Notes under the pieces: generated by a model | Told to the model about the DNA's origin: nothing | What the model saw: only the letters and a program-made list of their open reading frames with translations | The model's database searches: none | Part shown: piece after piece, positions 1 to 64,000 of the stretch | Position numbering within the stretch: position 1 is the stretch's first letter | Layout: each line of letters opens with the position of its first letter | Translations under genes and position numbers: made by a program | NCBI GenBank assembly: GCA_008501635.1 | Contig: QQUJ01000027.1 | Coordinates: 1 to 64,000, forward strand | Direction: 5' to 3' | Length of the DNA stretch: 64,000 bases | Source: Pseudomonadota bacterium | GTDB lineage: Bacteria > Pseudomonadota > Gammaproteobacteria > QQUJ01

Positions 1-33
1 AGCGATGGACGCATCCGGTACAAAACTGGAATC

Positions 34-705
34 TCACATTGTCACAGCTGGCGATTCACTTCCAGGGACGCCTAGACGACCATATGGCACTGTGAAGACT
101 GGCTGACACAGAGTTTTGAACACCCTCGAGGACGCACTTATCGCGCTGTCCAATTTTCGGGGTCCATTTCTCTCATCCATTTCAATATAGAACTGACACG
201 CGAGTTTGATATCAATTGGGATATCTTTTGGGACACTGTAGTAATCGACTAAATATCCGCTATCAAACCTACCCAGGAATGCACTTCCCTGAGTAATTCT
301 CTTCGAATAAACCAGCTTGTCATCATGTTTACACTCAATGCTCCCAGATATATTAATCCTCTTGTTGTTCCAATAGAGTTCGGCTTCGAAATTATGAAAA
401 ACAACTTCTACACCGTATTTTCCATTATAGGAATTCGCAAAACTCAAAACTGTATTGCTTCCTTTTCCTTTAGATACCACTAACTCAGTTTCAACTAATG
501 GGTAATAGTAATCGTCAGGCAAATAGAACAATTTCACAATTAACTGAATGAACCCTGGCGAACTGGAACGTAGGATTTGCTTATTTAAAAAAACAACGCT
601 TAGAACCACTAACAAGGGCATCACAACAAAAAGTGTAAAGAGTACCTTTGGCAACAAGTTACGCACAATTCGCCCAGTAGAAACCCTAGAATTCACGAGA
701 AACAT
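34..705 (-). CDS. Hypothetical single-pass membrane protein, AT-rich
   Basis: I do not recognise this 223-aa protein. It has a basic N-terminus and one strong hydrophobic segment (about residues 18-40, VLFTLFVVMPLLVVLSVVF), followed by a soluble, beta-rich-looking region with many Tyr, Asn and Lys residues, so it is probably anchored in the inner membrane with the C-terminal part outside the cytoplasm. The gene is clearly richer in A+T than everything downstream and its codon use differs (many Lys AAA and Ile/Leu A/T-ending codons), which suggests recent acquisition. It is followed by the polyamine transporter on the same strand, with no evidence of co-transcription. Confidence 0.5.
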   Translation of the reverse strand: MFLVNSRVSTGRIVRNLLPKVLFTLFVVMPLLVVLSVVFLNKQILRSSSPGFIQLIVKLFYLPDDYYYPLVETELVVSKGKGSNTVLSFANSYNGKYGVEVVFHNFEAELYWNNKRINISGSIECKHDDKLVYSKRITQGSAFLGRFDSGYLVDYYSVPKDIPIDIKLACQFYIEMDERNGPRKLDSAISASSRVFKTLCQPVFTVPYGRLGVPGSESPAVTM

Positions 706-804
706 GGGCTACCTCAAGGCCCATCCTATAAACCACTACCAAGCAACGCTGCGTGCCCGGGGCAGATTAAACAACCCCAACAGGCCCGCCTTCGGCGGCT
801 CACA

Positions 805-1710
805 CTAAACATCATCCTTACCCCCTTGAACCAGAATGCTGAACAAGGCCAGCGTCCCGGAGGCTGCCATCAGCAACAGTGAGACGGCATTCAGGGCCGG
901 TGTGGAGCCTTCGCGCAGGCGATCGAACATGGTGATGGTCAGCGGCGCGTCGGAGCCCACCAGCATCAGCGTGGTATTGAAATTCTCGAACGACATGAGA
1001 AACGCCACGATCCCCGCGCCCAACAGCGCCGGGCTGAGGTACGGAATGGTAATGGTGAAGACCGCGGTCAACTTGCTGGCGCCGAGATTCATCGCCGCCT
1101 CCTCCAGGCTGGCGTCGAACTTGCGCAGTCGGGCAGAGATAACGAGCGTGGCGATGGTGGTGATGAAGGCGAACTGACCGGCTACCACCAGCGCCAGCCC
1201 CGGCCGCAGCGTCTCCATCTCGTAGCCGAACAACTCCTCGATCCCGTTCACCAGCGAGTTGGAGAAGATCAGAATCGAGATACCCAGTATCACGCCGGGG
1301 ATGACCAGCGGTGTCAGCATCAGCATATACAGCAGGTTTCTGAACGGAAACTGTTCGCGCTCAAAGAGAAACGCGTTGCAGGTACCTACCAGCAGTGACA
1401 GCAGCGTCACCCAAACGGCAACCCACGCCGATGTGCTGATACTCTTCAACAGCGGATCATCGTAAAAAATACCCAGCCGGGGCTGCTCGCGCCCGATGAA
1501 CCAGTCCAGCGTGAATCCGTTCCAGGGCAGTGACGGGAACAGCGAATCGTTGAAGGCGAACACCGCAACTACCAGCAACGGTGCTATGAGATAGACAAAG
1601 AACAGCGTCACGTAGACCTTATAGGTGACGCGATACGCCCGTGGCTGCGGAAGCGAGGGGATCATCCCAGGGACCGCAGTTGACCGCTTGGCAGTCGCTG
1701 TAACGTCCAT
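805..1710 (-). CDS. potC: Polyamine-type ABC transporter permease, PotC-like
   Basis: Inner-membrane permease subunit of a spermidine/putrescine-type importer. The 301-aa protein has about six hydrophobic segments and the binding-protein-dependent transport (EAA) loop near residues 200-220 (EEAAMNLGASKLTAVFTIT), the contact site for the ATPase. I chose the ATG at 1710 over an in-frame TTG three codons earlier. It is last in the potD-potA-potB-potC order and lies 82 bp downstream of potB. A short GC hairpin (786-798) follows the stop but has no good U-run. The substrate could be another cationic or amino-acid-like compound. Confidence 0.88.
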   Translation of the reverse strand: MDVTATAKRSTAVPGMIPSLPQPRAYRVTYKVYVTLFFVYLIAPLLVVAVFAFNDSLFPSLPWNGFTLDWFIGREQPRLGIFYDDPLLKSISTSAWVAVWVTLLSLLVGTCNAFLFEREQFPFRNLLYMLMLTPLVIPGVILGISILIFSNSLVNGIEELFGYEMETLRPGLALVVAGQFAFITTIATLVISARLRKFDASLEEAAMNLGASKLTAVFTITIPYLSPALLGAGIVAFLMSFENFNTTLMLVGSDAPLTITMFDRLREGSTPALNAVSLLLMAASGTLALFSILVQGGKDDV

Positions 1711-1792
1711 TGCCCACAACGCGCCGTGCCTCCGATACCGCTCGCCGCACGAAGGCGCACGCTACGCGCCCGTTCAACTGCGGCTCCTAGGA

Positions 1793-2650
1793 TCATTTCA
1801 ACGCCTCGCTCAAGGTCTGACGGGAAAGTTTGAGCCCGCCGAAGACGATCACCGACGAGAGCAGCAGCAACAGAAAACCGAACGCCGCGCCCAACTCCCA
1901 GTTAAACCGCGTGATGAACTGCGTATAGATCTGCTCGGTGAACCACAGGCTGTCTTTTCCGCCCAGCAGATTGGGGGTGAGATAGTTGCCGAGCGTCAGC
2001 ATGAAGACCACGATGCTGCCGGAGACGATACCCGGCATGGCGTGCGGAATCACGATCTCACGCAGCGTGGAAAATCCATTGCCGCCGAGATCGTAGCTGG
2101 CTTCGATGAGGCTGTCGTCGAGGCTGTCCAGCGTCGTCACCAGCGGCACGACCATGAACAACAACGAGGTGTAGATGAGACCGGTCATGATCGCCGCGTC
2201 GTTGTAGAGCATCTCGACCGGTTTATCGAGAATACCGGCCCATACCAGTATCTTGCTGACCACGCCGGTTTCACGCAACAGGATCATCCAGCCGTAGGTG
2301 CGCACCAGTTCGCTGACCCAGAAGGGAATCAAACACATCAGGAAGAGCAGCCGTTTGCTGCGACCGCGCAGCACCTTGGCGATGTAGTAGGCGATGGGGA
2401 ATGCGATCAGCAGTGTCAGTACCGTGGCGGTGATCGACATCGTCGCGGTACGCACAAAGGTGTTCCAGTACAGCGGTTCGCTGAAGAACTCCTGGTAGTT
2501 GACGAAGCTGAACACGTACTCGCGCGGCGCCACCCGGTCGCGCAGCGAGATGGTGAGCATGTCGATGTGGGGAATCACCACCAGCAACGCCAGCCACAGC
2601 CCCAGCGGAGCCAGCAGCAGAAAAAAGCCGATGCGGTAGTGCGACTTCAT
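1793..2650 (-). CDS. potB: Polyamine-type ABC transporter permease, PotB-like
   Basis: 285-aa partner permease of PotC, with a first transmembrane segment at about residues 8-28 and an EAA-type loop near residues 195-215 (EASYDLGGNGFSTLREIVIP). Its ATG overlaps the stop codon of the upstream ATPase gene in an ATGA arrangement (2647-2650), a sign of translational coupling. A PotB/PotC heterodimer with a PotA dimer is the standard architecture of this family. Confidence 0.88.
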   Translation of the reverse strand: MKSHYRIGFFLLLAPLGLWLALLVVIPHIDMLTISLRDRVAPREYVFSFVNYQEFFSEPLYWNTFVRTATMSITATVLTLLIAFPIAYYIAKVLRGRSKRLLFLMCLIPFWVSELVRTYGWMILLRETGVVSKILVWAGILDKPVEMLYNDAAIMTGLIYTSLLFMVVPLVTTLDSLDDSLIEASYDLGGNGFSTLREIVIPHAMPGIVSGSIVVFMLTLGNYLTPNLLGGKDSLWFTEQIYTQFITRFNWELGAAFGFLLLLLSSVIVFGGLKLSRQTLSEALK

Positions 2651-3747
2651 TCGGCGGCGTCCGCGCTGAAACAGCGCGTGTGGCGCCGGTCCCAGTTCGC
2701 GAAGAGCGTGTCGTCACGCTTGATAGTGAGAAAGTCCCCGGTTCCGGGGAGCGCGGCGACCAGGGTGTGCCCGGTGCCCTGTTCGCGCAGCAGCACCTGC
2801 GTGTTGGCGCCGTTGAAGAGGATGTCCTGGACGGTGCATTGCAGCTGGTTGGCCACATCCTGGCGCGCTTCACGGCTCAAGCCAATGGCCTCGGGCCGCA
2901 CGAATATCTCCACTTCGTTGCGGCTCGCGATGCCGTTGGTGGTATGCGCCTGAAGTGCGACGCCGCCGGCGATTTCAACCGTCAGGTTCCCCCCCTCACT
3001 CGCACTCACCTTTCCCCGCCAGCGATTGGCCTCGCCGACGAAGCTGGCGACAAAGGCCGTCGCGGGCTCGAAGTAGAGTTCCTGCGGCGTGCCGATCTGT
3101 TCGAACCGACCATGGTTCATGACCGCAATCTGGTCCGACATGACCAGCGCTTCGGATTGATCGTGGGTGATGTAGACGAAGGTGGTGCCGATCTGCTTCT
3201 GCAACTGTTTGAGTTCGACCTTCATGTGCTCGCGCAGCTTGAGGTCGAGTGCTCCCAGCGGTTCGTCCAGCAGCAGCACGGTGGGTTCCAGTACCAGCGC
3301 CCGGGCGATGGCGACACGCTGCTTCTGCCCGCCCGACAGTTGGTTGATGCGCTTGCCGCCCGCCTCCGGCAGGCTCACGCGCTCCAGCGCCTGCGCCACC
3401 TTGGTGCCGATCTCGCCACGCGCCACACCGCGGCGCTTGAGGCCGTAGGCGACGTTGTCCGCCACCGTCATCATCGGAAACAGGGCCAGATGCTGAAAGA
3501 CCATGTTGACCGGCCGGTGATTGGGTGGCACCCCGCGCATCGACTCGCCCTGGATGTAGATCTCACCGTGTTCCGGCTCATCGAAACCGGCGAGCATCCT
3601 GAGCAGCGTGGTCTTGCCGCAGCCGGACGGCCCGAGGATGGAGAAGAAGCTGCCGCTCTCGATCGCCAGTGAAACCTGATCCACCGCCACGAAAGCGCCA
3701 AAGCGCCGGGTCACCTCCCGGCATTCGAGAACATAGGTGTCAGGCAT
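2647..3747 (-). CDS. potA: Polyamine-type ABC transporter ATP-binding protein, PotA-like
   Basis: Cytoplasmic ATPase that drives the importer. The 366-aa protein shows Walker A (GPSGCGKTT, about 39-47), the ABC signature LSGGQKQR (about 137-144), Walker B (VLLLDEP), a switch histidine in THDQSEAL, and a C-terminal TOBE-type regulatory domain (about 240-350), as in PotA. I chose the ATG at 3747, preceded by a G-rich stretch about 12 nt upstream. An in-frame TTG at 3768 is a weaker alternative. It overlaps potB by four bases. Confidence 0.9.
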   Translation of the reverse strand: MPDTYVLECREVTRRFGAFVAVDQVSLAIESGSFFSILGPSGCGKTTLLRMLAGFDEPEHGEIYIQGESMRGVPPNHRPVNMVFQHLALFPMMTVADNVAYGLKRRGVARGEIGTKVAQALERVSLPEAGGKRINQLSGGQKQRVAIARALVLEPTVLLLDEPLGALDLKLREHMKVELKQLQKQIGTTFVYITHDQSEALVMSDQIAVMNHGRFEQIGTPQELYFEPATAFVASFVGEANRWRGKVSASEGGNLTVEIAGGVALQAHTTNGIASRNEVEIFVRPEAIGLSREARQDVANQLQCTVQDILFNGANTQVLLREQGTGHTLVAALPGTGDFLTIKRDDTLFANWDRRHTRCFSADAAE

Positions 3748-3809
3748 AAACGATTGGCGCCCCTGCAACGCCCATGAGCCTATCCCCCGGCCATGGCATA
3801 AAAACTGAA

Positions 3810-3877
3810 GGAGCCACCGAAGGCACTGAAGTCACCGAATCACCCCTTCGGCGCTTTCGGTGCCTTCAGTGGTTCCT
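3810..3877. repeat. Imperfect inverted repeat between potD and potA
   Basis: Two arms of about 22 bases (3810-3831 and 3856-3877) are near reverse complements, both built on the motif CACTGAAGGCACCGAA and its variants, with a C+T-rich spacer. The motif itself looks like short tandem copies (ccgaaggcactgaagtcaccgaa). It may be a REP-like mobile palindrome or an mRNA-stabilising hairpin that separates expression of the abundant binding protein from the membrane subunits. Confidence 0.5.
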
Positions 3878-3944
3878 GGTTTTTTCTTGGTTCACAAAGC
3901 GATACCGCCGACCGCGCTTGACAGGCGATATCACCAACCCCACC

Positions 3945-5015
3945 TCAGCCCGATTTGGCCGCGTTGACGCGATCGAGGGTCTTGCCCTCCAGCTCTTCCA
4001 GACCCGCGGGTACGGTGGGATACCATTTGATGTTGTCGATGGCCGCCGGCGGGAAGCTCTCCTTGAACTGCTTCTTCAAGGTCTCTTCGACGAATTCATC
4101 CGCGCCTTTTGCCGCGGTGAAGTTGCCGGCCGACGCCGTGATACGCGCGGCGATCTGCGGGCGCATCACAAAATTGATCCACTTGTACGCGGCATCTTCA
4201 GCCTTGGTCTTGCGCGGCAGCGCGAAGGTGTCGATCCAGCCGAGGGCTCCGGATTTCGGGGCGACGAAGGTGATATTGGCGTTCTCCTTGTTGAGCTTCC
4301 ACCCGCCGGTGTCCCACGCCATGGCCGCGACCACCTCGCCGGAGCGCAGCAGGTTGAGGAGCGCATCGCCGCCGGTCCAGTAGACCCGCACATTGCTCTT
4401 GCAGTCGACCAGCTTGGCTTCCACCTTGTCCAGGATCTTCTGATAGGCGCCCTTGTCCTGATACGCGGCAAAGGGATCCATACCCATGGCGAAGGCAAAT
4501 CCGATCAGCGTCGGGCGTTTCAGTCGATACGAAACCTTGCCCGCCAGCGCTGGATTGCAGAGGTCGGTGTAATCGCCGACATTGCCTGCCTTGGAACGAT
4601 CGAGCACCAGGCCGCTGGTGCCCCAGATATGCGGCACACCGTAGACCTGGCCCTTGAAGGTCGTGTTCTTACGCGTGGCATCCATCATCGAGGGAATGAA
4701 TTGCGCCGCGTCGATCTTCGACAGGTCCATGGGTTTGTAGATGTCGTAGTCGGTCTGCGCGCCGACGATGCGATCCTGACTGGGCTGTGCCAGATCGAAG
4801 CCGGAGCCTCCGGTGGCACGCAGTTTGGAGATCATGTCTTCATTGTTGGATTTGGTGACACTGACTGTAATGCCGGTCTCCTTGGTGAAATCGGCGATCA
4901 CATCATCCGGGGCATAACCGCCCCAGGTAAGCAGGCGCAGGGTTTCTGCATTGGCAGATCCCAGCGACAGCGTCAGTATCGCAACACCAGCCAGTAGAGT
5001 TTTGGAACGATGCAT
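3945..5015 (-). CDS. potD: Periplasmic polyamine-binding protein, PotD/PotF-like
   Basis: Extracellular solute-binding protein (356 aa) that captures ligand and delivers it to PotABC. It has a signal peptide (MHRSKTLLAGVAILTLSLGS, cleavage near ANA-E) and the family opening LRLLTWGGYAPDDVIADF, followed by the two-lobe type II fold pattern with KTTLIDK-like and W/Y-rich ligand regions (GGYAP, DLAQPSQD, WDTGGW). The ATG at 5015 is preferred because a perfect AAGGAGGA lies 8-9 bases upstream. The longer frame to 5240 adds residues that do not look like protein. It is first in the transporter gene order. Confidence 0.9.
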   Translation of the reverse strand: MHRSKTLLAGVAILTLSLGSANAETLRLLTWGGYAPDDVIADFTKETGITVSVTKSNNEDMISKLRATGGSGFDLAQPSQDRIVGAQTDYDIYKPMDLSKIDAAQFIPSMMDATRKNTTFKGQVYGVPHIWGTSGLVLDRSKAGNVGDYTDLCNPALAGKVSYRLKRPTLIGFAFAMGMDPFAAYQDKGAYQKILDKVEAKLVDCKSNVRVYWTGGDALLNLLRSGEVVAAMAWDTGGWKLNKENANITFVAPKSGALGWIDTFALPRKTKAEDAAYKWINFVMRPQIAARITASAGNFTAAKGADEFVEETLKKQFKESFPPAAIDNIKWYPTVPAGLEELEGKTLDRVNAAKSG

Positions 5016-5023
5016 TGGGGGTA

Positions 5024-5031
5024 TCCTCCTT
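5024..5031 (-). promoter_or_regulatory. Strong ribosome binding site of potD
   Basis: AAGGAGGA on the minus strand, correctly spaced before the ATG at 5013-5015. It decides the start of the binding protein and excludes the longer open frame. Confidence 0.85.
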
Positions 5032-5376
5032 GTTGGACAGCGTCTCAGGTCCCGTACCACAAGACCCGCATGGTGCCAGTATGGCCTATGAATTTGATGG
5101 TGCGATGACACGGTTGGGTTAAACAACGGGCCGCCGTTTCGCCGGTGCGGTACGGGGGTGATTTTGATCTCTTGTCGGTGCGACAGCTTATCGTTGTTGT
5201 CAGACACGGAATCCGCCTGAAGTGTCATTAAAGCCCGCAACCCAACGGTCAGCGCCCGAGCAGTCTGCGGATCGTCACACCCTGGATCCGACGCGAGGGC
5301 TGGGTTCGGGCGGCCTTAGCCAAGACTAGCACAAGGTCCGCAAGCTCTCCTGGGCTCCGCTGATATTCCTGCGGGG

Positions 5377-6747
5377 CTACTGCGCCGCGGTCAATGCGGC
5401 AAGCATTTTCCCGTGGATGCCGCCGAAAGCGCCGTTGCTCATGATCATGACCTGATCACCGGGTCTGGCCGCGACTGTGATGGCCGCCACGATTGCCTCC
5501 ACGTTGCCGAACACCGCAGCCTGCGTTCCGATGCGGCGTGCCACCTCGTCCAAATCCCACTTCAGACCTTCCGGTTGGAGCAGCAGCACCCGATCCGCGA
5601 TGCCCAGTGAATCCGCGAGTGTTTCACGGTGCACCCCCATGCGCATGGTGTTGGAGCGCGGTTCGAGCACCGCGAATATCCGTGCCCTGCCGACCCGCGC
5701 GCGCAGTGCAGCCAAAGTGGCAGCGATCGCGGTGGGATGGTGCGCAAAATCGTCGTAGACCGTCACACCCCCCACCTCCCCGCGCAACTCCATGCGGCGT
5801 TTGGCGTTGCGAAAGCCGCTCAATGCCTCCACACCCACTGTCGCCGGCACGCCTGCATGACGGGCCGCAGCGAGCGCGGCCAGGCCGTTGGCGAGATTGT
5901 GCTGCCCGGCCAGATCCCACGCGACCTGACCCACAGCGCGGCCCTCACACACGACTTCGAAACGACTCGCATCGGCGGCCAACGACCGCGCCTGCCAGAC
6001 GGCCCCTCCGCCCTCGCAAACCTGAAAATTCTCCACCGGCGTCCAGCAGCCCTGCTCCAGGACGACCTGCAAGGCGGTATCGGCAACCGGTGCCACTATC
6101 AGGCCGTTGCCGGGAACGGTGCGCACCAGGTGATGGAACTGGCGTTGAATGGCCGCGAGATCGGGAAAGATATCGGCGTGATCGAACTCGAGGTTGTTGA
6201 GGACCGCTGTGCGCGGCCGGTAGTGGACGAACTTCGAGCGTTTATCGAAAAAGGCGGTGTCGTATTCGTCGGCCTCGACCACGAAAAAAGGCGTCGCGCC
6301 CAAGCGGGCCGAGAGGCCGAAATTCTCCGGTACGCCGCCGATCAGAAACCCTGGTTGCAGTTGGGCGTATTCGAGGATCCAGGCCACCATGCTGGCGGTG
6401 GTCGTTTTACCGTGAGTTCCCGCCACACCGATGACCCAGCGTTCGCGCAACAGATTGTCTGCCAGCCACTGCGGCCCCGAGGTGTAGGGAATACCGCGCG
6501 CCAGGACATGTTCGACGGCTGGATTACCGCGCGTCAGTGCATTGCCGATCACCACACAATCGGGCGCCGTACGCAGCGGCTCTGTATCGTAACCCTCGTG
6601 CAGCGCGATACCCGCGGTCGCAAGCTGGGTGCTCATGGGTGGATAGACCGCTGCGTCCTGCCCGGTCACCGTATGGCCCAGTTCGCGTGCCAATAACGCC
6701 ACGCCGCCCATGAAGGTTCCGCAGATCCCCAGAATATGGAGGTGCAT
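5377..6747 (-). CDS. mpl: UDP-N-acetylmuramate:L-Ala-gamma-D-Glu-meso-DAP ligase (murein recycling)
   Basis: Cytoplasmic Mur-ligase family enzyme that attaches recycled tripeptide to UDP-MurNAc. The 456-aa protein begins MHLHILGICGTFMGGVA, the typical Mpl N-terminal nucleotide fold, has the ATP loop GTHGKTT (about 110-116), ENFG and EADEYDTAFFDKRSKF signatures, and the central-to-C-terminal DFAHHPTA and LEPRSNTM motifs. The ATG at 6747 overlaps the stop of the upstream membrane protein gene by one base (TGATG). An open frame continues upstream of the ATG but encodes shadow sequence. Confidence 0.93.
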   Translation of the reverse strand: MHLHILGICGTFMGGVALLARELGHTVTGQDAAVYPPMSTQLATAGIALHEGYDTEPLRTAPDCVVIGNALTRGNPAVEHVLARGIPYTSGPQWLADNLLRERWVIGVAGTHGKTTTASMVAWILEYAQLQPGFLIGGVPENFGLSARLGATPFFVVEADEYDTAFFDKRSKFVHYRPRTAVLNNLEFDHADIFPDLAAIQRQFHHLVRTVPGNGLIVAPVADTALQVVLEQGCWTPVENFQVCEGGGAVWQARSLAADASRFEVVCEGRAVGQVAWDLAGQHNLANGLAALAAARHAGVPATVGVEALSGFRNAKRRMELRGEVGGVTVYDDFAHHPTAIAATLAALRARVGRARIFAVLEPRSNTMRMGVHRETLADSLGIADRVLLLQPEGLKWDLDEVARRIGTQAAVFGNVEAIVAAITVAARPGDQVMIMSNGAFGGIHGKMLAALTAAQ

Positions 6748-7265
6748 CAGCCGGACTCGGGGAAAAGCAGATCGAGGAGTGTCATCTGCGCAACCAGATA
6801 ACCCACCGCAACCGATGCCCCCAAGGCATACGAGCCCTGCAGAGCGTGTCGCATCACATGGCCCATCACCGCCAGACTCCAGACCAGCAGAACGAACCAG
6901 ATCATGGCTGCTGCCGGATCGACACCACCTGCCGCAGAGCTCAAATAGAGCCAGCGCACCACGGGAAGAGCAATTATCGAGAGCACAATGCCCGTACCCA
7001 ACAGCGCGGTCAGGGTCTGGGTAAAGCGCGCCTGGTGCCGCCGCCAGCTCAGCGTGCCCCAAGTGATACCCGCGAGCAACGCCAGATCGACCAAGACCTT
7101 CGCCGCGCTCCGCCACTCCAATCCGTTGTCGAGCGAGAGCACCGCCACGCCCAGGACCAGATAGATCACGAGCACCGCGCGTAACAGCCACACGGAAACC
7201 GGAACATCCTGTGGCCCGCGGCGAAACAGGCAGATATCGAAGAACAGTCGTATGAGTTGTGTCAC
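6747..7265 (-). CDS. Conserved hypothetical inner-membrane protein
   Basis: 172-aa protein with four predicted transmembrane segments (about 25-45, 55-72, 85-110 and 118-165) and short loops; I do not recognise the family. The start is a GTG at 7265, which is uncertain because no strong ribosome site precedes it. It overlaps mpl by one base and is probably co-transcribed with it. The rnd gene diverges from the other side. A link to the cell envelope is inferred only from mpl. Confidence 0.65.
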   Translation of the reverse strand: MTQLIRLFFDICLFRRGPQDVPVSVWLLRAVLVIYLVLGVAVLSLDNGLEWRSAAKVLVDLALLAGITWGTLSWRRHQARFTQTLTALLGTGIVLSIIALPVVRWLYLSSAAGGVDPAAAMIWFVLLVWSLAVMGHVMRHALQGSYALGASVAVGYLVAQMTLLDLLFPESG

Positions 7266-7362
7266 AGCTCGGCGATTCCAGGGCTACGCTTCATGCACCG
7301 TATCACTGATGGCACTGACCGGGGATAATACACGGCATCGGATAACGGCATCGAATCAAAAA

Positions 7363-8517
7363 ATGAATCCTGAGTTTATCAATACCACCGAGCGGTTGGA
7401 GGTCTTCTGCGCGCGCTTGCGCGACGCAAAGTGGATCGCAATGGACACCGAGTTCCTGCGCGAAAAGACCTATTTCGCCGAACTCTGCCTGATCCAGATC
7501 GCCACCCACGATGTCGTCGCCTGCATCGATACACTGGCGATCAAGGATCTCTCGCCGCTGACGGCGCTGCTTTACGATCCCAACTGCCTCAAGGTTCTGC
7601 ATGCTGCGCGCCAGGATCTGGAACTCTTCTACGACAGCAGCGGATCGGTGCCCACACCCATTTTTGACACCCAGGTCGCCGCCACGCTCGCTGGCCTTGG
7701 CGAACAGATCGGCTACGCTGCGCTGGTTGAAAAGCTGCTCGGTGTGCAATTGGCTAAAACTCACACGCGCACCGACTGGAGTCGCCGCCCGCTCAGCGTA
7801 GAGCAGCTTCGCTACGCGGCGGACGATGTCACCTACCTGGTATCCGCTTACGAAAAACTGCACGCGCAGCTCGCCGGCCTGGGTCGACTGGGCTGGCTCA
7901 CGGAGGATTTCGCAACGCTCACCGATCCGGCAACCTATGCCAATCCGCCCGCGACCATGTGGCGCCGTGTCAAGGGTGCCGGCAAACTCAAGGGCGTACA
8001 GCTCAAGGTGCTGCAGGATCTGACCGCCTGGCGCGAAGAACAGGCACGCCAGCGCAACCGCCCACGCCGCTGGATTCTGCGCGATGAATTGCTGCTCGAT
8101 CTGGCCCGCCAACGCCCCGCTGACCGCGCCGCGCTGAGTCAGGTGCGCGGCCTGGAGCAGGGAACCATCGATCGGGACGGCGCCAGCCTGCTCACGATCA
8201 TCGGCCAGGCTCTCAACACCCCACGCGAGAGTTGGCCGCATCTCCCGCGCGCCAAACCGCTCGATGAGGCTCAAGGGGCCGTCGTCGATTCGCTGATGGC
8301 GCTGTTGCGTCTGTGCGCTGCAACGGCTGGAGTCAGCGCCGGTTCGCTGGCATCGCGCAACGATCTGGAGGAGTTGGTGCGGGGCTCGGATGAGATATCC
8401 CTGCTGCACGGCTGGCGCGCCGAGCTGGCCGGACGAACGCTGCGCGACTGGCTCACGGGTCGGTCCAATTTGTGCGTCGAGGCCGGACGCCTGGTTTTAA
8501 CCCCCCGAACCGACTGA
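7363..8517 (+). CDS. rnd: Ribonuclease D
   Basis: 3'-5' exoribonuclease involved in tRNA and stable-RNA 3' maturation. The 384-aa protein (E. coli enzyme 375 aa) has a DEDDy exonuclease domain: Exo I MDTEF (D28, E30), Exo II around VLHAARQDLELF, and Exo III YAADDVTYL with its Tyr. An HRDC-type domain follows at about 215-290. I chose the ATG at 7363 because the family start lies here; the upstream in-frame extension has no family character. It diverges from the mpl operon. Confidence 0.92.
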   Translation: MNPEFINTTERLEVFCARLRDAKWIAMDTEFLREKTYFAELCLIQIATHDVVACIDTLAIKDLSPLTALLYDPNCLKVLHAARQDLELFYDSSGSVPTPIFDTQVAATLAGLGEQIGYAALVEKLLGVQLAKTHTRTDWSRRPLSVEQLRYAADDVTYLVSAYEKLHAQLAGLGRLGWLTEDFATLTDPATYANPPATMWRRVKGAGKLKGVQLKVLQDLTAWREEQARQRNRPRRWILRDELLLDLARQRPADRAALSQVRGLEQGTIDRDGASLLTIIGQALNTPRESWPHLPRAKPLDEAQGAVVDSLMALLRLCAATAGVSAGSLASRNDLEELVRGSDEISLLHGWRAELAGRTLRDWLTGRSNLCVEAGRLVLTPRTD

Positions 8518-8540
8518 CTCTCTCCTGCCAACACCGCCCG

Positions 8541-9725
8541 ATGGTCTCCCCTTCATTACAGCGTGGATTCCCGTGGCGCGATGGGAACCACTTCGAACTC
8601 TACACCGCGAGCGAGGATTTCCTTGCTGCGATGCTGGAGGCAATCGCAGCGGCACGCGACGAGGTGCTGCTCGAGATGTACCTGTTCGAAACGGGCGCCG
8701 TAGCCGATCACTTCATCGAGCAACTGTGTGCAGCCGCTCAACGGGGGGTCACCGTACGTGTCTTGCTCGATGCCTTCGGCGCCCGCAACCTCAGCGCTCA
8801 CGATCGCTACCGGCTGCGCGCCGGCAACGTCGCCCTTACCTTGTACAACCCCCTTGCCTACCACAAATGGCGCCACAACCTGCGGCGTGACCACCGAAAA
8901 CTGCTGCTGGTTGATCGGCGAATAGGGTTTACCGGTGGTACCGCCATCAGCGATACCGTGCTCCCGCAGAAGTCACGGCACTCTGGCTGGCGCGAAACCA
9001 TGGTAGCCATGCACGGACCCGTGCTCGACGACTGGGCACACCTGTTCGCCTCCACATGGCAGCGTTGCTGCGCGCTGCCCCCCAGCCTCCCCCAGCGTAT
9101 CGCTGCGGTGGATGGCAACATGGCGGGACGACTCGTGACAGCGAGTGGCGCACACAAACCCGAGATACTGCGTTCGTTCGTGGGCCGCATCAAATCGGCC
9201 AAACACCGGGTCTGGATGAGCACAGCCTACTTCATCCCCACCAATCGCTTACGCCGCAGCCTCTGCTCAGCAGCTCGACGCGGCATTGAGGTTCGCCTGC
9301 TGCTGCCCGGCCGGCTCATCGACCATCCGGGTGTTCGATACGCTGGTCGACGCTACTTCGGACGCCTGCTGCGCGCGGGTGTGCGTATTTTCGAGTATCG
9401 CCCCCAGTTCCTGCACTCCAAGGTACTGCTTTGCGACGAATGGGTTTCTATAGGCTCCAGCAATCTGGATCGCTGGAATCAGCTGTGGAATCTCGATGCC
9501 AATCAGGAAATCGATGATGTCCGTTTTGCTGCCGTCGTCGAGCGTATGTTCCGCGACGATTTCGAGCACGCCCGCGAGATAAGTGCGGCGCGCTGGCGGC
9601 AACGCCCTTGGTGGAAACGACTGCAGGAACGGATCTGGGGTACTGTGGATAGCTGGCTATTTCGTATTACCGGACAAGGATTGGCGAAGCGAAAAAAAAG
9701 TGGGCGCCAGAGGCGCCCACCTTAG
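8541..9725 (+). CDS. clsB: Phospholipase D family cardiolipin synthase, ClsB-like
   Basis: Membrane-lipid enzyme of the PLD superfamily that condenses phosphatidyl groups to cardiolipin. The 394-aa protein carries two HKD motifs: DHRKLLLVD (H118, K120, D125) followed by FTGG, and LHSKVLLCD (H292, K294, D299) followed by IGSSNLD. It lacks N-terminal membrane segments, which fits ClsB/YbhO rather than ClsA. It starts 23 bases after rnd and is probably co-transcribed with it. Its last codons contain the terminator of the convergent adk gene. Confidence 0.88.
   Translation: MVSPSLQRGFPWRDGNHFELYTASEDFLAAMLEAIAAARDEVLLEMYLFETGAVADHFIEQLCAAAQRGVTVRVLLDAFGARNLSAHDRYRLRAGNVALTLYNPLAYHKWRHNLRRDHRKLLLVDRRIGFTGGTAISDTVLPQKSRHSGWRETMVAMHGPVLDDWAHLFASTWQRCCALPPSLPQRIAAVDGNMAGRLVTASGAHKPEILRSFVGRIKSAKHRVWMSTAYFIPTNRLRRSLCSAARRGIEVRLLLPGRLIDHPGVRYAGRRYFGRLLRAGVRIFEYRPQFLHSKVLLCDEWVSIGSSNLDRWNQLWNLDANQEIDDVRFAAVVERMFRDDFEHAREISAARWRQRPWWKRLQERIWGTVDSWLFRITGQGLAKRKKSGRQRRPP
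9700..9720 (-). terminator. Rho-independent terminator of adk
   Basis: Perfect 9-bp stem (9700-9708 with 9712-9720, GTGGGCGCC) with a 3-base loop, followed on the minus strand by a run of eight T. It lies 25 bases past the adk stop and entirely inside the 3' coding end of the convergent clsB gene. Confidence 0.88.
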
Positions 9726-9745
9726 GTCATTGCCAGGGCTGACGC

Positions 9746-11131
9746 CTAACGCCGCCTGGCAGCGGCCTTTCTCTTCGGCGCAGCCTTCTTCCTGGCAGCG
9801 GCCTTTTTCTTCGGCGCAGCCTTCTTCTTGGCGGCTACCTTCTTCCTGGCAGCGGCCTTTTTCTTCGGCGCAGCCTTCTTCTTGGCGGCTACCTTCTTCC
9901 TGGCAGCGGCCTTTTTCTTCGGCGCAGCCTTCTTCTTGGCGGCTGCCTTCTTCCTGGCAGTGGCCTTTTTCTTCGGCGCAGCCTTCTTCTTGGCGGCTGC
10001 CTTCTTCCTGGCAGCGGCCTTTTTCTTCGGCGCAGCCTTCTTCTTGGCGGCGGCCTTCTTCTTGGCAGCGGCCTTTTTCTTCGGCGCAGCCTTCTTCTTG
10101 GCGGCGGCCTTCTTCTTGGCAGCGGCCTTTTTCTTCGGCGCAGCCTTCTTCTTGGTGGCTACCTTCTTCTTGGCAGCGGCCTTTTTCTTCGGCGCAGCCT
10201 TCTTCTTGGCAGCGGCCTTCTTTTTCGGTGCGGCCTTTTTAGCGGCTGTTCTCTTCTTTGCAGTCGCCTTTTTAGGTGCGGGTTTCTTTTTGGCTGGAGC
10301 CTTAGCCTCAGCCGCCGGTTCAGTGGTAGTTGTCTCGTCAGTCACTTTCTTCTTGGCCTCCGCTTGCTTTGGTTTCGCCTTCTGGGTAACCGCCTTTGCT
10401 GGCACCGGCCTGCTGCTGGCTGGCACCTTTCTGGCAGTTGGTATCATGGGCGCAGTTGCCGGTTTGGCCACTGCTGGCTTACTAGCTGCACCTTCTAACA
10501 CTTTGAGGATGGAGGAAAATATCTGCTTGATATCGCCGACCCCTTCGACAGTGCTCAGTTTGCCCTGGCCGCGGTAGTACTCGACCACAGGCGATGTTTG
10601 ATTCTCATACACTCTCAATCGATTGCCGATAGTCTCTTCGTTGTCATCAGCGCGATGATGAAGTTCACCGCCGCAACGATCGCACTGGCCCTCGATCTTG
10701 GGCGGGGTGGTATAGACGTTGTACATCTGGCCACACGACATGCAGGTACGGCGGCCTGTGAGGCGTTGCATCAGAACATCGAAATCGACATCGATCAGCA
10801 GTGACACATCAATCGGTTGATTCAGCTCGTCGAGCATCTGATTGAGCGCGGCCGCCTGGGCGAGGTTGCGCGGGAATCCGTCGAGGATGAAACCTTTCTT
10901 GGCGTCGGGTTGCGAAAGCCGCTCACGAATCATGCCGAGCACGATCTCGTCAGAGACCAACTGACCGGCCTCCATTGCAGCTTTGGCCTGTAGTCCTAGA
11001 GGTGTGCGATCGGCAACCGCTGCGCGCAGCAGGTCACCGGTGGAGATTTGTGGTATCGCGAATTTATCGACGAGTTGCTTGGCTTGTGTGCCCTTACCCG
11101 ATCCGGGTGCCCCCAGAAGTACTATTCTCAT
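9746..11131 (-). CDS. adk: Adenylate kinase with C-terminal histone-H1-like Lys/Ala/Pro tail
   Basis: Residues 1-213 form a complete adenylate kinase (2 ADP = ATP + AMP): P-loop GAPGSGKGT (7-15), AMP-site TGDLLR and DGFPRN, and a LID with four zinc-ligand cysteines (CMSC ... CDRC, residues 130-153). An Ala/Pro/Lys/Thr-rich linker (about 214-275) leads into a very basic tail of about 185 residues (276-461) built from 18-residue repeats of the type AAPKKKAAARKKVAAKKK, resembling AlgP/Hc1-type bacterial histone H1-like proteins. Usual Adk length is about 215 aa, so the tail more than doubles it. The reading frame is unbroken across the junction. The ATG at 11131 starts MRIVLLGAPG. Confidence 0.92.
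   Translation of the reverse strand: MRIVLLGAPGSGKGTQAKQLVDKFAIPQISTGDLLRAAVADRTPLGLQAKAAMEAGQLVSDEIVLGMIRERLSQPDAKKGFILDGFPRNLAQAAALNQMLDELNQPIDVSLLIDVDFDVLMQRLTGRRTCMSCGQMYNVYTTPPKIEGQCDRCGGELHHRADDNEETIGNRLRVYENQTSPVVEYYRGQGKLSTVEGVGDIKQIFSSILKVLEGAASKPAVAKPATAPMIPTARKVPASSRPVPAKAVTQKAKPKQAEAKKKVTDETTTTEPAAEAKAPAKKKPAPKKATAKKRTAAKKAAPKKKAAAKKKAAPKKKAAAKKKVATKKKAAPKKKAAAKKKAAAKKKAAPKKKAAAKKKAAAKKKAAPKKKAAARKKAAAKKKAAPKKKATARKKAAAKKKAAPKKKAAARKKVAAKKKAAPKKKAAARKKVAAKKKAAPKKKAAARKKAAPKRKAAARRR
9794..10171. repeat. Tandem 54-bp repeats encoding the adk tail
   Basis: Seven consecutive 54-bp units begin at 9794, 9848, 9902, 9956, 10010, 10064 and 10118, with truncated 36-bp units on both sides. 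Each encodes 18 residues of the Lys/Ala/Pro tail. The high similarity between units and the whole-codon period predict length variation by slippage or recombination without loss of frame. Confidence 0.9.
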
Positions 11132-11534
11132 GGTTATGCTTACCCCGCATTTTTGTTGATGTACCCCCCGTGAAATCCGCGCCGGGAACTGCAAACTTCG
11201 ATGTATGCTTACGCGAACTTCCTAATTCCCGCCCTATATAGCACAACCTTTTCATTTTAAGAACAGCAGTGCGCGCATTACATAATGATATCTGCTCTCC
11301 AATTAGCTATAGAAACATCACTCCCGATTTGGAGACATTGACCTCATCCACCTCGAAGGAGAAACTTCCTTGCGAAAAATTACAGTGAATGCCGGCGTTG
11401 GGGGATACGCCCATCCTCACCACAGAAGGGTATGCAGCAGCCCCCCCGCGGCCCGTATCCGGAATTCCCAGGGCACCATGCAAGCGCCGCTTCAGACCGA
11501 TTCATAGGAACAAGTGACCCAGAGGGTATCAACC
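11132..11534. other. Divergent adk / pfp intergenic region (403 bp)
   Basis: Relatively AT-rich in its first half, which holds the candidate adk promoter listed separately. The half near pfp has a short AAGGAG-containing inverted repeat (about 11356-11371) and a possible 45-codon TTG-started frame (11370-11507) that I do not consider a supported gene. It probably serves as the pfp leader. Confidence 0.5.
11235..11263 (-). promoter_or_regulatory. Candidate sigma70 promoter of adk
   Basis: Minus strand TTCTTA (11258-11263), a 17-base spacer, and TATATA (11235-11240), about 105 bases upstream of the adk ATG. Each hexamer is only a partial match to consensus. Confidence 0.35.
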
Positions 11535-12824
11535 ATGACGACTCGCAACACCCGCAACACAAAAAAGATGAATGCCTTTTATGCCCAATCGGGCGGCGTC
11601 ACCGCGGTTATCAACGCATCGGCATGCGGTGTGATCGAGACCGCGCGCCAGCACAAAGACCGCATAGGCAAGGTCTACGCTGGGCGCAACGGCATCATTG
11701 GCGCATTGACCGAAGAGCTCATCGACACCAGCAAAGAGTCCAAGCGCGACATTGCCGCACTGCGACATACACCCTCAGGCGCCTTTGGCTCGTGTCGCTA
11801 CAAACTGAAAGGGTTGGAGGAAAATCGCGCCGAATACGAGCGGTTGATTGAAGTGTTTGCCGCGCACAACATCGGTTACTTCTTCTACAACGGCGGCGGC
11901 GACTCGGCGGACACCTGTCTCAAGGTTTCGCAGCTATCCAAAACTCTGGGCTATCCGATTCAGGCAATTCACGTGCCGAAAACGGTCGACAACGACCTGC
12001 CGATCACCGATGTCTGCCCGGGATTCGGATCGGTGGCCAAGTACATCGCCATCTCGGTGCTCGAAGCGAGCTTCGATGTCGCCTCCATGGCCAAAACCTC
12101 GACCAAGGTTTTCATCATCGAAGTGATGGGGCGCCATGCCGGTTGGATTGCCGCGGCGGGTGGGCTTGCCAGCAGTGCCGATTATGAACTGCCGATCGTG
12201 ATCCTCTTTCCCGAGGTACCGTTCAACCAGAAGCGATTCCTCGCCACCATCAAAAAGAAGGTGGCCGCACACGGCTACTGTTCGGTCGTGGTTTCCGAGG
12301 GGGTGAAAGGGGCGGACGGCAAGTTTCTCTCTGACCAGGGATTGCGCGATGCCTTCGGCCATGCCCAACTCGGCGGCGTGGCACCCGTGGTCGCCGGGAT
12401 GGTCAGGAACGGCCTGGGCTTGAAGTATCACTGGGCCGTTGCGGATTATCTGCAACGTGCCGCCCGCCATATCGCCTCCAAAACCGATGTCGAGCAGGCT
12501 TACGCCGTGGGCAAGGCCGCGGTGGAGCTCGCGCTGGCCGGAAAGAACTCTGTGATGCCCACCGTGGTGCGCACCAGCAACAAGCCCTATCGCTGGAAAG
12601 TGGGGGTTGCCCCGCTCGCCAAAGTGGCCAATCGTGAGAAGATGATGCCCAAGAGCTTCATCACCCGGGATGGTTTCGGCATCACCAAGCAGTGCCGCAC
12701 CTATCTGGAACCCCTCATCCTGGGTGAGGACTACCCCCCCTACAAGAACGGGTTGCCCCAGTATGTGCGTCTGAAAAATGTAGCGGTACCCACCAAGCTC
12801 AGCACCACGTACAAACTCAAATAG
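11535..12824 (+). CDS. pfp: Pyrophosphate-dependent 6-phosphofructokinase
   Basis: Reversibly converts fructose-6-phosphate + PPi to fructose-1,6-bisphosphate + Pi, in glycolysis or, run backwards, in CO2-fixing sugar-phosphate cycles. The 429-aa protein has the PFK fold (SGGVTAVINAS; PITDVCPGFGS; EVMGRHAGWIA). The phosphodonor site reads GGGDS and the next loop PKTVDND: the Asp and Lys replacing the Gly residues of ATP-PFKs (GGDGS, PGTIDND) are the accepted PPi signature. I chose the ATG at 11535 with AGAGGG 8 bases upstream; a GTG at 11514 is the alternative. It lies near two pyrophosphatases. Confidence 0.9.
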   Translation: MTTRNTRNTKKMNAFYAQSGGVTAVINASACGVIETARQHKDRIGKVYAGRNGIIGALTEELIDTSKESKRDIAALRHTPSGAFGSCRYKLKGLEENRAEYERLIEVFAAHNIGYFFYNGGGDSADTCLKVSQLSKTLGYPIQAIHVPKTVDNDLPITDVCPGFGSVAKYIAISVLEASFDVASMAKTSTKVFIIEVMGRHAGWIAAAGGLASSADYELPIVILFPEVPFNQKRFLATIKKKVAAHGYCSVVVSEGVKGADGKFLSDQGLRDAFGHAQLGGVAPVVAGMVRNGLGLKYHWAVADYLQRAARHIASKTDVEQAYAVGKAAVELALAGKNSVMPTVVRTSNKPYRWKVGVAPLAKVANREKMMPKSFITRDGFGITKQCRTYLEPLILGEDYPPYKNGLPQYVRLKNVAVPTKLSTTYKLK

Positions 12825-12843
12825 CCCACCACCAGGTCATTAC

Positions 12844-12872
12844 GCAAAGGGCCGGCAATCCCGGCCCTTTGC
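12844..12872. terminator. Terminator between pfp and the convergent small gene
   Basis: Perfect 12-bp stem (12844-12855 with 12861-12872, GCAAAGGGCCGG) with a 5-base loop. It has only short T stretches on either side and lies between the converging 3' ends, so it may serve both directions. Confidence 0.65.
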
Positions 12873-12896
12873 CCGCATGAAGGTGCGGAGCGGGTG

Positions 12897-13196
12897 TTAG
12901 CCGGTGCCCTCGTGGCGCAGCTCCGGGCCCAGCTCCTCGAAGCGAAACAGGCGGAATGCCCGCTCGCCGTTGTAGTCGAGTACGCGCAGATCGTCGGATT
13001 CGTAAAGATCCTTGGAGGCGACATCGAAGTGCCCGCCGTAGCGCGTGCGCGCCAGATCCAGCGGGATCTCGTGGGCGATGAACTTGGTCATCCCCTTGGC
13101 GGCCAGCTTGCTCAGCAACATGGCATCCTCGATAGACTGATGGGAGGTCAGAATTACCAGGGGCCCGCTGCCGGTCATCAGCATGAATACTTTCAT
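12897..13196 (-). CDS. Small conserved hypothetical cytosolic protein
   Basis: 99-aa soluble protein, [20 protein letters not shown] at the N-terminus. I cannot assign a function. The start is supported by AAGGAGCC just upstream. It has an alternating alpha/beta look with acidic patches and no signal peptide. It lies downstream of hppA on the same strand but behind a strong terminator, so it probably has its own promoter in 13200-13280. Confidence 0.65.
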
Positions 13197-13281
13197 GGAT
13201 GGCTCCTTTGCGATGCGATGGGAAACCTTGCCTCCTTAAAGCATAGACACAGCGGCCCCGCTTTCATCCCTGCACCAAAGA

Positions 13282-13306
13282 AAAGGGCCGGTGACACCGG
13301 CCCTTT
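13282..13306 (-). terminator. Rho-independent terminator after hppA
   Basis: 11-bp perfect stem (13282-13292 with 13296-13306, AAAGGGCCGGT) with a 3-base loop and a T-rich run on the minus strand (TTTTCTTT), 25 bases after the hppA stop. Confidence 0.85.
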
Positions 13307-13330
13307 CTGTTCAAACAGCGCTTCGATTTC

Positions 13331-15325
<1,995 letters not shown>

Positions 15326-15689
15326 CTCCCCAATGCTCCCTACAGTTGAATGAAAACAGGTGTTCGCAGACGCCAGATGCAGCCTGCAGACACGGCGAAT
15401 CCTGGGGTGGCAAATGCATTCGGGATTTCCGGGTCAAGACCCGCGGGGTATGCGCCCGATACAGCTCGGGATTGACGCGATGGACAGGCCCTTGGAGAAT
15501 AGGCGCCCTGCTCCCGCCGGTTACCCCTTTTGAAATCCCAGCGTTTGCCCAGATTGCTTCGTCGGTCGAATCGACGAAAAACCCATGACCCGATTAGAAA
15601 TTCGGTTGCGGAGTATATACGTAGTGAAGTCGCTTTGACCAGTTAAGATCCCCACCAACCCCCTAAAGAACCCAGCAGGATTAAGGCAT
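15326..15689. other. Divergent hppA / ppa promoter region (364 bp)
   Basis: Separates the diverging membrane and soluble pyrophosphatase genes. The part near ppa is AT-rich (about 15590-15640, including TATATAC) and presumably holds its promoter, but no convincing -35/-10 pair stands out. No gene was seen. Confidence 0.4.
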
Positions 15690-16238
15690 ATGAACCTGGA
15701 CAGAGTCAGCCCCGGCAAACAGGCGCCGGATGAGATCAACGTTATCATCGAGATCCCGGCCCACGCCGAGCCGGTCAAGTACGAGGTGGATAAAGAGACA
15801 GGAGCGATGTTCGTGGACCGCTTCCTGAAGACCTCGATGCGCTATCCCTGCAATTACGGCTATGTGCCGCGCACCCTGTCCGAAGACGGTGATCCGGTGG
15901 ACGTGCTGGTCATCACCCCGGCTCCCCTGATCAGCGGATCGGTCATCCGCTGCCGCCCGGTGGGTGTGTTGAAAATGACCGATGAAGCGGGTCCCGACGC
16001 CAAAGTGCTGGCACTGCCCGCCCGAGGGCTGCGCGGCCACTACGAGGAGGCCAATTCGATCACCGATGTTCCGAAAGGCGTCCTCGATCTGCTCGGCCAC
16101 TTCTTTGAACACTACAAGGACCTCGATCCGGACAAATGGGTGAAGATCGATGGTTGGGCGGGTGTCGAAGCGGCCAAAAAAGAGGTGCTCGATAGCATCA
16201 AGCGCTACGATAGCGACCCCGACAAGCCCCGTTTCTAA
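15690..16238 (+). CDS. ppa: Inorganic pyrophosphatase, soluble family I
   Basis: Cytoplasmic Mg2+-dependent enzyme hydrolysing PPi to 2 Pi. The 182-aa protein has the family I core: [32 protein letters not shown], and the metal-binding signature DGDPVDVLV. Length fits the bacterial hexameric enzyme (about 175 aa). It diverges from hppA, and the following phosphodiesterase starts 10 bases after its stop. Confidence 0.95.
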
Positions 16239-16248
16239 GGAGAGCGCC

Positions 16249-16761
16249 TTGATTGTCTGTATCCTCTCCGACAGCCACGATCGCATCGATCGCATGCTCG
16301 CTGCCGCGCAAAGCGCGCTGGACGAAGGCGCCGAGGCATTCCTCCACTGCGGCGATTTAATCGCGACCGAAACGCTGACGGAGCTCAAACGCCTGGGCAA
16401 GCCCATCTATCTCGTGCATGGCAACAACAGCGGCAATCTCGATGAGCTGCGCACCATGGCGACCCGCGCCAACAGCGGTATCCGCTACTACGGCGCCGAA
16501 GCCGATTTCGTACTCGCGGGACGCCGCATCTTTCTCTCGCACTATCCGCATCGGGCGCAACGAATGGCGCAGTCGGGCCGCTATGACCTACTCTGTTGTG
16601 GGCACAGCCACACCAGCGAGATCTCTGCGGTCGAGCACAAGCAAGGGGCTGCCGTGCTCTTGAATCCCGGCACGGTAGCAGGCATAGGAGCCCCGCCCAC
16701 TTACGCCGTAGGCGACCTCGAAACCCTGCGGTTCGAGATCCGCGAACTGCCGCGGGAGTGA
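16249..16761 (+). CDS. YfcE-like metallophosphoesterase
   Basis: Small cytoplasmic calcineurin-fold phosphodiesterase (170 aa) with ordered metal motifs: DSH near the N-terminus, CGD, GNNSG, and SHYP ... GHSH. The natural substrate is not known for most members. The start is a TTG at 16249, because AAGGAGAG (overlapping the ppa stop codon) is well placed before it and the product then begins right at the family start ([10 protein letters not shown]). Probably co-transcribed with ppa and moaC. Confidence 0.88.
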
Positions 16762-16789
16762 GCCAACCACCATCGGGGAGTCTTCAACC

Positions 16790-17275
16790 ATGAGCGAGTT
16801 GACCCATTTCAATCAGGCCGGTGACGCCCATATGGTGAACGTGGGTGAGAAGAAGGCCACGCATCGCATCGCGGTCGCCGAGGGACGCATACACATGCAG
16901 CCTGCGACCCTGGAGAAAATCATCGCGGGCGATCACAAAAAAGGGGATGTCCTGGGCATCGCTCGCATCGCCGGGATCATGGCTGCCAAACGTACTTCGG
17001 ATCTTATTCCGCTCTGCCACCCGATCATGCTCACGCATCTTTCCATCGACCTTACACCCGACTCCCAGAGCGGCGACATCCACTGCGTGGCACGGGCCGA
17101 AACCGCCGAGCGCACTGGTGTGGAGATGGAGGCGTTGATGGCCGTTCAGTTGGCATTGCTGACGGTCTACGACATGTGCAAAGCGGTGGATCGCGGGATG
17201 CAGATTCACTCGGTGCAGTTGCTCGAAAAATCCGGCGGCAAGAGCGGCGGCTGGACACGGAAGGAGTCGAACTAG
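16790..17275 (+). CDS. moaC: Cyclic pyranopterin monophosphate synthase (molybdenum cofactor)
   Basis: Converts the MoaA product into cyclic pyranopterin monophosphate. The 161-aa protein has the MoaC hallmarks [36 protein letters not shown] (catalytic Lys and His region) and [23 protein letters not shown]. Full family length. A GGGGAG precedes the ATG. No other moa gene is in view. Confidence 0.94.
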
Positions 17276-17641
17276 CCGCGCAGTCAGCGGTGCGACAAGC
17301 AGCGCAGCGTCCTGCGCTATGAATCGCTTCAAATCATCACGCTCTGAACGAATCCCCCATGGCCTGGCACGGCAGCATCCGGTTGCGGAGCGCTAGCGAA
17401 GCTTGCGCCCGGAGCCTATCGGGTAGGGATTGCAGGTAAAGAAACCCCCGGTGGTCAATTGGGGGGGAGGGGGGGAACCACCGGGGGTATGGAGGACGCA
17501 TACTGATACTACAGTGGTAACGATATCGTTCGCGCTGAAAGATTCCAGTGCCCGAGTTGATCTGCATCAACCAAACGACTAATTCGACGCCACGTCATCC
17601 CGAAATGGCTGCGATCGGATTTGGCGATCGTGCGCTGTGCG
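17276..17641. other. Non-coding region between moaC and the lipoprotein gene (366 bp)
   Basis: Convergent gene ends. The region holds the large G-loop hairpin at 17444-17488, listed separately. No supported gene and no conventional U-run terminator were seen. Confidence 0.5.
17444..17488. repeat. 12-bp perfect stem with a G-tract loop
   Basis: Arms 17444-17455 (ACCCCCGGTGGT) and 17477-17488 are exact reverse complements. The 21-base loop contains two runs of seven G separated by a single A, so the plus strand could also form a G-quadruplex. Confidence 0.75.
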
Positions 17642-18406
17642 TCAGTTCAGAAGCGCATAGACCCCGATCGAATAGGCCCGTTTCTTCCCATCACCCAGCA
17701 GAGCCGAACGCCGCACCTTGCCGCCTGGCCGCAGATCCGACTGGAGATAGCGGGTGTCGCCGCTGCCCGTATCGAAGGTGACACCGGTCAGGGTGGGGAA
17801 GTAGTAGCCAAGCACGTCACCTTGCTCGACGCCGACCGTCACGGGGAAGTTGATGCGATTGAGGCCCGGCTGCTTGGGCGTAAGCGGTTTGCTCTCCCAG
17901 ATCACCACAAGATCGTTTTCCACCTGCCGCAGTACTTTGACCTTGAAGGGGGCCGGCTTGGCAAAGTACCCGCCAACGCCTGTCAGTGTCCCGTTCTTCG
18001 GCACCGCGTGGGCAAGATCGACAATCAACAGCGGTTTTTCCTCGACCTGGGCGCGTTCGACGAGCTCGCCGCCGATATAGTCAAGGAGATCCTCGCGCAC
18101 CAGAAATTCCTTCAGCTCATCGATCTGCTGCTGCTGGAACTTGCGGATCTGACCCCGCAACTGCGACGACTCGCGAACCCGTGAGCCCTTTTCGGCATCC
18201 AGTACGGTGACCACGCGATTGAGTTCCGCGATGTCTTTCTGCAGCAGTCGCTCCTGGGCCTTGAGCTGGGAGATCTGCTGGTTAGCGTTGTTCAACTGCC
18301 CCTTCAGGGTCTGGTTCTCGTCGCTCAACTCTTTGACGTTAGCGGGAACCTGGCACCCCACCACGATAAGAGCACATGCTGCTACCACGAAGTATTTACG
18401 GATCAT
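17642..18406 (-). CDS. Coiled-coil lipoprotein
   Basis: 254-aa predicted lipoprotein: signal peptide MIRKYFVVAACALIVVGC with lipobox VVGC (Cys about 18), then a long coiled coil (about 25-100, heptads rich in L, Q, K, E), then a beta-rich C-terminal domain that I do not recognise. I chose the ATG at 18406 rather than 18430 because it gives a clean signal peptide. It is last in a probable operon after the cyclase and kinase genes (64 bp after the kinase), so it could be an envelope target or partner of the kinase. Confidence 0.75.
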   Translation of the reverse strand: MIRKYFVVAACALIVVGCQVPANVKELSDENQTLKGQLNNANQQISQLKAQERLLQKDIAELNRVVTVLDAEKGSRVRESSQLRGQIRKFQQQQIDELKEFLVREDLLDYIGGELVERAQVEEKPLLIVDLAHAVPKNGTLTGVGGYFAKPAPFKVKVLRQVENDLVVIWESKPLTPKQPGLNRINFPVTVGVEQGDVLGYYFPTLTGVTFDTGSGDTRYLQSDLRPGGKVRRSALLGDGKKRAYSIGVYALLN

Positions 18407-18469
18407 GTCTGAATCTCTTTCCGATGGCACGCCTGCCCTGGACCATACCGCGATCCTCGCGGCGGCGCG

Positions 18470-21070
18470 CTATTTTTCGACGCTGAAGGCATCCGAACTG
18501 AGCCGTTCGCCCTCCAACACCAGGTCAAGATTATAACCCCCTTCGGGAAAGCCCTCGACAGGACGCGCTATCTGGAAGAACTTGATTCCATTTGCGCCGG
18601 TTACCACCACCCCCACCTGGGCGATCTCCATGCTGCGCGCACCATCGTAGAGGATCGCTTGAATGACCGTCGTCTCCTGTTGGAGATTCTGATAGTCAAA
18701 ACCGATGTGCAGCGTGCGATCGGCCCTGAAACTCGATGGCTGCGGACCCTCCAGTCCCTGCAATGCGGAGCCGCTCACCCTGAGCCGCGTGACTTTCGGG
18801 CGGATGGCCTCGGCCGCGGCTCGAACCGCCGATTCGCGTGCTTCATCGAGACGGCTCTGTAACTCCAACAGTGTGGAACTCTGCGCGAATCGCTCGCGCG
18901 CCTCCGCCAGCAACAGCGCCGCATCATCCAATTGGCTGGCACTCATCGCCGTTCGAATACGCTGTGCCAATTCAGCCTCAATGGCACGCAATCCCTGATT
19001 GGCTTCGCGATTGCCGGCATCCAGTTTGAGCACGCGACGATAGCTTTCGAAAGCGTTTGCGCCGCCGGGCTGGATCAGTTTACCTGCCGTTTGCAGTGTT
19101 CTCGCCTGGTTCAACAGGTCGTGCACCTGCTGCAGGCGGGTGTGCAGGGAGGTGATCTGCGAACCCAGCTCTTTGAGTTTGATCTGGTCGGGATCGACAC
19201 TCAGACCACGCTTGACCATCGCCATTGCCTTATCGAGCTCCCCTTTATCGAGGTGTGCTTCGGCCAGGGCAGCGTAACGTTCGGCGATGCGCGTAATACC
19301 CAAACGCGCCGCAGTATTTCCGGCATCCTCGGTCAGCGCCGCCTGAAAGCTTTCCAACGCGTTGGCGCCGGCGGGTGAAGTCAGCGCATTGTTCGCCAGA
19401 TGCTGTTCGGCCTGTTGCAGCAGTTCGCTCACCCGTTGTGATTTGTTGAGTTGCTCCCCCAGGCTTACGAAACCGGCCAGACGTCGCGTGTCAGGGTAAC
19501 TGGCTGTCGCCCACTCCAGGTACTGACGGGTCTTGCCCGTGTCACCGCTGGCGAACGCCGCGCGGGCAGCCTCCAGATGACGTTCCTGCAACGCCGCCAA
19601 GCCGTTGGTCGCCCAGGGCTGATCAGGCTGATCGGAGAGCACCAGCAGGTAGAGCTGGGCAAGCTGGGGCGCAACGCTGAGATCACTCGCCACCCGCAAC
19701 TCCAACTCCTGCGCCTGAGCCTCGATCTTGGAGACGAGCGTTGCGGCCGGATCTGCGGCAGACGTTTCCTGGGGAGTGTTCAACAGCGTGGACTCGGGTG
19801 CCGCATCCGTGGTCTCCGCGGTATCGGTTGCAAGCGGCGGCGAAGTCCCACTGACGGTCGGTGCCGATGTGGCGGGCGCTGCGGGGAGTTCCGCTGACTC
19901 ACCTGCACTCACCGGCGGTGATTTCGCGTCCCTGCCCGGTGCCTGTGCGGTTTCAAACGGGTTTTGCCATCGCCCCAGCCACGGATCGAGATACCCCAAG
20001 TAGTAGGCCGCTCCGACCCCGCCGGTGACGATGAGCAACAACCACAACCACAGCCCGGCCCCGCCGCCGGATCTGGTGCTGGTTTGCGTGCGCCGGTAAT
20101 CGGCCGGGACACGCACTGCATCCTGCGGTGCAGTGGGTGCCGAATCCTGGCTATTGGTCTTGATCGCGACCTTGGGCTTCATTGCCAGCGTCGGCGTGCG
20201 CGCCGGCGTATCCCCAGCGCCATTTTCATCCTCGACGCCGTTCTGCCCTTTGCGCGCCAGTAATGCACGCTCGCACGCCGCACTGATGCGATCCAACGCC
20301 ACCACCATTTCGGCGCCGCTCTGATAACGATGATCGGGGTCTTTGGCCAGCACCTTGTCGATCACCGGCTGAAAGACACGCAGCTTGTTGGGCAACTGCG
20401 GCAAGGGATCGGTGATGTGCTTGAGCGCAACCGCCACAGGCGTTTCGGCATGGTAGGGCACGCGGCCGGCAAGCAGCTGAAACATCACGACGCCCAGACT
20501 GTAGAGATCCGCCCGATGATCGACCCGGGTGCCGCGTGCCTGCTCCGGGCTCATGTACTGAGGCGTGCCGATCACGGTGCCGGTCTGCGTCATGCTGACA
20601 TCGACCTCGACGGCGCGGGCAATACCGAAATCCATCAGCACCGCGCGACCATCCTCTTCACGCAGCATGATGTTGTCGGGTTTTACGTCGCGATGGATGT
20701 AACCCTTCTTGCTGGCATAATCGAGCGCCAGCGCGACCTCCTTGATGATGCGCAACCGTTCCAGGAGCGAAAGCTGGTCGCGTTTGTGGCGCAGATCCTT
20801 ACCCTTTACATACTCCATCGACATATAGTGGTGCCCGTCGCGCTCGCCGATGTCGTAGACGGTCACGATATTGGGGTGTACCAGGCGGCTGACGATCTGC
20901 GCCTCGCGCAGAAACCGCTCATGAAAATCGGGATCCGCCGAAAGGCTGGACGACATGATTTTCAACGCCACCTCGCGACCGAAACTCTCCTGAATCGCCA
21001 GGTAGACGGTCGCCATCCCGCCCTTGCCGAGTTCGCGGATGATCTGGTAGCCGGGTATTTCCATCGCCAT
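18470..21070 (-). CDS. Transmembrane Ser/Thr protein kinase (PknB-type) with extracytoplasmic repeat region
   Basis: 866-aa Hanks-type kinase. Kinase domain about 7-265: glycine loop GKGGMATVYLA, VALK lysine (K37), HRDVKPDN catalytic loop (D128), DFG (147-149) and GTPQYMSPEQ activation segment, so it should be active. A proline/threonine-rich linker leads to one membrane segment (about 338-360), then another low-complexity stretch and a long alpha-helical TPR-like region (about 430-760), ending in a beta-type domain. It sits between a class III cyclase with an FHA-like domain and a lipoprotein on the same strand. Confidence 0.9.
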   Translation of the reverse strand: MAMEIPGYQIIRELGKGGMATVYLAIQESFGREVALKIMSSSLSADPDFHERFLREAQIVSRLVHPNIVTVYDIGERDGHHYMSMEYVKGKDLRHKRDQLSLLERLRIIKEVALALDYASKKGYIHRDVKPDNIMLREEDGRAVLMDFGIARAVEVDVSMTQTGTVIGTPQYMSPEQARGTRVDHRADLYSLGVVMFQLLAGRVPYHAETPVAVALKHITDPLPQLPNKLRVFQPVIDKVLAKDPDHRYQSGAEMVVALDRISAACERALLARKGQNGVEDENGAGDTPARTPTLAMKPKVAIKTNSQDSAPTAPQDAVRVPADYRRTQTSTRSGGGAGLWLWLLLIVTGGVGAAYYLGYLDPWLGRWQNPFETAQAPGRDAKSPPVSAGESAELPAAPATSAPTVSGTSPPLATDTAETTDAAPESTLLNTPQETSAADPAATLVSKIEAQAQELELRVASDLSVAPQLAQLYLLVLSDQPDQPWATNGLAALQERHLEAARAAFASGDTGKTRQYLEWATASYPDTRRLAGFVSLGEQLNKSQRVSELLQQAEQHLANNALTSPAGANALESFQAALTEDAGNTAARLGITRIAERYAALAEAHLDKGELDKAMAMVKRGLSVDPDQIKLKELGSQITSLHTRLQQVHDLLNQARTLQTAGKLIQPGGANAFESYRRVLKLDAGNREANQGLRAIEAELAQRIRTAMSASQLDDAALLLAEARERFAQSSTLLELQSRLDEARESAVRAAAEAIRPKVTRLRVSGSALQGLEGPQPSSFRADRTLHIGFDYQNLQQETTVIQAILYDGARSMEIAQVGVVVTGANGIKFFQIARPVEGFPEGGYNLDLVLEGERLSSDAFSVEK

Positions 21071-21243
21071 AGGTTTTGCAAGCCGTCCGTGAAGCGGCTG
21101 AACACTCCGTAACTGTGCGGTACAACATGTGGGGAAAGGCGCATGCCGCCGAACCCCAGGCAGCAGGCTAATCGCTTGAGCGGCCGTTGTTTTTTGCGAT
21201 GATAATCGGTTCGTTTAGCGGAAACCAGCGCAATGGGGCAGGC

Positions 21244-22779
21244 TCACGGCCGGCGCAGCGCGACGACGGTGGTTCCCGCAATTACCTGATCGCCAAAACG
21301 TACCGGCACCGGTTGGAGGATCTCCACCAAACCACCATCACGCAATACGTAGGTCGTGCACTCCTTGTGCATCGGCACCAGTTCCAATGACCCGTGCCCC
21401 ACCCGAATCGCGAATTGCCGCCTCCCCACCAGTCCGCGATCCAGCGTGAAATCCTGCTCGCGTGCCTGGCGCGCCTTGCTCCCGGCACACCAGCGTATGT
21501 TGGTCTGCCCAGGACGCCTGGGGAAAGCGAAGCCCGGTGCCCGCGGTTGCCGGCCCAACTCGACGGTCTGTCCCCGTCCGACACCCAACTTGAGCGTGGT
21601 GTCGCGCAGCAATGCGCCGCAGTACTCTCCCTCCAGAGGCAGGAATTCGAACCCCCCTGCCGGCGTATTGATGATCTGACGTTTGGCAAGCATCACCTTC
21701 TCATCCTCGGCCAGCGCCCCTCCCCCGACCGCGATTTCACTGCAGCGCGCATGAAGTTCGACTCCCTCCCTGGTTACGGCGATGCGCAGCAGCGCACGAT
21801 CCGACTCGGTCGCCCAATCTCCGTCAGGTGTCAGTTCGTAGTGGTAGGCGGCCACCACGTCTGCCAATGGCACCCTGGGGAGAGCCAAACCACCAAACAC
21901 TATCTCCAGGGTGATCTCTTCGATGCGTTTGACGAGCACCGTCAGCTGCGCGCCATCGCCTGAATCGCCATTGTCGCGCCTGTCGCGAGAAAATTCCGCC
22001 AGCGCGAACGTGACTGCGGTCGGTGTGCCGATAATCAACCCGCAACCGGCATCGAGCCAGGCCTGCCGTTCACCAGCGGCAATTCGATAGTCCGCCAAAT
22101 AGAGCACATCCGGACTCAGCACCGGCAGCGCATCGACCGCTTCGGCCAATCGTGCCGAACCGGGTTCAAAACCCTGAAACAGTATGATCGGATCGGGAGG
22201 CAGCTTTGGCGTGGGATGGTCCGGTGTAATACTCACCAGCCGCCCCTGCCCTGCCGCGATGCTCACCCGCTGCGGCAGCCAGACCCGATCTTCGGGCACC
22301 AGGCGATAACAGGCGATCTCTCCGGGTACGCCCTTGAGGCGGAATGAGCCCACCGGCTCCCATGGCACTTCGGAGGCGTTCATGCACAAGCGCGTGGCAT
22401 TGCTGAACCAGACCTCTCCCGCCGGGGTGCGCGCGAGGATACGCGCCGCCAGATTGACAGGATCGCCAAAGGCATCGCCATCGATGATCTCCACATCCCC
22501 GGTATTCAGGGCGAGGCGCAGTTCGAGGCTCTCCTGGGTTTGGCGCAGATGGTGAATATCGAGCGCCGCCCGCAAGCCGTCGGTGGCCGAGGGAAAGAGA
22601 CAGAGAAACGAGTCGCCGATATTCTTGACCACGCGGCCGCCATAGTTTTCGACGATGGGGCGCACACGCTCCTCGTGCTGCTTGAGGATGCGCCGCAGTC
22701 CCTCTCGATCGACACCGGCAACACTCTCGGTGTAACCCGCGAGATCGGTAAAGAGGATGGTCTGTGTGGCAGTCGTCAC
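21244..22779 (-). CDS. Class III adenylate cyclase with C-terminal FHA-like domain
   Basis: 511-aa soluble protein. The cyclase domain is N-terminal (about 5-170): metal Asp residues in FTDLAGYT (D12) and NIGDSF (D56), substrate-selecting Lys in VVKNIGD, and FGDPVNLAARI with the transition-state Asn/Arg. This favours ATP over GTP as substrate. The C-terminal 100 residues (GRRQFAIRVGHGSLELVP ... TYVLRDGG) resemble a degenerate FHA phosphothreonine-binding domain, which would fit reading out the neighbouring kinase. The middle region (about 190-390) is unassigned. Confidence 0.82.
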   Translation of the reverse strand: MTTATQTILFTDLAGYTESVAGVDREGLRRILKQHEERVRPIVENYGGRVVKNIGDSFLCLFPSATDGLRAALDIHHLRQTQESLELRLALNTGDVEIIDGDAFGDPVNLAARILARTPAGEVWFSNATRLCMNASEVPWEPVGSFRLKGVPGEIACYRLVPEDRVWLPQRVSIAAGQGRLVSITPDHPTPKLPPDPIILFQGFEPGSARLAEAVDALPVLSPDVLYLADYRIAAGERQAWLDAGCGLIIGTPTAVTFALAEFSRDRRDNGDSGDGAQLTVLVKRIEEITLEIVFGGLALPRVPLADVVAAYHYELTPDGDWATESDRALLRIAVTREGVELHARCSEIAVGGGALAEDEKVMLAKRQIINTPAGGFEFLPLEGEYCGALLRDTTLKLGVGRGQTVELGRQPRAPGFAFPRRPGQTNIRWCAGSKARQAREQDFTLDRGLVGRRQFAIRVGHGSLELVPMHKECTTYVLRDGGLVEILQPVPVRFGDQVIAGTTVVALRRP

Positions 22780-22996
22780 ACGGTTTCCCTGTAGATTGGA
22801 AGGGTATGCTTTGGGCGATTGCCCGACTGGGCGACACTCTACCGCGCGGATGCCGGATCGTCGAGACGAGCCGTGACGAGCCCCTCCCCTAAAAGGGATA
22901 GCCCACCTTCACCGTCAGGCAGGTAGTCTCTTTCCGTGCCGCTGCCTACTTTAGATGGATGCCTGTATTCATTGAAACCACGAGGAGATCGAACCC

Positions 22997-23335
22997 ATGC
23001 CCTATGAGTTAAACGGCACCCCCATCGCGTGCGACGCCAACGGTTATCTGACCGATATCAACGACTGGTCAGAAGAGCTGGCTCCGGTCATCGCTGCGAC
23101 GGAGGAGATCGAACTGACCGACAAGCATATGGATGTGATTCGCTATCTGCGCGACGAGTACATCAACAACGGCCAGAACCAGCCCAACGAGCGCACCATT
23201 CTCAAAGCCATGGGCGAAATCTGGGGCGGACGGGTATCGAGCAAGGATCTCTACGATCTCTTTCCCCGCATGCCAAGCAAGCAGGGCGGCAAGATCGCGG
23301 GGCTACCCGAGAGCCGTCGCAAAGGCGGTTATTGA
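22997..23335 (+). CDS. DsrC/TusE-family protein lacking both C-terminal cysteines (RspA-like)
   Basis: 112-aa member of the DsrC family (MPYELNGTPIACDANGYL, DWSEELAP, ILKAMGEIWGG, LYDLFPRMPSKQ). In catalytic DsrC the C-terminal arm carries two redox cysteines (KQ-A-C ... GLPKPTGC); here the arm reads KQGGKIAGLPES then RRKGGY, with Gly at both positions. TusE keeps one of them; proteins lacking them have been called RspA and are thought to be regulatory. GAGGAG precedes the ATG. No dsrAB or tusBCD is adjacent. Confidence 0.85.
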   Translation: MPYELNGTPIACDANGYLTDINDWSEELAPVIAATEEIELTDKHMDVIRYLRDEYINNGQNQPNERTILKAMGEIWGGRVSSKDLYDLFPRMPSKQGGKIAGLPESRRKGGY

Positions 23336-23342
23336 AAATCAG

Positions 23343-24521
23343 TCAGATGAGGTTCGCCAGCTGCCGGCGATAACGATCAGCGTTGCGCTGCATCCGTTGT
23401 CTGACTGCCTGCCAGGGGTGCGTGTCGGCAAGCGGACACTCCACCAGCGCCCGACACAATCGCAGGGTATCGCCGACGTCGTCGAGATGGACGAATTCCG
23501 GTGCCGGTCCGTTCGCTTTAACGCAATCCGGTCCCCCCTCGAATCCCTGATTGTGGTAGTTGCCCAGCGGCACCGAGATCCCCACGGTAGGGATTTCCCA
23601 GGCCATCGCAGCACTCGCCTCGCATGCGCCGCCGTCCATCAAGCGGCGCTGATGGCGCTTGGGCAGTATCTTGGCCGCCATCTCTGTCAGTTGCTGCAGC
23701 GCGGTGGCCGAGAACACAGTACGCCGATCACCGAGGCGCACAACCGGCCCTTTACCGATCTCTGCACCCGGCAGGGTGCGCGACGCTTCCAGACTGACCG
23801 CCAACAGCGGCCGGCGCGCACGCTCCAGCCAGCCCAGTTCCAGATGACGTATCGCGCCGACATAACCGACCTCCTCGCCGCGGGTCAGCAGACCGATGAA
23901 CGGGGCAGGCGATTTACGGCGAGTGGCATGGATCTCCCGCGCCATCTCGACAATGACATGCACGCCCACCAGATCGTCAGCGACACGCGTGTGCAGCCGC
24001 TTGCCACTCCGCCATACCGGCGCTCTGAAGTCCAATCCACCGAAGATCCGGGTGGCGCGGCCGGCGTGCTGCTCCAAAGCCGGATCATTCACGCGAATCT
24101 CGGCGCGCTCCAGCGAGCGGCCGCTTTTTGCAAGTTGCGTTGCGATGATGCGGCCCTCGCCCAGCTGAGCAGTATCGGAGGCAAGCCACACGCGGGCGCC
24201 CCTGAGGTGACGCACGGGACCGCCGCCATACCAGCGTACTGCCAGAGTGCGCTCATCGCGCCAGCGCAGACCATGAAACCCGGGATGATCCATATGCGCG
24301 ATGAAGAAGCGCAGCGGTTCGGCGACAGATGATCGCACCAGCGCCCGGTACTCGCGCGCCGATCGCACCCCCACCACGCGGTTGCCATGGGGATCGGTGA
24401 AGAACGGGACCCTCTTCTCGCTGAGTTGTCGCTCCACCTCAGCCGCGACCCACATTTCGCGAAAGGGCGCCGTGGGCTGTCCCAGCAAACCAAGCAAACG
24501 CCCGAGAGCGTCGCGCTCCAT
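23343..24521 (-). CDS. M42/M20-like metallopeptidase
   Basis: 392-aa cytosolic protein with an ordered di-metal aminopeptidase pattern: HMDHPGF (first His), RVADDLVG (bridging Asp region), RGEEVGYVGA (catalytic Glu-Glu), SLEAS, and GNYHN near the C-terminus (last His). This order fits M42/M28-type glutamyl or deblocking aminopeptidases. The native substrate is unknown. It converges with the DsrC-like gene (7 bases between stops). Confidence 0.78.
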   Translation of the reverse strand: MERDALGRLLGLLGQPTAPFREMWVAAEVERQLSEKRVPFFTDPHGNRVVGVRSAREYRALVRSSVAEPLRFFIAHMDHPGFHGLRWRDERTLAVRWYGGGPVRHLRGARVWLASDTAQLGEGRIIATQLAKSGRSLERAEIRVNDPALEQHAGRATRIFGGLDFRAPVWRSGKRLHTRVADDLVGVHVIVEMAREIHATRRKSPAPFIGLLTRGEEVGYVGAIRHLELGWLERARRPLLAVSLEASRTLPGAEIGKGPVVRLGDRRTVFSATALQQLTEMAAKILPKRHQRRLMDGGACEASAAMAWEIPTVGISVPLGNYHNQGFEGGPDCVKANGPAPEFVHLDDVGDTLRLCRALVECPLADTHPWQAVRQRMQRNADRYRRQLANLI

Positions 24522-24527
24522 GTAGCC

Positions 24528-24797
24528 CTACTGCTGCTTGCGGGGAGTAAAATGCATCTTGACCGGATTACCCTGGGTCGGGCACTCGCCACTTGAACAG
24601 GGCGTCGGCGCCGGCAGCGGTTCGTTGCCGATCCGTCGCGCCCGTTCACCCTCAACTATCCACTCCAGTCGGAAGGGCTCGACCTCCTCCGAAGGAAAAG
24701 GTATCACCATCCCCTCGTCGCCCAGGTTTTCAAGCACCTGGTAGGCCTCACCCTGCAACAACACCACATCACCCGGAACAAACTGTACTTCAGTCAC
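24528..24797 (-). CDS. Small hypothetical acidic protein
   Basis: 89-aa protein, unrecognised. N-terminal half TEVQFVPGDVVLLQGEAYQVLENLGDEGMVIPF looks like a small beta-barrel (KOW/SH3-like). The C-terminal part has a CSSGEC pair. A GTG start at 24797 is preferred because GGGAGG lies 8 bases upstream; an in-frame ATG at 24827 lacks a ribosome site. It ends 7 bp before the peptidase gene starts and is probably co-transcribed with it. Confidence 0.6.
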   Translation of the reverse strand: MTEVQFVPGDVVLLQGEAYQVLENLGDEGMVIPFPSEEVEPFRLEWIVEGERARRIGNEPLPAPTPCSSGECPTQGNPVKMHFTPRKQQ

Positions 24798-24899
24798 GCC
24801 ATAACCTCCCTCAAAATTGATCGGCAAACAGCCGAATGGGTTACTACTGAAGTCAAGCCTACATCAACAACCGCTTATTCCTGAACGATTAAAAAACAA

Positions 24900-24929
24900 T
24901 TGGTTGACTTGGGGGGAGTATCGTATAGT
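24900..24929 (+). promoter_or_regulatory. Candidate promoter of the cold-shock gene
   Basis: TATAGT (24924-24929) preceded by TTGGTT (24900-24905, 18-base spacer) overlapping TTGACT (24904-24909, 14-base spacer). It would leave a 5' leader of about 110 bases, typical of cold-shock protein mRNAs. Confidence 0.4.
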
Positions 24930-25045
24930 TCTTGCGCGGCAGTTTAAGGTCGTTGACGTTTTGGTTGGTCCCCGCTGTGTCGCCTCCGAACATCTCACCT
25001 CGTATCTGCCCGGATAGATCCTTTTTTTCTTGGTTAGGAATAGTT

Positions 25046-25249
25046 ATGGCAACTGGTACCGTTAAGTGGTTCAACGAATCTAAAGGCTTCGGCTTCATCA
25101 CCCCCGACAATGGCGGATCCGACGTGTTTGTACACTTCAGCGCCGTCCAGGCTCAGGGTTTCAAGACTCTGGCGGAAGGCCAGAAGGTCACTTTCGAGGT
25201 TCAGGACAGCCCCAAGGGCCCGCAGGCGAGCAACGTCGTTCCGGCGTAA
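25046..25249 (+). CDS. Cold-shock protein, CspA family
   Basis: 67-aa single-strand nucleic-acid-binding protein, one CSD fold with RNP1 KGFGFIT and RNP2 VFVHFSA. It opens [18 protein letters not shown]. Full family length. It starts at the ATG at 25046 after TTAGGAA; the longer upstream frame is leader. It has a long AT-rich leader and its own terminator, so it is monocistronic. Acts as an RNA chaperone in this family; cold induction is not shown here. Confidence 0.95.
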
Positions 25250-25280
25250 ACCCGTTTTTCGCGAAGTACCTGATTATCGA

Positions 25281-25303
25281 GAACCCCGCCCGGTGCGGGG
25301 TTC
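25281..25303 (+). terminator. Rho-independent terminator of the cold-shock gene
   Basis: 9-bp perfect stem (GAACCCCGC with GCGGGGTTC), 5-base loop, followed by TTCTTTTTT, 31 bases after the stop codon. Confidence 0.9.
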
Positions 25304-25382
25304 TTCTTTTTTGAACGGGCGGTTTTCCGCACACGCCGCGACAATGGCTATACTGAGTCCCATACTCCATTGGGATCGCCTC

Positions 25383-25898
25383 ATGCCGGCACGCAGCTCC
25401 CTGCTCTCAACTTGCGCTCTGCTGGCGCTGGCGACGATGGCCAGTGCCCATTCCCAGTCGTCCGTAGCGCCGCCGGCTCCAGCTGCCAAGCACACGGCGA
25501 AACACCGTACGGTTAGCGCCCCGAGCTATCAGATCGATACCGAATCCGGCGCGGTGCGCTTCGGCGACGGGCGGCAGGGACGACGCCCGCCTACCGGTCG
25601 GACACAAACTGGCAATCCCCAGGGTGCGGCGGGCGGAGCGGATGCCGAAACCGTTGATACTGCCAAACAGCGCATCCCGCGGACACTCCGCCACCGCGAA
25701 CGTGCGGTTGGTCGATCAGACTATCGTCCTCTCGCCAATCCCAACCCAGGGGTGACCATCCATCGCGCGACGGTAACACCGTCACCGAGTGGCCAATCGG
25801 GGGATAAGCCACCCACCAAACACAACGGCAGTAGTGGTTTTGCGAACAATGCACCCGATACTTCGGCAACGGAGACCGATCAACCGACCGCTAAATGA
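25383..25898 (+). CDS. Hypothetical exported low-complexity protein
   Basis: 171-aa protein with a signal peptide (MPARSSLLSTCALLALATMASA) and a mature part rich in Pro, Thr, Gly, Arg and Asn with no recognisable domain, probably unstructured in the periplasm. An in-frame ATG at 25344 is possible, but 25383 gives the clean signal peptide. It follows the csp terminator; function unknown. Confidence 0.5.
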   Translation: MPARSSLLSTCALLALATMASAHSQSSVAPPAPAAKHTAKHRTVSAPSYQIDTESGAVRFGDGRQGRRPPTGRTQTGNPQGAAGGADAETVDTAKQRIPRTLRHRERAVGRSDYRPLANPNPGVTIHRATVTPSPSGQSGDKPPTKHNGSSGFANNAPDTSATETDQPTAK

Positions 25899-25943
25899 TT
25901 CCACAGCGGCGTCTTGTCATTACCACACTGGCCAACTAAGCTA

Positions 25944-25959
25944 CTGACCGATTGGTCAG
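25944..25959. promoter_or_regulatory. TetR-type operator
   Basis: Perfect 6-bp inverted repeat CTGACC-N4-GGTCAG, 10 bases upstream of the TetR-family ATG. The form TGACC-N4-GGTCA is typical of AcrR/TetR operators in front of RND pump operons, so autoregulation of the regulator-pump operon is likely. Confidence 0.75.
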
Positions 25960-25969
25960 CGGACAACCC

Positions 25970-26629
25970 ATGCCTACCACAACCCCCCTTGAGGCAGTCA
26001 CGCCTGCCGCGCGCTGCCCCGGTGCCGAACGCATCTTGGCCGCGGCGCGCACCCTGTTTGCCCAGCGCGGGCTGAGCGGCGTCTCTATCCAGCAGATCGC
26101 GGATGCCGCTGAGGTCAGCAAGGCCAACGTCTTCCATCACTTCGCGACCAAGCAGGCCCTCTATCGCGCCGTGCTCGAGGAGGCCGCGGAGGAGTTTCGC
26201 CAGTTGCTCGCGACGCTCTCCAGTCAGACCACGGCAAGCGGTCTCAGTGAATTTTCGCTTCGGCACCTGATTCAACTGCTGCAAGATCCGGGCACCACCT
26301 GGCTGTTTTTGCGTGCGCTCTCCGATCCCCAGCCCACCACCCAGCGCCGCTTGGCCGAAGAGATCGCCAGCGAAGTCATGATGGCTGTTATCAGCGCCAT
26401 CGATGAGCTGCGCAATGCCCATGTAGTGCCCCGACAAAGCGAAACGACGACATTGGCAATGACCCTGTTGGGGGCCAACCTGTTCTACTTTCAACTGCAC
26501 AACATTCTGCCGAAACTCGGAGACCACCCTGCACTGCGCACTCCGCAGGCCTTTACGCGGAGCGTTACGCAACTGCTCGTTGGAGCTGCCCACCCGGACT
26601 CGGCTCCCCTAAAGAAAGCGAAACCTTGA
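25970..26629 (+). CDS. TetR/AcrR-family transcriptional repressor
   Basis: 219-aa DNA-binding protein with an N-terminal TetR helix-turn-helix (about 18-65: ILAAARTLFAQRGLSGVSIQQIADAAEVS split over two helices, then KANVFHHFATKQALY) and a C-terminal ligand-binding helical domain. ATG at 25970. Its stop codon overlaps the start of the pump adaptor by one base (TGATG), so it is the first gene of the efflux operon and presumably controls it through the palindrome just upstream. Confidence 0.88.
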   Translation: MPTTTPLEAVTPAARCPGAERILAAARTLFAQRGLSGVSIQQIADAAEVSKANVFHHFATKQALYRAVLEEAAEEFRQLLATLSSQTTASGLSEFSLRHLIQLLQDPGTTWLFLRALSDPQPTTQRRLAEEIASEVMMAVISAIDELRNAHVVPRQSETTTLAMTLLGANLFYFQLHNILPKLGDHPALRTPQAFTRSVTQLLVGAAHPDSAPLKKAKP

Positions 26630-27690
26630 TGACCATCAAACCCGCCATCGTCCCGCTGCTGATCGCCACTGCAACCCTGGCCGCAATCGGCCCTGGCAGT
26701 GCCGCTGACGACAAGAAACCAGTCACGGTCCAAGGACCGCCTCCGACCAGCGTCGAGGTAGCCATGGTGACAACCGGCAACGTCACTGCAACCATCACCG
26801 CCGTAGGCACGCTGCAGGCAGACGAATCGGTGGTGATCAGGCCTGAAATAGCCGGGCGCATCGCGCAGGTCGCCTTCAGCGAAGGCCAGCCGGTGGAGGC
26901 GGGGGCGCTGTTACTGCGCCTCGACGACTCCATCGCACGTGCCGAACTCGACCAGGCGGAAGCCGACCTGAGTCTGGCCAAGAGCAACTACGACCGCGCG
27001 CTGGATATCTTCCGCAAAGGCTCGGGCAGTGCCCGCTCACGCGACGAGAGTCTCGCTGCATTGCAGGCCGATACCGCGCGCGTTGCTCTCGCTCATGCCA
27101 AGCTCGAAAAAACGCGCATCGTCGCCCCCTTCAGCGGCCTGTTGGGATTACGCCAGGTGAGCGTCGGCGAATACGTGACACCAGGTCAGGCGATCGTCAA
27201 CCTGGAGGATGTGGACCCGGTGAAGGTGGATTTTCGGGTACCCGAGATCTTCCTCGCCAGGTTGCGCACCGGTCAGCCGATCCAGGTTCAGGTGGATGCC
27301 TACCGCGGTGAGGTATTCGAGGGTGAGGTTTACGCGCTGGACCCGCGCATCGACGCCCAGGGTCGCAGCGTGGCACTGCGCGCGCGTATCGCCAATCGGG
27401 AGGGCAAACTGCGCCCGGGGCTATTCGCCCGCGTCTCGCTGGTCACCGAGCAGCGCAGCGATGCGCTGTTGATCCCCGAGCAGGCCATTTTCGCCCGCGG
27501 CGCCGAGAGCTTCGTCTATGTGGTGCGTGAGGACAAGGCGATGCTCACACCAATCGCGCTCGGCCTGCGCCAGGGCGTTCAGGTCGAGGTCGTGAAAGGA
27601 CTCAACGGCGGCGATCAGGTGGTTAGCGCGGGCCATCTGAAACTGCGCGACGGCGCGCCGGTGCGCGTGGTCCCTGCACAGGATTCCTGA
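26629..27690 (+). CDS. RND efflux periplasmic adaptor (membrane fusion protein)
   Basis: 353-aa HlyD/AcrA-type adaptor linking the inner-membrane pump to an outer-membrane channel. It has an N-terminal signal sequence (to about residue 26), then beta-barrel, lipoyl (EGQPVEAGALLLRLDD; APFSGLLGLRQVSVGEYV) and alpha-hairpin elements in the usual order. The ATG at 26629 overlaps the TetR stop, and the pump gene starts two bases after its stop. Confidence 0.9.
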   Translation: MTIKPAIVPLLIATATLAAIGPGSAADDKKPVTVQGPPPTSVEVAMVTTGNVTATITAVGTLQADESVVIRPEIAGRIAQVAFSEGQPVEAGALLLRLDDSIARAELDQAEADLSLAKSNYDRALDIFRKGSGSARSRDESLAALQADTARVALAHAKLEKTRIVAPFSGLLGLRQVSVGEYVTPGQAIVNLEDVDPVKVDFRVPEIFLARLRTGQPIQVQVDAYRGEVFEGEVYALDPRIDAQGRSVALRARIANREGKLRPGLFARVSLVTEQRSDALLIPEQAIFARGAESFVYVVREDKAMLTPIALGLRQGVQVEVVKGLNGGDQVVSAGHLKLRDGAPVRVVPAQDS

Positions 27691-27691
27691 C

Positions 27692-30600
27692 ATGGTCATC
27701 TCCGAGATCTGCATCCGTCGTCCGGTCTTTGCCACCGTGCTGAGCCTGCTGGTACTGCTCGTCGGCCTCATCGCCTACGATCGCCTGTCGGTGCGCGAAT
27801 ACCCCAACATCGACCCCCCCGTGGTCACCGTGCAGACCACCTACAAGGGCGCCAGCGCCGAACTCATCGAGGCGCAGGTCACGCAGGTGATCGAAGAGTC
27901 GCTGGCCGGCATCGAGGGCATCGATGTAATGACCTCGAACAACCGCTCGGAGTTGAGCCAGATCACCGTCAATTTCAAACTGAACCGCGATCCCGACAGC
28001 GCCGCCAGCGACGTGCGCGACCGGGTCAGCCGGGTACGCGGCAAGCTGCCCGCCGAGATCGACGAGCCGGTGATCCAGAAGACCGAGGCCGACGCCCAGC
28101 CGATCATCTACCTTGCCTTCTCCTCCAGCCGCCACGACGCCATGGAGGTAACGGATTACGCCGACCGCTACGTCAAGGAGCGTTTGCAGAACCTGGCAGG
28201 CGTGGCGCAGGTGATGATTTTCGGCGACCGCACCTACTCCATGCGCCTGTGGCTCGATCCCACGCGCATGGCCGCCTACCACGTCACGCCGCAGGATGTG
28301 GAAAACGCGCTGCGTCGTCAAAATGTGGAAGTTCCGGCCGGGCGCATTGAAAGTGCGCAGCGGGAGTTCACCGTGCTTTCGGAAACCGATCTGCGCACCC
28401 CCGAGCAGTTCGCCAACCTGATCCTGCGCGAGGAGAAAGGCTACCTGGTGCGCCTCAAGGATGTCGGGCGGGCCGAACTCGGCCCCCTCAACGAACGCCG
28501 CAACGTGCGCTTCAAAGGTGAACTCGCCGTGGCCTTGGGTGTGGTCAAGCAGGCGACCGCCAATCCGCTCGACGTTTCCCACGCGGTGCGCGACGAGCTC
28601 CCCACCATTATCCAGACTCTGCCCGACGGGATGCAGGTGGAGATCGCGCATGACAAATCGGTCTTCATCGAGAAGTCGATCGAGAACGTCTACACCACCA
28701 TCGCCGAAGCGGTGGTACTGGTGGTACTGATCATTTTCCTTTTTCTGCGCTCGCTGCGCGCGGTAGTGATCCCGATGGTCACCATACCGGTCTCACTGAT
28801 CGGCGCCTTTGCAGTGATGTACGCCTTCGGCTTTACCATCAACACGCTGACGCTGCTGTCGCTGGTGCTCGCCATCGGCCTGGTAGTGGACGATGCCATC
28901 GTCATGGTGGAGAACATCTTCCGCCACATGGAGAACGGCGAGCCGCGGGTGCGCGCCGCCTTCGCCGGTTCGAAAGAGATCGGCTTTGCCGTGCTGGCGA
29001 TGACCTTGACCCTCGTAGCAGTCTACGTTCCGGTAGGGTTCATGGGCGGTACGACGGGCAAGCTCTTCACCGAGTTCGCATGGACCCTGGCGGGCGCGGT
29101 GCTGGTGTCCGGATTCGTGGCACTGACACTGACGCCGATGATGTGTTCGCAACTGCTGCGCCACCAAACCCAGCACGGTGTCGTCTATCGCATCATCGAG
29201 AGATCCCTGAGCGGTATCACCCGTGGATACCAGCGCCTGCTCACCGTCGGTTTGCGGCTGCGCTGGCTGATGGTGGCCGTGGGTATTGCCGTCTTCGCCG
29301 CAGGCATTCCGCTTTATCAACAACTCGCCGAGGAACTCGCCCCGGTCGAGGATCAGGGCACCATCTTCGTCGTCTTCCTCGGTCCCGAGGGCGCCACGCT
29401 CGACTACACCGACCGCTATACACGCCAAGGTGAGCGCATCGTGGCGAGGATACCCGAGGTCAACCGCTACTTCGTGGTCTCCGGGTTCCCCACAGTTTCG
29501 CAGGGCCTGATGTTTGTGAAACTGGTGCCCTGGGAAGAGCGCACCCGCAAACAGCAGGAGATCGCCCAGGAACTGCGCGGCAAACTATGGGGCGGTATCC
29601 CCGGTGTCATGGCCTTCGCCAGCAATCCGCCGCCGCTCGGCCAGAGCGTGCGCTCCAGCCCCCTCGACCTGGTGATTCAGGGCTCACGCCCCTACTCCGA
29701 GCTGGCCGAATACGCCGAACAGATCATCGCCAAGGGATTGGAGCAACCCGCCTTCAACAACCTCGACAGCGATCTCAAGCTCAACAAGCCGCAGCTGCGC
29801 ATCACCATGGATCGCGACAAGGTGGCCGACATGGGCTTGTCGGTCGAAGAGGTGGGACGCACGCTGGAGACGCTGTTTGGCGGGCGTCAGGTGACGCGCT
29901 TCAAGCTCAACAGCAAGCAGTACGATGTGATGGTGCAGGTGGCCGACGTGGATCGCGCCGATCCGCAGGCGCTGAGCGAGGTCTACGTGCGTGGCCGCCA
30001 GGGCGAGATGGTGCAGCTCGCCAACCTGATCCGCGTCGAGGAGACGGTCGCACCCAAGGAGCTCAACCACTTCAACCAGATGCGCTCGGCCACCATCACC
30101 GCACGCAGCCTCAATCCCGGCTACACCCAGGGCCAGGCGATCCAACAGCTCGAAGCGGTTGCCCGCGAGATCTTGCCACCCGATGTGCGCATCGACTACG
30201 CCGGCATCACGCGCGAATTCAAGGAATCGAGCGCCAGTCTTGCCATCACCTTCCTGCTGGCGCTGGGCTTCATTTACCTGGTGCTCGCCGCCCAGTTCGA
30301 GAGCTTCGTCGATCCACTGATTATCATGGTCACCGTTCCGCTCGCCATGACAGGCGCGCTGCTGGCACTGTATCTCAGCGGCGGCACGCTCAACATCTAC
30401 AGCAAGGTCGGTCTGGTGACGCTGATCGGACTGATCACCAAGCACGGCATCCTGATCGTGGAGTTCGCCAATCAGCTGCAGGAACAGGGCCGCGACAAGA
30501 TCTCTGCGGTGATCGAATCCGCGGTGTTGCGACTGCGCCCGATCCTGATGACCACCGGCGCCATGACCCTCGGCGCCGTGCCACTGGCCATTGCCACCGG

Positions 30601-30769
30601 TGCCGGCGCGGAGAGCCGCCAGCAGATCGGCTGGGTCATTGTCGGCGGTATCCTGGTGGGGACCTTCTTTACGCTGTTCGTGATCCCGGCAGTCTATACT
30701 CTGATGGCGCGGCGCAGGATCGCCAAATCCGAGAGTGTGGCAACGAGCACCGCTGTCGAGAGTTCTTGA
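27692..30769 (+). CDS. RND multidrug efflux pump, inner-membrane subunit (HAE1-like)
   Basis: 1025-aa proton-driven trimeric exporter of the AcrB/MexB type: N-terminal TM1 (ICIRRPVFATVLSLLVLLVG), two large periplasmic loops and 12 membrane helices. The proton-relay Asp pair is present in TM4 (GLVVDDAIVMVEN) and the TM10 region GLITKHGILIVEFAN keeps the Lys. No outer-membrane factor follows in the operon; the TolC-family gene at 55567-56859 could serve. Substrate unknown. Confidence 0.94.
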   Translation: MVISEICIRRPVFATVLSLLVLLVGLIAYDRLSVREYPNIDPPVVTVQTTYKGASAELIEAQVTQVIEESLAGIEGIDVMTSNNRSELSQITVNFKLNRDPDSAASDVRDRVSRVRGKLPAEIDEPVIQKTEADAQPIIYLAFSSSRHDAMEVTDYADRYVKERLQNLAGVAQVMIFGDRTYSMRLWLDPTRMAAYHVTPQDVENALRRQNVEVPAGRIESAQREFTVLSETDLRTPEQFANLILREEKGYLVRLKDVGRAELGPLNERRNVRFKGELAVALGVVKQATANPLDVSHAVRDELPTIIQTLPDGMQVEIAHDKSVFIEKSIENVYTTIAEAVVLVVLIIFLFLRSLRAVVIPMVTIPVSLIGAFAVMYAFGFTINTLTLLSLVLAIGLVVDDAIVMVENIFRHMENGEPRVRAAFAGSKEIGFAVLAMTLTLVAVYVPVGFMGGTTGKLFTEFAWTLAGAVLVSGFVALTLTPMMCSQLLRHQTQHGVVYRIIERSLSGITRGYQRLLTVGLRLRWLMVAVGIAVFAAGIPLYQQLAEELAPVEDQGTIFVVFLGPEGATLDYTDRYTRQGERIVARIPEVNRYFVVSGFPTVSQGLMFVKLVPWEERTRKQQEIAQELRGKLWGGIPGVMAFASNPPPLGQSVRSSPLDLVIQGSRPYSELAEYAEQIIAKGLEQPAFNNLDSDLKLNKPQLRITMDRDKVADMGLSVEEVGRTLETLFGGRQVTRFKLNSKQYDVMVQVADVDRADPQALSEVYVRGRQGEMVQLANLIRVEETVAPKELNHFNQMRSATITARSLNPGYTQGQAIQQLEAVAREILPPDVRIDYAGITREFKESSASLAITFLLALGFIYLVLAAQFESFVDPLIIMVTVPLAMTGALLALYLSGGTLNIYSKVGLVTLIGLITKHGILIVEFANQLQEQGRDKISAVIESAVLRLRPILMTTGAMTLGAVPLAIATGAGAESRQQIGWVIVGGILVGTFFTLFVIPAVYTLMARRRIAKSESVATSTAVESS

Positions 30770-30779
30770 GTGTTGAACA

Positions 30780-31056
30780 CTAGTCCGTGCTTTCGTATTG
30801 CGAAGGGATCACCTTGGCACGCGCCGGGTACTCGCGCAGATGCCCGATGTGTTGCCGATTGAGCACACTGGTGTGATGCGGCCGATGTAACACCGCTTCG
30901 ACACCGTCCGACCCCAAAAGGCACCGTGGTTCCGGAGTGCGATTTCAACGCTGCACCGGGGTGGTGCAGCAGCGACTCCACCTCGCGCCAATGGATGTTG
31001 CCGCTGATGGGATCGGTAAAGATTGCACACGGCGGATTGCGATGCTTGTGACTCAC
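30780..31056 (-). pseudogene. HicA-like (mRNA interferase family) gene broken by frameshifts
   Basis: Three frames must be joined to give one HicA-like protein: frame A from the ATG at 31056 (AIFTDPISGNIHWREVESLLHH), frame B around 30920-30955 (VEIALRNHGAFWG), and frame C to the TAG at 30780-30782 (GVEAVLHRPHHTSVLNR then QHIGHLREY). The restored length of about 90 aa fits the family. The HRPHH segment and the W-R-E-V-E-SLL start match HicA-type dsRBD proteins as I know them. No HicB partner was seen. Either a decayed gene or sequencing indels. Confidence 0.6.
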
Positions 31057-31240
31057 GGGAGCTACGTTCCTTTCGGCACGAGACGACGGGCAGGAAGAAA
31101 ATCAGAGGAGAACACACCCGGATTCTCGCCAACCCCTGTTAGCTATAGTTTTGCGTTGCTCGGATCAGTCCTGGAATAGAGGGATGGTTGCGAATATCAG
31201 CGTCAATTGTGCTCTGACCCGGGCTTTTGCACCTACCACC

Positions 31241-32692
31241 CTACTCCAGCAAACCATAACGCGCGAACTGTTCCAGCCAGTGCGTTTTCTCTGCCGACGC
31301 CGAAGGCGGCGTTCCAGCGAGCGAACGCAAGAATTTGTGCATCGACGCGTCGAGCGTAAACGCCTCGTGATGCAGCGTGGTTACCTGAGCTTCACCCGCG
31401 TCGATCTGCTCCCTTGCCAACGCATTCGGTCTGGGAGCTACCGTTGAATTGCGCCGATGGTGAAACGGCGCGAGACGTGCGCGCACCGCGCCGCGCGTGA
31501 ACAGCGCAAACCACTCCGCAAACAGCTCCCCGCTCTGCGCAACGTAGCGTTCGCCACCCTCGGCGACCAACCGCTGGGAAGCTGCCGGCAACAGGTCGTT
31601 CATCCGCACGGCGTCGGGATAGCGGGTGCACAGTTCCACAAGGGCGGCCTTGGTAAGTGGATGCTCAACGTCGAAGGATTCACCGTCCGGGCGTCTGAAG
31701 GGGATTCGCTTCGCCTTGCGCAGATCGAGTTTGGCGGGCGGCACGAGATCCGCAAAGAAGGCGAACTGCGTGAAGGCGTCAAGATCGATCCCCTCGCCCA
31801 GCTGCGCGTCGTCGCGCACCAGCAGGCTGCGGCGCAGGTTGCGCGCCCGCACGAAATCGAGCCATTGCCCGAGCGTGATGGCATCGTCGATATCGGCCAG
31901 CGCCGCTTCCGCCGCATCGCCCAGCAGTTGCGGGAACTCGGTGTGCAGTTCGGCATCGCACAGGTAGGTCAGTTGATGCCGCTCGGCTGCGGCGAAGAAG
32001 TCGCTGAAGAGAAAGGCGGTGTTGTTCTCCGCCAGGTATTCGTGCAGCAGGTAGCTGTCGGGGTTGTCCAGTAGCACAGGTATCTCGGCGCGCAGGTAAC
32101 GGGCACTCAACGCACCCAGATCGCCCAGCGCCGCCTGTAGTCGCGTCAGCCCCGCCCGCACCGCCCGGGCCTTGGCGCAAGGCGTATCGCCCGTACGCGC
32201 CGCGTAGAGCGCGATATCGCGCAGCATGCCGCGCATACGCCAACCTGGCAGGGTGTTGTAGCTGATGTAGGCAACGCCGTTTACCGACAAACGTGCCCGG
32301 CACAGGGCGAGCAGCGCTTCGCGCACCGACTCCGGCACCCAGGAATAGACGCCATGGGCAATGATGTAATCGAACTCGCCCGGATCCTCTTCGCCGAGAA
32401 TGGCGAGATCACCCTGGCGCAGATCGATGTTGCCCAATGCCAGGGACGCGATGCGCCGCTGACCCTGCAGGATCTGCTGCGCGGAGAGATCGATTCCCAC
32501 GAATCGCGCATCGGGCAGGTAGAAGGCCATGGGGATGAGATTGCCGCCGCTGGCGCAGCCCAGTTCCAGAACCCGCGCGCGCTGTGGATCGGGCGTCTCC
32601 AGGCCGTAGAGCCGGCCCAGCACCGCCAGGTGTTCAGGATGGGTTTCGCGGATCGGCAGGCTATCGTAGGGAACGACGTCGTAGGCATCCAT
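31241..32692 (-). CDS. SAM-dependent methyltransferase with methyltransferase regulatory domain
   Basis: 483-aa protein. The N-terminal class I methyltransferase domain has motif I VLELGCASGGN (about 41-51), VGIDLS and a motif IV-like FDYIIAHGVYSWVP. It is followed by the helical MethyTransf_Reg-type region (about 215-300) and a C-terminal winged-helix-like part. This architecture is known in bacterial protein-lysine-type methyltransferases, but the substrate here is unknown. Monocistronic on the minus strand. Confidence 0.85.
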   Translation of the reverse strand: MDAYDVVPYDSLPIRETHPEHLAVLGRLYGLETPDPQRARVLELGCASGGNLIPMAFYLPDARFVGIDLSAQQILQGQRRIASLALGNIDLRQGDLAILGEEDPGEFDYIIAHGVYSWVPESVREALLALCRARLSVNGVAYISYNTLPGWRMRGMLRDIALYAARTGDTPCAKARAVRAGLTRLQAALGDLGALSARYLRAEIPVLLDNPDSYLLHEYLAENNTAFLFSDFFAAAERHQLTYLCDAELHTEFPQLLGDAAEAALADIDDAITLGQWLDFVRARNLRRSLLVRDDAQLGEGIDLDAFTQFAFFADLVPPAKLDLRKAKRIPFRRPDGESFDVEHPLTKAALVELCTRYPDAVRMNDLLPAASQRLVAEGGERYVAQSGELFAEWFALFTRGAVRARLAPFHHRRNSTVAPRPNALAREQIDAGEAQVTTLHHEAFTLDASMHKFLRSLAGTPPSASAEKTHWLEQFARYGLLE

Positions 32693-32954
32693 GGCGGCGG
32701 CTCAGTAGCTAGCGGTCCTGGAATTCTGCAACAGCACCACGCGTTTGGATACAACTCCGAATAGGGCGAGGTGGTAGTGTCAGAGCAGCCTATCTTGATA
32801 CGATGGCAAACCTCGCCTGAAATCCACTCTCGGTACCGTCAAGCTCCAACTCGCTGTCAATTCGACGGATACTGGACAATCCCCAGTGGAACCCCGCAAC
32901 GTCCAGCGCTGCAGCTGAGGCGGGCCGTATACCCACCATGCGTCCAGCTATGGT

Positions 32955-33749
32955 TCAGCGTTCGGTGACCACCAACGGCAAGGGTCTCGGACTCGCATCC
33001 CTGGGCCCCTTGATAGACACCACCAGGCGTGAGGCGGTAGGGCTGGGCCCGTATCCTGGTGAGTGCGTCACTGCCCACAGCTTCACCGAATGCTCGCCTT
33101 TTTTCAGCGATGCCTGGATACGCACCGGCTTCCAACTGCCCGATGGTTCGCTTTCAAGCAACAATTGGTTATCAACACTTAGCTGCATTGCCATTGACGT
33201 TCCCACCGCAGAGCCACCCGCTCGCGCGGGCTTGGGAAGGAGGACGAAGTCATACGGTCCATCCTCATCGAGCAACATGGTGCCAGTGAGCAGCACTCCA
33301 ACATCCGAATACCGGGCCGGATCCTGATACGCTGAAAAGATGCCCGACGGCAAATCGTAGTGCGACGGATCGAAACTGACGGCATCGTTAAAACCAATTT
33401 TTCCGCTGCTCGACGGAGCGGTAGGCGGCGGCCCATCCCTATCCAGCGCAGTGGTACTCAGATAGTAGGCGACGGTGACTTCACGGACCGTCGTGGCAGG
33501 TGACACACGCTGACTACCCAGCGGCCTGCTCAGCGCTGAATCCGGAGTAACAGGGCCGGCGGGGAGCGCATCGGGGCCATCCTTGGGCAACCCTCGATCC
33601 GACAGAATATTCATAATCATCTCTACCTGGCGCTCCAGTCGTTGTAGACGATCCTCGGTATCGCCGGCAGTTGCCCCGTCAGGTGCCGACAGCGCCAGCA
33701 GTAGCATGACACCGCCGCTACCTAAACCGCGCATGGTTCGCAAGCTCAT
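32955..33749 (-). CDS. Exported protein with coiled coil and PA14-like domain
   Basis: 264-aa protein: signal peptide ([20 protein letters not shown], cleavage near TAG), a short coiled coil (TEDRLQRLERQVEMIMNIL), a proline-rich linker (about 60-110), and a beta domain (about 130-250; GIFSAYQDP, GPYDFVLLPKPA, MQLSVDNQLLLE, LKKGEHSVKLWA) reminiscent of PA14 carbohydrate-binding or adhesion modules. The ATG at 33749 overlaps the stop codon of the response regulator gene, so it is translationally coupled to the two-component system. Confidence 0.65.
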   Translation of the reverse strand: MSLRTMRGLGSGGVMLLLALSAPDGATAGDTEDRLQRLERQVEMIMNILSDRGLPKDGPDALPAGPVTPDSALSRPLGSQRVSPATTVREVTVAYYLSTTALDRDGPPPTAPSSSGKIGFNDAVSFDPSHYDLPSGIFSAYQDPARYSDVGVLLTGTMLLDEDGPYDFVLLPKPARAGGSAVGTSMAMQLSVDNQLLLESEPSGSWKPVRIQASLKKGEHSVKLWAVTHSPGYGPSPTASRLVVSIKGPRDASPRPLPLVVTER

Positions 33750-35131
33750 CATCCCTCCAGCCCGTAGCGCTTGATCTTGCGCCACAATGTCGATTTGTCT
33801 ATGCCGAGAATTTCCGCCGACAATGCTTTGTTGCCCTCTGTTTCGCGCAGCGTCTTCTGGATGAAATAGGCTTCGATCTCATCGAGGCTTTGCGGCGGGA
33901 TATAGTCCAGCGCGCGCCCCTGCACCGTCTTCGCCGAATTCAGCTCCGGGGGCAGGACATCGACATCGATCATGTCCCGCTCCGTCAGGATTATCATGCG
34001 TTGAACGAGATTCTCCAGTTCACGGACATTGCCCGGCCAATCATAGCGCAGCAGCGACCCGAGCACCTGGGTTGTGATTCCCTTGACGTCCTTTTGAAAC
34101 AGGCGCGCAAACTTATTGAGGAAGTAGTGCGCAAGCAGAGGAATGTCGTCCCGCCGCTCGCACAGTGGCGGGATCACGATCTCCATGACCTTTAGACGGT
34201 AGAACAGATCCTCGCGAAACTCTCCCTTTTGTATCAGTTCGGGTAGCGGCCGATTGCTTGCAGCCAATACCCGCACACTGACCTTGTGCAGTTCTGTGTC
34301 GCCCATGGAGTAGTAGCTGCCATCCTGCAGAACCCGCAGCAGTTTCGCCTGCAGCGGCAGGGATGCGTTGTTGATCTCATCGAGGAATATCGTGCCCCCG
34401 TCGGCCGATTCGAACAGCCCGGGCTTGTTCCGGTCTGCCCCTGTAAATGCCCCCTTGCGATGACCGAAGAGTTCGCTCTCGATGAGGTTCTCCGGTATCG
34501 CGGCGCAATTGATGGCCACGAATGGTCTCTCGTTGCGCTTGCTTTGTAGATGTATCTGCCGCGCGACGAGCTCTTTGCCGCAACCGCTCTGTGCCGAAAT
34601 CAATACGCTGCAATCATAGGCCGCTGCCGAGTCGATCAGGCGACTCACCGACTCCATGGCCTGCGAGCGACCTATCAGAGTGTTGCTTTCGGAATAGATG
34701 CGGTTTTGCGCGCGCAGCCGCTGGTTTTCCCGACTCAGTTCATAGTGTTCAAGCGCGCGCTCAACCGTGCAATAGAGCTCCACATTGTCAAATGGCTTGC
34801 GAACATAATCGTAGGCACCGATCTTCAGCGCCTGAATCGCCGATTCCACCGTAGCGTAGCCGGTTATCACCAGCACCTGGGTCATCGGATCATGATTCTT
34901 TGCGAATTTAAGCACCTCTATGCCGTCGACGCCGGGCATGCGAAGATCTGTGATCACCACCGCTACTTCATGATTTTCGAGGTAGTCCAGCGCAGTTTGT
35001 GCGTTGTCGACGGCGATCACATCCGCGTTCAGACCCTCCAGAACGCTGACTACCAACTCGCGCATGTTCGCGTCATCTTCGGTGACCAGAATGGTTGCCC
35101 GATCACTCGTGCGTGACGCGAAAGCATTCAT
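33749..35131 (-). CDS. Sigma54-dependent response regulator (NtrC family)
   Basis: 460-aa activator: receiver domain about 10-125 (phosphoacceptor D62 in TDLRMP), AAA+ domain about 150-380 with Walker [10 protein letters not shown], the sigma54-contact loop GAFTGA, and Walker [10 protein letters not shown], and a C-terminal Fis-type helix-turn-helix (about 420-458, [19 protein letters not shown]). All parts for sigma54 activation are intact. The ATG at 35131 follows the kinase stop by 4 bases. Its natural target is probably the adjacent porin/cytochrome operon, but I found no convincing -24/-12 site. Confidence 0.92.
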
Positions 35132-35135
35132 GAGT

Positions 35136-36476
35136 TCATCCGGTGCCTGCAAGGTAGTGCCCCCCTGACCGAACCGCGGGCAGTTTGATGATGAATCGCG
35201 CGCCATCCTGGAACTCGGGATCGTATTTGATGAATCCGCCACGTTTGGACAACATCGCCTGGCTGATCGACAACCCGAGTCCGCTTCCGCTACCTACCTC
35301 CTTGGTGGTGAAGAAAGGGTCGAATATCCGTCCGCGCATATCCGATGCCACCCCGGGTCCGTTGTCCTCGATCGTAATCTGTACAAACCCGTGGTCATCC
35401 AGACCGGTTCGCATCGTGATGCGCGGTGCCGTTACCCCCTCGATGGCGTGGACCGAGTTGAGCAGCAGATTGGTCAGTACGATGTCCAGTTGGCCGCAGT
35501 CACCCTCGGCCACGAGATCACCTTGTGCCAAGTCGAGAGACATATCGATGTTGTAGCGCTTCATACGGCAACTGATGAATGTGTCGATCAATTCCTGAAT
35601 CAGACCATTGATTTCACAGGTATCACCATGGCACTGCTCCTTGCGCGCGTAATTGAGCAGATCCTGCACTATCCTCGAACAGCGTTTGGTTTCGTCGCTG
35701 ACCACGCGTGCGTAGCGAATCAGTTTTTTCTTATCATCCAGTTTCTCTTGGATAAGCTGTGAGTACCCGAGAATGTTGCCCAGCGGCGTATTCAGCTCAT
35801 GTGCCACGCCCGCGGCCAACTGGCCCATCGCGACAAGTTTCTCGCGCATGGCCATGCTTTCCTGCAGCTGTCTGTACTCTGTCATATCCTGCAGAATGAG
35901 CACTGCACCCATATCGCTTTCACTGGCGCTGATGAAGGCCATATTGAGTGAGAACCAGTGCAGCTGTCCGTTGAGCTGAAGTGCGATTTCCTGGTTGCAG
36001 ACCTGAAGCTTGTAGAGAAAGGCGTCGCGCAGGATCTCGCGGTCCCCCTCGGAAAGCTGCAACAAATCGAAAAGGCTTCTGCCCACCAACTGCTCTTGCG
36101 GGCAACCGAACAGCTCCTCGGCTTTCTTGTTGACCGTAGTGAGTCTCAGATCATCGGCAACGCTTAATAGAACCCCGGGAAGACTTTGCAGGATCGCCTC
36201 TATCTTGTTGCGCTCATTGAGCACCCTCCCCTGACATTCCTCGACCGTACGGAACATCGTATGCAGGGTGGTTATCATCGTGTTGTAATCGTCGATAAGG
36301 CCCGAAATAAAGCGTCCGCTTCCCCCGGCCTGCGCAACCGATTCGAGCTTACCTTCCTGCGCTTCCCTTATATGTCGACGCAGCTCGCGAAGGCGCCCCC
36401 TGCTGCGTATCTGAAGTACAGCCAGCACCAGCGAAAAACCGAGGAGTGCGACGATGACGATCAGGTCAAACTGCAT
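35136..36476 (-). CDS. PAS-domain sensor histidine kinase
   Basis: 446-aa membrane kinase pairing with the NtrC-type regulator: one N-terminal membrane helix (about 4-22), a HAMP-like/coiled segment, a PAS domain (about 90-200), HisKA with phospho-His in GVAHELNTPL (H226), and an ATPase domain with NLLLNSVHA, DNGPGV and GSGSGLGLSI boxes. It has almost no periplasmic part, so the signal is probably sensed in or at the membrane by the PAS domain. The ATG at 36476 gives the clean membrane helix. It is first of the three-gene operon. Confidence 0.92.
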   Translation of the reverse strand: MQFDLIVIVALLGFSLVLAVLQIRSRGRLRELRRHIREAQEGKLESVAQAGGSGRFISGLIDDYNTMITTLHTMFRTVEECQGRVLNERNKIEAILQSLPGVLLSVADDLRLTTVNKKAEELFGCPQEQLVGRSLFDLLQLSEGDREILRDAFLYKLQVCNQEIALQLNGQLHWFSLNMAFISASESDMGAVLILQDMTEYRQLQESMAMREKLVAMGQLAAGVAHELNTPLGNILGYSQLIQEKLDDKKKLIRYARVVSDETKRCSRIVQDLLNYARKEQCHGDTCEINGLIQELIDTFISCRMKRYNIDMSLDLAQGDLVAEGDCGQLDIVLTNLLLNSVHAIEGVTAPRITMRTGLDDHGFVQITIEDNGPGVASDMRGRIFDPFFTTKEVGSGSGLGLSISQAMLSKRGGFIKYDPEFQDGARFIIKLPAVRSGGHYLAGTG

Positions 36477-36833
36477 TAGCGGCCTACCAGATAAGCTTTG
36501 ACAGAGCTGCCAGGGTATGAATCCTGAAGGCAGTGTCACAAAATGGTGCACACTCCGACCTCATGCGCAGCGGTGGTTCGAGGTCATGAATCGGCGTTCA
36601 ATCAACTACTTCGTTCGCGGTACCTATTCTAAGGCGTCGAGACCAATTGCGGACAGATATTTTCTGCTAGTGAATTGGTATCGATCGGTTGCTACACCGA
36701 GTTTCCCGTTTTTTGAATCGGCATACCCCCCAGATACGTCGACATGGCAGACCAATCAGGCCATTAAAACCGTAGTGGCCGTACCCGAATTCGGGTACGG
36801 CCACTACGCAGAATGGCATCGTCCTGCAACCGC
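36477..36833. other. Non-coding region between the porin and the kinase gene (357 bp)
   Basis: Contains the 38-bp perfect palindrome (36771-36808) near the porin stop and, on the other side, the promoter region of the two-component operon. The rest is moderately AT-rich with no supported gene. Confidence 0.5.
36771..36808. terminator. 38-bp perfect palindrome, probable terminator of the cytochrome/porin operon
   Basis: The 19-base half-site CGTAGTGGCCGTACCCGAA is followed directly by its exact complement, giving a perfect palindrome centred on GAATTC. It begins 26 bases past the porin stop and is followed on the minus strand by GGTTTTAATGG, only a weak T-run. A terminator or mRNA-protecting hairpin is likely; an operator is possible. 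Confidence 0.6.
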
Positions 36834-37985
36834 CTAGAAAATAAACTGCAGCCCCAGAGTGGCCTGATTGTAATCCTGGAGCGCAGGATTGCTGGGGTGT
36901 TCCCTGTCAAAACTGACATCAGCATACTCAAACGAGACCTTCAGCTGTTGACCGTGGATGTAGTAATTGAAACCTATGCTGTTCCAGGTATTGTCGTAAT
37001 AGCGGGAGGTGCTCGCATAGTCAGAATTTTCATGCCGATAAAAGAACTGCAATCGACCCGGGCCCACGTTACCGGGAAGCATATATCCAGCCTTCAGATA
37101 ATACGCCTCCAGTTCGCTGTTTTGCGGCAGTTCGGGATCGGGATCCTGGTTGATCGCGTTACCGGCACTGTAGTCGAAGTAGGCCGCAGAGGCGGTCCAT
37201 GTACCGCCGCTGACGGTGGGGTACTCCATGAATACATCTGCCGTCCAGGCCGAATAGTCCTGGGCGTCCCGGCGGTTGGTGAAATCGGCATAGGCGGCGT
37301 TTGCCTGAAAATCGTAACCAATGCCGAAAGTAAGCACCTTCTGTGTACCAAGGTACGTGCCGCGGTACCCGTAATCATACTCAGGATCCCATAGCGACCA
37401 GTGCGCGCGCGCGGTAACGCGCGGTGAGTCTTTGGCCACGTTGTTGGATTCTCGGCCATCTGACAGCATGACGCGGTACTGAAAGCTCGCATCAGCGAGA
37501 TTACCCCACATGGCTATACCGGTATCGCGTGTACCTCCAAAAGGTGTATAGCTGATCACTTCCGCCCGATCGATGGTCAGCGGTTCGAGACATGCCTCGA
37601 GGTTTTCGCGTGAAAAAGTGTTTTTAAAGCGCCCTACGATGAAACGCATTGCATCGCTTTTATCGTAGGTGATGTAGGCGTCGCGATAGAATACCGATCG
37701 ATCGTCCACGCCATTGCGACTGTCGCCGTTGGCTTCGAGCTGAGCGTAGAAACCAATGGAATCGTTGTACTGACCCGAGAGTGTCACCCGGTTGCGCCGC
37801 AGAAATGTATCCCATCCGTCGGCATTATTGGTGGCCGACCTGAAGTCGCGGTACTGCATCCAGGTCTGTAGCGCGTAGTTGATAGTGATAAAACCCTGCT
37901 CCCCGAAGGGAATGGTTGGGCCCGCATGTACGGGAAGCGCTGCCATCCCCATGACCAGCGTCGCGGAGCCGAGTACCGTTTTCAT
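36834..37985 (-). CDS. Outer-membrane porin of the cytochrome operon
   Basis: 383-aa beta-barrel protein: signal peptide (MKTVLGSATLVMGMAALPVHA), alternating polar/hydrophobic strands with aromatic girdles, and a C-terminal Phe (LGLQFIF) required for BAM insertion. It is similar in style to OprO/OprP-like porins. The ATG at 37985 has GAGGG 7 bases upstream; the frame to 38048 would place extra hydrophilic residues before the signal. It is last of four genes after two multiheme cytochromes and a CxCG protein, so it could form the barrel of a porin-cytochrome conduit or import a substrate. Confidence 0.85.
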   Translation of the reverse strand: MKTVLGSATLVMGMAALPVHAGPTIPFGEQGFITINYALQTWMQYRDFRSATNNADGWDTFLRRNRVTLSGQYNDSIGFYAQLEANGDSRNGVDDRSVFYRDAYITYDKSDAMRFIVGRFKNTFSRENLEACLEPLTIDRAEVISYTPFGGTRDTGIAMWGNLADASFQYRVMLSDGRESNNVAKDSPRVTARAHWSLWDPEYDYGYRGTYLGTQKVLTFGIGYDFQANAAYADFTNRRDAQDYSAWTADVFMEYPTVSGGTWTASAAYFDYSAGNAINQDPDPELPQNSELEAYYLKAGYMLPGNVGPGRLQFFYRHENSDYASTSRYYDNTWNSIGFNYYIHGQQLKVSFEYADVSFDREHPSNPALQDYNQATLGLQFIF

Positions 37986-38051
37986 CAGACCGCCCTCACC
38001 GGCGGTGCCGGTTGTCCCACTGCCGGGTTGTTTCTCTTTATTTGTCATGAC

Positions 38052-38579
38052 CTATTTCCCCCCACTTTTAGCCTGATACGCCTTCGCCAATTCATTGACA
38101 TCAGTATTTCGGTGGCAACTGGCGCACGCCTGATCCAGATTTGTCAGCGGATTCGCCAGCATATTTGTATGGGCCAACGCCTCCTTCATCAGACGTGGAT
38201 TGCCCTGATGACATCCCGCACAAGAGTTGTTCACGCTGCGATGATCCGTGTGCCAGCGATCGGACTCGGCATCCATTCCCGGCGCCACCGCACGATTGCC
38301 GTTATGGCATTTGAAGCAGCTGGATGCGCCCAGCCCGCAGGCGTTGGCGGGCCGGATGATGTTGAACGTGACGCGATGATCACCGCGATCATCGTTAAGC
38401 GCCTCTGCGCCCCACCCCGGAGCAGCATGCTCAGCGGAACCCCCAACGGCCGCCTGCTGCGAGAGCGTCGATTCACCTTGCATGATGCCCGCCACCAAAG
38501 TGATGACCCCCAGCGCAAACACTCCAATCAGCATACGGCGCATCAGGTGCGTTACCCGCAAGAATCGGTTGATGGACAT
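38052..38579 (-). CDS. Membrane-anchored triheme c-type cytochrome
   Basis: 175-aa protein with one N-terminal membrane segment (about 14-32) and three CxxCH heme sites (CFKCH, CAGCH, CASCH) plus extra His residues for axial ligation, located in the periplasm. Closest in appearance to NrfB/cytochrome c3-like small multihemes. An additional Cys (NACGLG) precedes the first heme. Placed between the CxCG protein and the porin in the same operon. Confidence 0.85.
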   Translation of the reverse strand: MSINRFLRVTHLMRRMLIGVFALGVITLVAGIMQGESTLSQQAAVGGSAEHAAPGWGAEALNDDRGDHRVTFNIIRPANACGLGASSCFKCHNGNRAVAPGMDAESDRWHTDHRSVNNSCAGCHQGNPRLMKEALAHTNMLANPLTNLDQACASCHRNTDVNELAKAYQAKSGGK

Positions 38580-38608
38580 GCTTATCTTCTCCTCATTGTT
38601 GATGCAAA

Positions 38609-38893
38609 TCAGTCATGGCGATCCTGAGCATCGTCACTCGCCGGTGCTACGCGCATGCTTTCTTCAAGTCGGCGGCGCTCTGCTGCCTTTATGTCCTGTT
38701 CACTGATTCCGTTGACGCCGCACATGCAGACCGGGCCGCGTCGGTACTTGAGCCGCTGAGACGGCGTCGGTTTTCCGTCGACACCTGGTGCTACACTCTT
38801 CGCCTCCGCGCTATGCACAGCTGAAACCGGCGATACCCCCAGTGCCGAGAGATAGAGCAGCACGATCACCATCGGTCCCAAAATGCGTTGCAT
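38609..38893 (-). CDS. Small exported protein with a CMCG motif
   Basis: 94-aa predicted periplasmic protein: signal peptide (MQRILGPMVIVLLYLSALG, cleavage near VSA-V), then a short basic/polar segment with a CMCG motif (GPVCMCGVNG) and a helical C-terminus. I do not recognise it. The paired cysteines could hold a metal or a disulfide. The start is uncertain: GGAG lies too close to the ATG at 38893, and the frame is open upstream. Operon position is between penta- and triheme cytochromes. Confidence 0.55.
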   Translation of the reverse strand: MQRILGPMVIVLLYLSALGVSPVSAVHSAEAKSVAPGVDGKPTPSQRLKYRRGPVCMCGVNGISEQDIKAAERRRLEESMRVAPASDDAQDRHD

Positions 38894-39035
38894 GCTCCGG
38901 TTTCCGCAGATACTCCCCTCGAAAATATTAGGCATTTCGTGTGCCAACTTGCTTTTATTGCATGCAATCAGAAGGTTGTGGCTTATGCGGTGCTTCCCTG
39001 CTGATTGCATAGCCCGACGCACACATCTCGCAGAC

Positions 39036-40283
39036 TCAATTTGCAATCGCCTCCACCGCCTGACGTGCCATCACGATATCGAAACTGGCACCCTCGGCTG
39101 CGCTTAATGCGCTACGGATGGTTGCCTGTGTCGACGCCGGTACCTGTTCACCCTGTCCCAGCATGTAGCGAAATACCCGCGCATAGTGCTCGCGCGGATG
39201 GACCTTCAATCGCAGTTCCACCCATCCTGTCCAATCGGCAGGCAGCTCCAGCGGCGCTTCCAATGAAAACTGACCGCCGGACGGAATTCGTGTATCGAAT
39301 CGCTCCGTGGTTAGCTGCACATCGACGTGCCAGCCGATAACACCGCGTGTCAACTCGATGGGATCGTGATCGTGCGCCGCCACCAAATACAGAATGGCGG
39401 TCACCTTGGGCACCATGTAGGTCGGAAAATGGTGTCCCGCCCCCCTGTTAACGAGTGTCGCGCGCACGTATGCCACTCCAGAGCCCGATCGACGCACATC
39501 GAGGTCAACTTCCAAAGCCTGCCGTATCAGCGCTGGATCGTGAACGCCTCTCCAGAGATGGCGTCGTTCCGGCATATGACAGGATTGGCAGGTACGCCCC
39601 TCGCGCGCATGGGTGCTGGCACTCCACTGGGCATAAGTATCCTCGTGCAACTTGCCGTTCAAGCGCGGGCCGTCGTCGGGAAACTGGTGGCAGGTGGCAC
39701 AAAACAGACTATCCCTGAAAGCCGTGGCGCTCTCGAATCCTCCGTGGGGTGTTTCAGCACTCTGAATCCTCTCCTCCCCGGGTGGGGGGCCGTAACGGCG
39801 ATGCTTTCGCACATGACAGGCGGCACAGACCAGCCCCTGCTGCGCAAGATCCGCGGGCACATAGTCGGGGGGAGGTGCGGCCGGTGCGTTGGGCCAGTCC
39901 CGCGACCGAGCCACCAGGGCCTTCTGTTCGGCCAACGGAGCATGGCAACGCAGACAACGATTGGCTTCGGCGGGCGCCATCAGATCGAACTGCCACTGAA
40001 TTCCCGGTCCCATGGTTTGATGATGCAGGCTGGAGGACCAGTCGCGATATTGATCCGTGTGGCACTGGCCGCAATCGCCGGGGGCCAGGGAAGCCTCCAC
40101 GGGAGTGAATTCCGCCGGTGGATCACCCTGCGGCGCCAACGGATGCTGCCAGTGGGTATCCAGGAATTGTCGCACGCTGGACTGTGTGGTCCGCGATCGG
40201 GATGAATCGACCAGCAGCCAAACAGTCACGCCTACCACGACTGCCAACAATATGCCTGCCGCCAAGCGCTGCTCAATGCGCAT
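39036..40283 (-). CDS. Pentaheme c-type cytochrome, membrane-anchored
   Basis: 415-aa protein with an N-terminal membrane helix (about 8-26) and five CxxCH sites (CGQCH at about 71-75, CLRCH, CAACH, CATCH, CQSCH), all in the first 240 residues. A beta-rich C-terminal domain (about 250-400) has no heme sites. It resembles cytochrome c554-type or multiheme proteins involved in sulfur, nitrogen or metal redox, but the subgroup is not clear. The ATG at 40283 is backed by GGGAGG 5 bases upstream. First gene of the cytochrome/porin operon. Confidence 0.88.
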   Translation of the reverse strand: MRIEQRLAAGILLAVVVGVTVWLLVDSSRSRTTQSSVRQFLDTHWQHPLAPQGDPPAEFTPVEASLAPGDCGQCHTDQYRDWSSSLHHQTMGPGIQWQFDLMAPAEANRCLRCHAPLAEQKALVARSRDWPNAPAAPPPDYVPADLAQQGLVCAACHVRKHRRYGPPPGEERIQSAETPHGGFESATAFRDSLFCATCHQFPDDGPRLNGKLHEDTYAQWSASTHAREGRTCQSCHMPERRHLWRGVHDPALIRQALEVDLDVRRSGSGVAYVRATLVNRGAGHHFPTYMVPKVTAILYLVAAHDHDPIELTRGVIGWHVDVQLTTERFDTRIPSGGQFSLEAPLELPADWTGWVELRLKVHPREHYARVFRYMLGQGEQVPASTQATIRSALSAAEGASFDIVMARQAVEAIAN

Positions 40284-40427
40284 GGATGCCTCCCCGAGCA
40301 CTGGGCACCGACCAACCTGAAAAAACTTCATTGCGTGACATTGCCAGGCACCATCGGAAAATAGATCACCTCATTCTCACGTACAGCTATCGCAATGAAC
40401 AGTCATGCCCATCGGTAAAAAAAAAGA

Positions 40428-40455
40428 GCACGGCCCGCATCGCTGCGGGCCGTGC
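40428..40455 (-). terminator. Terminator of the rhodanese lipoprotein gene
   Basis: 12-bp perfect stem (40428-40439 with 40444-40455, GCACGGCCCGCA), 4-base loop, and a long T-run on the minus strand. It isolates the lipoprotein gene from the downstream cytochrome operon. Confidence 0.92.
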
Positions 40456-40475
40456 CCTCTGTTACCGACAGCGCC

Positions 40476-41915
40476 TCAACCGCCGCAGGGATTGGGCGGT
40501 AGGCCGCCTCCGCCGCCACTCCCGCTACCCCCACTCGAACCGCGTTTATAGTTCTTGTCGGCGAGAATTATGGCCTGGGCGTTGGTTGCATAGGGATCGT
40601 CAATGGTGCGTGGCGCAATGTTGTTCGGATCCGCCGCCTGGATAAAGAACGAGCGATCAACCGTATCTGTACGCCATTGCGAATCGGCTGGCAGGATGGG
40701 CATACCATCCCAGGCAACGATATTCGACATGGAGTTCCACTCCGTCATGGCGCCGTCGTAGAAGCGGGTGGGCAGCCCCAGGATCACACCGGTCGCTACG
40801 CCGGTGACCATGGCGCGGAAGGTGGTTTCACAGTAGGTGATGACGGTGTCACCCGACTGATAGGCGTTACCGGAACCAAGCAGACCGATGGCATCTACGA
40901 ACCCGTTGCCACCCCCATCGGTATCCCCATTCAGATAGTTCTGCAGATCCGCCTTGTCCTTGTAGCGATAACCCTCGGCCGCCACTAGCAGGTTGCTGTA
41001 ATCAAGCAACAATGCGCCGTTGGGGTGACCAGCCCGCGAACCGTTGTTCTGGAAACCGGTGCCGCCGTACTGGGCAGCATTACGCGCATCCCAGATGAAA
41101 ACCCCATCGTTGAGATTGTTTTGATCGATGGCTGTAGTCACCGCCATCACATCCTGCAGCGTGGCCTGCAGCGCAGTATTGTCCTGCGGCAACTGGCGTA
41201 CCGAGGCGGTTCCCGTGCCGGGCGCGGTATCCGCTGTGGCCGCAAAATCCCCGCCCACCATACCGCCGCTGGTAACCTGCCAGGCATTCGAACCGTTGAG
41301 CAGCGCCAAATGGTCCTTGGCCACGCCCCAGTAACGGAGCATGTACCAGCAGCGACCCTGTTGCATGGCAAGTGGGTTACTCCCGCCACCCATGGCGCAG
41401 ACGATCATGTCGCGCGTGGGATCGATGTTGTAAGTGGCCAGGAATGCATCCACGGTTGCGCCGTCCGGCACCATGCTCACCGTCGTGACCACGCCGTTGG
41501 AACGGGTCTGCACGAGCTCCGAGCTGGAGATCAGGTAGGTGTATACGTTCGGGTCACTGGAACTGATGTATTCATTGCCAGCTGCACCGGCGGCGAGCTG
41601 CAGGATCACCAGCTTCCCGGTAACACCTGCGGGACGCTCGGTAACCCAGTTGTCCTTCCAGCGCTTGAGCGTCGCACCCGTTATCAGGCCATTGAGATTG
41701 TTGTCATAATCGTCATCCGACACCTGCGCAATCTGTGCCGCGGTATTGATCTGTACTGCGACCGGATTGCCGCTGGCATCGGTAATGGCAAGCGCCAGCG
41801 TATCCTCGCTTCCCCCGCACCCGGCAAGACCGGCAGTCATCACCGCCGCCGTCAACAATCCCAACATCAAACGCAGCTGTCGGGTCGCCGCTATCCACCT
41901 GTTACTTGTTTGCAT
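40476..41915 (-). CDS. Tandem-rhodanese lipoprotein with C-terminal Gly-rich Cys arm
   Basis: 479-aa lipoprotein (lipobox LAGC, Cys33) with two rhodanese-like halves. The second has a CETTFRA active loop (C-x-T-x-x-R) and the first a CAMGGGSN loop. The protein ends with a Gly/Ser linker and a terminal proline-rich Pro-Cys-Gly-Gly, which looks like the GGCGG swinging arm of SoxY. I infer a sulfane-sulfur handling protein at the periplasmic face or outer membrane. Rhodanese-like lipoproteins occur next to porin/cytochrome conduits in Geobacter (ext clusters). Monocistronic, beside the cytochrome operon. Confidence 0.78.
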   Translation of the reverse strand: MQTSNRWIAATRQLRLMLGLLTAAVMTAGLAGCGGSEDTLALAITDASGNPVAVQINTAAQIAQVSDDDYDNNLNGLITGATLKRWKDNWVTERPAGVTGKLVILQLAAGAAGNEYISSSDPNVYTYLISSSELVQTRSNGVVTTVSMVPDGATVDAFLATYNIDPTRDMIVCAMGGGSNPLAMQQGRCWYMLRYWGVAKDHLALLNGSNAWQVTSGGMVGGDFAATADTAPGTGTASVRQLPQDNTALQATLQDVMAVTTAIDQNNLNDGVFIWDARNAAQYGGTGFQNNGSRAGHPNGALLLDYSNLLVAAEGYRYKDKADLQNYLNGDTDGGGNGFVDAIGLLGSGNAYQSGDTVITYCETTFRAMVTGVATGVILGLPTRFYDGAMTEWNSMSNIVAWDGMPILPADSQWRTDTVDRSFFIQAADPNNIAPRTIDDPYATNAQAIILADKNYKRGSSGGSGSGGGGGLPPNPCGG

Positions 41916-42170
41916 TGTTACTCTCCCCCTTCACCACAATCCACCATCGCCTAGATAGGCCCCTCGCAATTAGCACTACCTAAGGCATCATCAGCAATTC
42001 GCGTACCAGTACGCCCATGGGTCACTTTATTGCTTAAGCTACGGGCAGTTAGCTCCTCTTATCATCGATTGCACCGATCGCTGGACGATTGCAGGCTGTC
42101 ACTGGAACCCGCGTTATCGCCATTCTGCAATATCACGGTCGGTGCGAGCGGTGGTTGGCCATAGCCGCCA

Positions 42171-42371
42171 TCAGGGTTCCGGCTTGACTACAACGGGAAT
42201 CATCCCGTGCGCAAGGCGATCCAGCACCGCGTCGAAACTATCGTCGATGGTCAATTCCTCCACCGGTGCGCCTTGTTCGCGCAGAACGATCGCGGTCCGG
42301 CCCAATCCGGTGCCCGCCCCCGGGGCAATGCCCTCGGGATACAAAAACAAAACACACCTGGAGCGGTTCAT
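42171..42371 (-). CDS. Small hypothetical protein in the sulfur-carrier cluster
   Basis: 66-aa soluble protein (MNRSRCVLFLYPEGIAPG), unrecognised; alpha/beta pattern with a possible Cys6. Its start overlaps the end of the upstream DsrE-like gene (4 bases), so it belongs to the same operon and is the last gene of the TusA-YedE block. One of the two uncharacterised proteins of the YTD-type cluster is a plausible identity. Confidence 0.6.
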   Translation of the reverse strand: MNRSRCVLFLYPEGIAPGAGTGLGRTAIVLREQGAPVEELTIDDSFDAVLDRLAHGMIPVVVKPEP

Positions 42372-42628
42372 ACGACGAACACCACATCGGCGTCCTGAAT
42401 ACTCGCGGCGAGCTGTACCGCATCCTCGGTTGGCTCCAGGTAACTGATGGGCACTTCGGCGAAATCCAGCGATTCGAGCTGAATCTGTACCTCGTGCGAC
42501 TGATCAAGGGTGCCAAGTACAGCGACTTTCACCTCGTCGTCGAGCAGTGTCAGCCCGCTGGCCATGCGCAAGGCCTCCGTCTTGTTGTTCTGGGCGATCA
42601 CCAGCACGCTTTTTGCAGCTTCCGACAT
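42368..42628 (-). CDS. DsrE/DsrH-like small protein
   Basis: 86-aa soluble protein. The pattern NNKTEALRMASGLTLLDDEVKVAVLG matches the nucleotide-fold-like core of DsrE/F/H sulfur-relay proteins, but no Cys is present, so it cannot itself carry persulfide and may be a structural or regulatory partner. It overlaps the next gene by 4 bases and follows the 103-aa DsrE-like gene by 19 bp. Confidence 0.62.
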   Translation of the reverse strand: MSEAAKSVLVIAQNNKTEALRMASGLTLLDDEVKVAVLGTLDQSHEVQIQLESLDFAEVPISYLEPTEDAVQLAASIQDADVVFVV

Positions 42629-42647
42629 GCAAATCTCCCGCAGATCG

Positions 42648-42959
42648 TTAAAACACCAGCACCCGTTCGCTCTTCTTTACCAGTTCGGCATTCTGATACT
42701 GGCCACCCACCACGATCCGATCCTCGAGCAGATCACTGGCGATACCGACATCGCCCAGTCGTTCCAAACTCAGTTCGCAGACCGCCACCCATGTGTCGGT
42801 GGATCGAATGAAATCGGCGAAGCTCGAAACGCCCAGCAGCTTCGCTCCTTTGTCTGTCAGAAAACAACGCACCTCCCAACCGCGCGCGGCGGCAGCGCGA
42901 AGCAGCCCTTCGGCCTGCCGTCCGTAGCGATCATCGGTAACGACTATCCCCAGCCTCAC
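42648..42959 (-). CDS. DsrE-like sulfur carrier
   Basis: 103-aa protein, MRLGIVVTDDRYGRQAEGLL, with a conserved-looking Cys in WVAVCELSLERLG at the position of the persulfide Cys of DsrE-type sulfurtransferases, plus a second Cys (VRCFL). It probably hands sulfane sulfur between TusA-like partners in the cytoplasm. It begins 4 bases after the upstream TusA-like gene. Part of the YTD-like block. Confidence 0.72.
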   Translation of the reverse strand: MRLGIVVTDDRYGRQAEGLLRAAAARGWEVRCFLTDKGAKLLGVSSFADFIRSTDTWVAVCELSLERLGDVGIASDLLEDRIVVGGQYQNAELVKKSERVLVF

Positions 42960-42963
42960 CGCA

Positions 42964-43215
42964 TCATCCCTTGCGAATCTTCCAGGTGAAGGTGCCGCCG
43001 CTATCGTCGCGTTCGATCAAATCGTTGCCCTCGGATTCACACATGGAAATGATCGATTCGCCAGACGACGGATTGTCAAAAATCAGCGTAAGCACGTCGC
43101 CAGATTGCATCTTCTGCATCGCCTTCTTGGTGTACATTTGCGGGTGAGGACAGACATAGCTGCACACATCGAGTAGAAATTCCCCATCACTGACCCGTTC
43201 GAACTTCACCGCCAT
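42964..43215 (-). CDS. TusA-family sulfurtransferase (second copy)
   Basis: 83-aa TusA fold with the active-site motif Cys-Pro-x-Pro (VCPHPQMYTKKAM) following an additional Cys (CSYVC), and the typical NPSSGESI and C-terminal beta strand. Transfers persulfide sulfur to acceptor proteins. It differs from E. coli TusA in having an acidic C-terminus. Operon: downstream of yedE, upstream of the DsrE-like genes. Confidence 0.85.
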   Translation of the reverse strand: MAVKFERVSDGEFLLDVCSYVCPHPQMYTKKAMQKMQSGDVLTLIFDNPSSGESIISMCESEGNDLIERDDSGGTFTWKIRKG

Positions 43216-43433
43216 CTTTCATCTCCTGCTTGATCTGTAGGAAACCCGAAATTGATGCCCACCGACTTTGCTGGCCCCGCTATCGCGCTCCAAACAAATA
43301 CGGAGTTTCCGCGGCACAGGGAGTGCCCACATTTACCAACAACCCTGAATCATCGGCATATAAAAAGTGAAAATCACACTTTTCGTTTTTCGTGACATGA
43401 ACAAGCCTGGGACGGACTCATTCAGACCTTCCC

Positions 43434-44909
43434 TTAAAGGGCAAAATCATCCTGACGGCTTGCGCGCCAGTCGATCCACCAGCTGAACAGTTTCACCCCC
43501 AAATAACCCCCAAGCACCATGCCGACAAGAAAGACCCAGCCACTCAAATCACCGTTGGTGACGGTGGCGAAGAACGCACCGATGTTGCAGCCCATGCCGA
43601 TACGCGCCCCGAGCCCCATTAAAAAACCGCCGGCGATTGCCAGTACCGCCGTCTCCATATTGGGCATCTTCCACTTGAATTCGCCCTTGATGTTCGCCAA
43701 TACCGCGGCGCCCAGAATGATGCCGATCGACATGAAGCCGGGGGCGTTGATCAGCGGATTGGGGAGGCCGTTATCCAAACCGAAAAATACGTTGTCGGTC
43801 ATGTTGATGCCCACGCGCTCCAGCACCCAGCCGCCCCATTGGGCTTCCTGTGTGGTGATGTACCAGTATCCGGGATCGAACACGGTGTCCTGAATGGATA
43901 GTCCTTTGCTAATCCCCATATTTGCCAGCAGTTCACCGAAATTGAACACCTGATAGTGATCACGCAACGCGCCCGTCACCCACATCTGCATCCCGGCAAA
44001 AACACCCAGACCCAAACCGGCGATGGCGGTATTTTTCGATGAGGTAAACATGGCCCAGATGCCACGCACGTGATCGTGGAGAGTCGGCTGCTCGATGCGC
44101 TGGCGGCGCATATAACCCCTACGATAATTGGCCACATAGAGGAAAAGCAGAATCAGCAGCGTCGGCACAATCGCGCCGAGCAGCATATTACCCACCAAAA
44201 CGCCGTACGCCCCGTCACCGATGCCGAGCCGATCGGCCAACGTCGCACCCTTCAGGTCCCATATATATCCGGCGATAAACTGATCGAACCAGCCCTCAGT
44301 GACGCTCAACGATTCCGGCATCCCTTTGGCTGCCGCCGATTCGGTCCACGCAGCCGGTACCAGACGATCCAGCCAGCCACCCGTTGCTACGATGACGGCC
44401 TGAGAGAATGAGATGGAGACCAGCACCAGCATCGATCCGACATTTCCCTCACCGCTCTTGTAGAGCGAGCTGGAGGCGCAGCCTCCCGTAAAGACGATAC
44501 CGAAGCCGAATATCAGACCGCCGATGACTACATGCCACCCAATCGGATGGGGATGAAATGTCGAAAATCCAGCGATGCTCACCGCAGCCGAGGTCATCGA
44601 GTAGAGCACCACCGCGATCATTACTCCCACGGCCATGCGCGGTACGCCGACCGCGAACAGATCACGCACCGCCGAGGCCATGCAGAAGCGCCCGTACTGC
44701 AGCAGCAGACCGTAGATCAAGCCGAACCAGACATAGGCCAGCAGATAGACGAAACGGGCATCCCGCGCCAGAGCGTAAAGGGAGCCAAGTATGATCATCA
44801 CTACAATTGCCACGGCGTAGATCGCGCCTTTACGCCCCATCCAACCGCTTTCGGTATTCGGCGCACTCAGTTCGACGGCTTCGATATTCTTGCTCATTTC
44901 TCCACTCAT
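43434..44909 (-). CDS. yedE: YeeE/YedE-family (TsuA-like) thiosulfate or sulfur transporter
   Basis: 491-aa integral membrane protein with about 11-12 helices, the sulfur transport family of TsuA/YeeE. Conserved cysteines occur in the expected positions: QYGRFCMASAV, FTGGCASSSLYKSGEG and RIGMGCNIGAFF, which relay thiosulfate through persulfide-like contacts in TsuA. Import of thiosulfate or another sulfur compound into the cytoplasm is likely. It lies between two TusA-family genes in one orientation. GGAG precedes the ATG. Confidence 0.88.
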   Translation of the reverse strand: MSGEMSKNIEAVELSAPNTESGWMGRKGAIYAVAIVVMIILGSLYALARDARFVYLLAYVWFGLIYGLLLQYGRFCMASAVRDLFAVGVPRMAVGVMIAVVLYSMTSAAVSIAGFSTFHPHPIGWHVVIGGLIFGFGIVFTGGCASSSLYKSGEGNVGSMLVLVSISFSQAVIVATGGWLDRLVPAAWTESAAAKGMPESLSVTEGWFDQFIAGYIWDLKGATLADRLGIGDGAYGVLVGNMLLGAIVPTLLILLFLYVANYRRGYMRRQRIEQPTLHDHVRGIWAMFTSSKNTAIAGLGLGVFAGMQMWVTGALRDHYQVFNFGELLANMGISKGLSIQDTVFDPGYWYITTQEAQWGGWVLERVGINMTDNVFFGLDNGLPNPLINAPGFMSIGIILGAAVLANIKGEFKWKMPNMETAVLAIAGGFLMGLGARIGMGCNIGAFFATVTNGDLSGWVFLVGMVLGGYLGVKLFSWWIDWRASRQDDFAL

Positions 44910-44972
44910 TAAATGTCACTGCGATGTCGTTGCAATCGCGATGCAGCGTTGTAACCGGTGCCGACCCTGTAT

Positions 44973-45299
44973 CTACAATCCCTTGCGCACATAGATACGC
45001 CAGCCACCGTCCCCTTTTATCGTCGCCAAATGCGTGCTGTACAAAACGAGCATCATGGCGGGAATGGCCTCCACCGAGGCCGGATTGTCGGAGAGCAATT
45101 CCATGATCTCCCCCTCCCGCATCTGCTCCAGCGTCTTCATGGTCAGCAGCTGCGGCCTCGGGCAACTGTCACCGGTACAATCGATGCTGCGCGAGACCGT
45201 AATCGAACCGAGGCCAGGTAACTCGATATCTCGCGTCACAACAGGAGCCGGTGGCACCGGGTCCCTTTTACGAAAACGCCTCAGCCAGGAAACTCTCAT
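44973..45299 (-). CDS. TusA-family sulfurtransferase (first copy, N-terminal extension)
   Basis: 108-aa protein: a basic 20-residue N-terminal extension followed by a TusA domain with SCPRPQLLTMKTLEQM (Cys-Pro-x-Pro) and SDNPASVEAIP. AAGGAGG lies just before the ATG at 45299 and rules out the longer frame to 45359. It is first gene of the TusA-YedE-TusA-DsrE block and may accept sulfur from imported thiosulfate. Confidence 0.85.
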   Translation of the reverse strand: MRVSWLRRFRKRDPVPPAPVVTRDIELPGLGSITVSRSIDCTGDSCPRPQLLTMKTLEQMREGEIMELLSDNPASVEAIPAMMLVLYSTHLATIKGDGGWRIYVRKGL

Positions 45300-46167
45300 G
45301 GGATCTGTACCTCCTTCGAGTACGGATACCACGAGGACTGCATTCGCAGCCAGTCTCAATGCCCCGCTTGCTCCAGGAATGACGGTACAGCCCGCTCAAT
45401 TGGCAACCTCCGACCTCTCGGGCGACCATCCCCCCGCGCTCCCGAGCCGCATTGCCAGCGGGTGGTTCCCCTGCACTGGCAGCGATTCGCCGCACTGTCC
45501 GGCAACTACTATGCAGTCAACATGCCAGAATGGTATTGCTTTATAGAACAACAAGTTACCGCAATCAAGAATCCGTACTTGGGGGACAAATTGCAATCGC
45601 TTAGAGCTCGATCCAAGGTGCGGGATTTTTTGCAATCTCATGAGGAGCGGTACCGGCTCCCGCTGAAACTCCGCGGCATACCCCAACGGACTGCATTGTC
45701 GCCTGCCGAGAACGGTTACCGCAGGTGTACCACCGCGTGATGGCGATCGATCAGCTGAATTCTGGGAGGATATGCTCGTGGCAACACGACCGGAGACATC
45801 GACAGCGTATCGAGCATCCGATAAAACGGCGCTCGCACGCCTGCGAGGCAGGCACCCGCAGATGGATTCGGGACCGAGTAGCGGTGTTGGGGCCGGACAA
45901 CTCTATGCGGAGTCTAGGAGTTGCCTTGTGAGGCACAGCGTGGCGCCCTGAACAATTTCAGGGCTGGTATTGGCACTATGCCGTCGGTCTGCAGCGTTGC
46001 CCGCGAAGACTACCAGGAACCGCAGAGGCGTTCGACAACCAGCGGCCGCAAGAGACAAAACTATTGCACAAACCCGACCCTTGCTGACGAGGCTGCTCTA
46101 TGTTTGCATGGAATGTGAAGTGGTGACTGCAGCCTCATCTTCGATGCAAGGGTCTTTGGATTGATCT
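45300..46167. other. Long region without a supported gene (868 bp)
   Basis: Between the end of the sox operon and the first TusA gene. Several short frames exist but none has a ribosome site plus a protein-like sequence. There is a small hairpin (GCCTGC-GAG-GCAGGC at 45839-45853). It may hold the TusA operon promoter on the minus strand or the remnant of a deleted gene. Confidence 0.5.
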
Positions 46168-46647
46168 TTATTGCTGCGCCATGCCTGGTGCCTCGCGATC
46201 GATCTGGTAGATGGCGTGGCAGGCGACACAAAACTGTGCAAGTTCCGCCATCTGACCCACGGTATGACCAATGTCGCTCATCGCCTCGGCGTCGAGGGCG
46301 ATGGTGTCGAAGGTGACATGGACCTTGCCCGCCAGAGTTTTGAAGGTATCGGGCAACTTCGCAACGACAACGGGAGGAACTTCATTGGCCGCACCGCTAC
46401 CCATGCGCTGGGCGGCTATGGCCACCTGCTGCATATCATCCTTTGCCAGCCCTTCCATGATCTGCTGCATCGCGACCACGAAGTTACGCATCTCGAGCAG
46501 CACCAGGTGGCGCTCATCGGGTGGCAGACGCAGCATCTCGCGCGTGTCGGGATCGCCGCCACCCGTGTTGCCGCCGGCAGCCATGCCCGCACTCGCCGCG
46601 CTCAGCACCACCACCGCCACTATCGCTTTCAACCGCTTATGAATCAT
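46168..46647 (-). CDS. Cytochrome c'-like monoheme protein of the sox operon
   Basis: 159-aa predicted periplasmic protein with a signal peptide (to about residue 24, GMAAG) and one CxxCH (CVACH) near the C-terminus (about residue 145), preceded by mostly helical sequence, the layout of cytochrome c' four-helix proteins. It ends the porin-soxXAYZ operon, 15 bases after soxZ. Role in the Sox pathway is unknown; electron acceptor or gas-ligand sensor are options. Confidence 0.75.
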   Translation of the reverse strand: MIHKRLKAIVAVVVLSAASAGMAAGGNTGGGDPDTREMLRLPPDERHLVLLEMRNFVVAMQQIMEGLAKDDMQQVAIAAQRMGSGAANEVPPVVVAKLPDTFKTLAGKVHVTFDTIALDAEAMSDIGHTVGQMAELAQFCVACHAIYQIDREAPGMAQQ

Positions 46648-46662
46648 GCCCGTCTCTCCACC

Positions 46663-46977
46663 TCAACCGACCACTGCGTCGGTACTACCCGACTCGCCTT
46701 TTGTGTCCTCCCAGCTCACCGTAACCCGATCGCCGGCCTTGACGTCGCGCAATCGGAACGCAAAGAACGGGTTGCGTGCGATTCCCCCGCCGCAACGGCT
46801 CGTCACCAGGTTGCGCCCATTCACCGCCGCGGAAATCGTGTGGATGAAGTGTGCGGGAATCTTTTCACCGGTACCCGGGTTGCGCCGCTGCCCGGTCTCC
46901 ATCGGATGCTGGATGATCACCTTGACTTCGATATAGCCGTCCGCGCGCACCACCCGCATTTTCATCGTGTTAGCCAT
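46663..46977 (-). CDS. soxZ: Thiosulfate-oxidising protein SoxZ
   Basis: 104-aa partner of SoxY in the sulfur-carrier complex, Ig-like fold, no signal peptide (exported with SoxY by Tat). Recognisable features: VKVIIQHPMETGQRRN, PAHFIHTI, CGGGIARNPFFAF and VKAGDRVTVSWED. Follows soxY by 28 bases. Confidence 0.94.
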   Translation of the reverse strand: MANTMKMRVVRADGYIEVKVIIQHPMETGQRRNPGTGEKIPAHFIHTISAAVNGRNLVTSRCGGGIARNPFFAFRLRDVKAGDRVTVSWEDTKGESGSTDAVVG

Positions 46978-47005
46978 GAATTGTGTCCTCGTAGATGAGT
47001 GCGGC

Positions 47006-47473
47006 TCAACCGCCGCAGCCGCCGATGGTGACTTCCACCCGCCGGCTGGCGATATAGACTTTGCCCTGCGCCTTGACCACGGCCTTGACCGCAGCGCTCT
47101 CCATCATTTTGATGCGCGTCGCCACATAGGCATCCGCGCCCGGTTCAAAGCTAAACTCCGCAAGGAGCGGCAAAGGATTTTTTTCGGCGATGAGCGCGAT
47201 GTACTCGGTGCCCGCAATGCGGCTGTCCACCGACACCGGTACCATGGCACCGTTGTTGGCAACGGCTGGCGCATCGATAATCACATCGGTGGTTTCCGTC
47301 GCCCCAGTCGCACCGAGCTCGGCAAGCACCTTCTCCAGCCCGTCCGCCGCAAATGCCGCGCGATCCGCCGCGGCGAATACCCGCAGCGGCGCGAGCCACC
47401 CCATGGCCGCAGCGAGGCAGGCACCGCTGGTTGCGGTCAAACCGCGGAGGAATTCTCTTCGGGTCACACTCAT
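47006..47473 (-). CDS. soxY: Sulfur carrier protein SoxY
   Basis: 155-aa carrier with a Tat signal (RREFLRGL, then AAAMGW...A) and the C-terminal swinging arm GGCGG whose Cys binds the sulfur substrate during thiosulfate oxidation. SoxYZ is loaded by SoxXA. Middle region PLPLLAEFSFEPGADAYVATRIKM is typical. 28 bp before soxZ and 16 bp after soxA in one operon. Confidence 0.95.
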   Translation of the reverse strand: MSVTRREFLRGLTATSGACLAAAMGWLAPLRVFAAADRAAFAADGLEKVLAELGATGATETTDVIIDAPAVANNGAMVPVSVDSRIAGTEYIALIAEKNPLPLLAEFSFEPGADAYVATRIKMMESAAVKAVVKAQGKVYIASRRVEVTIGGCGG

Positions 47474-47489
47474 AAAAATATCCTCTGTA

Positions 47490-48389
47490 TCAACGAATGG
47501 AGGGAACCTTGATCGGATAACCGTTGGATAGCGCCGTATAGAAAACCTCCAGATCCACGTAGGCTGGATCGCCGGGCGGTAGAGGTTTGGAGCGCATCTG
47601 CTTGAGGCAACGCATAAACCGCTTGTGCAGCACCTCGATCTCGCCTACAGGAACACGATAAGTGGGAAAATGAGATACGTCGCCAAAGGGCGTTGTCGGA
47701 GTTTCGCCGCGCAAGCGGTGCCCCATGATGCTGTTGGGGGTATGGCACGAGGCGCAGGCGAAATTGAGCTGACCTATGCGCTTGTAGAACAACTTCTCAC
47801 CCCGGTCGTAGGCCGCACGCAACTGCGGAACCTTCAGATCCATTGCGGTCGCCTGACCATCGCTCAGCGATTTGATGAAGGTGGTGATTGCGGCGTTGGG
47901 CTCCGAACCTTGCTTGAAGTTTTCCCAAAGCACCGATTTGGCGCAGTGTTCGACGCGCGCTTCGATGGTCATGACTTCGTCCAAGCGTTTGTCGAATACG
48001 GGATAGCGTGCCGCCAGCCCGCGAAAATCACCACGACCTTCGCTTAAACAGGCGACAAAACCCGGTTCGCGTTTCTCCCATAGCTCAACCAGCTGCTTGC
48101 CCTGATCGACGACCAACGCCCCGGGACTCATCTCGTCGACATCAAGGTCGAACTGTTTCCAGTTGAGCTTCCACGCCTGCGCCTCGTCCGCCGCCATCGT
48201 GATATTCCGGTTGAGCGCCTCGACATCCTTCCAGTAGACATAGGTTTCAGAAAAATCGCCTTCGACACCCAGCATCGGGTCGATGGCGGCGCGCGGATAA
48301 TTCTGATAATCGGTTTCCGCAGCGGCGTAACCGGCACTCGCGATCAGTACCGTCACTGCCAGACTGGTAAAAAATTTCAACTTGGCCAT
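47490..48389 (-). CDS. soxA: L-cysteine S-thiosulfotransferase subunit SoxA (monoheme)
   Basis: 299-aa periplasmic c-type cytochrome; signal peptide MAKLKFFTSLAVTVLIASAGYAA in outline. It attaches thiosulfate to SoxY Cys with SoxX. One CxxCH (CASCH) and a downstream Cys (FMRCLKQ) that is the likely heme-ligand/persulfide residue. The N-terminal heme site of diheme SoxA proteins is degenerate here (VACLSEGRGD ... RVEHC, two Cys without CxxCH). The ATG at 48389 follows GGGAGGAG. Operon with soxX (10 bp) and soxY. Confidence 0.92.
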   Translation of the reverse strand: MAKLKFFTSLAVTVLIASAGYAAAETDYQNYPRAAIDPMLGVEGDFSETYVYWKDVEALNRNITMAADEAQAWKLNWKQFDLDVDEMSPGALVVDQGKQLVELWEKREPGFVACLSEGRGDFRGLAARYPVFDKRLDEVMTIEARVEHCAKSVLWENFKQGSEPNAAITTFIKSLSDGQATAMDLKVPQLRAAYDRGEKLFYKRIGQLNFACASCHTPNSIMGHRLRGETPTTPFGDVSHFPTYRVPVGEIEVLHKRFMRCLKQMRSKPLPPGDPAYVDLEVFYTALSNGYPIKVPSIR

Positions 48390-48399
48390 GACTCCTCCC

Positions 48400-48858
48400 T
48401 CACCTGGACGATTGCAGAAAGGCCACCACATCTCGAATCTCCTGAGACGAAAGAACCTCATTGGTACCAAAGGGCGGCATGACCGTATCAGGTATCCGCA
48501 TTCGCATGTCGTAGACGAGGCCATAAGTTTCGCTGTCACTGCGGCCCCAGGTGCCGTAGCCGCTCAGGTCGGGTCCCCGGCTCCCGGGCTGCGTCCCACC
48601 CTTCAGCACATGACAGGCGAGGCAGTTGCCCTTGTTGCGGGCGAACGCCAACTTTTTGCCGCGTCCTGCATCCCCTTCCAGAGAACCGTCCAACATCGGC
48701 TGCTGTGGCTCACGCACGGCCACTGTGCTGCACGGTAGCGTATAGCTCAGACAGGGAAACGCCATGGGCGAGACCTCTGGCTTAACGGCGCCACCCGGCC
48801 CGCCCGCGCTGCAACCGACTGTCAGCAACGCAAGAACTAGTGTCATCAAACGCACCAT
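48400..48858 (-). CDS. soxX: Cytochrome SoxX, predicted lipoprotein
   Basis: 152-aa monoheme cytochrome with one CLACH site, GSRGPDLSGYG and the axial Met in DTVMPPFG. The N-terminus MVRLMTLVLALLTVGC is a lipoprotein signal with lipobox TVGC (Cys16), unlike the cleavable soluble signal of classical SoxX, so SoxXA could be tethered to a membrane. Ten bases separate it from soxA and nine from the porin gene stop. Confidence 0.9.
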   Translation of the reverse strand: MVRLMTLVLALLTVGCSAGGPGGAVKPEVSPMAFPCLSYTLPCSTVAVREPQQPMLDGSLEGDAGRGKKLAFARNKGNCLACHVLKGGTQPGSRGPDLSGYGTWGRSDSETYGLVYDMRMRIPDTVMPPFGTNEVLSSQEIRDVVAFLQSSR

Positions 48859-48867
48859 GACGCCCTC

Positions 48868-50349
48868 CTAGAAAAAGTGGACCAGTCGCACGCCCAGTAC
48901 GTCGCCTACAGAACCCGTTGCGATATTGGCATTAGAGGTCTTGACCCCCGCGTTGTTGATCTGTGCCGCAGTACTGTTGGCTGGCACTGCTGGATTAGGC
49001 GCCTCGTTATCACGAAAGACGTAGTTGACCGTGACACGGGTTTTAGGGCTGATGTGGTAGTTGAAACCAAGAGCCAGCTCTTCGATCACGCGCTCGTCAG
49101 ACGCTGACCAGTAGCTGTTGTTGACCGTCTCATACAAGAGGTCGTTACGCGCATAGCGCACATCGAACTGCCATTTCTTGTTGAGATAGAAGCCGTACTC
49201 CATGGTCAAACCGCGGGCCTTGTTCTCCTTTTCGGCCGCAATCTGAATCAGGCCACCGTAGGGGCAGTCGGTACAGCTGGTGGTCGCCGCCTGCAACACC
49301 ATGCCTTCGGCATACATCAACTCCATCCCGAAACGGTGCTTGTGCCCGTCTTCGCCAAAAAAGCGCCCCAGTGCCTGAACGCCGAAACCGTAGCGGATTC
49401 GGTCAAAATCGGCGCTCGGTGTACCGGCGGCATCAACGATAAAGTTGCGCACGCCTTTCTGATGATAGGCGTAGAGCTTGACCCCGTTCTTGTGCGGACC
49501 CTTGCCGCCGGACAGATCGTATTCAGAGGAGAAAAAGAGGTTCAGATCCTGCTCGCTATTGTTATCGGTCTGATGGATGCCGTTGCCGTTGCCAAGCATC
49601 GCCGCGTAGGTGTGCGTCCACTTGCCGGTCTTGAACGAATCGAACAACTGCACGCCCCAATCACGCCCCACATCGGTGTCGTAGCCATACGTGGATACAT
49701 TGTCGACATACCCCTGTCCGGCAATGGGATTCGTTCCCTTGGCGTTGCCCTCGATAAACCGCTCGATCTGGTCGCGACGCACGAAGTCGGTGGGGAAAAT
49801 GAAATCCTTGGCCTGCAGGGACTCCGTCAGTTCTTCAGGCCCGGGTTTTTGAAACAAACCGGCCCGCACCCTTACGCCGGGAATATAGCTGAATGTCACG
49901 CTGGCATCGGTGAGCGTCCCCATGCGTTCGCGATCGGTCTTCAACGGTTTGTATGTCGCTGCATTCTGACCGAAGTTTGCGGCCATCAGATAGTTGATAC
50001 GCGAAGGCACGATGTTACCGCGTGCGCCCATGACCAGCGCATCGAGATTGACCCCGTCGCGCCTGTTGCGCAGCTCGGGACCGACCCGGCAGTTATTGAC
50101 GAAATACCCGTTGTTCAAGCCCGGTCCGGCATTGGTATTGCCGGTCGGAGTGCCGTTGGGTGCCGCCAGCCCCTCCAGGCGATCACACCCCAGGTTGTTG
50201 GCGTAGGTAAGTGCCACTGCACCGAAGAAACGATGCTTGACTTTGGGCGGTTCAGTGCCCTGGATCATGATCCAGTTGGCGCTATGAGCAACATTGAGCA
50301 GATTGCCCGCCATCAGGCCGAGCAGCATGAGCAGAGTCTTCTTCTGCAT
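48868..50349 (-). CDS. Outer-membrane porin heading the sox operon
   Basis: 493-aa beta-barrel: signal peptide MQKKTLLMLLGLMAGNLLNV and then a long strand/turn pattern (OprO/P-like, many Gly-Tyr-Asn turns), ending in Phe-Phe (RLVHFF), the BAM signature. AGGGGGAG supports the ATG at 50349. It starts the porin-soxX-soxA-soxY-soxZ-cytochrome operon behind the ECF-type promoter at 50434-50459, so uptake of thiosulfate or similar anions is a natural guess. Confidence 0.88.
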   Translation of the reverse strand: MQKKTLLMLLGLMAGNLLNVAHSANWIMIQGTEPPKVKHRFFGAVALTYANNLGCDRLEGLAAPNGTPTGNTNAGPGLNNGYFVNNCRVGPELRNRRDGVNLDALVMGARGNIVPSRINYLMAANFGQNAATYKPLKTDRERMGTLTDASVTFSYIPGVRVRAGLFQKPGPEELTESLQAKDFIFPTDFVRRDQIERFIEGNAKGTNPIAGQGYVDNVSTYGYDTDVGRDWGVQLFDSFKTGKWTHTYAAMLGNGNGIHQTDNNSEQDLNLFFSSEYDLSGGKGPHKNGVKLYAYHQKGVRNFIVDAAGTPSADFDRIRYGFGVQALGRFFGEDGHKHRFGMELMYAEGMVLQAATTSCTDCPYGGLIQIAAEKENKARGLTMEYGFYLNKKWQFDVRYARNDLLYETVNNSYWSASDERVIEELALGFNYHISPKTRVTVNYVFRDNEAPNPAVPANSTAAQINNAGVKTSNANIATGSVGDVLGVRLVHFF

Positions 50350-50433
50350 AACTCCCCCTCTGAATGTTTTCATTGTGTTATTCGGTGACGCATACCCTGC
50401 GCCGTGACACCCTCTTACGGAGTGTTAACTTGC

Positions 50434-50459
50434 AAACGAACAGACTAAAGAAAAGTTCC
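50434..50459 (-). promoter_or_regulatory. ECF-sigma-type promoter of the porin-sox operon
   Basis: On the minus strand GGAAC (50455-50459), 16 bases, CGTTT (50434-50438). The extended -35 CGGGAACTTT and the -10 TTCGTTT also occur upstream of the ECF sigma gene at the same spacing. It lies about 85 bases before the porin ATG. Confidence 0.85.
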
Positions 50460-50485
50460 CGAAAATTGCGATGTGCCCCACTACC

Positions 50486-50968
50486 TCACTTTGAATTGGG
50501 TCTTTCGTGAAGCATCTGTTCCAGCGAACCGAACGGATTCTGTTCGATGAGATAGTCGGCCAGCGCGTCGCGCTGCGCCGCGTTAAGGATCTCGCGCTCT
50601 TCCATCAGCTGTGCGATCACGGCGCGCTGTTGCTGCTCCTGAAGCCGGGCAATAGCCGCTCGCTCGGCTTCCACGCGCTCGGCATTGGGTTGATCGGAAA
50701 AGATCTCCCAGATCATGCGCATCCGATGCGCGGCGATATCCTGCCAAGCCATGTCGAGCTCGCTTAAAAAACGTCCCTCCTTCGCCCGCCACAAAGAGAG
50801 CTGCGATTCGCTGAGCTGCAGATAGTTGGCGAGAAACGTATGTCCGCGCTGCGCCACTTGTTCAGCGTCGTCATTGGCGACAGCCTGGAGAACCACGCCG
50901 CCCATCACACCCACGTTGAGCAGCAGCGACAACGCAAGGAGCAGAAGCAGATTTCGACGCGATATCAT
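50486..50968 (-). CDS. CpxP/Spy/CnrX-like periplasmic sensor protein
   Basis: 160-aa protein with an N-terminal membrane helix or uncleaved signal (MISRRNLLLLLALSLLLNVG) and an all-alpha periplasmic region with the LTxxQ-like LSESQLSLWRAKE and repeated Glu/Arg/Gln helices, the fold of Spy/CpxP/CnrX heavy-metal or envelope-stress sensors. It follows the anti-sigma by 3 bases, so it may modulate the anti-sigma in the periplasm as CnrX does. Confidence 0.75.
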   Translation of the reverse strand: MISRRNLLLLLALSLLLNVGVMGGVVLQAVANDDAEQVAQRGHTFLANYLQLSESQLSLWRAKEGRFLSELDMAWQDIAAHRMRMIWEIFSDQPNAERVEAERAAIARLQEQQQRAVIAQLMEEREILNAAQRDALADYLIEQNPFGSLEQMLHERPNSK

Positions 50969-50971
50969 CCT

Positions 50972-51409
50972 TTACCTCAAATAGCAGGAGGGGTAGTTCA
51001 GACAGACATTGCCTGGCGGTACAGCGACGAATGGGGCCATGCGCGCCGCTGTGGAAATATCTGCGCTCGGCAGTGGACTCGCCAGACGACTTCCAAGTGT
51101 GACGCCCACGCCCAGGATAAGCGAGGCCGTGAGCGCCAGCGGCACCAGGCCGAACGCCGAATACCGACGCCCAACATCACGTGACTGTTCGGCAACACGC
51201 CAACGCACCTGCTCCACCACATCGATCGCGGCTATACCTTCCAGCGAGGCTCTCATTGCCCGGGATACGGCGTGCAATTCCCCCACCTGGTGGCGACACT
51301 CATCACACCCACGTAAATGTTCTTCCACCGCGGCACGTCGATCCGCGCTGAGTTCGCCATCGATGCAGGCTGAGAGATCTGCGAAACCGGGACACTCGCT
51401 ACGCTCCAT
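50972..51409 (-). CDS. Zinc-finger anti-sigma factor
   Basis: 145-aa membrane protein: cytosolic ZAS domain (about 1-40, HLRGCDECRHQVGE, His-x3-Cys-x2-Cys plus an earlier Cys), one membrane segment (about 90-108, LVPLALTASLILGVGVTLG) and a short periplasmic tail. It should hold the adjacent ECF sigma factor inactive until signalled. The ATG at 51409 is preferred over 51415 because AAGGAG is then 6 bases upstream. Operon with the sigma and sensor genes. Confidence 0.85.
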   Translation of the reverse strand: MERSECPGFADLSACIDGELSADRRAAVEEHLRGCDECRHQVGELHAVSRAMRASLEGIAAIDVVEQVRWRVAEQSRDVGRRYSAFGLVPLALTASLILGVGVTLGSRLASPLPSADISTAARMAPFVAVPPGNVCLNYPSCYLR

Positions 51410-51419
51410 CGTCATCTCC

Positions 51420-52028
51420 TTAACTCTCCACCACGGCCTCTACTCGTGCCAGCAACATGCGACGGGCTCGCGCGACACGCGATTTAACGGTGCCCTCTGC
51501 GACCGCCAGCACCTCAGCGATCTCGGCATAGGACATTCCCTCCAACTCGCGCAACAACAACGCCTGCCTAAAAGCCGGGGGCAGCTCCGACAATGCGCCA
51601 ATCACGTGCGCTAACCGATCCCGGCTGTCCAGCGTCGTCCCGATGTCGACCCCATGACCGGGTGCATCGCTGATCTCCTCAATTGGGACACAGTTCCATA
51701 CCTGGCGGCGCCGCAAAAGATCTATCGTGGCATTGCTTGCAATGCGAAAAAGCCAGGTTCGAAACAGCGCCTGCGGACGCCACCGTCCGAGCTGGCAGAA
51801 AGCCTTGACGAAGGTGTCCTGCGTGAGATCGCGCGCCTCTTCGGGACAACCGGTTGCCCGCAGTACATAGCGATAGATTTTGTTCTGGTAGCGGCGCACA
51901 AGCTCACTGAATGCATCCGGGTCGCCTCGCTGTGAACGCAACACGCACTGTTCGTCTGACAGGCGTGCCGGTGCCTCGACTGCCGATCGTTCGCAGTCAT
52001 CGGAAAGGATCTGGACGATCTCATTCAC
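51420..52028 (-). CDS. ECF RNA polymerase sigma factor
   Basis: 202-aa extracytoplasmic-function sigma factor (RpoE-like): region 2 (SELVRRYQNKIYRYVLRAT ... DLTQDTFVKAF ... FRTWLFRIASN) and region 4 (LPPAFRQALLLRELEGMSYAEIAEVL, VAEGTVKSRVARARRML), no region 3. Its own gene carries the same GGAAC-N16-CGTTT promoter as the porin-sox operon, so positive autoregulation is likely. First of sigma / anti-sigma / sensor. Confidence 0.93.
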   Translation of the reverse strand: MNEIVQILSDDCERSAVEAPARLSDEQCVLRSQRGDPDAFSELVRRYQNKIYRYVLRATGCPEEARDLTQDTFVKAFCQLGRWRPQALFRTWLFRIASNATIDLLRRRQVWNCVPIEEISDAPGHGVDIGTTLDSRDRLAHVIGALSELPPAFRQALLLRELEGMSYAEIAEVLAVAEGTVKSRVARARRMLLARVEAVVES

Positions 52029-52090
52029 GCGTTGTGAACCTCAGCAGCCCTTGCCACGGCATCGGTGGCATCAGCCACGCCTGGGTATAT

Positions 52091-52116
52091 AAACGAACCT
52101 GAACGCGGAAAGTTCC
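52091..52116 (-). promoter_or_regulatory. ECF-sigma-type promoter of the sigma / anti-sigma / sensor operon
   Basis: Minus strand GGAAC (52112-52116), 16 bases, CGTTT (52091-52095), with extended CGGGAACTTT and TTCGTTTA, about 63 bases before the sigma ATG. Same elements and spacing as the sox operon promoter. Confidence 0.88.
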
Positions 52117-52461
52117 CGAGGGTTTCCCATGCGAAGCGGGTGGACCGGGTGCTTGCACGGCGCGACAGCTCCCCGGCATGATCACCCGCGCGTATTGGAC
52201 GCGCCCCGTTGCGGTCATTTGCAGCGGAAACCTTCCTGGCTAGGAGGCTGCGGCGTAGACATGGGAATTACGTGTCGCGCCGGTTACGGGTTGTGAGAAG
52301 TTGTTACGAAATTGTTACAGCGGGACATCATCGGGTCGTGCAAACCCGAAGGTTTGAAAGCGTGAAACCGGCAACAGGGGTGATGCAGCCGAACCCGGGA
52401 GGGGGACAGACGCATACTGTCCGGGCGCGGCAGGATAGCCGCTCAAGCCTGATAGGCAAAA

Positions 52462-52481
52462 GGGCCTGCACCGGCAGGCCC
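52462..52481 (-). terminator. Rho-independent terminator of thiC
   Basis: 8-bp perfect stem GGGCCTGC/GCAGGCCC with a 4-base loop and TTTT on the minus strand, about 24 bases after the thiC stop. Confidence 0.78.
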
Positions 52482-52504
52482 CGTCGCACAGCGGATAGAC
52501 CGGA

Positions 52505-54560
<2,056 letters not shown>

Positions 54561-54769
54561 CGTCATGGATCCCCCGCCAGATGAAAAAATAGAGCTATAT
54601 GGTCGGGATTCCACGACACTACGAAGTTAGCCGATGGGGGGTGTCAATGCAAGGGCGAAGTCCATCGGCCACGGGCATCGACACGGAACGGGAAAAAGCA
54701 CCTGTGTGCCGGTTTGCTACCTTGTCAGGATTGGGCAAACTCCGTACTCTTTATTGCCGCATAGTATTT

Positions 54770-54789
54770 ATATTAGAATTCGCTAATAT
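54770..54789. promoter_or_regulatory. AT-rich palindrome (candidate ArsR-type operator) before pcm-tolC
   Basis: Perfect 7-bp arms ATATTAG and CTAATAT with a 6-base spacer, 18 bases upstream of the pcm-like ATG. It is in a position to overlap the promoter or leader. The form is like operators of ArsR-family repressors of sulfide/peroxide-type responses, but the binding protein is not identified. Confidence 0.5.
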
Positions 54790-54807
54790 TCTGAAGGTTG
54801 AGCGCCA

Positions 54808-55470
54808 ATGACCGAGACAAACCTGGATCAAGCCCGATACAACATGATCGAGCAGCAGATCCGTCCGTGGGAGGTACTCAACGACGATGTACTGAAACTG
54901 ATGACGCAGGTACCACGCGAGCACTTCGTACCCGAGGAGTATCGCAAACTGGCCTTTGCCGATACCGAGATTCCCCTGGGCAATGGCCAGGTAATGATGG
55001 CACCGCGCGTCGAGGCACGATTTCTCCAGGCACTGGCGCTCAAACCCACGGATCACGTGCTGGAAGTCGGCACCGGCAGTGGCTATATGACCGCCTGTCT
55101 CGCCCGCTCGGCCGCGCACGTCTACAGCGTCGATATCTATGACGAGTTCACAGGCCGGGCCACCGGGAAACTGCACAGCGCAGGGGTTCACAACGTCACG
55201 CTGGAGACGGGTGACGCAGCGGTTGCCTGGGACGATCACGCCCCCTATGACGCCATCGTTATTACCGGCGCGCTGCGATTGATCCCGGAGGCGTACCAAG
55301 CCCAGCTCAGACCCGAGGGTCGCCTGATCGCACTGGTCGGCGCCTCACCGGTGCGCCAGGCGTTGCTGATTACCCGTACCGGAGAGAACGCTTGGTCCAC
55401 CGAGGCTCTCTTTGAAACCGATCTACCGGAACTGGTGAATGCTCCCCAGCCTCAAAGCTTTGTGTTCTAG
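54808..55470 (+). CDS. pcm: Protein-L-isoaspartate O-methyltransferase-like protein
   Basis: 220-aa class I methyltransferase of the Pcm family: RYNMIEQQIRPWEV, VPREHFVPEEYRKLAFADTEIPLGNGQVM (the family substrate loop, in parts) and motif I VLEVGTGSGYMTACLA. It repairs isoaspartyl residues in proteins if the activity is conserved. Typical length. The tolC-like gene follows 96 bp downstream on the same strand and may be co-transcribed. Confidence 0.85.
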   Translation: MTETNLDQARYNMIEQQIRPWEVLNDDVLKLMTQVPREHFVPEEYRKLAFADTEIPLGNGQVMMAPRVEARFLQALALKPTDHVLEVGTGSGYMTACLARSAAHVYSVDIYDEFTGRATGKLHSAGVHNVTLETGDAAVAWDDHAPYDAIVITGALRLIPEAYQAQLRPEGRLIALVGASPVRQALLITRTGENAWSTEALFETDLPELVNAPQPQSFVF

Positions 55471-55566
55471 GGCCTGTCAACGCTATGCGTGGAGGCGAGT
55501 TGTGTAGCACCCACCGGCTGGAGCCCGGCCCCGAGGGCCAAGCCACTCTCATTTGATAAGGAAGCC

Positions 55567-56859
55567 ATGATGCGCACGACCTTGTTCCACCTGGCGATCA
55601 TTCTCGCCGCTGCTCTGCCCCTCAATGCACCAGGCGCAGACCTGCTCGAGCTGTACGAGCTCGCACGACAGAGCGATCCGCAGCTGCGTAGTGCGCGTGC
55701 CGGTTTCGAAGTGACGCGCGAGGGAGCGAACCAGGCCCGAGCAGTGCTCTATCCCGATGTTCGCCTGACCGCCAACACCGCCAAGATCGACGAGGATAGC
55801 GGGGACTACTCGAGCAACGGCTGGACGCTGGCACTGACTCAACCCCTGTTTCGTCGCGACCGTCTCGTCGCAGTCTCGCAAAGTGATCTGCAGACCGAGA
55901 GGGCACAGCTCGATCTCACCGCGGCCGAGCAGGCACTGATGGTGCGGCTCTCCGAACGCTATTTCGATGTGCTCGCCGCCATCGACAATCTGGAGTTTGC
56001 GCAGGCCGAGGAGAAAGCCATCCGCCGTCAACTCGACCAGACCAAGCAGCGCTTCGAGGTGGGCTTGATCGCGATTACCGATGTCCACGAGGCGCAGGCG
56101 CGGTTTGACCTGAGCGTGGCGCAGAAGATAGTTGCCACCAACCAGCTGGCCAACGCGGGAGAGAGCCTGCGCGAGGTGACCGGACAGTATCACAAGGATC
56201 TGCGCAGTCTGTCGGCGAAGGTGCCGTTGGCCACGCCAGACCCGGCCGATGTGGAATCCTGGGGCGAAGCCGCCCTGGAGCAGAATCCCACCGTGGGTGC
56301 CGCCAGGCTCAGCAGCGAGAGTGTGCGTGCCGAGATCGACCGCCTCCGTTCCGGCCACTATCCCACCGTGGACCTGGTGGCAAGCCGCAATCACAGTGAC
56401 GTGGGCGGCGGCATCTCAGGCGCCCGGGAGACGGATACCTCGACCCTGAAACTGGAGTTGATGGTACCTCTTTACCAAGGCGGCCTGGTGAGTTCGCAGA
56501 TTCGCCAGGCGGAGCAGCTTTACACGCAGGCGCTCGAGGGACTGGAGCAGCAGCGGCGTGCCGTCGATCGGCAGACCCGCAGCGCCTACCTGGGGGTGGT
56601 AGCGAGCATCAGCCAGGTCAAAGCGTTGGAACAGGCGCTGGTTTCAAGCAAGAGTGCGCTGCAAGCCACCGAGGCGGGATTCGAGGTGGGAACCCGCACC
56701 ATCGTCGATGTCCTTGACTCACAGCGTGAGCTGTTCCGTGCCCAGCGCGACGTCGATCGCGCCCGCTACGACTACGTACTGAACAGCCTGCGCCTGAAAC
56801 AGGCCGCGGGCAGTCTGCAAGAGATCGATCTGCGGCAGATCAACACCTGGATGAACTGA
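55567..56859 (+). CDS. tolC: TolC-family outer-membrane efflux channel
   Basis: 430-aa outer-membrane channel of type I secretion and efflux systems: signal peptide (to about residue 22, APGAD), then two TolC repeats rich in coiled-coil helices (LLELYELARQSDPQLRSA; EQALMVRLSERYFDVLAA) and DVLDSQRELFRAQRDVDRARYDYVLNSLRLKQAAGSL at the end of repeat two. The ATG at 55567 (or 55570) follows AAGGA. It can supply the outer-membrane exit for the RND system at 26.6-30.8 kb. Confidence 0.92.
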   Translation: MMRTTLFHLAIILAAALPLNAPGADLLELYELARQSDPQLRSARAGFEVTREGANQARAVLYPDVRLTANTAKIDEDSGDYSSNGWTLALTQPLFRRDRLVAVSQSDLQTERAQLDLTAAEQALMVRLSERYFDVLAAIDNLEFAQAEEKAIRRQLDQTKQRFEVGLIAITDVHEAQARFDLSVAQKIVATNQLANAGESLREVTGQYHKDLRSLSAKVPLATPDPADVESWGEAALEQNPTVGAARLSSESVRAEIDRLRSGHYPTVDLVASRNHSDVGGGISGARETDTSTLKLELMVPLYQGGLVSSQIRQAEQLYTQALEGLEQQRRAVDRQTRSAYLGVVASISQVKALEQALVSSKSALQATEAGFEVGTRTIVDVLDSQRELFRAQRDVDRARYDYVLNSLRLKQAAGSLQEIDLRQINTWMN

Positions 56860-56860
56860 A

Positions 56861-58849
56861 CTACATCGTTCGCCGAATACGCCAGACGCCCTTTAGCAGC
56901 AGCAACTCCTCGGCGACGTTGAGATCGAAGCCGTGACGCGATCCTTCACGATCGTCGCGCAGCAGGCCGTTGAGAAAATCCTCGCAGAACTGCGAATCCC
57001 ATAATTTTACGATGCGGTTGAGGATGCGCGGGAAATCGTGCTCCAAGGCCGCATCTGCTGCGGGCTTGGTGATCTCCCCCCACTCCGGCACCGCGATGTT
57101 GAAGAGCTTGGCGAACTCGGCTCGCAAATGATCGAAGCTCTCGCGCATCCGCTCCTGACGATAGATTCGCAGCAGCATCAGCCACAGCGCGGGTTCGCGG
57201 GCCAGCGGTTCATCGCCCTCGATGGTCTCGCGAAGTAGTTTGATGGCGTTCTCCGGCTGGCGCAGCAGCAGGTAGAATTCAGCGCGCACCAGAACGTTGC
57301 CCACCTCGGGTTTGGCGGCGGCATCACGCTCTTCAAAATCGAAGGTCTCGATCACGAGATCCCGTTGTTCCATCTGCGCGGTCAATTCGTGATCGAGTGT
57401 GGGAACCTCTTCAGCAGAAGCCGCGGATTCCGGCGATTCATCCTGCTCGGGGAGGTTAGCCAGGGGATCCAGCTGAAACGCCGTCTCTTTGTGCGCAAGG
57501 TCCGGCACTTCACCGCCAAGCGTTCCCGCTCCCGGCGCCGCCCCGACCGGCGCGGGGACCAGCTGATCCAACTGCCACTCGACCAACGCCTCCTCCTGAT
57601 CCGCCTCGGCTCTGGGCCTTGAACGCCATAGCAACAGCAACACGCCGAACAACAGCCCCCCACCCAACCACCACCAGTAGTTGCGGCGTGGTGAGTCGCC
57701 CGACGCTGACGACGCAGGGACGACGGGCGTGGCGATCTGAACCGCAGGCTTCTGCTCGGGTATCGCGGCGGGCGGCACAACCATCGCCACCGCGGCATCG
57801 GGTTGGACGCTATCCGAATTCGCCACTGCGCCCGACCGTTCGGATGCCGGCGCGGGCTGGGTGATTGCGGCGTTGCGTTCGGTCAATACCAAGGCCCGCT
57901 CGAGCAGCGCGATCTGTTTTTCCAGGCGCTGCAAACGGGCTTTCAGCGCCTCGGTGTCGACATACTGCGCCTCGGTCTCCATCAGCAGGCGGCGTGATTC
58001 AGCCACCATGCGCGCCGTTTCATTGGCCGACTTGAGATCGGTGACCTGTTCACTGTTGGTCAGGGTCAACCGCGGCTTGGTGTCGGGTTCCGGAACGGGA
58101 GCCGCGGATGGGGTCCTGGCGCTCGTCGCCACCATCGGCGCCGGTTGGCTGGCCATGCCGAAAGTTGTCTTGGTCCCGTCAGGAATCTTCAGCAGCGCCC
58201 CGGCCGGCAATCGATCAGGGTCGCCGTCGGGAAATACGCCGGGATTGGCGGTGACGATCGCCGCGATCAGTCGTGTCTGCTCGCGACGATTGCCTGGTGC
58301 CAGTGAGGCCGCAATGCGTGACAGGGTCTGGCCCGGACGCACGTGCCATGTACCCTGCGCAGGCGCGGCGGAGACCTCGGGTACTACCGCCGGCCGCGCC
58401 GCAGGTGCGCTGCGGGCATAGGCGGGTTGGAGACTGCGCGGCAGGCGTGGATCGAGCAGCGCCGTGTACTCGCGCAGTAGCGTACCGCTACCCTCGCAAT
58501 CGACCCGCAGCACCATACCGAGCACGGGATCGACCACCCGTTTGCGCGAGCGGATGGTGAGCGTGGTTGCTTCGCCCTCCTTCAGCACTTCGATCTCGGC
58601 ATCCCGCAGATAGCTGATGCCCGCGTCTCGCCCATCCTGGCCGGGTGGAAGCGTTAACGTTATGCACTCGCTCACCACGCGTTCGTCGGGCGCAACCGCC
58701 AGCCCGATCGTCGCCACGAACCGTTCGTTGAGAAACGACCGCACCTCCATTTCACCCAAGGCCAGCGCATGAGCATCCAGCACGGCCAAAACACCGACGC
58801 CAAGCACAGCGCCGCGCCAGCGCTTCGCGCGCCGCGCACTGCACCCCAT
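56861..58849 (-). CDS. fimV: FimV-like LysM/TPR inner-membrane hub protein
   Basis: About 662 aa. Signal-like N-terminus and a beta-rich FimV domain (GEMEVRSFLNERFVATIGL; about 45-150), a LysM-like peptidoglycan-binding segment (WHVRPGQTLSRIAASL ... LPAGALLKIPDG; about 185-245), a coiled coil (about 315-345), a membrane helix (about 415-432, YWWWLGGGLLFGVLLLL), an acidic linker and a TPR/FimV-C cap (about 520-660). In Pseudomonas FimV scaffolds type IV pilus assembly. The start is uncertain; 58849 lacks a clear ribosome site. It converges with tolC. Confidence 0.8.
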   Translation of the reverse strand: MGCSARRAKRWRGAVLGVGVLAVLDAHALALGEMEVRSFLNERFVATIGLAVAPDERVVSECITLTLPPGQDGRDAGISYLRDAEIEVLKEGEATTLTIRSRKRVVDPVLGMVLRVDCEGSGTLLREYTALLDPRLPRSLQPAYARSAPAARPAVVPEVSAAPAQGTWHVRPGQTLSRIAASLAPGNRREQTRLIAAIVTANPGVFPDGDPDRLPAGALLKIPDGTKTTFGMASQPAPMVATSARTPSAAPVPEPDTKPRLTLTNSEQVTDLKSANETARMVAESRRLLMETEAQYVDTEALKARLQRLEKQIALLERALVLTERNAAITQPAPASERSGAVANSDSVQPDAAVAMVVPPAAIPEQKPAVQIATPVVPASSASGDSPRRNYWWWLGGGLLFGVLLLLWRSRPRAEADQEEALVEWQLDQLVPAPVGAAPGAGTLGGEVPDLAHKETAFQLDPLANLPEQDESPESAASAEEVPTLDHELTAQMEQRDLVIETFDFEERDAAAKPEVGNVLVRAEFYLLLRQPENAIKLLRETIEGDEPLAREPALWLMLLRIYRQERMRESFDHLRAEFAKLFNIAVPEWGEITKPAADAALEHDFPRILNRIVKLWDSQFCEDFLNGLLRDDREGSRHGFDLNVAEELLLLKGVWRIRRTM

Positions 58850-59102
58850 CGCAGTTTTCGAAGTCTCGTGGAACACTGAATGCTTTAATTTTCCGTTTGT
58901 TGGAACCGGATAACGGCAGGATCGGCAACCGGCTGATTTCGCTGCACAATAGCAGGGCCGGCCGGTCGCCGCAATCGGCCACAAGACAGATTCCCGGGTT
59001 TCGCTTGACAGGTCTGATGCCATTGGCGATGGTGCCGGCATAACCACGCAACGGCAGTACTACAATCGGTCACCAGACTCCTCCCCCCAACCAACGAACG
59101 TA

Positions 59103-60386
59103 ATGACGGGTAACGGTAATTTTCAGATCACGCCGGTCGGTTGGCGCTATCGTTGGATGGCGGCAATGCTGATGCCATTCGCACTGGCCGTAAGCGCCCG
59201 ACTGGCGCTGCGACATCGTCAGTGGCGTTATCTCGCAGAGCGTCTGGGCTGGTGCCATTCCGACGCTCCACACCGGCCCCTGTGGTTCCATGCCGCCTCG
59301 GTCGGCGAGGTGCTCGCGCTCGTACCGCTGATTCGCGCGCTGCAGGCGCGCGATCCAGCCCGGCCGGTGCTGGTGACGACTGTCACGCCAACGGGGGCCG
59401 AAATCGTCGCGCGGCAGCTGGCCGGAATCGCCTCACATCAGTATCTGCCCTGGGACACGCCGCGTGCGGTCCGCCGTTTTCTCGACAAAACCCGACCCTG
59501 CTGCACGGTCATCATGGAGACCGAGTTGTGGCCAACGCTGTACGCGGAATGCGCCTGTCGCGGTATTCCACCACTCATCATCAATGGGCGCATTTCGACC
59601 AGAACACAGCGCCCGCGGCGCTGGCTGCGCGATGCCTACCGCAGCGCCCTCGCCAACAGTTGCGCGGTCCTGGCGCGCTCACCGGCGGATGCGGAGGGCT
59701 TCCTGACGCTCGGCGCCGCAGCAGGCAAAGTCAGCGTGGTGGGAAATATCAAACTCGCGCCACCCGTGAACACCGCCGCCAGCACGGGGAAACCCGCACT
59801 CCATTCAAGCTATGTGCTGGCGGCTTCCACGCACGAGGATGAGGAGCAGCGCATTGCCCGTCTCTGGCTGGCACAACCAAAGAGCGAGCACCTGCTGGTG
59901 ATCGCACCCCGCCACCCCCAGCGCGGACCCGCGATCGCCGCCCGATTGAGGCAGCTGACGTCTGCTGTCGCGGTTCGCAGCCAGGGCGATCGCATCGAAC
60001 CCGCAACGCGGATCTATCTGGCCGATACCCTCGGCGAAATGCAATGGTTGATGGGCCACGCGAAGCTGGTGGTGATGGGTGGTTCGTTCATACCTCATGG
60101 GGGACACAACGTCCTGGAACCAGCGCACCTGGGCAAGGCCATCATCACCGGGCCGCACATGGATAACTTCAGCGAAGAGACAGCATTGCTTGCAAGCGCC
60201 GGCGCGCTGTATCAGGTTCGTGGCTACAGCGAGCTGGAAACCACGCTCGCCGAGCTGCTGGGCAACGCAGCACGACGCGGGAAACTGGAGTTGGCGGCGC
60301 GGCATGTCTTGGCGCCTTTCAACTCGATACTAGGAACCTATGAGGATGCCGTCGCTGCGCACTGCCGGTGTCTCAAGACGCGCTGA
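59103..60386 (+). CDS. waaA: 3-deoxy-D-manno-octulosonic acid transferase (Kdo transferase)
   Basis: 427-aa inner-membrane-anchored GT30 enzyme that adds Kdo to lipid IVA. N-terminal hydrophobic anchor (about 20-35), catalytic Glu in HAASVGE (E69), METELWPT, and the C-terminal donor-site sequence GGSFIPHGGHNVLEPAHLGKAIITGPH in outline (split over two motifs). Full length. Its 3' end overlaps the convergent kdkA gene by 14 bases. Confidence 0.94.
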   Translation: MTGNGNFQITPVGWRYRWMAAMLMPFALAVSARLALRHRQWRYLAERLGWCHSDAPHRPLWFHAASVGEVLALVPLIRALQARDPARPVLVTTVTPTGAEIVARQLAGIASHQYLPWDTPRAVRRFLDKTRPCCTVIMETELWPTLYAECACRGIPPLIINGRISTRTQRPRRWLRDAYRSALANSCAVLARSPADAEGFLTLGAAAGKVSVVGNIKLAPPVNTAASTGKPALHSSYVLAASTHEDEEQRIARLWLAQPKSEHLLVIAPRHPQRGPAIAARLRQLTSAVAVRSQGDRIEPATRIYLADTLGEMQWLMGHAKLVVMGGSFIPHGGHNVLEPAHLGKAIITGPHMDNFSEETALLASAGALYQVRGYSELETTLAELLGNAARRGKLELAARHVLAPFNSILGTYEDAVAAHCRCLKTR

Positions 60387-61098
60387 AACTCCCGTAGCCA
60401 GAACGCAACGCCATCCAATCCTGCTCAGCGAAGGCGAAACCCGGGGCGAGCCCGGCCAGCTTGTCGAGCGAACGGCGCAGGCGTTTGAGGTTTGCCATGC
60501 GCCAATCCGCATCATCCTCGCGTATCCGCCCACGATCGAAGTCGATGAGATAGACCTGTTCCGCCGCATCGAGCAGGACATTGTGGGCATTGAGATCCGC
60601 ATGGTAGACATCGGCATCATGAAACCGCCGGATGCACCGCCCGATCTCCAACCATACAGCCGTTCCTAGTGCGCCGGTGTGCAGGCGCTGCACCAGCGAG
60701 TGCGCGCCCGCGATCCGCTGCGTGATGATATCGGCGCGGTACCAGATACCCTCACGCACCACCCGCGCCGCGAGCGGCGCGGGCGCAGGCAGCGCAAGAC
60801 GCTGCAACTCGGCCAGCAACGACCACTCGCGCCACGGCCGCGTTGCCGACAAGCCCTGCCACAGATAGCGATCCTCATTGAAACGCGCCACCATCCCGCC
60901 ACGCCGATAGTGACGCAATACCGCCTCCCCGCAAGGCAGGAGCACAAAATGGGTGGTGCCCCGTCCCTGAGCCACACCACGCAGCAAACCACGCTGTTGA
61001 TAAAACCCGGTGTCAAACAGATTTGCGTTCGCCTCCCCAATGCAATCGGCATCGTATAGGATGTGCTCACGATCAGATTCGTGGGTACGAGGTGTCAT
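60373..61098 (-). CDS. kdkA: 3-deoxy-D-manno-octulosonic acid kinase
   Basis: 241-aa cytoplasmic kinase phosphorylating the Kdo residue of the lipopolysaccharide core. Eukaryotic-like kinase fold with RHYRRGGMVARFNEDRYLW and the catalytic FHDADVYHADLNAHNVLL and IDFDRGR motifs, as in KdkA. The ATG at 61098 (MTPRTHES) is preferred; the first ATG at 61110 is possible. Convergent with waaA and head-to-head with the heptosyltransferase. Confidence 0.9.
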   Translation of the reverse strand: MTPRTHESDREHILYDADCIGEANANLFDTGFYQQRGLLRGVAQGRGTTHFVLLPCGEAVLRHYRRGGMVARFNEDRYLWQGLSATRPWREWSLLAELQRLALPAPAPLAARVVREGIWYRADIITQRIAGAHSLVQRLHTGALGTAVWLEIGRCIRRFHDADVYHADLNAHNVLLDAAEQVYLIDFDRGRIREDDADWRMANLKRLRRSLDKLAGLAPGFAFAEQDWMALRSGYGSFSAS

Positions 61099-61104
61099 AG
61101 CTTC

Positions 61105-62181
61105 ATGCAACTACCCCTGCGCGATGCGCCCGAGAGTATATGTATTCTTCGTCTGTCGGCAATTGGCGACGTCTGCCACACACTTCCGGTGGTACGCACG
61201 CTTCAAGCCCACTGGCCGCAAACGCGCATCACCTGGGTTATCGGCCGGGTTGAAGCGGAGCTGCTCGGCGACATACCGGGCATCGAGTTTATCATTTTCG
61301 ACAAAGCGGACGGCTGGCGCGCCTACCGGTCCCTGCATGCGAAGTTGCGAGGCCGGCGCTTCGATGTCCTGCTGCTGATGCAGATCGCATTGCGTGCCAG
61401 TGTTGCCAGCCTCATGCTGCGTGCCGATATCCGCCTCGGTTTCGATAGGGCACGCGCCAAGGACTATCAGTGGCTGTTCACCAATGCGCGCATCGCTGCC
61501 AGAGAACGACAACATGTCATGGAGGGATTGTTCGGTTTTGCCGAGGCGTTGGGGATTGAAGAGCGCGTAGTGCGCTGGGATATCCCGCAGCCACCGGCTG
61601 CGGTTGAGAGAATCGCCACACTGGTACCCGCCGACAAACCCCTGCTGCTCATCAGTCCGTGCTCCTCGGATCGCAGGCGCAATTGGCGCAACTGGTCCCC
61701 GGACCGGTATGCCGCTGTGGCTGACCACGCCGTCGAGCGGCATGATATGCAGGTGGTGTTGTCCGGCGGTCGTTCCGATCAGGAGAAGGCCATGGGCAGG
61801 GCGATCGCTCAACACTCGCGCCATCACCCCCGCGATCTGATCGGACAAACCAGCCTCAAAGAGCTACTGGTATTGATCGACCGCGCGACGGCAGTCATTG
61901 CTCCCGATTCAGGACCCGCCCATATTGCCTCTACCGTGGGCACACCGGTTATCGGTCTTTATGTCACATCCAATCCGTCGCGCACCGGACCCCATTGCAG
62001 CCAACAATGGGTGATCAATCATTACCCGCAGGCGTTGCAGGCGGAACTTGGGCTAACCCCTGAGGAGGCGCCGTGGGGTAAGCGGGTGCGATCGGCTGAG
62101 GCCATGTCGCGCATTGCAACGATCGAAGTGACTCAGCGCCTGGATGAGCTAATGCGGCACATCCTGACCAGCTCGAATTGA
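61105..62181 (+). CDS. Lipopolysaccharide heptosyltransferase family protein (GT9)
   Basis: 358-aa glycosyltransferase family 9 enzyme: N-terminal ILRLSAIGDVCHTLPVVR and C-terminal DLIGQTSLKELLVLIDRATAVIAPDSGPAHIASTVGTPVIGLY (split), the ADP-heptose donor site, matching WaaF/WaaC/WaaQ. The exact position of the sugar cannot be told by eye. The start at 61105 gives the family N-terminus MQLPLRDAPESICILR. Confidence 0.88.
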   Translation: MQLPLRDAPESICILRLSAIGDVCHTLPVVRTLQAHWPQTRITWVIGRVEAELLGDIPGIEFIIFDKADGWRAYRSLHAKLRGRRFDVLLLMQIALRASVASLMLRADIRLGFDRARAKDYQWLFTNARIAARERQHVMEGLFGFAEALGIEERVVRWDIPQPPAAVERIATLVPADKPLLLISPCSSDRRRNWRNWSPDRYAAVADHAVERHDMQVVLSGGRSDQEKAMGRAIAQHSRHHPRDLIGQTSLKELLVLIDRATAVIAPDSGPAHIASTVGTPVIGLYVTSNPSRTGPHCSQQWVINHYPQALQAELGLTPEEAPWGKRVRSAEAMSRIATIEVTQRLDELMRHILTSSN

Positions 62182-62235
62182 GCGGCCGAGGGTGAAGCCC
62201 GTAGAATGCGCCCTTTGCCGCGCAAGCAAACCGTG

Positions 62236-63153
62236 ATGACAGAGCGATCCACCTTTAGTCTGCAGATGCTGGCACCCCGCCACTGGCCAAGCTGGATCGG
62301 CCTGGGGCTGTTGCGGCTCTCGGTCGCCCTGCCCTATCAAGTCCAGCTGCGGCTGGGCCGAACACTCGGCAACCTGTTGTGGCGTCTTGCCGGCCGGCAT
62401 CGGCGCATCGTGCTTACCAATCTGCGACTCTGTTTCCCGCAGAAAAGTGAAACCGACTGCCAGGCGCTCGCACGCGAGCATTTCCAGGCCCTGGGCATCA
62501 GCCTGTTTGAGATCGCACTGAGCTGGTGGGCGAGCGATGCCAGGCTGCGGCCTTTGCTCAGCACGCAGGGCTATGAACATATCGAGCAGGCGCTGCAGAC
62601 GGGTAAAGGCGTCATTTTGCTGACAGCGCACTTCACGACACTGGAGATCAGCGCACGCCTGATGTCGATGCTGCGTCCCATCGATGTCACCTACCGGGCC
62701 GGCGATGAAAATCCCATCGGTACACATCTGCGCGGACAGCGCGACAAGCTCTATGAAGAGGCCATTCCGAAGGAGAACGTGCGCGGCGTCATTCGCCGCC
62801 TCAAGGAGAACAAGATCATTTGGTATGCTCCCGATCAGAGTTTTGGCGGGACCAATCGTGTCTTTGCGACGTTCTTCGGTATCCCCGCCGCCAGTAATCC
62901 GGCAACCTCGCGGTTTGCACGCATCTCAGGCGCGCGGGTGGTGCCATTCTTTGCCCGTCGCCGTGAACGGGACTATGGATACGAGTTGATCTTTCTCCCC
63001 GCGCTCGAGGATTTTCCGACCGCAGATCTGACCGCTGACACACAGCGCATCAATCATGTCTTCGAAGAGTTGATCGCGCGAGCGCCGGAGCAGTATTTCT
63101 GGGTTCACAAACGCTTCAAGCATGGCCCGTCGGGACAGGAAAGTCCCTATTGA
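62236..63153 (+). CDS. lpxL: Lipid A biosynthesis acyltransferase, LpxL-like
   Basis: 305-aa late acyltransferase that adds a secondary acyl chain to Kdo2-lipid IVA. Catalytic HX4D/E motif HFTTLE (H132, E137), LAPRHWPSWIGLGLLRL near the N-terminus and RFARISGARVVPFFARR near the C-terminus are typical of LpxL/HtrB. The ATG at 62236 aligns with the family start; an ATG at 62206 is possible but adds 10 uncharacteristic residues. Confidence 0.92.
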   Translation: MTERSTFSLQMLAPRHWPSWIGLGLLRLSVALPYQVQLRLGRTLGNLLWRLAGRHRRIVLTNLRLCFPQKSETDCQALAREHFQALGISLFEIALSWWASDARLRPLLSTQGYEHIEQALQTGKGVILLTAHFTTLEISARLMSMLRPIDVTYRAGDENPIGTHLRGQRDKLYEEAIPKENVRGVIRRLKENKIIWYAPDQSFGGTNRVFATFFGIPAASNPATSRFARISGARVVPFFARRRERDYGYELIFLPALEDFPTADLTADTQRINHVFEELIARAPEQYFWVHKRFKHGPSGQESPY

Positions 63154-63217
63154 ACCGAGCCGACAACGGTGCATCCTTGCTATGATGACGGCCAAATCGA
63201 TCCGCCATACAGATTAA

Positions 63218-64000
63218 ATGACAACTCACTCAGCACCCGAAGACTCCGCGAGCAGCGCGTATCTTTATCGGCGACTGTTGAGTTACGTGCGCCCCTATTG
63301 GCGCATGTTCGCAGTGGCGGTGATCGGCATGGTGCTCTTCGCGCTCAGCGAACCGGCGATGCCCGCCTGGTTCAGGCCCGTCATCGACGGCAGCTTCATC
63401 AACAAGGATCCCGCCACGATAGTGTGGACCCCGATTATTCTGGTGGTCATCTTTCTGGTTCGCGGAATCGGCACCTTCATCAGCAGTGTGGGGCTCAACT
63501 GGATCGCGCAGCGGGTCGTGATGGATCTGCGCAAAGAGATGTTCAACAAGTTGCTGGTGCTACCCGCACGTTATTACTCGGATACCGCAACGGGACGCAC
63601 CGTATCCAAAGCCACTTACGATGTCACGCAGGTTGCGCAGGCCTCGACGGAGGTGCTGCTGGTGCTGGTCCAGGACGGCCTTGCGTTGATCGGCCTCCTG
63701 GCGTGGATGTTTTACCTCAATTGGCAGCTCACCCTCATCATGCTCGCGGTCACGCCGCTGCTGATACCGGTACTGAAATACGCCAATCGCAGAATGCGCC
63801 AACTCAATATCGCGCTGCAGGGCCGGATGGGTGATCTCACCCACGTACTCGAAGAGACGATCATCGGGCACAAAGTCGTCAAGCTCTTTGGCGGCGAAAA
63901 CTACGAGCAGCAACGCCACGATATCATCGCCAACGGCTTGCGCCAGCTCAATGTCAAGGTGGTCGCCACATCGGCGTTTCTGGTGCCGACGGTACAGTTG
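63218..64000 (+). CDS. msbA: Lipid A export ABC transporter MsbA (partial, cut by window end)
   Basis: First 261 residues of the ATP-binding lipid A flippase. The sequence starts MTTHSAPEDSASSAYLYRRL and shows the ABC type 1 transmembrane domain: about four to five membrane segments, WLRGIGTF-type loop, MDLRKEMFNKLLVLPARYYSDTATGRTVSKATYD (split), and an EETIIGHKVVKLFGGE intracellular coupling helix. The nucleotide-binding domain lies beyond the window. It closes the waaA-kdkA-waa-lpxL lipid A cluster. No stop codon is reached within the window. Confidence 0.9.
   Translation, partial: MTTHSAPEDSASSAYLYRRLLSYVRPYWRMFAVAVIGMVLFALSEPAMPAWFRPVIDGSFINKDPATIVWTPIILVVIFLVRGIGTFISSVGLNWIAQRVVMDLRKEMFNKLLVLPARYYSDTATGRTVSKATYDVTQVAQASTEVLLVLVQDGLALIGLLAWMFYLNWQLTLIMLAVTPLLIPVLKYANRRMRQLNIALQGRMGDLTHVLEETIIGHKVVKLFGGENYEQQRHDIIANGLRQLNVKVVATSAFLVPTVQL

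Follow-up and report, generated by a model that had tools for sequence, protein, structure and literature searches.

The window, that is, the whole stretch of 64,000 nucleotides of the gammaproteobacterial contig QQUJ01000027.1 that was analysed, carries two neighbouring operons on its minus strand: a cassette for an ECF sigma factor, an anti-sigma factor and a sensor, and behind it a porin-soxXAYZ-cytochrome operon. The cassette begins with the sigma gene (51420..52028; 202 residues, GTG start), whose product matches Pfam Sigma70_r2 and Sigma70_r4_2 as well as TIGR02937. The next gene encodes an anti-sigma factor of 147 residues (50972..51415), with an N-terminal zf-HC2 domain (E 5e-9), and the third a membrane-anchored periplasmic sensor of the Metal_resist or CnrX/CpxP type (50486..50968; 160 residues; PF13801, E 8.6e-17). 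These profile matches bear out a preliminary description of the locus, which had placed a zinc-finger anti-sigma factor and a CpxP/CnrX-like sensor after the sigma gene. The sigma factor has regions sigma2 and sigma4 without sigma3, and it adjoins an anti-sigma factor of the zf-HC2/RseA type, features of the class-I (zinc-finger) ECF factors. As in CnrYXH-type modules, a Metal_resist-family periplasmic sensor is encoded alongside the sigma and anti-sigma factors. Beside the module, also on the minus strand, lies an open reading frame of 629 codons (window 52505-54394), which may encode ThiC of thiamine biosynthesis.

A hydrophobic stretch of the anti-sigma factor is read as a single membrane span followed by a short C-terminal tail, which would lie in the periplasm. 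This tail, PPGNVC-LNYPS-CYLR (50975..51019, minus strand), contains a C-x5-C pair that is a candidate sensor, and its conserved form, PPGxxC-x5-CYL, is present in the window and in 12 relatives. CnrX-type sensors have a metal-binding histidine cluster. No such cluster was found in an alignment of 14 sensors of the window type, in which H154 is the sole near-invariant histidine and no cysteine is conserved; CnrX-type metal sensing by this protein is therefore not supported by its sequence. A phmmer search with the sensor sequence did not match CnrX in the PDB, and a single-sequence model, weak at a mean pLDDT of 69, matched no PDB fold. Plasmid-borne copies of the sensor were absent from 72,556 plasmids. 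Since the sensor has H154 as its only near-invariant histidine and no conserved cysteine, and the tail of the anti-sigma factor is conserved, the signal chemistry likely sits at the two cysteines of the anti-sigma factor, which the CnrX-like protein would assist as a partner; the tail is likely the sensing element as much as the CnrX-like protein is. When genome contigs were searched with the window sigma factor, only matches of 30-42%, spread over many phyla, were returned, among which identity alone is uninformative, and when the same contigs were searched by tblastn with the porin and Sox proteins, no such neighbours lay near the sigma matches.

The second operon opens with the gene for an outer-membrane porin of the Porin_O_P type (48868..50373), for which an ATG at 50349, behind AGGGGGAG, reads as the likelier start. 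The four genes that follow encode two c-type cytochromes, SoxX (48400..48858; TIGR04485, 84.7 bits, cut-off 61) and SoxA (47490..48389; TIGR04484, 176 bits, cut-off 110), and then SoxY, with a C-terminal GGCGG swinging arm (47006..47473; TIGR04488, 139 bits, cut-off 125), and SoxZ (46663..46977; TIGR04490, 109 bits, cut-off 76). Each of the four exceeds its NCBIfam equivalog cut-off, so the earlier soxX-soxA-soxY-soxZ calls hold. The calls for the two flanking genes stand in a qualified form. The window porin, which has relatives in the class, is itself without a Pfam match and is assigned through a 46% identical relative that matches Porin_O_P. The last gene (46168..46647) encodes a secreted, single-heme (CxACH) cytochrome-like protein with a signal-peptide-like N terminus; it matched nothing in Pfam or NCBIfam and is called a cytochrome by its CxxCH motif only. 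The genes are closely packed, with gaps of 9-28 nt. Profile searches found no soxB within the operon, which thus falls short of a complete Sox set, and there is no sulfite dehydrogenase among its genes. About 1.2 kb downstream, on the same strand, is a gene for a Sulf_transp (YeeE/YedE) membrane protein (43434-44909), a candidate SoxT/TsuA-like sulfur importer, which lacks the ECF motif.

Upstream of each operon, in the same orientation, is a bipartite element GGAAC-N16-CGTTT. P1 precedes the sigma gene (52091..52116, minus strand, extended to 52119; GGAACTTTCCGCGTTCAGGTTCGTTT) and P2 the porin gene (50434..50459, minus strand, extended to 50462; GGAACTTTTCTTTAGTCTGTTCGTTT). The coordinates, strand and spacing of these sites had been given in the preliminary description and proved correct on checking. 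Both carry TCGGGAACTTT-N10-GTTCGTTT at identical spacing, so that the two leaders share split words of 11 and 8 letters, or 19 positions. The comparison of leaders presumed no motif beforehand, and none of 2000 dinucleotide-shuffled leader pairs reached 19 shared positions, the maximum being 15. No other of the window's 98 leaders matches the sigma leader as well as the porin leader does (the runner-up scores 14). In the 3.93-Mb genome, which is 98% complete, GGAACTTT-N10-12-TTCGTTT matches twice, at P1 and P2, and its reversed control not at all; allowing up to two mismatches adds three matches, every one at two mismatches, with nine in the control. Across the genome the bare core, GGAAC-N15-17-CGTTT, occurs about as often as chance predicts (33 matches versus 31 in the reversed control). 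By itself it would not have been evidence for shared control, and it was rejected as a means of defining the regulon because of that chance frequency. The earlier caution that the pattern might be common at random is thus true of the bare core but false for the extended element. On this analysis of the sequence, the cassette and porin-sox operons are very probably members of a single ECF regulon. The position of P1 5' of the sigma gene, together with its conservation, points to autoregulation, and the position and motif of P2 would fit the adjacent output operon of a CnrYXH-type module.

Among 369 genomes of the class, only one, G161, has a close ortholog of the sensor. Its locus encodes orthologs of the sigma factor (E 2.5e-39), the anti-sigma factor and the sensor in the order seen in the window. 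Within 19.9 kb of this locus GGAAC-N16-CGTT occurs exactly twice, before the sigma gene and between the sensor gene and the next one; two such sites arose in none of 200 shuffles. Relatives of the sensor are present in 37 of the 368 genomes of G161's family, which is a different family from that of the window genome. Of 21 loci read in G161's family, 13 hold the cassette and eight a lone sensor paralog. Comparison with these relatives gives the firmest evidence for the twin promoters. GGAAC-N16/17-CGTT lies at the P2 position, between the sensor and the next gene, in all 13 orthologous cassettes and, by the strict pattern, at the P1 position before sigma in 12 of them. Over 22 loci and 291 kb, the window included, 27 of the 28 matches on the cassette strand are P1 or P2, and the opposite strand has five matches. 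The cassette strand of the eight lone-paralog loci has none. These lone Metal_resist paralogs (L330-L337) mostly adjoin diheme cytochrome genes and are without sigma and anti-sigma genes.

In all 13 relatives the gene after P2 begins 36-60 nt past the -10 element and encodes a secreted protein of 160-164 residues (L298, L328, L329, L338-L347). This protein has an HDHG-like stretch and a conserved MVENC-like motif, and its G161 member has no Pfam match. The neighbours of the G161 cassette are genes for ZrgA, a DUF411 protein, a diheme cytochrome and cytochrome b561. The cassette is joined to porin-sox genes in the window genome only, so this junction is without comparative support. Since the same cassette and promoters are followed by another gene in the 13 relatives, the cassette is, as judged from sequence, a conserved autoregulated switch, predicted to work like CnrYXH, whose output has here been replaced by the porin-sox operon.

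The model for such a switch comes from Cupriavidus metallidurans, where CnrH, once released, transcribes its own operon, cnrYXH, and the adjacent output operon, cnrCBAT (PMC4803752). Like CnrYXH, the window module combines an ECF sigma factor, a membrane anti-sigma factor and a membrane-anchored periplasmic CnrX-like sensor, and its promoters suggest that the sigma factor would likewise transcribe the cassette as well as the neighbouring output operon. Unlike CnrYXH, the window cassette is sigma-first, its anti-sigma factor has a zf-HC2 domain and the C-x5-C tail, its sensor is without a CnrX-like histidine cluster, and its output is a porin-sox operon rather than metal efflux. We hold with high confidence that the locus is a CnrYXH-like autoregulated ECF module with the porin-soxXAYZ-cytochrome operon as its output.

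At rest, the sigma factor would be kept at the membrane by the single-span zf-HC2 anti-sigma factor together with the CnrX-like sensor. A signal in the envelope, for which a soft metal, a thiol-reactive species or a redox sulfur species are candidates, would be sensed at the C-x5-C tail, at the sensor, or at both, and the sigma factor would be released. RNA polymerase with the released sigma factor would then read P1, a positive feedback on the cassette, and P2, giving the porin, SoxXA, SoxYZ and the cytochrome. We infer transcription from P1 and P2, the membrane topology, the release mechanism and the nature of the signal from the arrangement of the locus; the porin would presumably serve sulfur substrates. 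An envelope signal, not a cytoplasmic repressor, thus probably turns on the porin-linked Sox genes. The preliminary description had proposed that a periplasmic signal frees the sigma factor for the sox and porin genes. That proposal gains from the single regulon, the conserved twin promoters and the CnrYXH logic, but its sulfur signal does not follow: in the 13 relatives the cassette has an unrelated output, a small secreted protein, and its signal may therefore be something other than sulfur.

The porin family is also found with ECF factors of another kind. Of the 369 class genomes, 51 encode relatives of the porin, and an ECF sigma gene, usually divergent, lies beside the porin in 33 of 52 fetched loci. 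The anti-sigma factor of these loci has an N-terminal zf-HC2/RseA-like part and a C-terminal DsrE domain with an invariant cysteine. The DsrE assignment comes from a profile match to MTH1491 (E 4.7e-18), from Pfam and from a predicted fold (pLDDT 87) that resembles 1l1s (E 4e-10) and then DsrEFH. With its periplasmic DsrE domain and invariant cysteine, an anti-sigma factor of this kind resembles a sensor of sulfur in the periplasm. In many of these loci the porin gene is preceded by a gene for a second, secreted DsrE protein. This DsrE-type ECF system is widespread in the class (L123-L174, e.g. L133 9915-11191 and L160 5671-6923); in the window's own genome, no ECF gene was found beside DsrE-like proteins. 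Of 32 loci, 16 have strict GGAAT/C-N14-18-CGT pairs, one toward each operon; almost all of these are of the GGAATAAA type and have CGTC. Like these divergons, the window module joins an ECF pair to this porin family and has two operons, each with a promoter of its own. It differs in its operons, which are not divergent, in its promoter, which is not of the GGAATAAA/CGTC kind, and in having a CnrX-like partner instead of a periplasmic DsrE domain in the anti-sigma factor. In a quick tree the 32 porin-linked sigma factors form one clade with 98% support and the window sigma factor falls outside it, so orthology with them was rejected. Unrelated sigma factors thus appear to have linked this porin family to ECF control on two occasions.

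In G155 and G266, soxX-soxY-soxZ-soxA follow the DsrE-type sigma and anti-sigma genes, divergent from the porin (L166 3026-8957 and L172 2998-8702), making a second, independent ECF-porin-sox arrangement. Sox loci with an ECF gene are otherwise rare: among 57 further soxA loci, one has such a gene in the fetched stretch, about 6 kb off, so that the idea of ECF linkage as their general trait was dropped.

ECF control of sulfur oxidation has precedents. RpoE4/SorT of Sinorhizobium meliloti and SigE/SorAB of Starkeya novella belong to ECF26 and control sulfite dehydrogenases (PMC3511301, PMC6527743). There, as in the window, an ECF sigma factor and its cognate anti-sigma factor adjoin periplasmic sulfur-oxidation genes. 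The output, however, is sulfite dehydrogenase, not SoxXAYZ, the cited portions of these accounts describe no CnrX-like sensor, and DsrE is mentioned once in the cited portion of PMC3511301. The ECF26 consensus they give is GGAAT/CGTC, compared with GGAACTTT/TTCGTTT in the window, whose operon also has no linked sulfite dehydrogenase; in both respects the window sigma factor departs from the RpoE4-like type. In Arcobacter butzleri, ECF factors alter sox operon expression and Sox activity (PMC3445524). That account, in its cited portion, concerns opposing control within broad regulons and describes neither direct promoter recognition nor an adjacent module of the window kind. ECF control of sulfite dehydrogenases and ECF influence on sox are therefore already known from these accounts (PMC3511301, PMC6527743, PMC3445524).

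SoxR, of the ArsR type, likewise controls sox expression according to sulfur availability, but as a cytoplasmic repressor rather than by transmembrane sigma release (PMC10451225, PMC11582611). The preliminary description had noted that Sox clusters are more usually under SoxR or two-component systems; the Arcobacter case shows that ECF influence on sox is not new. The window's genome has a second sox cluster, on another contig (L207 4219-13594). This cluster contains soxYZA together with genes for a SoxX-like cytochrome and a SoxB-like protein. It runs from a thioredoxin-like protein, a PhnD-like sensor kinase and a response regulator through soxY, soxZ, soxA, the SoxX-like cytochrome and the SoxB-like protein (560 residues; L207 10502-12184) to a CcdA-like and a second thioredoxin-like protein; all names except soxY, soxZ and soxA are taken from translations. 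Since the second cluster lies beside a two-component system, the ECF switch would govern only one of the two Sox sets.

What the switch responds to can be read in two ways. It may be a metal or general envelope-stress switch with the sox operon placed behind it, so that the porin, SoxXA and SoxYZ are made upon metal or redox stress and not for a sulfur substrate. The Metal_resist family of the sensor, the small His-containing secreted protein driven by the cassette in the 13 relatives and the gene neighbourhood in G161 all favour this. Against it, the sensor is without the expected metal-ligand cluster, and it could answer a sulfur-reactive signal (sulfite, polysulfide or thiol stress) in both settings. 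We give this reading somewhat less than an even chance. Alternatively, a reactive sulfur species such as sulfite, polythionate or polysulfide would attack the C-x5-C pair, making the switch a sulfur-specific inducer of Sox. The Sox output, the plausible target offered by the conserved cysteines, the association of the porin family elsewhere with an ECF system whose sensor domain is DsrE (sulfur-relay), and the control of sulfite dehydrogenases by sulfite-responsive ECF factors in Sinorhizobium and Starkeya, as far as cited (PMC6527743, PMC3511301), are consistent with this. The presence of the identical pair in cassettes that have no recognised sulfur genes around them counts against it, and we give this proposal, too, less than an even chance.

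Other readings concern the promoters themselves. It is improbable that transcription of the sox operon depends chiefly on read-through or on some other promoter, with P2 minor or a relic. No terminator was found between the sensor and porin genes, so P1 alone could serve the sox genes, but such read-through would itself amount to ECF control. That region showed no sigma-70-like promoter either, and every orthologous cassette has a P2 in the corresponding place. That the two matching sites are a coincidence, as the chance-level frequency of the bare core might suggest, is very improbable given the shuffles, the uniqueness of the extended motif in the genome and its conservation in 13 relatives.

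The CnrYXH-like module with a porin-sox output would thus place a sox operon under transmembrane sigma release with a defined candidate cysteine pair, which is directly testable by reporters. Bacterial sensing of reduced sulfur outside the cytoplasm is poorly understood, a point made in work on SoxT about regulators that respond to external sulfur (PMC11582611). Two unrelated ECF switches, one of them with a DsrE domain, are repeatedly linked to a single porin family, which suggests that anti-sigma factors may widely serve to sense sulfur in the periplasm. It is conceivable, though we hold this at less than even confidence, that ECF switches which sense the envelope, and which arose from at least two unrelated sources, commonly govern Sox and the uptake of sulfur across the outer membrane in the class. 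Most of them would have a membrane anti-sigma factor whose periplasmic DsrE domain, with its invariant cysteine, would sense sulfane sulfur directly in the periplasm, and the window would hold a replacement switch with a C-x5-C tail and a CnrX-like partner. If so, ECF switches of multiple origins would offer bacteria a general means of sensing sulfur in the periplasm, in parallel with SoxR.
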